NCBI GenBank assembly: GCA_002723085.1
Contig: PBNK01000037.1
Coordinates: forward strand, 1 to 43,361
From: Crocinitomicaceae bacterium
GTDB taxonomy: Bacteria > Bacteroidota > Bacteroidia > Flavobacteriales_D > Parvicellaceae
Reading direction: 5' to 3'
DNA: 43,361 nt
Positions 1 to 43,361 of the stretch are shown one piece after another. Both the position numbers and the translations under genes were made by a program. Positions within the stretch are counted from its first letter, which is position 1, and every line of letters begins with the position of its first letter. The notes beneath the pieces were generated by a model. The model saw only the letters and a list, made by a program, of their open reading frames with translations, ran no database searches and was not told the origin of the DNA.

Positions 1-61
1 CATCAATAGTTATGGCAGCTGCAGAGTCATGATATAAAGCTGAAATTCCTAATATCTTCAT
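1..61 (-). CDS. Carbamoyltransferase, NodU/CmcH family (5' end only, runs off the window)
   Basis: Only the first 20 codons are inside the window. Reading the minus strand from the ATG at 61-59 gives a start of MKILGISALYHDSAAAI. This matches the very conserved N-terminus of NodU/CmcH/TobZ-type carbamoyltransferases (pattern KILGIsaxYHDSAA), the ASKHA-fold domain that makes carbamoyl-adenylate before transfer to a sugar or other hydroxyl. The ATG overlaps the ddl TGA as ATGA, so the two genes are translationally coupled. Family members are common in surface polysaccharide and secondary-metabolite loci, so the unseen left flank may hold glycan genes. The family call rests on a short but distinctive motif. 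The substrate cannot be told. Confidence 0.75.
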   Translation of the reverse strand, partial: MKILGISALYHDSAAAITID

Positions 62-1005
62 TGAAAAATTGATTGAAGATCAAAGTTACAAAATTTAGCC
101 ATTTGTGGCACAATACTTTCTTTACTCATCCCAGGAACAGAATTAATTTCAATTAAAAATGGAATCCCATCTTTATTAATGATATAATCCATTCTCACAA
201 TTCCTTTCATCCCTAATATATTGTAAATATGATGCGTTAATCCTTTAATTTTGCTTGTCATTTTGTTGTCTAAATTTGCCGGAGTAACTTCATTGGATTG
301 ACCTTTATATTTAGCTTCGTAATCAAAAAATTCATTCTCCGAAATAATTTCAGTGATTGGTAGTACCTTTATTCCTTTATTGTCTCTATATACTCCATTG
401 GTGACTTCTCTGCCTTCAATATTAGCTTCTACAATTACTTCACTGCCATGTTTAAATGCTGATTTTATAGCGTTATTTAATTCTTCTTCAGCTTTAACTT
501 TAGTTACTCCAAAACTGCTTCCACCATCTGTAGGTTTAACAAAGCAGGGGAGTCCTACTTTGTTTAAAATTTCTTCCTCATTAATTTCGTCATCAGATTT
601 TATTAGTACAGCTTCGGCAACATTAACTCCAAAATTCTTCAATAATTGATTACAATGAAATTTTTGAAAAGTTAATGATGTTATTGCAGCACTTGAGGTG
701 TTGTAAGGGATACCTATCATGTCAAAATACCCTTGCAATTTCCCATCTTCACCTGGTGTGCCATGAATTACAATAAAAGCATATTCAAAATTATGTTTGG
801 TGTCATTTTTATTAAAGCTAAAGTCATTTTTATCAATGGTATATCTTCCATCAGCATCATAAGCCGTCCATTCATTTTCGTCAATCAACACTCTAGTAGG
901 ATCAAACTTAGTTCTATCTAAATTGTCGAATACAGTTTTAGCACTTTTTATAGAAACAGATTTTTCACTGCTGTATCCACCTTCTATTACGGCAACTTTT
1001 TTCAT
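58..1005 (-). CDS. ddl: D-alanine--D-alanine ligase
   Basis: ATP-grasp ligase joining two D-alanines to make the dipeptide end of the peptidoglycan stem peptide in the cytoplasm. Its 315 residues fit the family (about 300-360). Visible motifs are the N-terminal GGYSSEKSVS loop (usual GGxSxE), HGTPGEDGKLQG, the ATP-grasp glycine loop in KPTDGGSSFGV, the lid segment FDYEAKYKGQSNEVTPA, and the metal-binding C-terminal strand MDYIINKDGIPFLIEINSVPGMS, whose E and N coordinate Mg in known structures. The gene begins with ATG and is divergent from rdgB across about 100 bases. Its stop overlaps the start of a carbamoyltransferase. The PASTA protein and pseudouridine synthase genes that often sit beside ddl in Bacteroidota lie about 2 kb to the right on the other strand, suggesting a local rearrangement. 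Confidence 0.96.
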   Translation of the reverse strand: MKKVAVIEGGYSSEKSVSIKSAKTVFDNLDRTKFDPTRVLIDENEWTAYDADGRYTIDKNDFSFNKNDTKHNFEYAFIVIHGTPGEDGKLQGYFDMIGIPYNTSSAAITSLTFQKFHCNQLLKNFGVNVAEAVLIKSDDEINEEEILNKVGLPCFVKPTDGGSSFGVTKVKAEEELNNAIKSAFKHGSEVIVEANIEGREVTNGVYRDNKGIKVLPITEIISENEFFDYEAKYKGQSNEVTPANLDNKMTSKIKGLTHHIYNILGMKGIVRMDYIINKDGIPFLIEINSVPGMSKESIVPQMAKFCNFDLQSIFQ

Positions 1006-1023
1006 TAAAAATGACTTCTAATT

Positions 1024-1031
1024 CAAATATA
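1024..1031 (-). promoter_or_regulatory. Candidate -7 element for ddl
   Basis: The minus strand reads TATATTTG, an exact fit to the Bacteroidota -7 consensus TAnnTTTG, 18 bases before the ddl ATG. A weak TTC sits 20 bases further upstream where a -33 TTG would be expected. Inferred from the motif only. Confidence 0.4.
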
Positions 1032-1094
1032 CTATTAGGAATAGGATTATTGAATTTTTAATAATGAATTTATTCACTTATAAATGTTATTCAA

Positions 1095-1102
1095 TAAATT
1101 TG
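1095..1102 (+). promoter_or_regulatory. Candidate -7 element for rdgB
   Basis: TAAATTTG fits TAnnTTTG and has TTC 19 bases upstream (1073-1075). It ends four bases before the rdgB ATG, so if it is used the message would start at or almost at the ATG (leaderless). AT-rich sequence makes chance matches common. Confidence 0.35.
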
Positions 1103-1106
1103 AAGT

Positions 1107-1682
1107 ATGAAAAAAATAGTTTTTGCAACTAATAACCTTAATAAGCTAAGAGAGCTAAGATCCGCTGTTAAGGATTTTGATATTATTGGTCTAAAAGATT
1201 TAAATATTTTTGAAGATATTCCAGAAACAGGTAACACTCTTAAAAATAATGCTTTGCAAAAAGCTAGATATATTTATGAAAAAACAGGTTTAAATTGTTT
1301 TGCTGATGATACTGGTTTAGAAATAGAAGCTTTAAATAATAACCCAGGTGTTTATTCAGCAAGATATGCTGGTGATAAATGTTCTTCAGAAGATAATATT
1401 CAAAAAGTATTATTTGAGTTAACCAATTCAACCAATAGAAATGCTGTGTTTAAAACTGTAATGGCATTAATAATTGATGGCAAGAAATATTTTTTTGAAG
1501 GTCATATTAAAGGTATGATTTTAAAAAAAAAATCTGGAATTGATGGCTTTGGCTACGATCCTATTTTTAGACCCAATGGGTTCAATGACTCTTTTGCAGA
1601 AATGTCAATTGAACGAAAGAACGAAATAAGTCATAGAGGTATTGCTGTTCGAAAACTTATAGATTTTTTAAAAAACTATTAG
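1107..1682 (+). CDS. rdgB: XTP/dITP diphosphatase (HAM1/RdgB family)
   Basis: Cleaves non-canonical purine triphosphates (XTP, ITP, dITP) to monophosphate and pyrophosphate, keeping deaminated bases out of DNA and RNA. The 191-residue length is typical. Family signatures are all present: the N-terminal nucleotide loop FATNNLNKLRE, the catalytic-metal segment CFADDTGLEIEAL, PGVYSARYAG, the FGYDPIF loop, FAEMSIERKNEISHRG, and a basic C-terminal helix. The ATG start is unambiguous because the N-terminal motif begins at residue 5. The stop TAG shares the tetranucleotide TTAG with the stop of the convergent membrane protein, leaving no room for a terminator. Confidence 0.95.
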   Translation: MKKIVFATNNLNKLRELRSAVKDFDIIGLKDLNIFEDIPETGNTLKNNALQKARYIYEKTGLNCFADDTGLEIEALNNNPGVYSARYAGDKCSSEDNIQKVLFELTNSTNRNAVFKTVMALIIDGKKYFFEGHIKGMILKKKSGIDGFGYDPIFRPNGFNDSFAEMSIERKNEISHRGIAVRKLIDFLKNY

Positions 1683-2998
1683 TCAGATTTGTAAATTTCC
1701 CCAGATTCAAAGTATTTTTGATAATTTTCATTTTGCCAATTTTCAGGATTATCAACAAGTGGATAAACAAATAATGTTTTTGATTTATTTTTTATGGTTG
1801 GAAGATAACAGTCATTATCTCCACATTCTTTGATCAAATTATATCTTTTATTCATTTCGTTATTAAATCCAATAATCTCACCACTGTAAAATTCACTAAA
1901 TAGAGTAAATTGATTTTTCCAAAGACAAATACTAATTAACAATCCAATAAAACTGTATTTAAATTTTACTAAGTATCTAAATTTATTAGTTAAATAATCT
2001 TTGTTAGAAATGATTATTAAAGAATAAGAAATCACGAATAAAAAGCTAGCAAGATTAGGAGTTCTGTATTGACCTAATAAACCTGTACTCCAAAGAGGTC
2101 CGAAACAACAAATAAAAATAGGCCCTGTAAGAGTTATGAAAATTACAATTGGAGTCTTAAAAAAACTAAATTTAGAGTTGTTTATCTCACTTGTATTCAT
2201 ATTAATTAAAATCACCCCCCAAAATATGAAAGCTGGATTTAGAAGCCACTCTCCAATAAATCTTACACTGTAAATAGAACTCATGTAAAATGAATTGAAA
2301 AAATTATGTTTTTCTTCAAAATAACTTCCTCTTATGTTATTACCAGGAGCTGATATAATGTAAATCAAAATGAAAATAAATAATATAAAAAAAAACAAGT
2401 GTTTTTTATTTTTAGAAATTAAAAAGCAAATAATAAAAGTGATTGTTCCCAATAGAGAAATAATTTCATTAAATCCTGATGAAATAACAAAAAGTAAAAC
2501 TAATATTGAACAAATGCCCAAATTCAATTTGTTAAAATTTTTAAATAAAATACTACATCCAATTAAAAAAAATATTAATCCAGGAATGTATGTTATGGCA
2601 CCTGTATACCAATAAATTCCTTCTGTTATATCAGGCATGATACTTAAAGAAATTAAAGTGTTAACAATTGATATTAATAAAAACTCTTTGAAACCTAAAT
2701 TATAATATATCAAACAGCTGCCAAGAAATATAAACAATATCAAAATAGCTGGAAAAATTTTATAGCCTTGAAGACCTCCCCAATTTAAGGGACTAAAAAA
2801 AACTAGAAAATTACTAATGTATCTTCCGTTCCAAACACGTCTTTCATTCATTACGGCTTCAAAAAAATCATCGCTTTGTCCCAAAATTGCATAGGTAAAA
2901 TCATCACCTGAAGGATGGCAAAAAAAACCTGCTATTACATATAAGAATAATATTGCAAAACCAATAATATATAACCCTATTTTGTATTTATATTTCAG
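1679..2998 (-). CDS. DUF6056-family multi-pass membrane protein (start unclear)
   Basis: Hydrophobic protein with about ten predicted membrane spans. Visible family marks are NGRYISN, IYWYTGAITYIPG, the FNE pair and SAPGNNIRGSYF, which fit DUF6056, a GT-C-like family linked by annotation to glycan assembly or flippase clusters. The first recognised start is a TTG at 2884, but the frame stays open to 3004 and adds a basic stretch, a membrane span and CHPSGDDFTYAIL. That GDD motif is the expected first extracellular loop of this family, so the real protein must begin upstream of 2884. No ATG, GTG or TTG lies in that extension. I place the start provisionally at CTG 2998-2996. A TTG at 3008 would be in frame if one A were missing from the A6 run. 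The specific function is unknown. Confidence 0.75.
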   Translation of the reverse strand: MKYKYKIGLYIIGFAILFLYVIAGFFCHPSGDDFTYAILGQSDDFFEAVMNERRVWNGRYISNFLVFFSPLNWGGLQGYKIFPAILILFIFLGSCLIYYNLGFKEFLLISIVNTLISLSIMPDITEGIYWYTGAITYIPGLIFFLIGCSILFKNFNKLNLGICSILVLLFVISSGFNEIISLLGTITFIICFLISKNKKHLFFFILFIFILIYIISAPGNNIRGSYFEEKHNFFNSFYMSSIYSVRFIGEWLLNPAFIFWGVILINMNTSEINNSKFSFFKTPIVIFITLTGPIFICCFGPLWSTGLLGQYRTPNLASFLFVISYSLIIISNKDYLTNKFRYLVKFKYSFIGLLISICLWKNQFTLFSEFYSGEIIGFNNEMNKRYNLIKECGDNDCYLPTIKNKSKTLFVYPLVDNPENWQNENYQKYFESGEIYKSD

Positions 2999-3088
2999 CT
3001 TTTTTCAAATAAATTTAATCAATCTAAAATAAATTTATGCATCAGTTCGTTTAGTATATTTCTATCTTTACAAAATAAAGATGTCTTT

Positions 3089-4018
3089 ATGATAAACACA
3101 ATTCTTTTTCTAGCGGTTTCTATATCTATAATATTAATTCTATTTTGGTTAATTTATAGAAAAAAAATTCGCAATAGATATAAAATTCTTATTAATATAT
3201 TTTTATCAATATTTGTATTTTTAATTGTTTCTTGTTTCTCATTAAAATATTTAGATGTATTAACCAAGCATAATGAAACAATATCAGTGCCAAATTTATT
3301 AGGAATTCAGATTGATAGTGCCAAAGTTATATTAAAGGGTAATGGGTTAAATTGTATGATTAGAGATTCTGTTTATTCTGATGATTATCAAATGGGAATG
3401 GTCATCCGACAAGATCCAAAACCACATGCTGAAACTTTTCCAAGTTATGTTAAGCCAAGTCGAACCATTTATTTAACTATTGTTAAAAGAATAGAAGAAT
3501 ATAAACAGATTCCCGATTTACTTTCAAATGTAACTTCTAAAGATATTGGAAAGGCTAGGTTAGAAATGCTTGGTTTTAAAGTGGATTTTCTCTTAAAAGA
3601 GCATAAAGATAAAGATAGGGTACTAGAAATTTTACAAGGTCAAGATGTCGTATCTTTTGGAGACAGCGTTTTAAAAGGAACTGCATTAACTTTAGTTTAT
3701 GGAAGTGGCGAAAAAGGTAAGCCCATTGAATTGCCAAATCTTAAAGGAAAAAGTATAGATTACGCGGCTCAATATTTAAATGAAATTGGTCTAGAAATTG
3801 AAATTTCATATGATAGTGTTTTTAATGAATCAGATTCGAATAATGCTGTAATCTACAGTCAGTATCCCAATCCTGAAAATTTAGAAAATCCTATCATTTT
3901 TCAAGGTAGCATTATACATGTTTATGCAAACCTTAAAACATCATTAGATAGCACAAATTTTAATATGAATTTAGATTCTAATCTAGACTCCATAAATAAT
4001 AATGCATCAAATGAATAA
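3089..4018 (+). CDS. PASTA domain-containing membrane protein
   Basis: A 309-residue protein with two hydrophobic segments (about 4-22 and 33-53) followed by three PASTA domains (about 65-133, 139-205 and 212-281). Domain 1 shows the standard pattern VPNLLGIQIDSAKVIL ... VIRQDPKP ... IYLTI. PASTA domains bind muropeptides or beta-lactam-like ligands in kinases and PBPs. Here there is no kinase or transpeptidase domain, as is usual for the short Bacteroidota PASTA proteins found next to ddl and rluD, so it probably has a periplasmic cell-wall role. Two N-terminal spans rather than one is slightly unusual. The C-terminus is a low-complexity Asn/Ser/Asp tail. A four-codon mini-frame (ATG 3081, stop TGA 3090-3092) overlaps the start. 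The next gene starts inside its last codons. Confidence 0.85.
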   Translation: MINTILFLAVSISIILILFWLIYRKKIRNRYKILINIFLSIFVFLIVSCFSLKYLDVLTKHNETISVPNLLGIQIDSAKVILKGNGLNCMIRDSVYSDDYQMGMVIRQDPKPHAETFPSYVKPSRTIYLTIVKRIEEYKQIPDLLSNVTSKDIGKARLEMLGFKVDFLLKEHKDKDRVLEILQGQDVVSFGDSVLKGTALTLVYGSGEKGKPIELPNLKGKSIDYAAQYLNEIGLEIEISYDSVFNESDSNNAVIYSQYPNPENLENPIIFQGSIIHVYANLKTSLDSTNFNMNLDSNLDSINNNASNE

Positions 4019-6278
4019 ATTAGTTCTAACTTTTTTTACTTTTTTAATTCATTTTTTAGTTTTTTCTCAAGAATATTTAGAGCCATTAAAAACTAATTAT
4101 CAATTGATTCATCAAGACTTGAAGCCTTCTTATAATAGAACATCATCAGTTCAAAATAATGATTTTATTTATTTAACGGATACAGTCTTTTTACCTATAG
4201 TAGATGATTTTTCTACTGATAAATATAAAAAGTATGATGCAAATATCAATGATGTTTCAGTTTCGGATTCAATGTGGTATGCATTATTTGATACGGCTGG
4301 TAATTTAATTTCAAATTTCCAAACCTTCATGGGAGATACAACATATGAATATCATTACGATAGCGTTCAAATTAATGGTGTGGATACTCTTATTGAATAC
4401 AGTATTCCATTGAATTCCAGTTTTCTTTATATTCAAAACATTTCTTCATATCCAATAACTGGTTCACTTGTTGAAGTTTGGCCAAATTTAACAGTTTATG
4501 ATTCTTCTTGGACTATTGCTTCACCTGATTTAGCTATTGTTGGAAACAATCCTGATTATAATCAAGATTCATTAACTCTTTATTTTGTTCCTCCATTATC
4601 TGATGATTTAGATAAATTATGGTTAGACAATTCAACTTATAAAAACACTTCCTATCCTGTTAATCCCTTAACTATAGGGGTTGCTACATTTGATGGATTA
4701 AACAATAATGGATATCCCTACGATTTTAGTGCTTCTTCTGCTGTCGATTGGTCAGATGAATTAACTTCAAAACCTTTATTTTTAAATGCAGATAATTCAG
4801 GAAATTCCTATGATATTTCAGATTCTATTTATTTAACTTTTTGGTATCAGTCTGGTGGCATTGGCGAATCACCAGACTTATTCGATTCCTTACGTTTGGA
4901 ATATTTTATTCCTAATCAAAATTATTGGAAAAGAATTTGGAGCACTGGTGGTTTCACAAGTGATGATTGGCTTTTTCAGCATTTTTTATTAGATGATACT
5001 TTGTATTTTCAGGATGGTTTTCAATTCAGGTTCAGTAATTATGGAAATCAAACAGGAAGTTTAGATCATTGGCATCTTGATTATGTTATTTTAGGTGCTA
5101 ATCGATCATTCGCAGATACTGTAATGAACGATTGGGCTTTTCAATTTGAACCCACATCAATGTTACAAGATTATACTCACATGCCATGGAAACATTATAA
5201 GCAAGTTTCTCAATCAGTTACATTAAATGAAGTTGTTATTCCAAGTTATAATTCATCTATTAATAATAAATTTCTACAACCTGCAGCAATGGATTTATTT
5301 TATGATAATTCATTATTAACTTCAATTCCATATAACCCAACTTCTTTAAATGTTCCTGGATTATCAAACTTTGATATGATATATGATTTAGGCAATGGGT
5401 TTGAATTTAATACTACAGTTGCTGATACATTTGCTACTTTTGATGCTAGATTTTATTTAGCCACTAACACTACTCCAGAAAGATTAAGTGAAAATGACAC
5501 CATTTATTATAGCCAAGAATTTAAAAACTTTTACGCATATGATGATGGAACTGCAGAAGCTGCATATGGATTGGTTAGTTCAGGAGCAGAACTAGCATAT
5601 AAATTTGAGTTACCAACGGGGATTTCTGATACTATAAGATCTGTTCAAATTCATTTTTCCCCAAGCGTAAATGACGCTAGTAGTGATCCGTTTTTTTTAC
5701 AGATATGGGAAGATAGTTCTGGTCAACCAGGACAGTTAATATATACTACTGATGATGTCAATTTACCCACTTTTTATTATCCAAAATATAACTTAGGAGT
5801 TAATGGGTTTTGTCAATATGAATTGCCATATAATGTTCCAGTTTCTGGAACTTATTACGTTGGATGGAGACAATCCACTGCAAACAGACTTAATGTTGGA
5901 TTTGATAAAAATATCAATAGACAAAATGATATTTTTTACAAAGTAGGTTCAGGATGGAACAATACAATATTTGAAGGGGCTTTAATGATTCGTCCAGTTT
6001 TTGTATCACCTGCAGACAATTTAGTTAGCCATCCAACATTAAAAAGAACCTCAAATGTTAAATTATATCCTAATCCAACTCGAGATGTGTTATCAGTTTC
6101 AACTGATTTACCAATCAGGGAAATAGAGGTTTATGATTTACAAGGTCGAATAGTTTTTTCAATTATTTATTCAGATGGTTTTATAAATGTATCTGATTGG
6201 GATAATGGGATATATCTTGTGAAAGTTAATTTCAAAAATGGGAAGACCAATACGAAAAAGTTAATTATTCAGCATTAA
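4011..6278 (+). CDS. T9SS type A sorting-domain secreted protein
   Basis: Large secreted protein of unknown function. The start at 4011 gives a clean signal peptide (MNKLVLTFFTFLIHFLVFSQ) and overlaps the preceding stop as ATGAATAA. An ATG at 4002 would add MHQ and is less likely. The body is Asn/Ser/Asp/Tyr-rich and has no enzyme motif I recognise; short aromatic/Asp strand patterns suggest beta-sandwich modules. The last roughly 75 residues are a Por_Secre_tail: KLYPNPTRDVLSV, then EIEVYDLQGRIV and GIYLVKVNFKNGKTNTKKLII. This is the signal for export through the outer membrane by T9SS and attachment or release by PorU. Its place between PASTA and rluD-type genes suggests a conserved envelope role, but that is inference. 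Confidence 0.88.
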   Translation: MNKLVLTFFTFLIHFLVFSQEYLEPLKTNYQLIHQDLKPSYNRTSSVQNNDFIYLTDTVFLPIVDDFSTDKYKKYDANINDVSVSDSMWYALFDTAGNLISNFQTFMGDTTYEYHYDSVQINGVDTLIEYSIPLNSSFLYIQNISSYPITGSLVEVWPNLTVYDSSWTIASPDLAIVGNNPDYNQDSLTLYFVPPLSDDLDKLWLDNSTYKNTSYPVNPLTIGVATFDGLNNNGYPYDFSASSAVDWSDELTSKPLFLNADNSGNSYDISDSIYLTFWYQSGGIGESPDLFDSLRLEYFIPNQNYWKRIWSTGGFTSDDWLFQHFLLDDTLYFQDGFQFRFSNYGNQTGSLDHWHLDYVILGANRSFADTVMNDWAFQFEPTSMLQDYTHMPWKHYKQVSQSVTLNEVVIPSYNSSINNKFLQPAAMDLFYDNSLLTSIPYNPTSLNVPGLSNFDMIYDLGNGFEFNTTVADTFATFDARFYLATNTTPERLSENDTIYYSQEFKNFYAYDDGTAEAAYGLVSSGAELAYKFELPTGISDTIRSVQIHFSPSVNDASSDPFFLQIWEDSSGQPGQLIYTTDDVNLPTFYYPKYNLGVNGFCQYELPYNVPVSGTYYVGWRQSTANRLNVGFDKNINRQNDIFYKVGSGWNNTIFEGALMIRPVFVSPADNLVSHPTLKRTSNVKLYPNPTRDVLSVSTDLPIREIEVYDLQGRIVFSIIYSDGFINVSDWDNGIYLVKVNFKNGKTNTKKLIIQH

Positions 6279-6280
6279 TA

Positions 6281-7324
6281 ATGAGCGATAAATCATCAGA
6301 AATAGAAGATCAAGAGCCTGGGGATGAGCTTTTTGAGCATTATAATTACATTGCCGATAAAGGTCAAGAAAAGTTGCGGATAGATAAGTTTTTGATGGAT
6401 CGCATTGCAAACACATCTAGAAATAAAATTCAAATAGCCGCTCATAATGGTAATATTTTAGTAAATAAAAATCCTGTTAAACCAAATTATAAGGTTAAAC
6501 CTGATGATGAAATTTCTATTGTTTTGCCTTATCCAGTTAGAAATTTAGAATTAATTCCTGAAAATATTTCTTTGGAAATTACATATGAAGATAATGATTT
6601 ATGTGTGGTAAATAAGCCTGCTAATTTAGTTGTACATCCTGGCTATGGGAATTATTCAGGTACTCTTGTTAATGGGTTGTTATATCATTTTGATAACCTT
6701 CCAGAATTGCCTTCTGATTATTTCGGCAGACCAGGTTTGGTACATCGACTTGATAAACACACTACTGGTTTAATGGTGGTTGCTAAAACTGAAAATACAT
6801 TAACTCATTTAGCCAAACAGTTTTTTGATAGAACCACCTTTAGAAGATATCAAGCACTTGTTTGGGGCGATTTTGAAGAAGATGAAGGAACAGTTGATTT
6901 ATACATTGGAAGATCTATAAAAAATAGAAAATTGATGGTAGGTTATCCAGATCAAGATCAAGGCAAACATGCCGTTACTCATTATAAGGTAATTGAACGA
7001 TTTGGTTATGTTACTTTAATTGAGTGTAAATTAGAAACAGGCAGAACTCATCAAATTAGGGCCCATATGAAACATATCGGTCATCCACTTTTTAATGATT
7101 TAGAATATGGTGGTGATAGTGTTGTTAAAGGGACAAGTTTCACTAAGTATAAACAATTCGTAGAAAATTGTTTTCAATTGTTACCTGGGCAAGCTTTACA
7201 CGCTAAATCTTTAGGTTTTGTTCATCCTAAATCTGGTCAAGAATTAATTTTTGATTCAGAATTACCATCTTATTTTCAAGAAGTTATTGAAAAATGGAGG
7301 CGTTATACAAGTGCAAAGTCTTAA
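6281..7324 (+). CDS. rluD: RluA/RluD-family 23S rRNA pseudouridine synthase
   Basis: Isomerises uridine to pseudouridine in large-subunit rRNA. At 347 residues it has an acidic N-terminal lead, an S4 RNA-binding domain (about 30-95: KLRIDKFLMDRIANTSRNKIQ), then the synthase domain with the catalytic-aspartate motif HRLDKHTTGL (D158) and the conserved GRTHQIRAHMKHIGHP and HAKSLGF segments. It starts two bases after the previous stop, so it is the third gene of the PASTA operon. RluD (positions 1911/1915/1917) is the most likely equivalent given the S4 domain and context, but RluA-family paralogues cannot be separated by motif alone. Confidence 0.92.
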   Translation: MSDKSSEIEDQEPGDELFEHYNYIADKGQEKLRIDKFLMDRIANTSRNKIQIAAHNGNILVNKNPVKPNYKVKPDDEISIVLPYPVRNLELIPENISLEITYEDNDLCVVNKPANLVVHPGYGNYSGTLVNGLLYHFDNLPELPSDYFGRPGLVHRLDKHTTGLMVVAKTENTLTHLAKQFFDRTTFRRYQALVWGDFEEDEGTVDLYIGRSIKNRKLMVGYPDQDQGKHAVTHYKVIERFGYVTLIECKLETGRTHQIRAHMKHIGHPLFNDLEYGGDSVVKGTSFTKYKQFVENCFQLLPGQALHAKSLGFVHPKSGQELIFDSELPSYFQEVIEKWRRYTSAKS

Positions 7325-7334
7325 AATTTTTGTT

Positions 7335-7352
7335 CAAGTTTTCAACAACTTG
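7335..7352 (+). terminator. Weak hairpin after rluD (possible terminator)
   Basis: CAAGTT and AACTTG form a perfect 6-bp stem around a TTCAAC loop 11 bases after the rluD stop, with only a broken T run (CCCTTTTAATTTC) following. It could attenuate read-through into dnaE, but the stem is AT-rich and short. Confidence 0.25.
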
Positions 7353-7398
7353 ATGCCCTTTTAATTTCTCTTGCTATATTAGATTATTAGCATTTAAT

Positions 7399-10300
7399 AT
7401 GTACTTAATATTTGATACAGAAACTACAGGGCTTCCCAAAAAGTTCAATGCTCCAATTACGGATACTGATAATTGGCCGCGTTGTATTCAAATTGCATGG
7501 CAATTGCATGCTAGTGATGGTTCATTAATTGAACATAAGGATTTTTTAATTAAACCTGATGGATTTGAAATTCCATTTCAATCAGAACAAATTCATGGTA
7601 TATCTACTCAATTAGCATTTGAAAAGGGATTGCCATTAATTGATGTGCTTGAACTTTTTAATGATGCATTGTCAAAATCAACTTGTATTGTAGGTCAAAA
7701 CTTGAAATTTGACACCAACGTAATGGGGTGTGAGTTCCATAGGTTTAATGTTGAAAATAAATTACAAGACTTACCTGTACTTGATACTTGCACAGAAACA
7801 ACAGCTAAGCTGTGCATGTTACCAGGAGGTAGAGGAGGTAAATTCAAATTGCCTACTTTATCTGAATTACATGTTCACCTTTTTAAAACTGAATTTAAAG
7901 AAGCCCATAATGCAACAGCAGATGTTGAAGCAACAGCAAGATGTTTTATAGAATTAATTAGAATTGGATCTTTTAGAAAAGATGAATTGTTATTGGATGA
8001 TGAACAATATTCAGACTTTTTAGATAAGAACAAAAAAACAGTAGAACCTTTAGGGATTAAGCATGTTAACCTTTTTAATGAAAGCAAAAAACTCAAAAAG
8101 AAAAAACAGCCTGATTCTAAATCTGAAAATATAGATATAAAAAAAGTTGTAGCAGAATTACAAGATGTTCCTTTTTCTCATTTACACAATCATTCTCAAT
8201 ATTCAGTCTTACAATCTACTATTCAAATAAAAAATATCATTAATAGGGCTGTTAAACTGGGTATGCCAGCAGTTGCCCTTACAGATAAAGGGAATATGAT
8301 GGCAGCATTTCAATTTATGGAAACTGCTCGATCATACAATAAAGGTGTCGAAAAACAAATTCAAGAATTAGAGGATCAACAAGAAATAAATGATGAGGAA
8401 ATTAATAAGCTCAAGTCAAAAAAAATCCTTCCAATTTTAGGTTGTCAATTTAACATTTGTCATGATTTAAAAGATAAATCTTATAAAGATAATGGATATC
8501 AAGTTCCTGTTTTAGCAAAAAATAAAAATGGATATCAAAATTTAATTCGTTTATCATCAATGGGTTTTGTTGAAGGTTTTTATTATGTACCACGAATTGA
8601 TAAAGAAACCATTTTAAAACACAAAAACGATATTATTGTTTCAACTGGTGGAATTTACGGAGAAATTCCACAAATGATATTAAATGAAGGAGAAACAAAA
8701 GCTGAGGAGGCTTTACTTTGGTGGAAAGAACATTTTAAGGATGATTTTTATATTGAGATTGTAAGACATGGGCTTGAAGAAGAAGATAAAGTAAATGAAG
8801 TTTTACTACGTTGGGCCGACAAACACAGCATTAAATATTTTGCATCTAATGAAACCTATTACCTTCATCAAGAAGATTATGATGCTCATGATATTTTATT
8901 GTGTATAAAGGATGGAGAACGAAAATCAACTCCAAAAGGAAGAGGAAGAGGTTTTAGATTTGGTTTTTCTAATAACGAATATTATTTCAAATCTCAAGAA
9001 GAGATGAAAACTCTTTTTGCAGATATTCCAGAAGCGATTAAAACTACTAATGAAATAATTGACAAATGTGAACCCTACAAACTTTCAGCTGATGTATTAT
9101 TACCTGAGTTTGAAATTCCTGATGAGTTCAAAGATGTTAAAGATCTATCAGATAAGACATTAAAGTTAGGTGAAAATAATTATTTACGTCACCTAACCTA
9201 TGAAGGAGCAAAAAAGAGGTATGATGACATCACGGATGAAATTAGAGAACGAATTGATTTTGAATTAGAAATTGTAAGGAATACAGGTTATCCAGGATAC
9301 TTTTTAATTGTACAAGATTTCTGTAGTGCAGCTAGAGATATGTGCGTTTCAGTGGGGCCAGGTCGTGGATCTGCAGCAGGATCTGTAGTTGCATACTGTA
9401 CAGGAATAACTAATGTTGACCCAATAAAGTATAATTTACTTTTTGAGCGTTTTCTGAATCCAGATAGAATATCTATGCCTGATATAGATATTGATTTTGA
9501 TGATGAAGGTCGTGGTAGAGTAATACAATATGTAATTGATAAATATGGGTCAAGTCAAGTTGCACAAATCATTACATATGGCACTATGGCTGCTAAATCT
9601 TCTATTAGAGATACCGGGCGAGTGTTGGATTTACCATTACCAGACACAGATCGTTTGGCTAAATTGGTCCCAGATGTTAAGTTGAATAAGCTTTTTGGAT
9701 GGTCAAAGGAAGAAAGAAAAGAAAAATTAAATGGTGATCAGTTAAAAAATGCAGAACAATTATTAGCTAAATATGAAGACAATGATTTAGAGGGCGAAGT
9801 TGTTCGTCAAGCTAAATTGGTAGAAGGTTCACTGAGAAACACAGGTATTCATGCTTGTGGAGTTATCATAACACCATCTGATATTAGAGATTTTGTTCCA
9901 GTAGCTTTAGCTAAGGATTCGGATATGTGGTGTACACAATTTGATAATGCTGTTGCAGAATCAGCAGGATTATTAAAAATGGATTTTTTAGGTCTTAAAA
10001 CGTTAACACTTATAAAGGATACGGTTAAGATTATTAAAGCCATGTCAGGAAATTTTCTAGATATTGAATCCATTCCTTTAGATGATGAAAAAACATATGA
10101 ATTATTTCAGAGAGGGGAAACAGTTGGTATTTTTCAATATGAATCTCCAGGAATGCAAAAGCATTTAAAATCGCTTAGGCCAACTGCCTTTTCTGATTTA
10201 ATTGCAATGAATGCACTTTATCGTCCAGGTCCAATTGAGTACATCCCAAGTTTCATCAAAAGGAAACATGGAAATGAGGAAATCAGTTATGATTTACCTG

Positions 10301-11895
10301 AAATGGAAGAATACTTGCAGGAAACTTATGGAATTACAGTTTATCAGGAGCAAGTAATGTTGTTATCACAAAAATTGGCAGGTTTTTCTAAAGGTGAAGC
10401 AGATACATTAAGAAAAGCTATGGGTAAAAAGAGTTTTGACCTTTTGGCTAAAATGAAACCAAAGTTTTTAGAGCAGGGAAATGAAAGAGGACACGATACA
10501 GAAATTCTAGAGAAAATATGGAAAGATTGGGAAGCTTTTGCAGCTTACGCATTTAATAAGTCACATTCTACTTGTTATGCATTGATTGCTTATCAAACAG
10601 CTTATTTAAAGGCTCATTATCCTGCTGAATACATGGCAGCTGTTTTAAGCAACAACATGAATGATATTAAAACGGTTACGTTTTTTATGGAAGAGTGTAA
10701 TCGAATGGGATTACCTGTGTTGGGACCAGATGTAAATGAGAGTTGGTATAAGTTTGCGGTTAATGATAAAGGGGAAATTAGATTTGGACTAGGAGCAATT
10801 AAAGGAGTAGGTGAAGGTCCAGTTAAAAATATTGTAGACCTTAGAAAAGCTGAAGGGCATTTTTATTCAATATTTGATTTTGTCAAAAAAGTCAGTCTTA
10901 AAGATTGTAATAAAAGAGTTCTTGAAAGTTTAACCATGGCTGGTGCATTTGATGGATTTAAAGGTTTACATCGTGCTCAGTATTTTCATGTTGATGAAAA
11001 ACAAACGACTCTCATTGAAAAAGCAATAAAATTTGGTCATGCATATCAAGCCAATAAAAATTCTTCCCAGGTAAATATGTTTGAGTCATTAGGGGAATCT
11101 ATTGAGTTGGCTGAACCTACAATTCATTCATCTGAAGAATGGAGTACATTTGAAATGTTAACTAGAGAAAAGGATGTAGTAGGTATATACTTGTCGGGTC
11201 ATCCGTTACAAGATTATAAATTGGAATTAGAGTATTTTTGTGATATAAATCTTAAGGCACTTAAAGAACATCAAGAGCAATTGCCGGAGAAAGAGTATGC
11301 CTTTATTGCTTTAGCAAGCAGCGCATCTAATCTAGAAAGCAGAAGAGGAACAAAGTATGGAGTATTAGATTTGCAAGACATGGATGGCCAAATGGAGTTT
11401 AGATTATTTGGTGAGCAATATCTTAAGTATATGCATTTTTTAGTTCCTGGGAATTTCCTTTATATAAAAGGGAAAATTCAACAAAGACCCAAATACTACA
11501 AATCTGATGAATATCAAAAAGAATTTAGAATTCAACAAATAGAATTGCTTTCTGATGTTAGAGATAAATTGACAAATAATTTATTCATCAGATGGGATTA
11601 TCGTTTACTTAAAAAAGAACAAATAGATGGTTTAAACAAATTATTTAAAAGTTATAAAGGAAAAAAGAAAATAACTTTTGAATTATTAGATCAAGAAACT
11701 AATGTGGTTATTACACTTAATTCAAGAAGCAAGACAGTTGAAGTAGCCAATGAAATGCTTGAAAAATTAAATGATTTTGATGGTTATTTAGGTTTTTCAA
11801 TAAATAAATCTACTATGAATCAATATCTAAAAAATTCACAATTTACTTCAAATTCTACCGTTTCAAAGAAAGTAGAAGCATTAGTTGATATATAA
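7399..11895 (+). CDS. dnaE: DNA polymerase III alpha subunit with N-terminal DEDDh exonuclease domain
   Basis: Replicative DNA polymerase. Residues 1-200 are an epsilon-like 3'-5' exonuclease: FDTETTGLP (D6, E8), QNLKFDTN and HNATADVEATARCF (ExoIII-type His/Asp). A charged linker leads to the PHP domain beginning HLHNHSQYSVL (H261, H263, H265). The C-family polymerase core has SVGPGRGSAAGS, the catalytic PDIDIDF (D695, D697) and the third carboxylate in KMDFLGLKTLTL (D862), then the tandem HhH region and an OB fold near EYAFIALASSASNLESRRGTKYG. The fused exonuclease accounts for the 1498-residue length (E. coli DnaE has 1160) and is usual in Bacteroidota. ATG start. trxA follows after 62 bases with its own candidate promoter. 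Confidence 0.97.
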   Translation: MYLIFDTETTGLPKKFNAPITDTDNWPRCIQIAWQLHASDGSLIEHKDFLIKPDGFEIPFQSEQIHGISTQLAFEKGLPLIDVLELFNDALSKSTCIVGQNLKFDTNVMGCEFHRFNVENKLQDLPVLDTCTETTAKLCMLPGGRGGKFKLPTLSELHVHLFKTEFKEAHNATADVEATARCFIELIRIGSFRKDELLLDDEQYSDFLDKNKKTVEPLGIKHVNLFNESKKLKKKKQPDSKSENIDIKKVVAELQDVPFSHLHNHSQYSVLQSTIQIKNIINRAVKLGMPAVALTDKGNMMAAFQFMETARSYNKGVEKQIQELEDQQEINDEEINKLKSKKILPILGCQFNICHDLKDKSYKDNGYQVPVLAKNKNGYQNLIRLSSMGFVEGFYYVPRIDKETILKHKNDIIVSTGGIYGEIPQMILNEGETKAEEALLWWKEHFKDDFYIEIVRHGLEEEDKVNEVLLRWADKHSIKYFASNETYYLHQEDYDAHDILLCIKDGERKSTPKGRGRGFRFGFSNNEYYFKSQEEMKTLFADIPEAIKTTNEIIDKCEPYKLSADVLLPEFEIPDEFKDVKDLSDKTLKLGENNYLRHLTYEGAKKRYDDITDEIRERIDFELEIVRNTGYPGYFLIVQDFCSAARDMCVSVGPGRGSAAGSVVAYCTGITNVDPIKYNLLFERFLNPDRISMPDIDIDFDDEGRGRVIQYVIDKYGSSQVAQIITYGTMAAKSSIRDTGRVLDLPLPDTDRLAKLVPDVKLNKLFGWSKEERKEKLNGDQLKNAEQLLAKYEDNDLEGEVVRQAKLVEGSLRNTGIHACGVIITPSDIRDFVPVALAKDSDMWCTQFDNAVAESAGLLKMDFLGLKTLTLIKDTVKIIKAMSGNFLDIESIPLDDEKTYELFQRGETVGIFQYESPGMQKHLKSLRPTAFSDLIAMNALYRPGPIEYIPSFIKRKHGNEEISYDLPEMEEYLQETYGITVYQEQVMLLSQKLAGFSKGEADTLRKAMGKKSFDLLAKMKPKFLEQGNERGHDTEILEKIWKDWEAFAAYAFNKSHSTCYALIAYQTAYLKAHYPAEYMAAVLSNNMNDIKTVTFFMEECNRMGLPVLGPDVNESWYKFAVNDKGEIRFGLGAIKGVGEGPVKNIVDLRKAEGHFYSIFDFVKKVSLKDCNKRVLESLTMAGAFDGFKGLHRAQYFHVDEKQTTLIEKAIKFGHAYQANKNSSQVNMFESLGESIELAEPTIHSSEEWSTFEMLTREKDVVGIYLSGHPLQDYKLELEYFCDINLKALKEHQEQLPEKEYAFIALASSASNLESRRGTKYGVLDLQDMDGQMEFRLFGEQYLKYMHFLVPGNFLYIKGKIQQRPKYYKSDEYQKEFRIQQIELLSDVRDKLTNNLFIRWDYRLLKKEQIDGLNKLFKSYKGKKKITFELLDQETNVVITLNSRSKTVEVANEMLEKLNDFDGYLGFSINKSTMNQYLKNSQFTSNSTVSKKVEALVDI

Positions 11896-11908
11896 TTTTC
11901 ATTAATTT

Positions 11909-11938
11909 TTATTCCATATTAATGTTTATTTATATTTG
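11909..11938 (+). promoter_or_regulatory. Candidate promoter for trxA
   Basis: TTA (11909-11911), exactly 19 bases, then TATATTTG (11931-11938), an exact TAnnTTTG. It ends 19 bases before the trxA ATG. The same TTA-N19-TAnnTTTG layout recurs upstream of rpsA and of the lectin gene. Confidence 0.5.
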
Positions 11939-11957
11939 TTAAAAATATATTTAAATC

Positions 11958-12275
11958 ATGGCATTAGAATTTACAGAAGAAAATTTTGAAGAATTAGCAC
12001 TTAAATCAGATAAAGCAGTTTTAGTTGATTTTTGGGCAGAATGGTGTGGTCCATGCCGAATGGTAGGCCCTCATGTAGACGCAATCGCAACTGAATTTGA
12101 AGGAAAAGCTGTTGTAGGTAAAGTTAACGTTGATCAACATCCTTCAATTGCAGCGCAATTTGGTGTTAGAAATATACCTACTATTGTTTTTTTAAAAAAT
12201 GGTGAATTGGTTGATAAAGTCGTTGGAGCTGTTCCTAAAGAACAATTAGAAGAAAAACTAACTGCTAATATATAA
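11958..12275 (+). CDS. trxA: Thioredoxin
   Basis: Small cytoplasmic dithiol oxidoreductase that reduces protein disulfides, ribonucleotide reductase and similar targets using electrons from thioredoxin reductase. The 105-residue length is exact for the family. The active site WCGPC (C30, C33) sits in LVDFWAEWCGPC, and the cis-proline is in VRNIPTIVFLKNG. No signal peptide is present, so this is the cytoplasmic type. It follows dnaE, a common order in this phylum, and is closed by a strong intrinsic terminator. Confidence 0.97.
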   Translation: MALEFTEENFEELALKSDKAVLVDFWAEWCGPCRMVGPHVDAIATEFEGKAVVGKVNVDQHPSIAAQFGVRNIPTIVFLKNGELVDKVVGAVPKEQLEEKLTANI

Positions 12276-12296
12276 TATTAGTTTTTTTAGATTTAT

Positions 12297-12320
12297 AAGG
12301 GGCTTTTTGGCCCCTTTTTT
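12297..12320 (+). terminator. Intrinsic terminator of trxA
   Basis: AAGGGGC and GCCCCTT pair around a TTTTTG loop, running into a T tract. The T run overlaps the stop codon of the convergent lectin-like gene. On the minus strand the hairpin is followed by a weaker T stretch, so it may act partly in both directions. Confidence 0.85.
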
Positions 12321-14223
12321 ATTTAAACAATTGAAAGCTACCTTGGAATTTAATGTTGTCAATGGTGTTTAATAACACATAAAAATAAGTTCCGTCACTC
12401 AAGTTTATACCACTATTGGTTCTTCCATCCCAATTGTTTTCATATGAAGAACTTTCATATACAACATTTCCCCATCTATTCATTATTTTTAATGAAAACC
12501 TGTCATTAATTCCTTGAACATAGAATAAATCATTATTCATATCATTATTTGGTGTAATAACATTAGGGATAACAATTGGTTCGGGCAGAATTTCAAGGTC
12601 AATGCATGCAGTATCAAAACAGTTATATTGATTACTTGCAATTAAACAAATGGTGTAATCTCCAACATAACTAAAAATATGATCAGGGTTTGTCAATGTG
12701 CTAGTTGAACTATCTCCAAAATCCCAAAACCAGTTAATAGAACTGCCGTCATTTATTTCTTCAAAGTATATTATAGAATTTGTTATTAATTCATTAGTAG
12801 TGTAATTTATTGATGTGGTATGGTAATTCCAATCAATAATAGTTAAGCTTATTGAATCAGAGCAGTTATTAGAATCTATAACCACTAATTCATATGCCCC
12901 TTGATTTAAATTATAGGCATTGATTTGAGTAGATATAGTGTCATTCCAAAAGTATTGAAAAGGCGATGTTCCGTTGTTTATTAATATATTTTCTATATAT
13001 CCATTTCCTTGATTACAATCTTCGTTATATAAGCTTAATGTTGAAGTGTCAATTGATGGCCCTTCAACAAATGGGATATAGAATTTATTAGTATCCGAGC
13101 ATCCAAAATTATCAATAGTAATTAAAGTGTAAGATCCGCTGTCTAAATTCATTTGATCTAAAGTTGATGATACTCCATTCCATTGAAATTGAAATGGACT
13201 AGAGGGCCCTGTTGCTATTAAGCCTGATATTGAGCCGTTATTTTGATTACACGCTTCGTAAGTAATGTTTAATGCACTACTATCAATGGTTGGGCCATCT
13301 AAATTTAAAATTTCAATTGAGTCTGTTGCTAATGAGCAACCCAATCCATCAGTTACTTCAAAAGTATAGAATCCAGCACTTAAGTTTGTAGTATCTATTG
13401 AGTTAACAATAGAGTTGTTCCAAGTTAAAACAATAGGAGATAGCCCACCAGAATATGTTATGCCATTTATGCTGCCATCAGATGATAAACAATGTTCATC
13501 AAAAACTGTCATTGAATTTGTGTCAATTTGTATGTCAGGTACATCAATACAAAATTGGTGAGTATTGTAAGCTGAACCAGTAGCGGCTGTAAACCCCCAA
13601 TATACCATTGAATTTCCACCAAATACATTATTTACAATGTCACCAACATAGTTAAGTACTAAAACACTATTGTACAAAACACTTAGAGTATTAGTAGTGC
13701 TGTTCCAAATAATTCTTAAGTCATCATCTAAGCAGTCTTCTATTTCTCCTAAATCATAAGGCCCAGCTACATTATTAGTCGAAGAGTGATTAAAATTTCC
13801 ATTTAGATTTATGGATATGTGATCATTAAAAGGATCACCATGAGCAGTATTTTGATAAGTGTCTATGTAAACCCCAACAGAAGGGCTAACTCCACCAAGT
13901 CCCATTCCACCACCTGCTGATCCTATGCTTGTGCTGATAGATTGAAGCGCAAAAACCATTCCATCTGCCCCTGTCCATTGACTAGTATTGTTACAGCCCA
14001 AATTTACAGTGAAACTATAATCAAAAGATTGGTTTAAATCAATTTGATTTATGTTCCAAACTGAACCAGATTTATTTGGAAGATTAGGATTTAGTTGGTA
14101 GCATTTGCAATTAAGAACAGTTGCATCACCATTTATTTGAAATTGAGAATAGAAACTGTTATTCCAAAAAAGTATAAAAAGAATGGATAATAGATAAAAA
14201 AATATGTTTCTATATGTTATCAT
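12319..14223 (-). CDS. Lectin/SprB-repeat/PKD surface protein with T9SS type B (gliding-associated) C-terminal domain
   Basis: Secreted 634-residue modular protein. After a signal peptide (about 1-26) comes an L-type-lectin-like domain (about 30-235), with GADGMVFALQ, a glycine-rich GSAGGGMGLGG and VGVYIDTYQN, the pattern of legume-lectin-like sugar-binding folds. Three SprB-type repeats follow (about 240-465), each carrying a GxI/GxYT-VTDxxGC-like unit, then a PKD domain (WFWDFGDSST) and a gliding-associated C-terminal domain (IPNVITPNNDMNND ... IMNRWGNVVYES ... DGTYFYVL). The last is the type B T9SS signal also found on SprB. A carbohydrate-binding surface adhesin is the likely role. ATG start with a promoter-like element immediately upstream. 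Confidence 0.9.
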   Translation of the reverse strand: MITYRNIFFYLLSILFILFWNNSFYSQFQINGDATVLNCKCYQLNPNLPNKSGSVWNINQIDLNQSFDYSFTVNLGCNNTSQWTGADGMVFALQSISTSIGSAGGGMGLGGVSPSVGVYIDTYQNTAHGDPFNDHISINLNGNFNHSSTNNVAGPYDLGEIEDCLDDDLRIIWNSTTNTLSVLYNSVLVLNYVGDIVNNVFGGNSMVYWGFTAATGSAYNTHQFCIDVPDIQIDTNSMTVFDEHCLSSDGSINGITYSGGLSPIVLTWNNSIVNSIDTTNLSAGFYTFEVTDGLGCSLATDSIEILNLDGPTIDSSALNITYEACNQNNGSISGLIATGPSSPFQFQWNGVSSTLDQMNLDSGSYTLITIDNFGCSDTNKFYIPFVEGPSIDTSTLSLYNEDCNQGNGYIENILINNGTSPFQYFWNDTISTQINAYNLNQGAYELVVIDSNNCSDSISLTIIDWNYHTTSINYTTNELITNSIIYFEEINDGSSINWFWDFGDSSTSTLTNPDHIFSYVGDYTICLIASNQYNCFDTACIDLEILPEPIVIPNVITPNNDMNNDLFYVQGINDRFSLKIMNRWGNVVYESSSYENNWDGRTNSGINLSDGTYFYVLLNTIDNIKFQGSFQLFK

Positions 14224-14228
14224 TTCTA

Positions 14229-14258
14229 CAAAACTAACAAAAATTACATGTTTTATAA
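14229..14258 (-). promoter_or_regulatory. Candidate promoter for the lectin-like surface gene
   Basis: The minus strand carries TTA (14258-14256), 19 bases, then TAGTTTTG (14236-14229), an exact TAnnTTTG, ending five bases before the ATG. Use of this site would give an almost leaderless mRNA. Confidence 0.45.
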
Positions 14259-14324
14259 GGGTTTTATAAAAGCTAATAATACTAAAATCTATAGGCTATA
14301 GTAGACAAAATATATTCAAATACA

Positions 14325-14332
14325 TACATTTG
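14325..14332 (+). promoter_or_regulatory. Candidate -7 element for the dapB-lepB-wbqC operon
   Basis: TACATTTG fits TAnnTTTG and lies 20 bases before the dapB ATG. No TTG or TTA is present at the usual upstream spacing, so the match is only partial. Confidence 0.4.
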
Positions 14333-14352
14333 TTCAACTTTAGATATTTATC

Positions 14353-15060
14353 ATGAAAATTGCTTTGATAGGTTATGGTAAAATGGGAAAAATGATTGAA
14401 GAGGTTGCTCTTGATCGTAGTCACCTCATTTCTTCAATTATTGATAGTGAAAATTGGCATATTTCTCAGCTTGAAGATTGTGATATAGCTATTGATTTTT
14501 CTGTTCCAAATGCTGCTGTAGAAAACATATATAAATGCATTAACAATAATGTTCCTATTGTTGTTGGTACAACTGGGTGGTACGAAAGTTGGGAAAATGT
14601 AAAAAATGAAGTCATTTTAAAAAATGGATCTATATTAACAGCTACAAATTTTTCAATTGGAGTTAACATTTTTTTTGAAATAAATAAAAAGCTTGCTTCG
14701 TTAATGAATAATCAAACCAGCTATAGTTCTATGATTCAAGAAACGCATCACACTGAAAAAATAGATTCTCCTAGTGGAACAGCTATTTCTATAGCTGAGC
14801 AAATGATTCAAAATATTGATAGATATAAAAATTGGAAAGAATCTAATAATGTTGATTCTCAAACTTTAAAAATAATAGCAAAAAGAGAAAAAGATGTCCC
14901 AGGAACTCATCATGTTGTATATAAAAATGATATTGATGAAATCTCAATTGAACATAAAGCAATAAATAGAAAAGGTTTTGCTTTAGGTGCTGTTATTGCT
15001 GCAGAGTTTTTGGTTGATAAAAAAGGGGTTTTTAACATGAATGATGTTTTAAAATTTTAA
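14353..15060 (+). CDS. dapB: 4-hydroxy-tetrahydrodipicolinate reductase
   Basis: NAD(P)H-dependent reductase of the lysine/meso-diaminopimelate pathway, acting just after DapA (also encoded in this window). At 235 residues it matches the short Bacteroidota form. It has an N-terminal Rossmann loop (IALIGYGKMGKMIEE), DFSVPNA, VVGTTGWY, and the catalytic segment QETHHTEKIDSPSGTA (H132, H133, K136). The C-terminal KREKDVPGTHHVVY and ISIEHKAINRKGFALGAV are also typical. First gene of a dapB-lepB-wbqC operon, with one base between its stop and the lepB ATG. Confidence 0.96.
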   Translation: MKIALIGYGKMGKMIEEVALDRSHLISSIIDSENWHISQLEDCDIAIDFSVPNAAVENIYKCINNNVPIVVGTTGWYESWENVKNEVILKNGSILTATNFSIGVNIFFEINKKLASLMNNQTSYSSMIQETHHTEKIDSPSGTAISIAEQMIQNIDRYKNWKESNNVDSQTLKIIAKREKDVPGTHHVVYKNDIDEISIEHKAINRKGFALGAVIAAEFLVDKKGVFNMNDVLKF

Positions 15061-15061
15061 G

Positions 15062-16885
15062 ATGATAGCAAAAATATTATTTGACTCTATGGTGCTCATA
15101 TACATGGGTTCATTATGGATGATTTTTGAAAAAGCTGGTAGAAAAAAATGGGAAGGTTTTATCCCAGTCTATAATATATATGTATGGTTAAAAATCATAA
15201 AAAAACCATGGTGGTGGATATTCTTTTTTATTATTCCATTCGTGAATTTAGTTGTTGCAGTTGGGTGTAATGTTGAAACAGCTAGGCTCTTTGGTAAATA
15301 TTCAGTTAAAGATACTTTATTGTCAATTTTAATGCCATGGTATTATATACCTTATTTAGCATTTAATAAAAAGCTCGTTGTAGAATCTCCAACAGATTGG
15401 ACAAAAAGTGAGGATAAGGCCAAACGTTTTTTACATGATCACCTTACTTTATTTTTTATCGCCCCTTTTGTTGGACATGCATTGTATACCGTATTTAGGT
15501 TGATGGGTTCAAAAGATAAAATCAATAAAAAAACAATGACATGTGAGTGGACCAATGCTTTAGGATTTGCTATAGTTGCAGCATCAATTATTAGATCTTT
15601 CTTTTTTGAAGCATTTACTATTCCAACTGGTTCAATGGAAAAAACAATGAGGGTAGGAGATTATCTTTTTGTAAATAAAATGAAATATGGAGCTAAATTG
15701 CCTCAAACACCTATTTCTATCCCTTTTGTTCATAATAGAATACCTGGCACCTTCATTCCTTCTTTTGTAGAATGGCTTTCAATGGATTATTTTAGGCTAC
15801 CAGGTTATGGTGAAATAGAACCAAATGATATAATGGTTTTTAACTGGCCTGTAGGTGATTCAGTTATTTTACATGACGGAGTAATTGCTCATGATTATTA
15901 TGCTATTCTTAGAGATGAAGCATATAGGTCCTGCTCTAGAGATCTGGGAGAAGAAGAAATTGATAATTATGGAAACAAAAGATACAAGCTCAGTCCAGAT
16001 GATTATCAAGCTTATGAAGCTAAGTATATGAAAAGCACAAGATCAAATATCATTTCTGGAGGAGGGTTGTCTAATTCTCCAGTAGGAATGATAAACAAAA
16101 CAGCTGGTATAGCTACTTTACCAATTGATAAAAAGGAAAATTATATTAAAAGGTGTGTTGGTCTGCCAGGTCAAAAAATTGAAATAAAAAACAGCAGGAT
16201 TTCTATAAATGGTGAAGAAGAAACATTAGGAGAGGAATATATTTTTAACTATCATTTTTATACTGACAAACTTCAAGGTTTTGATAAAAAATCTTGTCAA
16301 AAACTTTTAGAAGAGTTTGAAATTTATTCTGATCAAATTAGGCCAGATAAATTAGATCTTGAAGATGATATACATTACACTGTGACATGTTCTCCAAGCA
16401 CTTATAAACTAATCAAAAGTAGATTAGAAAGAGATGGTGTTTTAGATACTTGTTTTATAGAGGATTATCCTGCTGGTTATGATTATTTCAAAAGAGGAAA
16501 TTATTTTCCAATTTTCCCTAACCATCCAGATTTTAATTGGTCTAGAGATAATTTTGGCCCGTTGTATATCCCAGAAGCTGGAAGTAAAATTGAACTAACT
16601 AAGGAAAATTGGATACTATATAGAAGAGCAATAGAAGTATATGAAGGCAATAAAGTGTCTAAAAAAAATGGTTCCATTTATATAAATGATGAGGTTTCAA
16701 CTCATTACACGTTTAAGCAAAATTATTATTGGTTAATGGGTGACAATAGACATGGTTCAGCAGATTCAAGATTTTGGGGGTTTGTCCCTGAAGATCATGT
16801 GGTAGGAACAGCTTCTTTTGTGTGGTTCTCCAAACATCCTGAAACAGGAATAAGGTGGGATAGAATATTTTCTTTTGTTAAATAA
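15062..16885 (+). CDS. lepB: Signal peptidase I (long Bacteroidota form)
   Basis: Inner-membrane serine protease that removes signal peptides from exported proteins. The protein has 607 residues, against 324 in E. coli. It begins with a multi-span module (about 1-155, DUF5684-like, with WEGFIPVYNIYVWLKI) typical of the phylum, then a membrane anchor and the S26 catalytic domain. The Ser/Lys dyad is visible: IPTGSMEKTM (S191) and NYIKRCVGLPGQ (K363). The C-terminal box GDNRHGSADSRFWGFVP is intact. A large insertion lies between the dyad residues and the C-terminal box. Its A of TAA is the A of the wbqC ATG (TAATG), indicating coupling. The many signal-peptide-bearing T9SS cargos in this window would be its substrates. 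Confidence 0.95.
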   Translation: MIAKILFDSMVLIYMGSLWMIFEKAGRKKWEGFIPVYNIYVWLKIIKKPWWWIFFFIIPFVNLVVAVGCNVETARLFGKYSVKDTLLSILMPWYYIPYLAFNKKLVVESPTDWTKSEDKAKRFLHDHLTLFFIAPFVGHALYTVFRLMGSKDKINKKTMTCEWTNALGFAIVAASIIRSFFFEAFTIPTGSMEKTMRVGDYLFVNKMKYGAKLPQTPISIPFVHNRIPGTFIPSFVEWLSMDYFRLPGYGEIEPNDIMVFNWPVGDSVILHDGVIAHDYYAILRDEAYRSCSRDLGEEEIDNYGNKRYKLSPDDYQAYEAKYMKSTRSNIISGGGLSNSPVGMINKTAGIATLPIDKKENYIKRCVGLPGQKIEIKNSRISINGEEETLGEEYIFNYHFYTDKLQGFDKKSCQKLLEEFEIYSDQIRPDKLDLEDDIHYTVTCSPSTYKLIKSRLERDGVLDTCFIEDYPAGYDYFKRGNYFPIFPNHPDFNWSRDNFGPLYIPEAGSKIELTKENWILYRRAIEVYEGNKVSKKNGSIYINDEVSTHYTFKQNYYWLMGDNRHGSADSRFWGFVPEDHVVGTASFVWFSKHPETGIRWDRIFSFVK

Positions 16886-17496
16886 TGAATGTCCTCCTAC
16901 AATCTGTTTATGCTGGAAATGTAAATTACTATGCTGCTTTAGTGAAAGCAAAAAGTGTTTTAATTGATGTTAATGAACATTTTTTAAAACAATCTTACAG
17001 AAATAGATGTGTAATTGCGGGAGCTAATGGGGCCCTTAATCTAATTGTTCCTGTTTTACGACAAAAAGGAAAAATGAAATTAAAAAATGTCAAAATTGAC
17101 CATTCTCAAAATTGGCAAAAAATTCATTGGAAATCTTTAGAAAGTGCTTATCGAACTAGCCCATATTTTGAGTTTTATGAAAGTCAATTTAAGGGAATTT
17201 TCAATTCTAATAAATACTCTTTATTAGTGGATTGGAATTTTGCTATTCATGAAGCAATTTGTTCTTGTTTAAAACAAGAGTTCAATCACAAAAAAACAGA
17301 TGATTATTATCCTGAAATAAAAAAATTTGAGGATTTAAGAGAAAAAATTCATCCAAAAAAAGGCTATACCTCACATTGTAAAATGAACCCATATCCTCAA
17401 GTTTTTGATGATAGAATGAAATTTATTCCGAACTTAAGTGTTTTAGATTTATTGTTTAATGAAGGTCCTTATGCTATTCAATGGTTGTTAGCGTAG
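16885..17496 (+). CDS. WbqC family protein
   Basis: A 203-residue cytoplasmic protein without signal peptide. It shows the WbqC-family pattern: LLQSVYAGNVNYYAAL at the N-terminus, FLKQSYRNRCVI, LIVPVLRQKGK, and HWKSLESAYRTSPYFEFYE. WbqC proteins occur in O-antigen and sugar-modification clusters and have been suggested to act like glycine-transferring or amide-forming enzymes, but in Bacteroidota the gene sits in a conserved position after lepB and its biochemical role is not settled. Start overlaps the lepB stop. Its 3' end overlaps the convergent serine-hydrolase gene by 23 bases. Confidence 0.85.
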   Translation: MNVLLQSVYAGNVNYYAALVKAKSVLIDVNEHFLKQSYRNRCVIAGANGALNLIVPVLRQKGKMKLKNVKIDHSQNWQKIHWKSLESAYRTSPYFEFYESQFKGIFNSNKYSLLVDWNFAIHEAICSCLKQEFNHKKTDDYYPEIKKFEDLREKIHPKKGYTSHCKMNPYPQVFDDRMKFIPNLSVLDLLFNEGPYAIQWLLA

Positions 17497-19321
17497 AAAA
17501 CCCACATGCATCAGTAATGACCTTTTGAACATTTGTCCTAATGTTCATTGTAATTAACTTTCTGTTTTCTGCATCAGGGTAGACTCTATTTGATAGAAAA
17601 ACATAAACAATGCCGCTTTCAGGGTCAGCCCAAGTTAAATTACCTGTAAAGCCAGAATGACCAAAACTTTTGTTTGAAGCACAGCCGAAACATGTAGGGC
17701 CACCAGCACCATTTATTACTGGTTTATCAAAAGTTATTCCTCTTCTGTTTCTATTGGACTTAACAAATGGAGCTGTTGCATAATAATCCATAACATTAGG
17801 ATCAATTAGAGTATCTTCTCCGTAAATACCTTTATTTAAAAACATTTGCATTACTACAGCTAAATCTTGAGCAGTTGAAAATAGTCCAGCATGACCTGAA
17901 ACTCCCCCCATTAAAGCAGCACCTTGATCATGAACATCACCTTGAATAAGTTGGTGCCTAAAACGCATGTCATTTTCGGTGGGGACTAATCTGTTTAGTT
18001 CCCATTTTTCTCTTGGATTATAACCTATATTGTAAATTCCAAGTCTATCATAAAGCAATTGGGAGTAATCTTGCTGTGATTTATTAGTTATAGTTGGAAT
18101 AATCTCATTTACTAAATAAAACCCTAAATCACTGTATTTATATCTTTTAATTGGTTTTATTTTTGAATTAACAATACGATTTAAAATGGTATCTCGGTAA
18201 GAGTTTAAAATATATAAGTCATTTGCAACTCTATTTTGATGAGTTGGGGTTTTGATTTTGCTATATAGATTTGAAGATGGCTTCCCGTTTTCTAAAGTTT
18301 TTAAATGAAACGGAATCCAAGAAACTAATCCAGCTTGATGGGTAAATATTTGTTTTAAATTTAAATTTTCAAAGTTAGTAGAGTCAACTAGTTCTGGTAT
18401 ATATGTTCCCAAGGTAGAATCGACATTAAATAATCCATTGGATTGAAGATTCATTAAAATAGCTGATGAACTGGCAATTTTAGTAATGGAAGCTAAGTCA
18501 TAAATATCATCATTAGTTACCTTTTTAGACAAACTATCATAAGTATGATTTCCATAAGATTTATTTAAAAAAACATATCCATCTTTTGCAGCTAGTATTT
18601 GACAGCCAGGAAATGCCTTTGCCTCAATTGCTTCATTTATTATAGAATCTATTTTAAGCAATCTAGGTTTAATGCTTCTTGAAAATGAATTATGAAATGA
18701 AAGTCTTGTTTTAATTGTTTTTAAGCCATATCCAATGTCGTATTCATTGTTTATTTTTTCTTTTAGTTTTCCATTACATGGTATACCTCCAAATGTAAGT
18801 TCAGCAGCACTTGATTTGATATCATTTGTTTTCCCTGAACCTAAGATTAGAGCATTAATTTTAGTAATTAAATTAGTTGATTCAAGTTGTTTTTTATCGC
18901 CAAAAAAATGAAAAACAATATTGTTTTCATCTGCTAATAAAGAAATCATCGCATCAATTTTCATATCAATACTGTCAGCATTAACAAGAACTAAATTATA
19001 TTGATTTAATTCTTCAATCATAGCATTAATTACTTTTTTAGATGAGAAGGTATTAAAGTGGTAATGCGTTATTTTAGCATAATTGTTTAGTGAGCTTTCA
19101 AATGACTTATGTTCAGAATTACCTAAAGAAAGAGATGCAATTTTTAATAAGTTTAATTTTTTTAAAGGGATTAATTCATTTTTATTTTTTAAAACAATTA
19201 AATCTGTTGTTTCTTCAATAGCAATTGAATTTTGAAAATTAAAATTTCTGTTATTAGCAAAATTTATTTTGTCAATTGATAGAAAAATTATTATTAGTAT
19301 GATCGTTTTTATTATATTCAA
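17474..19321 (-). CDS. Secreted beta-lactamase-fold serine hydrolase with N-terminal GH3 C-domain-like remnant
   Basis: Exported by an N-terminal signal sequence (about 1-22). Residues 220-605 are a class C beta-lactamase/DD-peptidase fold with SITK (S278, K281), YSD (Y396) and HSG (555-557) motifs, as in esterase- or peptidase-like members. Residues about 33-210 look like the C-terminal domain of a glycoside hydrolase family 3 enzyme: TTDLIVLKNKNELIPLKK at its start and AELTFGGIPCNGKLKE at its end. Bacteroidota encode GH3-beta-lactamase fusions of about 1000 residues. Here the catalytic GH3 TIM barrel, with its nucleophile, is absent although the signal peptide is kept. A cell-wall or beta-lactone/ester substrate is possible; none can be shown. 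Confidence 0.85.
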   Translation of the reverse strand: MNIIKTIILIIIFLSIDKINFANNRNFNFQNSIAIEETTDLIVLKNKNELIPLKKLNLLKIASLSLGNSEHKSFESSLNNYAKITHYHFNTFSSKKVINAMIEELNQYNLVLVNADSIDMKIDAMISLLADENNIVFHFFGDKKQLESTNLITKINALILGSGKTNDIKSSAAELTFGGIPCNGKLKEKINNEYDIGYGLKTIKTRLSFHNSFSRSIKPRLLKIDSIINEAIEAKAFPGCQILAAKDGYVFLNKSYGNHTYDSLSKKVTNDDIYDLASITKIASSSAILMNLQSNGLFNVDSTLGTYIPELVDSTNFENLNLKQIFTHQAGLVSWIPFHLKTLENGKPSSNLYSKIKTPTHQNRVANDLYILNSYRDTILNRIVNSKIKPIKRYKYSDLGFYLVNEIIPTITNKSQQDYSQLLYDRLGIYNIGYNPREKWELNRLVPTENDMRFRHQLIQGDVHDQGAALMGGVSGHAGLFSTAQDLAVVMQMFLNKGIYGEDTLIDPNVMDYYATAPFVKSNRNRRGITFDKPVINGAGGPTCFGCASNKSFGHSGFTGNLTWADPESGIVYVFLSNRVYPDAENRKLITMNIRTNVQKVITDACGFSTLTTIE

Positions 19322-19418
19322 TGTAATTGCTTTTATTATGAATTTTAATCAAATTTTAAGCCAATATTAATTTTTTTTCATTTAAAATATATAGCATCTG
19401 TTAATAGATAAGAAAATA

Positions 19419-22400
19419 GTGTTGTTAATAAAGTTCAAAATTAGTTTTGTTATTATTTTTTGTGTTTTTAATCAAATAGTATTCTCTCAAGATTTTACAA
19501 TTAAACATTTTCCTCCTCAATTTCAAGGTCTTAGCGCAAATTGCAATGAAATGATTCAAGATATTAATGGATATTTATGGATATCAACAGATGATGGTCT
19601 TTGTCGGTTTGATGGTGAAGTATTTAAATTATACACTACAACTGAGGGGCTAAAAAGACATGAAGTTACGTCAATTGCTGAAGGCAATAATGGTGAAATT
19701 TTTGTTTTTACAAGGGGAGGGGTGTCATTAATTAAAGATTTTAAACCGGTTAATTCTGAATTAGATGATTTGCCCTTTTTTGGTAAAAAAAAGATTATAA
19801 ATGTTTATTATGACAAGAAATCTGATTTTATTTATTTAGTTTCTGATAAAGAAAATCAATTACATAAGTACGATAACATAAATAATGTTCTTCATCAAAA
19901 TATTAATAATTGTATTTTAAGAAAGATTGATATTGATTCAACAACATTTATTATTACGAAATCATTTGATTCTGAATCATTATTGTCAATAAAAAATAAT
20001 GATACTGTAGTAATTACATCTAATGCAGATGAGATCTATGATGTTTTAAAATTAAATGAAATTATTTACGCTTTAATTGATGGTGAATTGTACGAAATTA
20101 AGAATCAAAAAATTATAAATAAAAAGTTTTTTATTAATGGATTTGATGCTAAAATAGAATTAATTGAAGTAGTGAAAGATGCCATTTATTTTGTTTCAAA
20201 AAATATTCTATATTATTATAATGGATTAGCTGTTAAAAAAGTTTTAAACGGTACTAATTTCACTCGAATAAAGTCACTTTTTGTTGATAATGAAAACAAT
20301 CTTTGGGTTTGTACAGATAATGGAATTTTAAAAATTAATATCTCTCCATTTAATGGATATGATTCTAAAAATCATCTATATGGAGTTCCAACCAAAATTC
20401 ATCGAGATAGACAAGAGAAACTATGGGTTTCAACTCTAGATGGTTTATTTTATAAATATGATACAAGTTCTTTTTTTAATCAAGTTTTAAATGATCGGGT
20501 TTATAATTTCACCATTTTAAATAATGATAATATTCTTTTTTCCTCAATAAAAAATGGCAAATATTATTTAGGAAAGTTCAATCAAAATTTAAATAAATCA
20601 AATAAATTTTTGATGAAATCCGAAAAAATAGGAAATAGAACATTACAATACATTAATCAAAAAATTATTACTTCTGAGTTTTCTTTTTCAAGAGATTTGA
20701 AAGACAATGTTTTAGTTGTAGGGTTAAATAATAATTTAATTATTAATCTAGATAGTAATCTACAATTAACAGAATTTTTTGATGAAAAAAGATTGGGTAA
20801 AGAAGATTGGATTCCATCATTATTTTGTCATAGTAATGGAGATTTATGGTTTAGGTCAAGTTCAGGAGCAAAAAGGATTCGAAATTCAAAAGTTAAAAAT
20901 TTCAAATTAGATAAAAATGGTTTTTATGGTTTCATAGAGGATGAAAGTGGTAATTTAATTGCTGTCTCAGATGTAGGACTAACCTATATATATTTGGATA
21001 AGGGAGACATTAAAAACTACAAACATTTTAATAAAACAAATGGACTTTCAGAAAATTCTATTTACACTTTTTCTTATTTAAACAATAAAGATTTATTGTT
21101 GGGAACCTCAAGAGGCTTAAATAAAATAATTGATTTTACAGATTCTTTAAATGCACAAAAGTTGGATGTAAAGTTCTTTGATAAAAAAGATGGTCTTATT
21201 GGTGTTGATTTTTATAAGAATGCATCTTTTTTAGATAAAGACAGTTCAGTTTGGATGGGTACCTCAGAAGGGTTAATACATTACTTTCCTAAAAAAGATG
21301 TGTCAAATAAAGTACCTCCAAATTTATTTTTAGAAGAAATAAAATTTCAAAATACTTCTCAAAAATCATGGAGTTTAATAAATGGTGATTTTGATAAAAT
21401 TAAAAATGTAAATACCCCTTTCTTTTATCATTATCAAAATGATTTGACTTTTGATGTGAAGGCCATTTCTACTTCTAATCCAAAAATGTTAAAATACTCA
21501 TATTATTTAGAAGGTGCTGAACCTAAATGGAATGAGCCTACAACGTCTTCGTTTTCAAGATACACCAATTTAGCTCCTGGAAATTATGTATTTAAATGTA
21601 AAGCAATTAGAACATCTGATGGCGTTGAAAGCAAAATTTTAACATATCCTTTTAAAATTGATTCTCCTTTTTATTACAAAACATGGTTTTATATACTAAT
21701 AATTTCTGGATTTGGTTTGCTTATATATTTGTTCGTATATGTTAGAGAAAAGCAACTTAAACAAATAAATAAATCTTTAGAAAGAAGAGTAGTTTACAGA
21801 ACAAAACAGTTAGATGATGAAAAGAAAACTGTTGAAAAACAAAATGAGTTAATTACAAAAAGCATATCCTATGCAAAACGCATTCAGTATTCAATTCTTC
21901 CAAAAGTAGAATTGATGGATGCTTTTTTTACAGATCATTTTATTTATTATAAGCCTAAAGATATTGTTGGAGGTGATTTTTATTGGTTTAGATCTTTTGA
22001 TGATTTAGCAGTTATTGCAGCAGTAGATTGTACTGGTCACGGAGTTCCAGGTGGTTTTATGACTATGATGGGCAGTTTATTACTTGATAAAATTGTCCAT
22101 AAAACCAATTTAGATACTTCTAAAATTTTGTATGATTTAAATTCAGAAATCATTAGAGTTCTGAGACAAGAATATGAAGGTTCTATGCAGGATGGAATGG
22201 ATTTGTCTATTTGTTTAATAGATAAGAAAAAAAGTGAAATTCATTTTAGTGGGGCCAGAAATGGGGTGTATGTTTTTGAAAATAATGTGGCAAAACATTA
22301 TGAAGCTGATTTGATACCTGTTGGTGGTTTTCATAGTAAAAAAAGCAAAGAATTGCACAGAGAATATTCTCAACAAAAAATATCAATTAATAAAGATAGT

Positions 22401-22613
22401 TGGGTATTTATGTATACGGATGGATATATTGATCAATTAGGTGGCGATAAAATGAGGTCTATGGGCATGAAATTATTTGAAGTGGCAATTAAAGAAGCTA
22501 TTTCTTTAAGTTCAAAAGAGAGTCGCGAAGAGCTATTACAAATGAAATATGATAATTGGAGAAAAAATATTCCACCTATTGATGATGTACTTCTAATAGG
22601 TTTTAAAATTTAA
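19419..22613 (+). CDS. Membrane sensor with regulator-propeller input and PP2C/SpoIIE phosphatase output (SiaA-like)
   Basis: Signal peptide (1-24), then about 600 residues of two-component-regulator propeller repeats (for example DINGYLWISTDDGLCRFDG and NENNLWVCTDNGILKI) and a Y_Y_Y domain (about 670-750, ending APGNYVFKCKA). One membrane span (about 756-776, beginning WFYILIISGFGLLIY) and a coiled-coil linker follow. The cytoplasmic end is a SpoIIE-type PP2C phosphatase with PKDIVGGDFYWF (D853), AAVDCTGHGVPGGFM (D870) and GSMQDGMDLSICLID. The enzyme should dephosphorylate a Ser/Thr phosphoprotein in response to a periplasmic signal. The convergent SiaC homologue is the natural substrate. 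Start is GTG 19419, directly followed by TTG, and either could serve. The stop shares TTAA with siaC. Confidence 0.9.
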   Translation: MLLIKFKISFVIIFCVFNQIVFSQDFTIKHFPPQFQGLSANCNEMIQDINGYLWISTDDGLCRFDGEVFKLYTTTEGLKRHEVTSIAEGNNGEIFVFTRGGVSLIKDFKPVNSELDDLPFFGKKKIINVYYDKKSDFIYLVSDKENQLHKYDNINNVLHQNINNCILRKIDIDSTTFIITKSFDSESLLSIKNNDTVVITSNADEIYDVLKLNEIIYALIDGELYEIKNQKIINKKFFINGFDAKIELIEVVKDAIYFVSKNILYYYNGLAVKKVLNGTNFTRIKSLFVDNENNLWVCTDNGILKINISPFNGYDSKNHLYGVPTKIHRDRQEKLWVSTLDGLFYKYDTSSFFNQVLNDRVYNFTILNNDNILFSSIKNGKYYLGKFNQNLNKSNKFLMKSEKIGNRTLQYINQKIITSEFSFSRDLKDNVLVVGLNNNLIINLDSNLQLTEFFDEKRLGKEDWIPSLFCHSNGDLWFRSSSGAKRIRNSKVKNFKLDKNGFYGFIEDESGNLIAVSDVGLTYIYLDKGDIKNYKHFNKTNGLSENSIYTFSYLNNKDLLLGTSRGLNKIIDFTDSLNAQKLDVKFFDKKDGLIGVDFYKNASFLDKDSSVWMGTSEGLIHYFPKKDVSNKVPPNLFLEEIKFQNTSQKSWSLINGDFDKIKNVNTPFFYHYQNDLTFDVKAISTSNPKMLKYSYYLEGAEPKWNEPTTSSFSRYTNLAPGNYVFKCKAIRTSDGVESKILTYPFKIDSPFYYKTWFYILIISGFGLLIYLFVYVREKQLKQINKSLERRVVYRTKQLDDEKKTVEKQNELITKSISYAKRIQYSILPKVELMDAFFTDHFIYYKPKDIVGGDFYWFRSFDDLAVIAAVDCTGHGVPGGFMTMMGSLLLDKIVHKTNLDTSKILYDLNSEIIRVLRQEYEGSMQDGMDLSICLIDKKKSEIHFSGARNGVYVFENNVAKHYEADLIPVGGFHSKKSKELHREYSQQKISINKDSWVFMYTDGYIDQLGGDKMRSMGMKLFEVAIKEAISLSSKESREELLQMKYDNWRKNIPPIDDVLLIGFKI

Positions 22614-22951
22614 CTGCCAATAAATTCAAATGGTACATTTAAAATGGCTTCCAATTCTTTTCCTCTGTCAAACATGATGATATGATCATTAGGGTAGTTC
22701 CAAATTACTTTTCCATCTATTTTATCATCTTCTAGCTTAGATAGTATTTGAATGAATTGTTTAGCAGATGATGAATTGAAATAATTCAGATTAAAGTCAA
22801 TAGTAATTGATTTATTTGAGCTCAAAAAATTATCTATCCAATCTTTAGTTGGTTGATAAAAGTCCATGGCATCTTCCATCATAGATATTCCCGAAATAGA
22901 AATACTTCCGTTATCATCGAAGTTTATTGTTGGTTCACTAAATTCATTCAT
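22610..22951 (-). CDS. SiaC-family (DUF1987) regulatory phosphoprotein
   Basis: A 113-residue cytoplasmic protein matching the SiaC/DUF1987 pattern in order: a short beta start with GSISISGISMMEDAMDFYQP, a helix (TKDWIDNFL), ITIDFNLNYFNSSSAK, IDGKVIWNYP and a C-terminal PFEFIG. In Pseudomonas aeruginosa SiaC, a Thr in the corresponding YFNTSS motif is phosphorylated by SiaB and dephosphorylated by SiaA, and unphosphorylated SiaC binds the diguanylate cyclase SiaD. Here the acceptor position appears to be Ser (S60 in YFNSSS). The gene lies 18 bases after the SiaB-like kinase gene and shares stop bases with the PP2C gene. The output partner is unknown. Confidence 0.87.
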   Translation of the reverse strand: MNEFSEPTINFDDNGSISISGISMMEDAMDFYQPTKDWIDNFLSSNKSITIDFNLNYFNSSSAKQFIQILSKLEDDKIDGKVIWNYPNDHIIMFDRGKELEAILNVPFEFIGS

Positions 22952-22969
22952 AGTTTTTTATTTTTAAAT

Positions 22970-24058
22970 TTAAATATAAAATGGAATTAAAACTCCTGCG
23001 GTAAGGTAAAATCCTATATCATCAGTTATTATTTCGTAATCAAAATTAGAATGGTTATATCGCCTTACATCTATTAGTCCAACACCAGCATTTTTAGTGT
23101 CAGTTAAAGCATTCTCTTTTAAAGTAGTAAGGTATATTTTTTGAAGTTCATCTTTGTTAAAGTCATTTAGCTTGTCAAAGTGTTTTTCAACTTTACTAAA
23201 CTCGCCATTTTTTATATAATTTCCAGTTGATAAATAAAAACCACTTTCATCTTTCATTAAACAAAAAATACCTTCAATTTCTCCATTTATACTTTTTCCA
23301 TGTCTGGAAATGTTTTGAATTAATTCAACGGCAGTATGAAAAATTCTATAATCGTTAAATTCTTTATTTTTACTAGATTCTTTCGTGTTAGATTGAATAA
23401 TACTTAAAATGGCATTTGCATTTTCTTTTTTAAAGTCACCTTTGAAAAGAAAAACAATATCATTTTTATTTATTGAGTTAAATAAATCAATATTATCAAC
23501 TATATCTATTTTATCATAGTCTTGAATAGTTTCTTTTTTGTTTACTGAAAAATCTAACTGATATTGAAATAAATTATTTTCTTGATTAATGGGCGAAAAT
23601 TTATATTGAATTGGATTTCCAGACTTTCTAGCCATTTGAATTAAGCCGAGTCCGGCTCCTCCTTTCTCAGAAAATAATCCAGATTTTAGAATTTCTAAAT
23701 AAAGTTTTTTTAATTCTTTAGAATTGCTTTGGTTAATGTTTTTTAATTTATCAACTAAAAGATTAGAACTAGTTAAGTCAATAAGATTTGATGAAAATAT
23801 ATGAAGATTTTCTTCTACACTTCTTAAACCAAACATTTCATAATTAATTTCATCTTCTTTTTTGTAACGAACAATATTTTGAAAAACCTCAACCATTAAA
23901 AATGATAAGTTTTTTTTAACTCCAGAATGTTCTTCGTGATCAGTAAGTTGAACGAGTAATTCAGTGAAGCTATCACTAAATAAACCTGCGTAAAAAAGAG
24001 AAACTAGATCATTTCTCAATTCCTTTTTATACTCATATATCTTATTAAGATGTTTCAA
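22970..24058 (-). CDS. Tandem-duplicated SiaB-like kinase (DUF6272, GHKL fold)
   Basis: A 362-residue cytoplasmic protein made of two SiaB-like halves (1-172 and about 190-362). Single-domain SiaB proteins have about 180 residues. Half 1 keeps the glycine-rich ATP-lid motif SEKGGAGLGLIQMARKSG (130-147), but its N-box is VEVFQNIVRYKK (E57, N61), with the usual RHG replaced by RYK. Half 2 keeps the N-box VELIQNISRHG (E245, N249, 252-254) and the STGN strand (277-280), but its glycine motif is eroded to DTKNAGVGLIDVRR. Each half therefore carries one good and one degraded half-motif. The start is TTG (24058-24056), since an in-frame stop lies just upstream and no Met occurs before residue 55. 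Predicted to phosphorylate the SiaC homologue. Confidence 0.85.
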   Translation of the reverse strand: MKHLNKIYEYKKELRNDLVSLFYAGLFSDSFTELLVQLTDHEEHSGVKKNLSFLMVEVFQNIVRYKKEDEINYEMFGLRSVEENLHIFSSNLIDLTSSNLLVDKLKNINQSNSKELKKLYLEILKSGLFSEKGGAGLGLIQMARKSGNPIQYKFSPINQENNLFQYQLDFSVNKKETIQDYDKIDIVDNIDLFNSINKNDIVFLFKGDFKKENANAILSIIQSNTKESSKNKEFNDYRIFHTAVELIQNISRHGKSINGEIEGIFCLMKDESGFYLSTGNYIKNGEFSKVEKHFDKLNDFNKDELQKIYLTTLKENALTDTKNAGVGLIDVRRYNHSNFDYEIITDDIGFYLTAGVLIPFYI

Positions 24059-24106
24059 ATTTTAAAAGAATGGTATTTTACTTTAAACATACTAAAAAAA
24101 ATAATT

Positions 24107-26155
24107 TTATTGAACAATAATCTTTTTAATTAACCTTTCATTTTTCGTTTCTATAATCATAAAATATATTCCAGATTGATTTATAGTAATTGAGTTTCTG
24201 TTTGAATTGTAATTTACTGATTCAGTTTTATTGAGTAGTTGACCTTTGCTGTTAAATACCCTAATGTTATTAATTTTATCTGAGTGTTTTATTTCAATTT
24301 CTTGATTAGATTGAACTGGATTTGGATATAAAACAACATCTTCATTTTTAATATTACTTAAACTTGTAACCTCGTTATTTATATAAAAACTTTCAGATAT
24401 AGTGTTGCCAAAATTCCCATTTCCATTAACTATAGTAGCATTAGTAAAATCTTTAATTGTCCAAGATCCATTAGCTCCCATTCCATTACCTCCACTATCT
24501 ATTATTGTAAATTCATAACATTCAAATAAAAATAAATTCAAGATTTGATTAATAGTAGTGTTTGCATCCACCCCACCTCCACTTGGGTCACAATTATAAG
24601 GACCTCCGCTGTATAAAATTAATCCGCTAGGTGCTGTAATTTTCCATGTTGTTTCGTTGCAAAAATCATCTAAATTTAAAGTTAATGTTAGTGGTGATGT
24701 AGCATTAGGTGTGCAAGACGGTGTTCCAAGTTTAAGAACATATGCATCAAAATCTCCTATAGAAGTATTGTTGTTTGTTGTAGGGCCTGGGTTAAAATCA
24801 ACTTCATTTTGGAAATCACCACAAATTAAATAATTGCCTTGATTATCTAATGTGAAATCATTCACGCAGTCATCTCCAACTGAGCCTAATGTAATGGCGT
24901 TAATGAAATTCCCATTTTCGTCTAATTTTTGAATTATAATATCCATAAATCCATTGCTAGTAATAGTTTGTGATGCAGTTCCGGGATTAATGTCCGAAAT
25001 ACCTCTAAAAAATCCAGCAGTTAAGACATTTCCATATTGATCTACTTTAATGCTGTTTCCTCTGTTAAAATTGTTGTTTCCAAAGCTTTTAACCCATGTG
25101 AAATCCCCAAGATTAGAAAGCTTTAAGGTATACACATCTTCATAACCTATTGATGATAGGTTGTAACTGCCATTGTTGGGGTCAAAATCTACAGTTTCAC
25201 TAAAATAACCTGTTAAGTATACATTTCCATAGCTGTCCGTTTCAATATCTGTTGCACCATCGTTTCCATTTCCACCAATTGATTTTGTAAAAATCATATT
25301 TCCAGAAAAATTAAGTTTTTCTATAAATATATCTTCATTTCCATTAGATGTTAAATTAGTTACGCTATTGGTTGGGTTAAAGTCAGCTGTTCCTTCAAAC
25401 GTTCCAGTTATGTATACAAATCCAAAGTTGTCAATTGATAGGCTGGTGGCAACGTCATTATCACTTCCCCCCATTGTGTTAACACTTGAAAAATTGCCTA
25501 AAAAGTTTAATTTCAATACATAAATATCTTCTCCACCAGCAGATGTTTTTGAACTAGTTCCTGCTCCATCATTAAAGTCAACTGTACTTCTAAATGATCC
25601 GGCTATCCATACATTTCCAAATGAGTCTACCGAAATGGCATTTCCATAGTCAAAATTACTTCCACCAAAGCTGTAACACCAACCAAAATCTCCATTCATA
25701 TCAAGTTTTAATACGAAAGCATCATATTGCCCATTAGACGTTTTGTTTTCTGTACCTGAACCAGGATTAAAATCTACAGTCCCTTTAAAAACTCCAGTAA
25801 TGTAAACATTTCCACTGTTGTCTATTGCTATGTCTTTTCCGTAATCAAAATTACTTCCTCCAATTGTTTTTGCCCACTCTAAATTTCCATTGGAATTGAA
25901 TTTTTGAATATAAATATCACTTTCACCATTTGAAGTTATCACTGAGCTTGATAAACCAGGATCTATATCAATAGTGTTTCTAAATGAACCGGTAACATAA
26001 ACGTTGTTGTTTTGATCAGATACTACAGCATTGGCGTGTTCAACGCTATAACTTCCAATAGAGTTACACCAATGGTATTCTTGAGTAATGAAAACGTTGA
26101 ACAGCCCATTTAAATAAATAAAACCAATCAGTACAATTTGTTTGAAAAGGCTCAC
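24107..26155 (-). CDS. SBBP-repeat beta-propeller protein with T9SS type A tail
   Basis: Secreted 682-residue protein. A hydrophobic N-terminus (1-23) is followed by about eight SBBP-type repeats (about 36-475), each around 55 residues with the pattern DNxGNVYxTGxFxGTVDFNPGxGTxxxTSNGxxDxFxxKL. A Cys-containing beta domain (about 478-590, with SGGPYNCDPSGGG and DSGGNGMG) and a type A Por_Secre_tail (VLYPNPVQSNQEIEI to KRLIKKIIVQ) complete it. Start is GTG; no alternative Met is near. It lies 23 bases after the upstream PKD/T9SS gene and 48 bases before the SiaB-like gene, so all four minus-strand genes could be one transcript. Function unknown; surface propeller. Confidence 0.88.
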   Translation of the reverse strand: MSLFKQIVLIGFIYLNGLFNVFITQEYHWCNSIGSYSVEHANAVVSDQNNNVYVTGSFRNTIDIDPGLSSSVITSNGESDIYIQKFNSNGNLEWAKTIGGSNFDYGKDIAIDNSGNVYITGVFKGTVDFNPGSGTENKTSNGQYDAFVLKLDMNGDFGWCYSFGGSNFDYGNAISVDSFGNVWIAGSFRSTVDFNDGAGTSSKTSAGGEDIYVLKLNFLGNFSSVNTMGGSDNDVATSLSIDNFGFVYITGTFEGTADFNPTNSVTNLTSNGNEDIFIEKLNFSGNMIFTKSIGGNGNDGATDIETDSYGNVYLTGYFSETVDFDPNNGSYNLSSIGYEDVYTLKLSNLGDFTWVKSFGNNNFNRGNSIKVDQYGNVLTAGFFRGISDINPGTASQTITSNGFMDIIIQKLDENGNFINAITLGSVGDDCVNDFTLDNQGNYLICGDFQNEVDFNPGPTTNNNTSIGDFDAYVLKLGTPSCTPNATSPLTLTLNLDDFCNETTWKITAPSGLILYSGGPYNCDPSGGGVDANTTINQILNLFLFECYEFTIIDSGGNGMGANGSWTIKDFTNATIVNGNGNFGNTISESFYINNEVTSLSNIKNEDVVLYPNPVQSNQEIEIKHSDKINNIRVFNSKGQLLNKTESVNYNSNRNSITINQSGIYFMIIETKNERLIKKIIVQ

Positions 26156-26178
26156 TTATTTTTTTGATTTAAAATTTA

Positions 26179-27960
26179 TTAATGTTGAATAACTATTTTT
26201 TGTTGGATGTTTTCTTTATTTGATTTTCCAATTATGATATATTGACCGTTTTGTAAGTCATTTATATCAATAATAAATGGAGATTGATTTGGTGAATATC
26301 TTGAAACCAATCTTCCAGACATATCAAAAATATCAATTTCATAAATAGCTAAGCTTTGGGGCCAAAGTACTGAAACTATATCTTTAGCAGGGTTAGGGAA
26401 GCACCACCATTTAGCATTACTTTCTTCGACTCCAACACTGTAGGTATAAGGGCTAGTAACATATTTGCAACCAGTGGTTAAATCTAAAATCATAGCACTA
26501 TAATCGCCACTGTTTGTTGGGCTAAAAGTAGTTGAGTTTGCACCAGGAATTAATATACCGTTTTCATACCAACTTACTGAATGCCCTACTGGAATAACCG
26601 TATATAAATCTAAATTAGCATTCATATCAATTGAGTAGCTTATGGATGGATCACAATAAACTATATATATGCTGTCTGAAATGGAAGAACATCCAAAACT
26701 ATTGTATGCAATTACGTAATAATTACCAGTACTCATGATGGTGTCTATTGGATCAGAATGTCCTGCTATCATGTTTGAATCTAAGTACCATTGTAAAATA
26801 AATTGTGAAGAATCTGTGTACACAATGTAGTTTGCAGAATCGTATACAATATTAGGAATTCCAGGGCTATTGCCTACAGAAATTGTATCGGCACTCTGTA
26901 CAGATGGAACAGGGTTAACTTGTTGATAACCGATTACTGTAGATACTGTTGCATTTGAACCTGCAGTACAATTGGAGCAACTAACAAAGTTCATAACATG
27001 CGTACCTAGGTTATCATCAGAACCAAAAACAACTTCAGATTGATTACAAGTTGCAGCTGTTTGATCACCATCAAAAACAGTTAATTCATAGTTTTTATTA
27101 GGGTCAAGATTTATATTTACTGGCCATGTTATTGGGTCGTCTTCATTGCATTCAATTGAAGATTGATAGATTAATGTTCCATCTTCATAGATAATAAAAT
27201 AAGGGTCAGGATCATTTCCATTTGTATAAACAAATGGTATGTATTCAGGTCCCCAACCACCACTTATGTTTTCAATGGTGACTTCAGTCAGCGTATATAC
27301 ATCTAGTGTGTCAATGTTTGAATAAGCAGTATAACTGATGGGGTAGCTGCCTGGATTTGTATAAGTTTGCGTTGGAGGAGTTTCTAAATTACTAGATTGA
27401 CCGTTTCCAAAATCCCATTCGTATAAAATTAAACCAGGATTGTTGTTTGTGAAGTCAACATCTAGAGGGGCACATCCAACACCTGTACTTGAAGTAAAAC
27501 CTGTGTTTCCAACAGCTGCACTGTTAATGGTAAGACTTATTTGGAAATCAATGGGAATATTATCGATGTTTTGACCAGAAGCAATTACATCAACTAAAAT
27601 GCCTACATCAATATCAAATGTTCCAGTTGTTAGAGGAGCTCCAAAAATATTAATACATCCATACTGATTGTTTTGAGGATTGTAATTGCATCCGTTAGAA
27701 GAATTGTTGCAAATCCAGTCTAAACCAACAGGAAGAGCAATACTTATTATTTCAAAGTTTTGTATGGTTGCACCCATTGTATCTAATGGCATAACAAAGG
27801 TTATGTCTTCAGAATAGGCTTGTCCTGCATATCCATCAGGAAGGGGATTAGGATATATTCCAGGAGCAGTATAGGTGTAATCAATAGTACATTGTCCTGT
27901 ACTATTGTTGATTATGGAAAAAGAAAATAAAAGGCAAAAGATGTAAGGTGAAAACTTCAT
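26179..27960 (-). CDS. PKD-domain secreted protein with T9SS type A tail
   Basis: A 593-residue exported protein. It has an N-terminal signal peptide (1-22), a beta domain (GQAYSEDITFVMP, putative Ig-like), a PKD domain with the WDFGNGQSS core and PGSYPISYTAYS, and further beta/Ig-like Cys-containing modules with repeated DSI/SYSI-type strands such as CSSISDSIYIVYCDPS. It ends in a type A sorting domain (WWCFPNPAKDIVSVLWP ... EIDIFDMSGRLVS ... KIVIQH). ATG start with no clear consensus promoter in the 79 bases upstream. No catalytic motif was seen. Probably an adhesive or structural surface protein. Confidence 0.88.
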   Translation of the reverse strand: MKFSPYIFCLLFSFSIINNSTGQCTIDYTYTAPGIYPNPLPDGYAGQAYSEDITFVMPLDTMGATIQNFEIISIALPVGLDWICNNSSNGCNYNPQNNQYGCINIFGAPLTTGTFDIDVGILVDVIASGQNIDNIPIDFQISLTINSAAVGNTGFTSSTGVGCAPLDVDFTNNNPGLILYEWDFGNGQSSNLETPPTQTYTNPGSYPISYTAYSNIDTLDVYTLTEVTIENISGGWGPEYIPFVYTNGNDPDPYFIIYEDGTLIYQSSIECNEDDPITWPVNINLDPNKNYELTVFDGDQTAATCNQSEVVFGSDDNLGTHVMNFVSCSNCTAGSNATVSTVIGYQQVNPVPSVQSADTISVGNSPGIPNIVYDSANYIVYTDSSQFILQWYLDSNMIAGHSDPIDTIMSTGNYYVIAYNSFGCSSISDSIYIVYCDPSISYSIDMNANLDLYTVIPVGHSVSWYENGILIPGANSTTFSPTNSGDYSAMILDLTTGCKYVTSPYTYSVGVEESNAKWWCFPNPAKDIVSVLWPQSLAIYEIDIFDMSGRLVSRYSPNQSPFIIDINDLQNGQYIIIGKSNKENIQQKIVIQH

Positions 27961-28039
27961 TTGTTATGTCTAAATTACTACTCTGAAAACAACAAGTTAC
28001 AAATTAATTTCAAATGAGTTGTTTTTAAAGTAAATCTAA

Positions 28040-28228
28040 TTAGTTGAAAAATATAGGCATTTTGTTAATTTGAGTGTTAGCATTAAAATTATTTAATTTT
28101 GATAATTGACTGCTAACATTTTCTAAAAGTAAGTCAATTTCATTTTCTGATTTTAATTCTAATTTTTCTTTAATATTAAATAATTTAAAGAAACTTTCTA
28201 AAAATGCTATTTTTTCAAAAATGCTCAT
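28040..28228 (-). CDS. Small hypothetical protein
   Basis: A 62-residue frame with ATG start, rich in Lys, Leu, Glu and Asn with short amphipathic helices, and no motif I recognise. It fills most of the gap between plsC and the PKD/T9SS gene. A promoter-like TTG-N17-TATTATTG lies just upstream on the minus strand, one base off TAnnTTTG. AT-rich sequence makes short open frames easy to find, so the coding status is uncertain. Confidence 0.4.
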   Translation of the reverse strand: MSIFEKIAFLESFFKLFNIKEKLELKSENEIDLLLENVSSQLSKLNNFNANTQINKMPIFFN

Positions 28229-28320
28229 AATATGAATTTACAATAATACTATGTAATAATTATACCAATTTATTTGAGTTTACTTTTTTTGGGTTTGAAA
28301 GGATTAAATTAAAGGATGAA

Positions 28321-29025
28321 TTAAATGATTTCTTTATGAATTTTAACAATTTTATTTTTAGTTTCTTGTTTCAAACTCTCAATGTCATTAAATTTTTTGC
28401 TTTCTATTATTTGACCAAAATTTATTTTTATAATTCCTTTTTTTAGACGAAAACTACCAGGTTTATTAATGCTATAAGATCCTTCAATTGCAATTGGAAT
28501 AATGTTAATGTTATTTTGTTTAGCAATAAAAAAACTTCCTTTTTTAAAAGGTTTGATGTTTCCATCAATTGATCTTTTTCCTTCAGGGAATGTTACAACA
28601 TTTCTTCCATTTAAAATTAATTCCCCTGCATTGTTCATGCTTTTAATTGCACTTTCTCTATTTGATCTATCTACAAAAATCATTCCTGCTAATTGCATAT
28701 ACCATCCAAGGAAAGGTATTTTTTTTAATTCTTTTTTAGCAATAAAATAAATGGGTCTATCTAATGATACGTAAAGAGCAATAATGTCAAAATTAGATTG
28801 GTGGTTTGCGCAAAAAATTACAGGTTTAGTTATTTCATTTAGTTGATGATTGTTATGAGATTCAATTTGAACACCAACAATTTTACATATTACCTTAGCC
28901 CAAAGGTTTTTACAAAACCAGAAGCCAATTTTTTTAGAAAAAACTAAACATATTCCTCCTAAAATTGCAGTGTATATTGTGCAAAAAGAAATCCCAATTA
29001 ATTGAAAAAAATTTAGTACAGACAT
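28321..29025 (-). CDS. plsC: 1-acyl-sn-glycerol-3-phosphate acyltransferase (PlsC family)
   Basis: Membrane-associated acyltransferase that adds the second acyl chain to lysophosphatidic acid, or a related lyso-lipid. The 234 residues contain an N-terminal membrane segment (about 8-32), the HX4D catalytic motif in CANHQSNFD (H75, D80), FVDRSNRESA, and the acceptor-binding FPEGKRSIDG motif. It follows, after 49 bases, an alpha-oxoamine synthase gene of the sphingolipid/sulfonolipid class. It may therefore be the housekeeping PlsC or an N- or O-acyltransferase for those lipids. The family is certain, the acceptor is not. Confidence 0.9.
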   Translation of the reverse strand: MSVLNFFQLIGISFCTIYTAILGGICLVFSKKIGFWFCKNLWAKVICKIVGVQIESHNNHQLNEITKPVIFCANHQSNFDIIALYVSLDRPIYFIAKKELKKIPFLGWYMQLAGMIFVDRSNRESAIKSMNNAGELILNGRNVVTFPEGKRSIDGNIKPFKKGSFFIAKQNNINIIPIAIEGSYSINKPGSFRLKKGIIKINFGQIIESKKFNDIESLKQETKNKIVKIHKEII

Positions 29026-29074
29026 GGGTCTGTAAGTAAAGAAAAATAAATGAAAAACTCTTTATGTAGAATTA

Positions 29075-30328
29075 TCATGCATTAGTATTTAATACTTCTT
29101 CAGAATGGTATTCTCCTGCATCTAATTTAACTTTTATTTTTTTGAAAATATCAATGGTATATTCTACATCTTTTAAAGAATGAGCAGCAGTAGGGATTAG
29201 TCTAAGTAAAATCATTCCTTTTGGGACTACAGGATAAACCACAATTGAACAAAAAAGATTATGATTTTCACGAAGGTCAAATGTAAGGTTTGTTGCCTCT
29301 CCTAAAGTACCACTTAACATAACAGGTGTTACACAAGTATTGCTATTTCCTAAGCTAAATCCAGCATCTTTAAGCCCACCTTGAAGAGCATTGGTAATGG
29401 TCCAAAGTTTTTCTCTTTGCTCTTTGCCTTTAAGAAGTTCCAATCTTTTTAATGCTCCTATAACAAGTGGCATTGGCAATGATTTAGCAAAAATTTGAGA
29501 TCTCATATTATATGCTAAATAGTTAATTACATCTTCAGTACTACATACAAAGGCTCCTACACTAGCCATTGATTTAGCAAAAGTTCCAAAAAGAACATCA
29601 ATTTCATCTTGAACTCCTTGGTGTTCGCCAGCTCCTTGTCCTTTTTCACCTAAAGTTCCAAAACCATGAGCATCATCAACAAATAATCTGAAATCATATT
29701 TGCCTGATTTTCTAAATTCAACAATTTCTTTAAGCTTCCCTTGGTCACCACTCATTCCGAAAACACCTTCTGTTACAACTAAAATCCCACCACCAGATTG
29801 CTCAACAAGTTTAGTAGCAACAGCCATTTGTTTATCAAAACTATCCATATCATTGTGAAGAAAAACTTTTCTTTTTCCCTGATGAAGTCTTACTCCATCA
29901 ACCATGCATGCATGAGACTCGCTATCGTAAACAATAACATCGTTTCTTCCTACTAGTGCTTCAATTGCTGACATACATCCTTGATATCCAAAATTAAGAA
30001 GGTACCCAGCTTCTTTGTCCATGAATTTTGCTAATTCATCTTCTAATTGTTCATGTTCTTTTGTTTGACCTGACATCATTCTTGCACCCATTGGATAACC
30101 CAATCCCCAATCTCTAGCAGCATCCGCATCCGCTTTTCTTACTTCAGGAAGGTTAGAAAGGCCTAAATAATTATTAATACTCCATGTTAAAACATCTTTT
30201 CCTTTAAACTTCATAACAGGAGCAATCTCCCCCTCTAATTTTGGAAATGTAAAATAACCATGAGATTCTTTAGCATGTTGACCTAAAGGGCCTCTATTTC
30301 CTTTTATTTTATCAAAAATATCTTTCAT
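29075..30328 (-). CDS. Alpha-oxoamine synthase, PLP-dependent (serine palmitoyltransferase / cysteate acyltransferase class)
   Basis: A 417-residue fold-type I PLP enzyme that condenses an amino acid with an acyl-CoA or acyl-ACP, releasing CO2. The PLP lysine is in FGTFAKSMASVGAF (K252). The cofactor-ring aspartate and histidine lie in FVDDAHGFGTLG (D219, H221), the stacking histidine in YDSESHAC (H139), and INNYLGLSNLPEV is the family's N-terminal mark. No other biotin gene is near, so KBL/BioF roles look unlikely. In Bacteroidota this class includes serine palmitoyltransferase (sphingolipids) and the cysteate-fatty acyltransferase for capnine/sulfonolipids, which in Flavobacterium johnsoniae supports gliding. 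The amino-acid substrate cannot be read from the motifs. A near-consensus promoter lies just upstream, and plsC follows. Confidence 0.85.
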   Translation of the reverse strand: MKDIFDKIKGNRGPLGQHAKESHGYFTFPKLEGEIAPVMKFKGKDVLTWSINNYLGLSNLPEVRKADADAARDWGLGYPMGARMMSGQTKEHEQLEDELAKFMDKEAGYLLNFGYQGCMSAIEALVGRNDVIVYDSESHACMVDGVRLHQGKRKVFLHNDMDSFDKQMAVATKLVEQSGGGILVVTEGVFGMSGDQGKLKEIVEFRKSGKYDFRLFVDDAHGFGTLGEKGQGAGEHQGVQDEIDVLFGTFAKSMASVGAFVCSTEDVINYLAYNMRSQIFAKSLPMPLVIGALKRLELLKGKEQREKLWTITNALQGGLKDAGFSLGNSNTCVTPVMLSGTLGEATNLTFDLRENHNLFCSIVVYPVVPKGMILLRLIPTAAHSLKDVEYTIDIFKKIKVKLDAGEYHSEEVLNTNA

Positions 30329-30361
30329 AATGTAGCTGTTTCAGTACTAGTATTAAGCGTG

Positions 30362-30391
30362 CAAAAGTATAATACTTTAGTTGTTTCTCAA
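30362..30391 (-). promoter_or_regulatory. Strong consensus promoter for the oxoamine synthase-plsC pair
   Basis: The minus strand reads TTTTG, exactly 19 bases, then TACTTTTG, a perfect match to the Bacteroidota -33/-7 consensus (TTG-N19-TAnnTTTG). The -7 element ends 33 bases before the ATG. Best promoter match in the window. Confidence 0.75.
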
Positions 30392-30477
30392 AATCCTAAT
30401 TATGTTTTATTAACAAAAAAAAAAGTAAGTTTTTACTTCAAACTGTAATCTTTAGATTTTTATTATAGATAATAGAT

Positions 30478-30485
30478 TATATTTG
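30478..30485 (+). promoter_or_regulatory. Candidate -7 element for the bamD operon
   Basis: TATATTTG fits TAnnTTTG and ends 11 bases before the bamD ATG. No TTG or TTA lies at the expected upstream distance; a T run is there instead. Confidence 0.4.
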
Positions 30486-30496
30486 GCCTTTCAAAA

Positions 30497-31321
30497 ATGA
30501 AATTATCCTTACTAAAATATAAATCAAATATAATTTTTTTATTCTTATGCGTTCTGTCATTATATGGATGTTCTGAGTATAATAAGATTCTTAAAGGTTC
30601 TGATTATAATTTAAAATATGAAAAAGCCATTGAGTATTATGAAAATAATCAGTGCTATAAATCGCTTCCTCTACTTGATGAATTAATGTCTTATTTTAGA
30701 ATGACCAATAAGGGAGAAGATGTTTATTATTATTATGCTAAGAATCAATATTGTATGGGGGATTATTATTTAGCGGGTTATTATTATAAGAGATTTGTTA
30801 AAAATTTTCCAAGAAGTGAAAGAGCAGAAGAATGTGCGTTTAATGCCGCCATATGTATGATGAATAATTCACCTGATTATTATTTAGATCAATCAGATAG
30901 TTATAAAGCTATTGATGAATTTCAATTGTTTATGAGTAAATATCCTAATAGTTCATTAGTTGATAGTTGTAGTTTTTTAATTAAAGATTTGCGATCAAGA
31001 CTTGAGAGGAAAAGTTTTGAAAAAGCAAAATTGTATTATAAAATGGAAAAATATAGATCAGCTATTATTGCGTTAAATACTACGTTAACTCAATTTCCTG
31101 ACACAAAATTTAGAGAAGATATCTATTTTATGATCTTAAAAGCCAATTTTTTATTCGCTTTTAACAGCGTAGAAACAAAAAAAGTTGAAAGATTTGAGGA
31201 AACAATCAAATCTTATCATAATTTTGTAGATTATTTTAGCGAGAGTAGCAATTTAAAAACAGCAGAAACTTATTTTAACACTAGCGTTAAAGAAATAGAG
31301 AAACTAAAAACACTCAATTAA
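30497..31321 (+). CDS. bamD: Outer-membrane protein assembly factor BamD (lipoprotein)
   Basis: A 274-residue lipoprotein of the BAM complex that inserts beta-barrels into the outer membrane. A type II signal ends in LSLYGC (C25 lipidated), and CSEYNKILKGSDYNLKYEKA follows directly, the typical Bacteroidota BamD start. The rest is an array of tetratricopeptide-like helix pairs (YYYAKNQYCMGDYYLAGYYYKRFVKNFP and similar), with characteristic FPRSERAEECAF and YPNSSLVDSC segments. First gene of bamD-rpoZ-coaBC-DUF4835-dapA. Its TAA overlaps the next ATG as TAATG. Confidence 0.93.
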   Translation: MKLSLLKYKSNIIFLFLCVLSLYGCSEYNKILKGSDYNLKYEKAIEYYENNQCYKSLPLLDELMSYFRMTNKGEDVYYYYAKNQYCMGDYYLAGYYYKRFVKNFPRSERAEECAFNAAICMMNNSPDYYLDQSDSYKAIDEFQLFMSKYPNSSLVDSCSFLIKDLRSRLERKSFEKAKLYYKMEKYRSAIIALNTTLTQFPDTKFREDIYFMILKANFLFAFNSVETKKVERFEETIKSYHNFVDYFSESSNLKTAETYFNTSVKEIEKLKTLN

Positions 31322-31656
31322 TGGCTTACAAAGACAGCACAGCAGAAAAAACTACTATCACCAGAGATTTACGTGATATGGAAGACTCTACAGGTAATAT
31401 TTATGAAACTATTGTAGTTCTTTCAAAAAGATCAAATCAAATTAATGTAGAAATGAAAGAAGAATTGAATCAAAAGCTTGATGAATTCGCAACTTCTACT
31501 GATAACTTGGAAGAGATTTTTGAAAATAGAGAGCAAATTGAGGTTTCGCGTTTTTATGAGCGTTTACCTAAATCTGGCGCTATTGCAATGCAAGAGCTTG
31601 AAGGTGAGGATATTTTCTGGAAACATCCAGAAAATGATGATCAGGAAACAGTCTAA
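31321..31656 (+). CDS. rpoZ: DNA-directed RNA polymerase omega subunit, Bacteroidota type
   Basis: A 111-residue protein matching the divergent omega subunit of Bacteroidota. After a short variable N-terminus comes GNIYETIVVLSKRSNQINVE, the equivalent of the omega core helices that clamp the beta' C-terminus. LDEFATSTDNLEEIFENREQIEVSRFYERLPKSGAIAMQELE follows in two conserved blocks. No signal peptide. Position between bamD and coaBC is conserved in the phylum. Overlap with bamD (TAATG) and 12 bases to coaBC show an operon. Confidence 0.88.
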   Translation: MAYKDSTAEKTTITRDLRDMEDSTGNIYETIVVLSKRSNQINVEMKEELNQKLDEFATSTDNLEEIFENREQIEVSRFYERLPKSGAIAMQELEGEDIFWKHPENDDQETV

Positions 31657-31668
31657 TTTCTTATATAC

Positions 31669-32859
31669 ATGTTAAAGGGCAAAAATGTACTTCTTGCTAT
31701 TACTGGGAGTATTGCGGCCTATAAATCCGCTTACATTGTAAGAGAATTTATAAAAAAAGGTGCTAATATTAAGGTGGTAATGTCCGAGTCATCTACTGAC
31801 TTTATTACTCCTATAACATTATCAACTTTATCTAAAAACCCTGTCATAAAAGATTTTGTTAAGGATAAAAATTCAGGAGAGTGGAATAATCATGTTGATT
31901 TAGGTATTTGGGCTGATGTAATGTTAGTTGCTCCAGCTACGGCTCATACTATTTCAAAACTTTCAAATGGAGAAGCAGATAGTTTCATGTTAGCCACATA
32001 TTTATCTGCTAGATGCCCTGTTTTTGTTGCTCCTGCAATGGATTTAGACATGTATAAACATGCATCAACAAAAAAAAATCTTTTAATATTAAAAGAAAAT
32101 GGTGTTTCAATAATTGAGCCAGATTCTGGAGAATTAGCAAGTGGACTTGAAGGAAAAGGTAGGTTAAAAGAACCAGAAGATATTGTTAATCATATCTATG
32201 ATTATTTTTTAGATAAAGCAACTTTAAAAAAAAATAAAATTATAATTACAGCTGGCCCAACGCACGAAATGATCGACCCAGTTCGTTATATAGGAAATAA
32301 CTCATCAGGAAAAATGGGATTCGCTCTTGCAGAAGAAGCTCAAAAGCGCGGAGCTGAAGTGGTTTTAATAACAGGTCCTGTTGGATTGGAAACTCCCTAT
32401 GGCGTGAAAAGAATTGATATAATATCTGCTGAAGATATGCTCAAAGCTATTAAAAAGGAATATTCACAAGCAAATGTTCTGGTGATGAGTGCGGCTGTAG
32501 CAGATTATCAGCCAATAACTTTTTCAGATAAAAAACTTAAAAAAAAGAATGAAGAAATGTCCATTGAGTTGAAAAAAACTCCTGACATATTAAGAACTTT
32601 AGCTAAATTGAAAAAAAAGCAATTGGTAATTGGTTTTGCTCTTGAGACAAATGATGAAAAAAATAATGCTTATCAAAAAATGAAAAATAAAAACTTGGAT
32701 GCTATTGTTTTAAATTCATTAAATGATAAAGGTGCAGGTTTTGGATACGATACTAATAAAATTACATTATTAACTCCTAATAAAGAGTTAGAATTCGATT
32801 TAAAATCAAAAATGGATGTTGCTGCTGATATTATGAATTTTATTGAAGAATGCATTTAA
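31669..32859 (+). CDS. coaBC: Bifunctional phosphopantothenoylcysteine decarboxylase/phosphopantothenate--cysteine ligase
   Basis: Coenzyme A biosynthesis: the ligase joins 4'-phosphopantothenate to cysteine using CTP, and the FMN decarboxylase then removes CO2. The decarboxylase half (1-175) has LLAITGSIAAYKS, NHVDLGIWADVMLVAPATAHTI with the active-site His, and APAMDLDMYKH in place of the PXMNXXMW motif. The clamp reads GELASGLEGKGRL, with Ser158 where E. coli CoaC has its catalytic Cys. The ligase half (from about 185) starts IIITAGPTHEMIDPVRYIGNNSSGKMGFA and carries MSAAVADYQP and VIGFALETND. The 396-residue length is normal. Confidence 0.95.
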   Translation: MLKGKNVLLAITGSIAAYKSAYIVREFIKKGANIKVVMSESSTDFITPITLSTLSKNPVIKDFVKDKNSGEWNNHVDLGIWADVMLVAPATAHTISKLSNGEADSFMLATYLSARCPVFVAPAMDLDMYKHASTKKNLLILKENGVSIIEPDSGELASGLEGKGRLKEPEDIVNHIYDYFLDKATLKKNKIIITAGPTHEMIDPVRYIGNNSSGKMGFALAEEAQKRGAEVVLITGPVGLETPYGVKRIDIISAEDMLKAIKKEYSQANVLVMSAAVADYQPITFSDKKLKKKNEEMSIELKKTPDILRTLAKLKKKQLVIGFALETNDEKNNAYQKMKNKNLDAIVLNSLNDKGAGFGYDTNKITLLTPNKELEFDLKSKMDVAADIMNFIEECI

Positions 32860-32860
32860 T

Positions 32861-33781
32861 ATGAAGAACTTATTTATTTTTTTAATGCTAGTTTTTTTAT
32901 ATCCTGTTTCAGGTCAGGAAATAAATTGTGCAGTAGATATTATTGCGCCTACTTTACAAAGTAATCCAGCAAATAAAGAAATATTAACTTCTTTAAAAAC
33001 TTCTGTTTATGAATTTATAAACAATACAAAATGGTCTGATTATGCTGGTACTAATGATGAATTTAAACAGCATGAAAGGGTTGAGGCAAGTATTTTAATT
33101 ACGATAAATGAAAAGGTTTCAAGTGATGAATTTAATGGTAAAATTCAAGTTTCTTCATCAAGACCAATATACAATTCAAGTTATAAATCAAGATTGTTTA
33201 ATTATAACGACCCTAACTTTAGTTTTAAATACTTAAGAAATACAGCAATAATATTTCAGCCTGATAGGCACTTTAATAATCTAGCTGATGTATTGGCTTT
33301 TTACGCTTTTATGATTTTAGGTCTTGACTATGATTCGTTTTCATTTGAAGGAGGAACTCCTTATTTTAATAAAGCATTGCAAATTGTTAATAATTGTCAA
33401 AATGCTGGTGAACCTGGTTGGAAACCAAGTGAAGGAAGTAAAAATAGATTTCATTTAATTCAAAATACACTCCAACCTCTTTATAGTCCTATGAGAGCAT
33501 GTTATTATAATTATCATAGAAATGGGCTAGATGTTGCATACGATGATAAAAATAAAGCTATTGAGCAAATATCTTCGTCTTTAAATGGTCTAATGGCAAT
33601 TCATAAAGCAAGGCCAAACTCTTTTAATATGCAGTTGTTTTTTACTGCAAAAGCTGATGAGGTAGTTAAAATATACTCTCCTTCAGACCCAAGTCAAAGA
33701 ATGAAAATTTATAATTTAGTCTCTCAATTAGATCCATCAAATATTATGAAATATAATAGGATGAAAGCAGGCTCTAAATAA
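32861..33781 (+). CDS. DUF4835 family secreted protein
   Basis: A 306-residue exported protein of a Bacteroidota-specific family. I chose the ATG at 32861, right after the coaBC stop, because it begins a good signal peptide (MKNLFIFLMLVFLYPVSGQ). An in-frame TTG at 32843 would place six extra residues inside coaBC and is less likely. After cleavage comes EINCAVDIIAPTLQSN, then TKWSDYAGTNDEFKQHERVEASILITI, which are typical DUF4835 features, and a middle segment (LADVLAFYAFMILGLDYDSFS) shared by the family. Function is not known; no catalytic motif. The usual neighbour order (coaBC, DUF4835) is kept. Confidence 0.88.
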   Translation: MKNLFIFLMLVFLYPVSGQEINCAVDIIAPTLQSNPANKEILTSLKTSVYEFINNTKWSDYAGTNDEFKQHERVEASILITINEKVSSDEFNGKIQVSSSRPIYNSSYKSRLFNYNDPNFSFKYLRNTAIIFQPDRHFNNLADVLAFYAFMILGLDYDSFSFEGGTPYFNKALQIVNNCQNAGEPGWKPSEGSKNRFHLIQNTLQPLYSPMRACYYNYHRNGLDVAYDDKNKAIEQISSSLNGLMAIHKARPNSFNMQLFFTAKADEVVKIYSPSDPSQRMKIYNLVSQLDPSNIMKYNRMKAGSK

Positions 33782-33787
33782 TTAGAA

Positions 33788-34678
33788 ATGAATAAATTTA
33801 AAGGTGCAGGTGTTGCTTTAATTACACCATTTAAATCAGATTTTTCAGTTGATTTTATAGCTCTAGAAAAATTAGTTGAACATCAAATTAACAATGGAAC
33901 CAACTATTTAGTTGTTCAAGGTACAACTGGAGAGTCAGCTACTTTGTCTAGTAAAGAGAAAATTGCAGTTTTGGATTTTGTGGTTGAAATAAATGCTGGA
34001 AGATTGCCTGTTGTTTTAGGAGTTGGAGGAAATAATACTATTGAAATTGGTAAACAGCTAAAAAGTTGGGAAAAGTCTAAAATTGATGGGTTTTTATCTG
34101 TAAGTCCTTATTATAATAAACCTTCTCAAAAAGGAATTATAAATCATTATACTCATTTAAACTCCTGTACTGATTTGCCTATTATTTTATATAATGTACC
34201 TGGAAGAACTAGTTGTAATATGACATCGAATACAACACTTGAATTGGCTCATAGCTGTAATAATGTTGTAGCAGTTAAAGAAGCTTCGGGAGATTTAGAA
34301 CAAATAATGACTATTATTCAAAATAAACCAAATGATTTCTTAGTTATTTCTGGTGATGATGCATTAACATTGCCACATATTGCTATTGGTGGACACGGGG
34401 CTATTTCAGTTGTTGCAAATGCATTTCCAAAGCGTTTTTCAATAATGGTAAATGCTGCTTTAAAAGGTGATTTGGAGTTAGCTAATAAAAAACATTATGA
34501 GCTTTTTCCAGTTATAAAGCATCTTTTTGTTGATGGAAACCCTGGGGGAATAAAACATGCTTTAAAATTATTAAATATAGGTGAAGATTTTGTCAGACTT
34601 CCTCTAGTAAATGTAAATAAGGATACTGCTGATAATATTTATTCTCAAGTTGCAAAATTAGGAGAGGCTATTGTTTAA
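33788..34678 (+). CDS. dapA: 4-hydroxy-tetrahydrodipicolinate synthase
   Basis: Condenses pyruvate with aspartate semialdehyde in the first committed step of lysine/mDAP synthesis. The 296-residue TIM barrel has GTTGESATLSSKEK, SVSPYYNKPSQKG (Y108, Y109), ILYNVPGRTSC (Y135) and the Schiff-base lysine in VAVKEASGD (K164). Last gene of the bamD operon, six bases after DUF4835. Its product feeds DapB, encoded 19 kb to the left. The stop shares TTAA with the convergent IMPACT-family gene. Confidence 0.96.
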   Translation: MNKFKGAGVALITPFKSDFSVDFIALEKLVEHQINNGTNYLVVQGTTGESATLSSKEKIAVLDFVVEINAGRLPVVLGVGGNNTIEIGKQLKSWEKSKIDGFLSVSPYYNKPSQKGIINHYTHLNSCTDLPIILYNVPGRTSCNMTSNTTLELAHSCNNVVAVKEASGDLEQIMTIIQNKPNDFLVISGDDALTLPHIAIGGHGAISVVANAFPKRFSIMVNAALKGDLELANKKHYELFPVIKHLFVDGNPGGIKHALKLLNIGEDFVRLPLVNVNKDTADNIYSQVAKLGEAIV

Positions 34679-35271
34679 TTTTTTAAAAAGACTATTGAGC
34701 TTATCTTTTTTAGTTCTCTAACTATTTTAGACAAATTTTCTTCATTCTGTTTTATAGTCATATGGTATTCTTCTTTTAAATTATGGGTAATTAATTCTTT
34801 ATCTATTCGTTTAATTATCTCCATTATCTTTTTTTGATCTTCATATTTAAATTTAAAAGAAGTAGATGTTAAATGCTCTTGAATGTTAATTTCTTGTTTG
34901 TCTAAACATGATTCTGCTGCATTTTTATAAGCCCGAATTAGCCCTCCTACGCCAAGTTTAGTTCCTCCAAAATATCTTACAACAACAACTGCAGTATTCA
35001 GCAAATTAAGTTTTTCAATTTGATTTAGAATTGGTTTTCCAGCACTATTTGTTGGTTCTCCATCATCATTTACTTTTGATATATGATGAGGTTTTTGAAA
35101 CAAAGTAAAAGCATAACAAAAATGATTAGATTTTGGGTGCTCTTTTTTTATTAATTCAAGTTTTTTTAAAAATTCATTTTCGTTTTTTATAGGAAATGAA
35201 ATCCCAATAAATTTGCTTTTTTTTTCTTTAAAAACAGCTTTATTAGTTTGTTTAATAGTTTTGAACCCCAT
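34675..35271 (-). CDS. IMPACT/YigZ family protein (UPF0029)
   Basis: A 198-residue protein with the YigZ/IMPACT N-terminal fold: KEKKSKFIGISFPI, HPKSNHFCYAF, and the signature VNDDGEPTNSAGKPIL with VVVRYFGGTKLGVGGLIRAYKNAA. The C-terminal part (about 130-198) resembles the small ferredoxin-like YigZ domain. Family members in eukaryotes bind GCN1 and control translation. The bacterial role is not established, with ribosome or nucleic-acid binding suggested. Start overlaps the upstream transporter's stop (TAATG), forming the ribD-EamA-yigZ run on the minus strand. Confidence 0.9.
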   Translation of the reverse strand: MGFKTIKQTNKAVFKEKKSKFIGISFPIKNENEFLKKLELIKKEHPKSNHFCYAFTLFQKPHHISKVNDDGEPTNSAGKPILNQIEKLNLLNTAVVVVRYFGGTKLGVGGLIRAYKNAAESCLDKQEINIQEHLTSTSFKFKYEDQKKIMEIIKRIDKELITHNLKEEYHMTIKQNEENLSKIVRELKKISSIVFLKN

Positions 35272-36155
35272 TAATAAAAAATAGATGAAAATGTTATCAT
35301 GCTTATTGCAATTAAAGCCAATAAAATTCCTCCCCAGTTACTCTTTGAAAGTTGTTCTTTAAATAAAATTATTCCACCAACTGCTGAGCAGATAATAATT
35401 CCCATATTTATTATTGGAAAAACTTGAGAACTTTCAAGTATTCCAGCCTGAAGTGATTTAATGAAAAAATAAAGTGTAAGGTAATTCGGGATTCCTAAAA
35501 TAATTCCCCAGTAGATGCTTTTTAATTCAAATGGTTGATTTTTTTTGATTTTTTCAAGAAGCATAAATATTAAGCCGGCTAATCCAGCAATTAAAAAAGT
35601 AGTTGCAAAAAACTGTTGAGTGTTCGAAGAGTCTATTCTGTATTTTTGAACCCAATTTAATGTTCCATCAGCAAAGCCTTGACCAATAAATATTAAAATA
35701 ATAATTAGTAAATATTTTTTGTCAAATGAAAGTTTTCCTTTATTAGTTGAGGAAAAATATATAGCAAATAACGCTAGAATAATTCCTGTTATTTTTAGAA
35801 TATTTTTGTCTTCATTAAATAGAATTAGTCCAAATAGTACAGGTATTATCATTGACATTTTATTGGCAACTGTTGTCACTGCAATTCCAATTTTTTGAGT
35901 TCCAAAAGCGACTAAATTAAAAGTGATAATAAAAAGTGTGCCAATAATTAATGATGGAATTAAATAGTCTGAATAAATTATGGAATCAAAATGGTAATCT
36001 AAACCATTAAATTTTGCATTTGCTATTGCTAGTAATCCAGCTGTAAAGTAATTGATAACTATAGCTTGTAAGTTATTTACATTGTAAATGCCGAAATATT
36101 TAAAAATCATCAGCATTGCTGAAAAGGTAAGTATGGTAAGTCCTATTTCAATCAT
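35271..36155 (-). CDS. EamA/DMT-family transporter
   Basis: A 294-residue integral membrane protein with about ten spans arranged as two EamA repeats. Repeat 1 ends near IILALFAIYFSSTNKG and repeat 2 near GGILLALIAISMITFSS. Family marks include the glycine/alanine-rich interfaces (VTTVANKMSMIIPVLFGLILFNE and SSQVFPIINMGIIICSAVGGIILFKEQLS). Members export or import small metabolites (amino acids, sugars, drugs). The neighbour ribD might hint at a flavin-related substrate, but that is only positional. It overlaps ribD by eight bases. Confidence 0.85.
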   Translation of the reverse strand: MIEIGLTILTFSAMLMIFKYFGIYNVNNLQAIVINYFTAGLLAIANAKFNGLDYHFDSIIYSDYLIPSLIIGTLFIITFNLVAFGTQKIGIAVTTVANKMSMIIPVLFGLILFNEDKNILKITGIILALFAIYFSSTNKGKLSFDKKYLLIIILIFIGQGFADGTLNWVQKYRIDSSNTQQFFATTFLIAGLAGLIFMLLEKIKKNQPFELKSIYWGIILGIPNYLTLYFFIKSLQAGILESSQVFPIINMGIIICSAVGGIILFKEQLSKSNWGGILLALIAISMITFSSIFY

Positions 36156-37188
36156 TTCTATATGATATTAGTTTGTCTTGTCCATGCGTTTTAATAGAAA
36201 TTGGAGAAGCTTTTATTTTTGGAGCTAATAATCCGTCACTAAACTTTTTATTCCCAATTAATACTTTTGCTTCATCCCAGTTGCCTTCTTTTAAAAAAGA
36301 ATCAATTGTTTTAGCACCGCCTTCTACTAATAAGGACTGAATTTTGTTTTGATAAAGAAAACTATTAATTGTATTTAATAAATTATTTTTATCAAATTTC
36401 AAATATTTTATTTTGCCTTTACTTTTATCAATTTTTTCATTTAAAATTATCAATGGGTGCTCATCTTTAAAGATATCAAAATAATTAGATAATTTTAAAA
36501 GAGGGTCGATAACTATCCTTAATGGATTTTTCCCTTTAACTAATCTGACAGTTAAGCTTGGGTTATCGTTTTCAATTGTTTTTCTTCCTACTAAAATAGC
36601 GTCATGTTCACTTCTCCATTGATGAACTAAGGTTTTGGTGTTTTCTGTAGTAATCCAATTAACTTCTTTAGTGTTTGATGATTTTCGGTTTTTATCAATA
36701 TATCCATCAATTGTTTCAGCCCATTTTAAAGTTATGTGAGGTCTTTTATGTTTGTGAAATGTGTAGAATTTCCGATTAAGTTCTTCAGCCTTTTCTTTTA
36801 GAATATTGTTAATCACATTTACATTATTTTTTTTTAGAAAATCAATGCCTTTGCCATTAACTTTTTCATTAGGGTCTCCAGATCCAATAACTACATTTGG
36901 AATGCCATATTCAACAATAGTATTGCAACATGGTGGGGTTTTCCCATGATGAGAACAAGGTTCTAAGTTAACATATAGAGTAGCTTTTTTTAACAAGCTT
37001 TTATTTTCTACATTTTTGATTGCATTAACTTCTGCGTGGGGTCCTCCAAAAGCTTGATGATAACCTTCACCAATTATTTTATTTTCATAAACTATTACAG
37101 AACCTACCATTGGATTAGGAGATACTTGGTTTTTCCCTTTAGATGCTAACTCAAGACATCTTAGCATAAATGAATCATGGTTTTCCAC
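36148..37188 (-). CDS. ribD: Riboflavin biosynthesis deaminase/reductase RibD
   Basis: Bifunctional enzyme of riboflavin synthesis: zinc-dependent deamination of the pyrimidine product of GTP cyclohydrolase II, followed by NADPH reduction of the ribosyl chain. The deaminase half shows SPNPMVGSVIV, HAEVNAI (H51, E53) and EPCSHHGKTPPCCNTI (C78, C87). The reductase half begins near PHITLKWAETIDGYID and has DAILVGRKTIENDNPSLTVR and LLVEGGAKTIDSFL. The 346 residues are typical. ATG start. First gene of a minus-strand operon with the EamA transporter and YigZ genes. Divergent from rpsA, with 188 bases between. Confidence 0.94.
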   Translation of the reverse strand: MENHDSFMLRCLELASKGKNQVSPNPMVGSVIVYENKIIGEGYHQAFGGPHAEVNAIKNVENKSLLKKATLYVNLEPCSHHGKTPPCCNTIVEYGIPNVVIGSGDPNEKVNGKGIDFLKKNNVNVINNILKEKAEELNRKFYTFHKHKRPHITLKWAETIDGYIDKNRKSSNTKEVNWITTENTKTLVHQWRSEHDAILVGRKTIENDNPSLTVRLVKGKNPLRIVIDPLLKLSNYFDIFKDEHPLIILNEKIDKSKGKIKYLKFDKNNLLNTINSFLYQNKIQSLLVEGGAKTIDSFLKEGNWDEAKVLIGNKKFSDGLLAPKIKASPISIKTHGQDKLISYRND

Positions 37189-37260
37189 AATACAAAAATA
37201 GTAGATGTATTTTTATATAGCTTGTTTTTTGTTTAGAAAGAATAATTATTTGATAGTATG

Positions 37261-37290
37261 TTATTATATTAATATAAAAATGTACTTTTG
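37261..37290 (+). promoter_or_regulatory. Candidate promoter for rpsA
   Basis: TTA (37261-37263), 19 bases, then TACTTTTG (37283-37290), an exact TAnnTTTG. The start would fall near 37296, giving a leader of roughly 80 bases, which contains two hairpins before the ATG at 37377. Confidence 0.55.
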
Positions 37291-37307
37291 CAACCCATTT
37301 AGGGAAA

Positions 37308-37359
37308 ACTTGACGGCTCAAGTAAAACAAACTACTCTCATTTATTGCCGAGAATGAGA
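37308..37359 (+). promoter_or_regulatory. Structured rpsA leader: two hairpins
   Basis: Hairpin 1 (37308-37323) is a perfect 6-bp stem, ACTTGA with TCAAGT, around a CGGC tetraloop. Hairpin 2 (37336-37359) is a perfect 7-bp stem, TCTCATT with AATGAGA, around a 10-base loop. Both lie in the short space between the predicted transcription start and the ATG, which follows hairpin 2 by 17 bases. In other bacteria S1 represses its own mRNA through a folded leader, so an autoregulatory site is plausible, but this fold is not one I recognise. Confidence 0.5.
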
Positions 37360-37376
37360 TACAAATATTTCGCCTC

Positions 37377-39464
37377 ATGGCTGAAGAAACTACAAAAAAA
37401 CCAGCTGTAAAAAAGACTACAGCAAAGAAAGCAACTCCTGCAAAAAAGACTGCTTCGACTGCAGCAAAGAAAGCTAGTACTACAACTAAAAAAACAACTG
37501 TAGCTAAGAAAACAACTGCTAAGTCAGCAGCAAAGAAAGCAACTCCTGCTAAAAAGACTACTGATAGTTCAGCAAAGAAAGCAACTCCTGCTAAAAAGAC
37601 TGCTGCTAAAGTTGAAAAAGCTGTTGAAGAAGTTATTGTTGAAAACATAGAAGCTGTTGAAGTACCTGTTGCTAAAGAAGAAATTATTAAAGATGAAACA
37701 GCTGCTGTTTCAGAACCTGCAGTATTTGATTGGGATCTTTTTGAAAGTGATGATCATGATTCATATTCTAAAGAAGAAAGATCTAAATTGAACGATATGT
37801 ACGATGGTACATTAACTCAAATTCAAGAAAAGTCTTTAATTAAAGGAACTGTAATAGCAATTACTAAAAAAGAGGTTGTTATTAATATTAATTATAAAAG
37901 TGAAGGTGTTGTTCCTAAAAATGAATTTAGATATAACCCTGATTTGGCAATCGGTGATGAAGTTGACCTATACATTGAAAGTATGGAAGATAAAACTGGT
38001 CAACTTGTTGTTTCTCATAGAACGGCAAGAACCCATTTAGCTTGGATTAGAGTTAATGATGTTCTTGAAACTGGAGAAATTATAACTGGTTTTGTTAAGT
38101 GTAGAACTAAAGGTGGTTTAATTGTTGATGTATTTGGAATTGAAGCATTTTTACCTGGGTCTCAAATTGATGTTAAACCAATTAGAGATTACGATCAATT
38201 TGTTGGTAAGAATATGGAATTCAAAGTCGTTAAAATTAACTTAGAATTTAAAAATGTTGTTGTTTCTCATAAAGCTCTAATTGAAGCTGAAATTGAAGAG
38301 CAAAAGAAACAAATCATGTCTGGTCTTGAAAAAGGTCAAGTTCTTGAAGGTATAGTTAAAAACATTACATCATATGGAGTATTTATTGATCTAGGTGGCG
38401 TTGATGGTTTAATCCACATTACAGATTTATCTTATGGTAGAGTAAATCATCCTGAAGAAATTGTTCAACTTGATGAGAAAATTAAAGTAGTTATTCTTGA
38501 TTTTGATGACAACAAAAAGAGAATAGCACTTGGTCTTAAACAATTATCTGATCATCCATGGGACAGCCTTAAGTCAGATCTTAAGATTGGAGATAAGGTT
38601 AAGGGGAATGTAGTTGTAATTGCAGATTATGGTGCATTTATTGAAATTGCTCCTGGTGTTGAAGGTTTAGTTCATGTCTCAGAAATGAGTTGGAGTCAGC
38701 ATTTGAGAACAGCTAATGATTTCTTAAAAGTTGGTGATGAAGTTGAAGCTGTTGTTTTAACATTGGATAAAGAAGAGCATAAAATGTCTTTAGGAATTAA
38801 GCAATTAATTCCAGATCCATGGGAAAATATTGAAACTAAATACCCAGTTCAGTCAAAACATAATTCTAAGGTTAGAAACTTTACTAATTTTGGTGTTTTT
38901 GTTGAACTTGAAGAGGGAATTGATGGATTAATTCATATATCTGACCTTTCATGGGATAAGAAATTTAAACATCCTTCTGAGTTTTGTGCAGTAGGTGATG
39001 AATTAGAAGTTGTTGTTCTTGAGTTAGATAAGGATAATAGAAGATTGAGTTTAGGTTATAAGCAACTAGAGGAAAATCCTTGGGATGTTTATGAATCTTT
39101 ATTTGCTGTTGATTCAGTTCATGAAGGAACTGTAATTAAGTTAAAAGATAAAGCAGGAATCGTTTCATTGCCATATGGGGTTGAAGCATATTGCCCAGCT
39201 AAGCATATGAAAAAAGAAGACGGAAGTTTTGTTATAGCTGAAGAAAAAAATCAATTTAAAATTCTTGAATTCAATAAAGACGGAAAGAAGATTTTAGTTT
39301 CTCATACCAAAGTATGGGGAGAGGTTGAAGCTAAGAGATCAGCGTCAAATGCAAATAAAACAAGCAAGGCAGTAAAAAACATTAATAATTCAAGTGAGAA
39401 AACTACACTTGGCGATTTAGATGCTTTAGCAGCCTTAAAACAAAAAATGGAAAAAGGTAAATAA
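37377..39464 (+). CDS. rpsA: 30S ribosomal protein S1 with histone-H1-like N-terminal tail
   Basis: RNA-binding ribosomal protein that draws mRNA to the 30S subunit. At 695 residues it is longer than the usual 550-620. Residues 1-79 are a Lys/Ala/Thr/Pro tail with KKATPAKK at 17-24, 53-60 and 67-74, followed by an acidic stretch (80-130). Six S1 (OB) domains then follow from about residue 153. Domains 3-5 are the best conserved (YGVFIDLGGVDGLIHITDLS, YGAFIEIAPGVEGLVHVSEMSW, FGVFVELEEGIDGLIHISDLSW). The basic tail resembles eukaryotic H1 tails and bacterial histone-like Hc1/AlgR3 tails, suggesting extra nucleic-acid binding. A long hydrophobic reverse-strand frame here is only the shadow of this Lys/Ala coding. 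Confidence 0.94.
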   Translation: MAEETTKKPAVKKTTAKKATPAKKTASTAAKKASTTTKKTTVAKKTTAKSAAKKATPAKKTTDSSAKKATPAKKTAAKVEKAVEEVIVENIEAVEVPVAKEEIIKDETAAVSEPAVFDWDLFESDDHDSYSKEERSKLNDMYDGTLTQIQEKSLIKGTVIAITKKEVVININYKSEGVVPKNEFRYNPDLAIGDEVDLYIESMEDKTGQLVVSHRTARTHLAWIRVNDVLETGEIITGFVKCRTKGGLIVDVFGIEAFLPGSQIDVKPIRDYDQFVGKNMEFKVVKINLEFKNVVVSHKALIEAEIEEQKKQIMSGLEKGQVLEGIVKNITSYGVFIDLGGVDGLIHITDLSYGRVNHPEEIVQLDEKIKVVILDFDDNKKRIALGLKQLSDHPWDSLKSDLKIGDKVKGNVVVIADYGAFIEIAPGVEGLVHVSEMSWSQHLRTANDFLKVGDEVEAVVLTLDKEEHKMSLGIKQLIPDPWENIETKYPVQSKHNSKVRNFTNFGVFVELEEGIDGLIHISDLSWDKKFKHPSEFCAVGDELEVVVLELDKDNRRLSLGYKQLEENPWDVYESLFAVDSVHEGTVIKLKDKAGIVSLPYGVEAYCPAKHMKKEDGSFVIAEEKNQFKILEFNKDGKKILVSHTKVWGEVEAKRSASNANKTSKAVKNINNSSEKTTLGDLDALAALKQKMEKGK
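37421..37601 (+). repeat. Three near-identical 31-bp repeats inside rpsA
   Basis: Copies lie at 37421-37451, 37529-37559 and 37571-37601, sharing AGCAAAGAAAGCAACTCCTG followed by CWAAAAAGACT, and differ only at one base (A or T). They encode AKKATPAKKT. DNA identity beyond what the codons require suggests recent expansion, and copy number could vary among strains. Confidence 0.8.
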
Positions 39465-39487
39465 ACTTTGATTTAATTATAATTGTA

Positions 39488-39517
39488 AAACCGCTCAAAA
39501 TTTTGAGCGGTTTTTTT
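39488..39517 (+). terminator. Intrinsic terminator of rpsA
   Basis: A perfect 20-base palindrome, CCGCTCAAAATTTTGAGCGG (39491-39510), flanked by AAA and followed by seven T. It separates rpsA from sucD. Its symmetry and A/T flanks mean it could act in either direction. Confidence 0.9.
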
Positions 39518-39572
39518 ATGCTTTTTAAATACAATTACTAATTTTAACATCAAATAAAAAAATACAAATAAA

Positions 39573-40442
39573 ATGAGTGTTTTAGTGAATAAAAATTCTA
39601 AGGTTATCGTTCAGGGCTTTACTGGTGGTGAAGGTACTTTTCATTCTGAGCAAATGATGGATTATGGTACGAATGTTGTTGGAGGTGTAACACCTGGAAA
39701 AGGAGGTCAAAAACATCTTGGTAAGCCTGTTTTCAATACTGTAAAGGACGCAGTTGATGCAACAGGAGCTGATGTTTCTATTGTTTTTGTTCCTCCAGCA
39801 TTTGCAGCAGATGCGGTAATGGAGGCAGCGGAAGCTGGTATTAGTGTTGTTATTTGTATTACAGAAGGTATCCCTGTTTCGGATATGATTATTGTTAAAG
39901 AGTATTTAAAGGATAAAGAATGCAGAATGGTTGGTCCAAATTGCCCTGGAGTTATATCTGCTGAACAAGCTAAAGTTGGTATTATGCCTGGATTTATATT
40001 TAAAAAAGGCAATGTTGGTATTGTTAGTAAATCAGGGACATTGACTTATGAAGCTGTAGATCAAGTGACTAAAGTAGGGTTGGGGCAAACAACTGCTATT
40101 GGAGTTGGTGGCGATCCAATTATTGGAACAACAATTAAAGATGCAGTTGAATTGCTTATGAATGATGAAGAAACTGATGGTATAATTATGATTGGTGAAA
40201 TTGGAGGGAATTTAGAGGCAGAAGCAGGTAAATGGATTCAAAAAAACGGATCAAAACCAGTCGTTGCATTTATAGCTGGAGATACAGCACCTAAAGGTAG
40301 GACAATGGGTCATGCTGGCGCTATTGTAGGTGGTGAGAGTGATACTGCTTCAGCAAAAAAAGAAATATTGAGATCCTGCGGTGTTCATGTAGTAGATTCA
40401 CCAGCTGATCTTGGAGTTAAAATGGCAGAATTATTAAACTAA
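39573..40442 (+). CDS. sucD: Succinate--CoA ligase (ADP-forming) alpha subunit
   Basis: TCA-cycle enzyme making ATP (or GTP) from succinyl-CoA with the SucC beta subunit, which is not in this window. The 289 residues are typical. The N-terminal CoA-binding Rossmann fold includes QGFTGGEGTFHSEQMMDYG and VGGVTPGKGG. MVGPNCPGVIS and GIVSKSGTLTYEA follow, and the phosphohistidine is in RTMGHAGAIVGG (H247). It is preceded by the rpsA terminator, so it is transcribed on its own, though no exact TAnnTTTG was seen upstream. Its stop overlaps the convergent TraB gene by four bases (CTAA). Confidence 0.97.
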   Translation: MSVLVNKNSKVIVQGFTGGEGTFHSEQMMDYGTNVVGGVTPGKGGQKHLGKPVFNTVKDAVDATGADVSIVFVPPAFAADAVMEAAEAGISVVICITEGIPVSDMIIVKEYLKDKECRMVGPNCPGVISAEQAKVGIMPGFIFKKGNVGIVSKSGTLTYEAVDQVTKVGLGQTTAIGVGGDPIIGTTIKDAVELLMNDEETDGIIMIGEIGGNLEAEAGKWIQKNGSKPVVAFIAGDTAPKGRTMGHAGAIVGGESDTASAKKEILRSCGVHVVDSPADLGVKMAELLN

Positions 40443-41287
40443 AATATAGGGTTTAAAATGTACCCTTCTTTTTTTAAGAGATTTATTAGGCCTTTTTCAC
40501 CATATAAATGTGCAGCTCCAACCGCTATAAAAACAGTATTATTATTTAGTTTTTGGTTAGCTCTTTCAAACATTTTTATGTTTCTTGAGTAAATAAAGTT
40601 TTCTTCAAAATCATCATTTTTATCTTTTTTTAGTTCATTAATAACAAAATTCTCAATGTTTCTATTTATGTATGCATAAATCATAGAATTCATTTCTTTT
40701 TTTATTTCAGTTGAATTAAAGTTTTTTACTTTATCTAATAAATCAGCTGATTGTTTTTTAAGTGGAATACTTAAAAGGGTATTCATTTGTTCTTCAATGG
40801 TTTCTAGTCCATCTATGTTAATGTTGTTAATTAAGGCATTTTTATATAAGTGCAAATCAATGGGGTCATGTTCATTTTTGTATACACTTTGGTCAATTAA
40901 TTGTTGAATGAAAATAGGTTGCATATTTTTAACCATAATTTCAGAAATATTTAAAGAGTCTTTTAAGAAATTTGTAATTAGTTCATAATTTTTTTTTGAG
41001 AATAAATCTTCAATATTTTTTTCATCTAAAAGCATTTTCTTTAAAACATTAATATCATTCATTTCAGATGGGTTAAGTTCTAAAGCTAATAAATCACATT
41101 TAAATAATGATTTATAGATGATTGAATCTATAGGGAATAGTTTTGAATCTCCTGAATGTATTGTCCCAAATAAATAGCTTTTTTCAGTATTTTTAGGATT
41201 AGTTATTTCCCATAATATTTCAGATTGTCCAAAGCAAATTTGTGTATTAGAAGCAATGAAAATTAGAATGGTATATATTAATTTCAT
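40439..41287 (-). CDS. TraB/GumN family protein
   Basis: A 282-residue exported protein with a signal peptide (1-20). It has the TraB/GumN hallmark pair of GxxH motifs: YLFGTIHSGDSKLFPID near the N-terminus and FIAVGAAHLYGEKGLINLL near the C-terminus, with ALELNPSEM between. These motifs place it in the EreA/ChaN-like (Tiki) superfamily of putative metal-dependent hydrolases or proteases. The substrate in bacteria is unknown. ATG start, divergent from the ClpP-like lipoprotein with 59 bases between. Confidence 0.88.
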   Translation of the reverse strand: MKLIYTILIFIASNTQICFGQSEILWEITNPKNTEKSYLFGTIHSGDSKLFPIDSIIYKSLFKCDLLALELNPSEMNDINVLKKMLLDEKNIEDLFSKKNYELITNFLKDSLNISEIMVKNMQPIFIQQLIDQSVYKNEHDPIDLHLYKNALINNINIDGLETIEEQMNTLLSIPLKKQSADLLDKVKNFNSTEIKKEMNSMIYAYINRNIENFVINELKKDKNDDFEENFIYSRNIKMFERANQKLNNNTVFIAVGAAHLYGEKGLINLLKKEGYILNPIF

Positions 41288-41346
41288 TTTTTAAATTAGT
41301 TTTATAACCCATACAATATAGGTTTCTTATTAATTACTTAATTAAA

Positions 41347-41931
41347 ATGAAGACAAAATATTATTTTTTAATTCTATTATTTACATGTTTAATATTTAAT
41401 TGTAAAAAGGGTTATCAAGATAAATTTGGGCCGTTTTATGTTTTAAATGATTCAATCGTTTATATGGATGGAGATATGGGAATCAGAGTTGATAATCAAT
41501 TTGAAAAACTTATCGAATCATATCCTAATGTTAAAAAAATAATCATGGAGGATTGTCCAGGGTCAAGAAATGATGAAGAACTTTTTAAAGCCGCCATTTT
41601 AATGAGACAAAATAATATTAATACACATTTACCGAATTATGGTAAAATTCAATCTGGAGCAGTTGATTTTTATTTGTCAGGTGTTGTAAGAACCTTAGAT
41701 ACTGGTGCAAAAATTGGTGTTCATGCATGGAGTGCTGGGAGTAATTCAGCAACTGATTATCCTGTAGGACATTATGAACATAATATGTATTTAGATTTTT
41801 ATGAATCCATAGGTTTTTCTAGTCAAGAAGCGGAAGATTTATATTTTTTCATAATAAATTCTGCTTCACCTTCGGATATATATTGGATGACAGATCAGGA
41901 GATTTTGGATTATAATTTTGTCACGCCATAA
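41347..41931 (+). CDS. Lipoprotein with ClpP/crotonase-like fold (COG3904-like), putative serine hydrolase
   Basis: A 194-residue lipoprotein: type II signal ending in LIFNC (C19). The body follows the order of COG3904-type periplasmic proteins with a ClpP/crotonase-like fold. A strand and helix YMDGDMGIRVDNQFEKLIES are followed by IIMEDCPGSRNDEELFKAA (a variant of the NSPGG turn), LMRQNNINTHLP, SGAVDFYLSG where related proteins have CASAC (S103), GAKIGVHAWSAG (H126, GxH motif), and IYWMTDQEILDYNFVT at the end. The Ser/His pair suggests hydrolase or protease activity in the periplasm, but the CASAC Cys residues are missing. I am fairly sure of the fold class and unsure of activity. Confidence 0.6.
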   Translation: MKTKYYFLILLFTCLIFNCKKGYQDKFGPFYVLNDSIVYMDGDMGIRVDNQFEKLIESYPNVKKIIMEDCPGSRNDEELFKAAILMRQNNINTHLPNYGKIQSGAVDFYLSGVVRTLDTGAKIGVHAWSAGSNSATDYPVGHYEHNMYLDFYESIGFSSQEAEDLYFFIINSASPSDIYWMTDQEILDYNFVTP

Positions 41932-42045
41932 ATATATTTTACCCATCCATATGGTCATTTCATAATGTATCAATGATATTCTATGTAATATTTTAATAAT
42001 AATTTTAATCTTTTAGTTATATTAATGGTTTAATATGCCGTTACT

Positions 42046-42534
42046 ATGCTAAGATTATACCCAATTCTTATTTTATTTATTGCTTTTTCAACTTCATTAT
42101 TTGCACAGGATTTAGATCATTATGTTATAGGAAGCGATGGAGGTCACAGTCGAAACAATCAGTTTTCATTGGACTATACTATAGGAGAGGTAGTAACAGA
42201 GTTTGGGGAGGATACATTGAATAATGTTCACTTAACCCAAGGTTTTCAACAAACTTTGCTTTCTATTGTGTCAGTTGAGGAACATGTTGAGGATATTCAG
42301 ATAAATGTTTTTCCAAATCCAGCTGTAGATTATTTAAAAGTTAATATACCAGTTCTTAAAGAAGACATGCAATTTGCCTTGTTTGACATGCAAGGGAAGC
42401 TGATAGAACAGCAAAAGATAAACAGTCAAGCCTTTACCATTGGATTTAGCAATATGTCCACAGGTAATTACTTATTGGTTTTCAGCAATAAAGACCAACG
42501 CATTAAGACCTTACAAGTACAAAAATCCCATTGA
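42046..42534 (+). CDS. Small T9SS type A sorting-domain protein
   Basis: A 162-residue exported protein: signal peptide MLRLYPILILFIAFSTSLFAQ, then a short beta domain DHYVIGSDGGHSRNNQFSL ... YTIGEVVTEFG ... TQGFQQTLL, and a complete type A tail (INVFPNPAVDYLKVN ... FALFDMQGKLIEQQ ... GNYLLVFSNKDQRIKTLQV). This minimal layout is common in marine Bacteroidota, usually just ahead of a long collagen-like/fibre gene, as here: the next ATG lies two bases after the stop. Function unknown; possibly a cap or partner of the following surface protein. Confidence 0.85.
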   Translation: MLRLYPILILFIAFSTSLFAQDLDHYVIGSDGGHSRNNQFSLDYTIGEVVTEFGEDTLNNVHLTQGFQQTLLSIVSVEEHVEDIQINVFPNPAVDYLKVNIPVLKEDMQFALFDMQGKLIEQQKINSQAFTIGFSNMSTGNYLLVFSNKDQRIKTLQVQKSH

Positions 42535-42536
42535 TT

Positions 42537-43361
42537 ATGATTAGACATTACTTACTTACCTTATTCGTATTATTAGGAATAACCAGCATAGAAGCCCAAA
42601 CGTCACCACCTCAATCTTTTAGGTATCAGGCAGTAGTTAGAAATACAGATGGAGAAGCAATTCCCAATCAGTCAATAGGTTTTCAGATATCGTTATATCA
42701 AGGAGCGTGTGCAGGAACAGGCACGATTCAGTATCAAGAAACATTTACAGTGACTACGAACATGTATGGGTTGGTAAACCTATCGATAGGACTAGGTAAT
42801 GTGGTTTCAGGACAATTTGACCAAATAGATTGGAGTCAAGGTCCATATTTTATAGAGAGTTCCATAGATGTAACGGGGGCAACTAATTACACCTATATGT
42901 CTTGTAATGAGTTACTTAGCGTTCCTTATGCGTTGTATGCAGAGACGTCAGGGGGAGGCCCAGCAGGACCACAGGGTCCAACAGGGTCATCAACATTAAT
43001 CAATCAAACGTTATTACAACCTGGTAATGCATTTTGCCCAACAGGAGGCTTGTTGTTAGAATCAGGAGTTGATGTAAATGCAAATGGTATATTGGAATTG
43101 AGTGAGGTAACCGATACTGGATATGTATGTAATGGAGATTCAGCCACCAATACAGATAATCAGGATTTAGAAGATTTTATATTAACACCATCCAACCAGT
43201 TGTCATTAAATATTGAGGATGGAGCAGGAGTTATTGTAGATCTAAGTGCATTAATGGATAATACAGATGATCAACAGATAACATCAATGTATTTTGTAAA
43301 TGACATTTTAAATGTAGAGATAGAGAATGGAAATACAGCTACAGTGGATTTAAGTTCTTAC
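42537..43361 (+). CDS. Collagen-like/tail-fibre-type secreted surface protein (5' part, runs off the window)
   Basis: An open frame of 275 codons from ATG 42537 to the window edge with no stop. Signal peptide MIRHYLLTLFVLLGITSIEAQ leads to a beta domain beginning SPPQSFRYQAVVRNTDGEAI and ending NELLSVPYALYAE, the N-terminal module seen in Bacteroidota tail-fibre-like proteins. A short collagen-like GPAGPQGPTG stretch and a DUF7151-like block (CPTGGLLLESGVDVNANGILE ... VCNGDS) follow. Then come repeated strands of the form NTDxQxL...LSLNIEDGxGVxVDLSxL. Codons such as ACG, TCG, GCG and GGG appear more often than in neighbouring genes. A long repetitive adhesin or fibre is expected beyond the edge. 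Confidence 0.82.
   Translation, partial: MIRHYLLTLFVLLGITSIEAQTSPPQSFRYQAVVRNTDGEAIPNQSIGFQISLYQGACAGTGTIQYQETFTVTTNMYGLVNLSIGLGNVVSGQFDQIDWSQGPYFIESSIDVTGATNYTYMSCNELLSVPYALYAETSGGGPAGPQGPTGSSTLINQTLLQPGNAFCPTGGLLLESGVDVNANGILELSEVTDTGYVCNGDSATNTDNQDLEDFILTPSNQLSLNIEDGAGVIVDLSALMDNTDDQQITSMYFVNDILNVEIENGNTATVDLSSY

Follow-up and report, generated by a model that had tools for sequence, protein, structure and literature searches.

A probable Sia-type partner switch with an output other than c-di-GMP synthesis in a Crocinitomicaceae genome

The window analysed here is a stretch of 43,361 nucleotides from a Crocinitomicaceae bacterium. It hosts neighbouring genes for a SiaA-like sensor-phosphatase, a SiaC-family protein and a tandem SiaB-family kinase, which very probably make up a switch of the Sia type, built from kinase, phosphatase and phosphoprotein, with an output other than the synthesis of c-di-GMP. 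The preliminary description of this DNA had proposed a SiaABC-type partner-switch module, and the protein families, the active-site motifs and the conservation of the gene triad all argue for that proposal. In Pseudomonas SiaABC is a biofilm switch and, to our knowledge, it has been characterised solely as the regulator of a diguanylate cyclase. Our literature searches with DUF6272 and the SiaB/SiaC family names found no papers, a search with DUF1987 found only the P. aeruginosa SiaD study, and searches for Sia homologues in Bacteroidota, Reg_prop-SpoIIE proteins and partner switching in Bacteroidetes found none.

The sensor-phosphatase gene (19419..22613, forward strand) encodes 1064 amino acids from a GTG start. 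A signal peptide is followed by Reg_prop beta-propellers and by a Y_Y_Y domain (21474..21659, aa 686-747) on the periplasmic side, adjoining the membrane. Then come a single predicted transmembrane helix (21684..21749, about aa 756-777; WFYILIISGFGLLIYLFVY), a coiled-coil linker with a signalling helix that extends to aa 826 (helix 755-826 in the structure model), and a SiaA-like PP2C/SpoIIE phosphatase domain (22011..22601, Pfam match aa 865-1061). The profile matches are to SpoIIE (9e-13), Reg_prop (4e-12) and Y_Y_Y (1.5e-11). The SiaA structure 6k4e matches the protein across both the linker and the PP2C domain (E 7.5e-32), which identifies it as a SiaA homologue. Residues D853, D870, D1001 and D1056 of the PP2C domain are unchanged across 8 homologues. 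The propeller-PP2C model, which is of moderate confidence (pLDDT 69, pTM 0.53), matches the Bacteroides protein BT4663 (E 5e-37) as well as the SiaA PP2C domain. Together with the Reg_prop and Y_Y_Y profiles, this bears out the earlier suggestion that a propeller and Y_Y_Y sensor replaces the usual SiaA input; the sensor is of the type found in hybrid two-component systems.

The PP2C gene had been described as lying head-on to genes for a SiaC-family and a SiaB-like protein, and all three genes are indeed present in that arrangement. The stop codons of the PP2C and SiaC genes overlap tail to tail by 4 nt (TTAA, 22610..22613), a detail absent from the preliminary description. The SiaC-family gene (22610..22951, reverse strand; 113 aa) is supported by structure-based matches and by its profile, PF09345 (6e-25; 87.6 bits against a cut-off of 24.5). 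Its Ser60 (codon 22772..22774, reverse strand) had been put forward as the acceptor; it aligns with Thr68, the residue phosphorylated in P. aeruginosa SiaC (6kko), and is thus the putative phosphosite.

The kinase gene (22970..24058, reverse strand) encodes 362 amino acids from a TTG start. Both DUF6272 (1.6e-53) and the NCBIfam model 'SiaB family protein kinase' NF038262 (183.8 bits against a cut-off of 85) match it in two stretches. The earlier label of SiaB-like kinase was right about the family but incomplete, since the protein carries two SiaB domains in tandem. Domain 1 (23525..24058, reverse strand; aa 1-178) carries the ATP-site motifs E57..QN61 and GGAGLG (133-138); domain 2 (22985..23503, reverse strand; aa 186-358) carries E245..QN249 and AGVGL. 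The ATP-site E and N are retained in domain 1 of all 46 tandem SiaBs compared and in domain 2 of 45 of the 46. In the structure model (pTM 0.85) domain 2 aligns to SiaB of 6kko with a Z-score of 18.7.

What could such a switch control? The genome containing the window (2.43 Mb, 95% complete) encodes neither a GGDEF nor a PilZ protein. The remark that no diguanylate cyclase gene is near the module thus extends to the whole genome, and a GGDEF gene elsewhere, which would have undermined the proposal, was not found; since the genome is 95% complete, one overlooked copy is possible. SiaC is found in 39/39 genomes of the family, in 1-11 copies, and GGDEF scores over the cut-off in 1/39. A GGDEF match in G029 is not counted as a counter-example, as that genome has 7% contamination, and a match in G028 is weak and under the curated cut-off. 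Because GGDEF and PilZ are absent from the genome and GGDEF is nearly absent from the family, the output is very unlikely to be c-di-GMP, in agreement with the earlier expectation. The genome has 4 SiaC, 4 SiaB and 9 PP2C genes in total; the three further SiaC and three further SiaB genes had previously gone unnoticed.

The phosphorylation cycle and partner binding can be sketched by analogy with P. aeruginosa SiaABC. The periplasmic propeller/Y_Y_Y domain would bind a ligand, and the signal would pass through the transmembrane helix and coiled-coil linker to set the activity of the cytosolic PP2C domain. The tandem SiaB kinase would phosphorylate the SiaC-family protein, probably at Ser60, and the PP2C domain would remove the phosphate. 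Unphosphorylated SiaC may then bind and activate, or release, a partner other than a diguanylate cyclase, encoded outside the triad.

As to what the output might be, the strongest pointer is to the class III cyclase of this genome, where there is exactly one such match. The protein reads Reg_prop-Y_Y_Y-TM-coil-cyclase-HD, and its gene follows a gene for a SiaA-like HAMP-PP2C on the same strand after a gap of 23 bp. The HAMP-PP2C/cyclase pair is kept in the sister genus g9 (49% and 48% identity), and in three g9 genomes the cyclase adjoins a Usp-SiaB-PP2C-SiaC set. SiaC activates SiaD via a coiled-coil stalk (PMC8457831), and a SiaC-type protein might bind the stalk of the propeller-cyclase by the same route and so control cAMP-type signalling. 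This proposal names the partner that the main explanation leaves unspecified. However, the link is to another SiaABC set, in one genus, and no cyclase pairing is seen at the window module or at the other loci compared, so for the window itself we consider it rather unlikely.

A slightly less probable alternative is that the tandem SiaB is itself the output and, when SiaC binds, lets go of another protein, e.g. a sigma factor or regulator. The model of SiaB also aligns to the anti-sigma kinases SpoIIAB and RsbW (Z 12-13), and the two SiaB domains could split roles, one taking the substrate and one the target. Domain 2 is the less conserved (29% mean identity vs 38% for domain 1), and some tandem SiaBs have no adjacent SiaC. 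That said, the likeness to SpoIIAB and RsbW is at the level of the fold, with about 10% identity, the kinase motifs are retained in domain 2, and no conserved sigma factor or regulator adjoins the tandem SiaB across the loci compared. Likewise, no effector gene recurs beside the triad across these loci.

Surface or gliding control had been suggested from two genes with type IX secretion system (T9SS) tails upstream on the SiaBC strand, and we think it improbable that the module governs gliding or secretion through this system. The nearer gene, for an SBBP beta-propeller protein with a T9SS C-terminal tail (24107..26155, reverse strand), is 48 bp upstream of the kinase gene, with which it is possibly co-transcribed; none is found at the same place in relatives, and it is missing in the closest, L061. 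The second, for a PKD protein with a T9SS tail (26179..27960, reverse strand), follows after 23 bp and has a homologue near the module in 4 relatives, though not adjacent in all. Another SiaC paralogue adjoins PorP/SprF genes. However, T9SS-tail matches are common in this genome (87), so we rejected the adjacency as weak evidence, and most relatives, including those in other genera, have different genes beside the module.

The genes of the Sia-type switch preferred here are conserved as a unit. The convergent PP2C/SiaC-SiaB triad recurs in two other genera with overlapping 3' ends, by 4 nt in L062, L068 and L070 and by 14 nt in L063-L065 and L072. SiaC lies directly downstream of the tandem SiaB at 21/37 non-redundant loci, and a PP2C gene adjoins the tandem SiaB at 16/34. 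Where a PP2C gene is convergent with a tandem SiaB gene, the PP2C domains group into one clade (support 100/99) that spans propeller and TPR sensors; in distant Bacteroidota, the PP2Cs beside tandem SiaB bear TPR in place of propellers. A fusion of propeller, PP2C and tandem SiaB into a single 1540-aa ORF, followed by SiaC, occurs in one genome of the Bacteroidia (L107). Since the fusion PP2C falls outside the triad clade, it supports a functional link and not orthology. Among the exceptions, G004 and three g9 genomes have tandem SiaB-SiaC without a convergent PP2C, and in G036 the tandem SiaB proved to have no neighbouring SiaC ORF either. In a search for SiaC fusions with other domains, the long protein of L093 turned out to be just a double SiaC.

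The presence of the triad in other genera, the single PP2C clade on which sensors have been exchanged, and the fusion together indicate a co-inherited module. That an unrelated propeller phosphatase lies beside a SiaB-SiaC pair by chance, as the 9 PP2Cs in the genome and the missing PP2C in some relatives might suggest, is contradicted by the same evidence and is extremely improbable. A second propeller-PP2C in the genome (G000:C2, L030) is 44-47% identical to the triad PP2Cs of L081/L082, compared with 36% for the window PP2C. This greater closeness counts against the window PP2C as the cognate phosphatase, and the second protein could be the real phosphatase of the switch.

A family rich in SiaC, SiaB and PP2C genes, and practically without GGDEF, implies that the Sia switch has other outputs, and it is a clean system, free of a c-di-GMP background, for finding these. 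How such a switch gets new inputs is illustrated by the doubled kinase, by the fusion of kinase and phosphatase, and by the exchange of propeller and TPR sensors on one PP2C clade. A more tentative possibility is that SiaABC has been re-wired family-wide in the GGDEF-free Crocinitomicaceae to effectors of other kinds, including a class III (adenylyl-type) cyclase that shares the propeller sensor. Sia would then be a general partner switch, with c-di-GMP control as one output among others.

The module can be compared with several known systems. It shares with P. aeruginosa SiaABCD (PMC7647112, PMC8457831) a SiaC-family phosphoprotein with Ser or Thr at the T68 position, a SiaB-family HATPase kinase and a PP2C homologous to SiaA in both linker and catalytic domain. 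It differs in that the genome lacks SiaD, the kinase is a two-domain tandem, the sensor is a propeller with Y_Y_Y, and the PP2C gene is convergent and not in one operon with the other two. At its phosphosite the window SiaC retains the core residues (Y, N, S, S), while most SiaD-contact residues are changed. Matches to the SiaABCD equivalogs fall short (SiaA NF038263, 182.9 against 700 bits; SiaB NF038264, 74.7 against 225; SiaC NF038265, 51.4 against 150). Matches to the cyanobacterial slr1658/slr1659 superfamily (NCBIfam) are weak, at 53.8 bits for the kinase and 19.6 for SiaC, both below cut-offs of 100. SpoIIAB/SpoIIAA/SpoIIE and RsbW/RsbV/RsbU share the scheme of a HATPase Ser/Thr kinase, a STAS-like phosphoprotein and a PP2C, as well as the SiaB fold, but belong to other sequence families, and the window locus has no sigma factor. 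Finally, the Bacteroides hybrid two-component systems (BT4663, BT3049) have the same periplasmic Reg_prop propellers and Y_Y_Y domain. Their output is a histidine kinase/response regulator, domains that the profile search did not match in the window protein, whose C-terminus is instead a PP2C phosphatase.

The genome that carries the window is 2.43 Mb long and 95% complete; the window itself has a GC content of 30%. The family is Crocinitomicaceae or one close to it, and several of its closest named module-bearing relatives are Crocinitomicaceae MAGs. The sensor-phosphatase ORF (19419-22613, forward strand) encodes 1064 amino acids, with a hydrophobic N-terminus, Reg_prop, Y_Y_Y, one transmembrane helix, a coiled-coil linker and a SpoIIE/PP2C domain. 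Both in sequence (8e-13) and in predicted fold (5e-37), its sensor resembles the periplasmic part of BT4663, an HTCS protein, and the linker together with the phosphatase matches P. aeruginosa SiaA (6k4e, 7.5e-32). Residues D853, D870, D1001 and D1056 occupy the positions of the usual PP2C metal ligands and do not vary across 8 homologues.

The convergent SiaC-family gene (22610-22951, reverse strand; 113 amino acids, family match 6e-25) aligns with the solved SiaC (6kko) such that its Ser60 falls on Thr68. Thr68 is the residue that SiaB phosphorylates in P. aeruginosa (PMC8457831), and the alignments thus favour Ser60 as the acceptor, as the preliminary description had proposed. Among 74 SiaC sequences this column holds Ser 36 times, Thr 30, Ile 7 and Val once. 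We also compared the residues that touch SiaD, from alignments and, for helix alpha-3, by hand. Y65, N67, T68 (as Ser), S69 and E110 are retained and D29, Y31, I71, M75, D79, R103, L107 and D114 are altered, so the phosphate-carrying core is conserved and most of the remaining partner surface is not. SiaC paralogues whose phosphosite residue is Ile or Val, none with an adjoining SiaB (L127, L134, L141, L145, L147, L152, L159 and L164), may be naturally non-phosphorylatable. Four of them (L127, L134, L147 and L164) have genes for a LytTR response regulator and a histidine kinase as neighbours, together with OmpH-like and DUF4924 genes.

The kinase (22970-24058, reverse strand; 362 amino acids) does belong to the SiaB family, but the earlier label of a SiaB-like kinase was incomplete, as it carries two DUF6272 domains in tandem. 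Domain 1 was identified by profile. In the predicted structure (pTM 0.85) domain 2 aligns with the SiaB of 6kko (Z 18.7, 164 residues, 2.5 A), and there are weaker alignments with SpoIIAB and RsbW. The N-box Glu and Asn are retained in 46/46 first and 45/46 second domains. Domain 2 is less conserved (mean identity 29% versus 38%). Tandem SiaBs are found in Flavobacteriales and Bacteroidales. In a domain tree every first domain clusters with the others (SH-aLRT 99), separate from the second domains, so the tandem looks like the product of one old event. Start codons of the tandem SiaB genes in the window's clade, placed by alignment, are apparently TTG in the window (24056-24058, reverse strand), L077, L082 and L086, and ATT or ATA, where ATG, GTG and TTG are unavailable, in L078, L080, L081, L087 and L088; most of the more distant tandem SiaBs have ATG. 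Such starts could throttle kinase synthesis.

Are these genes neighbours by chance? The same triad occurs in two further genera, g2 and g4, and in g2 its flanking genes are unlike those of the window. The convergent genes share 4 nt at their 3' ends in the window, as they do in three relatives; in another genus the shared stretch is 14 nt. Among non-redundant loci with enough flank, SiaC is directly downstream of tandem SiaB in 21/37, and a PP2C is adjacent in 16/34 and convergent in 10/34. Nine of the 12 PP2C domains convergent with tandem SiaB form one clade (100/99), which joins propeller-bearing proteins of the window's family to PP2Cs of distant Bacteroidota (L089, L093 and L095); the two of these checked, L089 and L093, bear TPR repeats. 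Sensors are thus swapped on a catalytic domain that remains paired with the kinase. Locus L107 even fuses propeller, Y_Y_Y, PP2C and both SiaB domains in a single 1540-aa ORF, with SiaC next. There are exceptions, as genome G004 and genus g9 have no convergent PP2C beside tandem SiaB. On this comparative evidence the triad is a module.

A second, related propeller-PP2C elsewhere in the genome (L030), 35% identical to the window protein and 44-47% to two triad PP2Cs, may share its substrate. Three relatives' loci (L068, L062 and L070) each hold a second propeller-PP2C, from another clade (L081_5355, L082_4054 and L086_5612). It is located upstream of tandem SiaB at a distance of a few genes, adjoining a homologue of the window's T9SS cargo gene 26179-27960.

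Surface or gliding control had been suggested from two T9SS-tailed genes upstream on the SiaBC strand (gaps 23 and 48 bp); we give these genes no weight as to function, as the genome has 87 T9SS-tail matches and the closest relative (L061) lacks the nearer gene at the corresponding place. Separately, in two genera a SiaC paralogue adjoins T9SS-type genes for a large protein, PorP/SprF and a PD40/PKD protein (L136 and L153).

The lack of a GGDEF gene near the module extends genome-wide: neither GGDEF nor PilZ domains were found in the 95% complete genome, which has 4 SiaC genes, 4 SiaB genes (5 domains) and 9 PP2C genes. SiaC occurs in 39/39 genomes of the family (1 to 11 copies each) and GGDEF scores over the cut-off in 1/39, a genome with 7% contamination. 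In a phylum sample SiaC is present in 17/296 genomes, and the five of these from the window's class have no GGDEF. Another family of the phylum does show the classical Sia arrangement, with SiaC adjoining a GGDEF gene (G163 and G171), unlike the window genome. It is very unlikely, then, that the module's output is c-di-GMP synthesis, in line with the original expectation.

One lead for the output is the genome's single class III nucleotide cyclase match (Reg_prop, Y_Y_Y, transmembrane segment, coiled coil, cyclase, HD), with a SiaA-type HAMP-PP2C gene 23 bp upstream on the same strand. Genus g9 retains both genes as a pair (49% and 48% identity), and in three of its genomes the cyclase adjoins Usp-SiaB-PP2C-SiaC. 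The apparent operon (L029:2920-10069, reverse strand, G000:C2) encodes a YfiR-like protein (DUF4154), a TPR protein, the HAMP-PP2C and the cyclase with HD. The usual partner of YfiR is a diguanylate cyclase, and here the YfiR-like gene accompanies a class III cyclase instead. Because P. aeruginosa SiaC activates SiaD through binding its coiled-coil stalk (PMC8457831), the propeller cyclase is, by analogy, a plausible candidate as the effector of some SiaC in the window's family; that it serves the window's own SiaC is a guess. In three genera a universal-stress-protein-like gene, named by eye, adjoins either SiaB or SiaC in a different set of paralogues (L155, L167, L168, L174, L191, L194, L196, L198 and L206).

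The window module is not SiaABCD proper: its proteins score below the equivalog cut-offs, its genes are not arranged as that operon, and it has no SiaD. It does share its protein families with SiaABC and would, by analogy, work likewise, with a ligand setting PP2C activity, the tandem kinase acting on Ser60 of SiaC, and unphosphorylated SiaC binding a partner.
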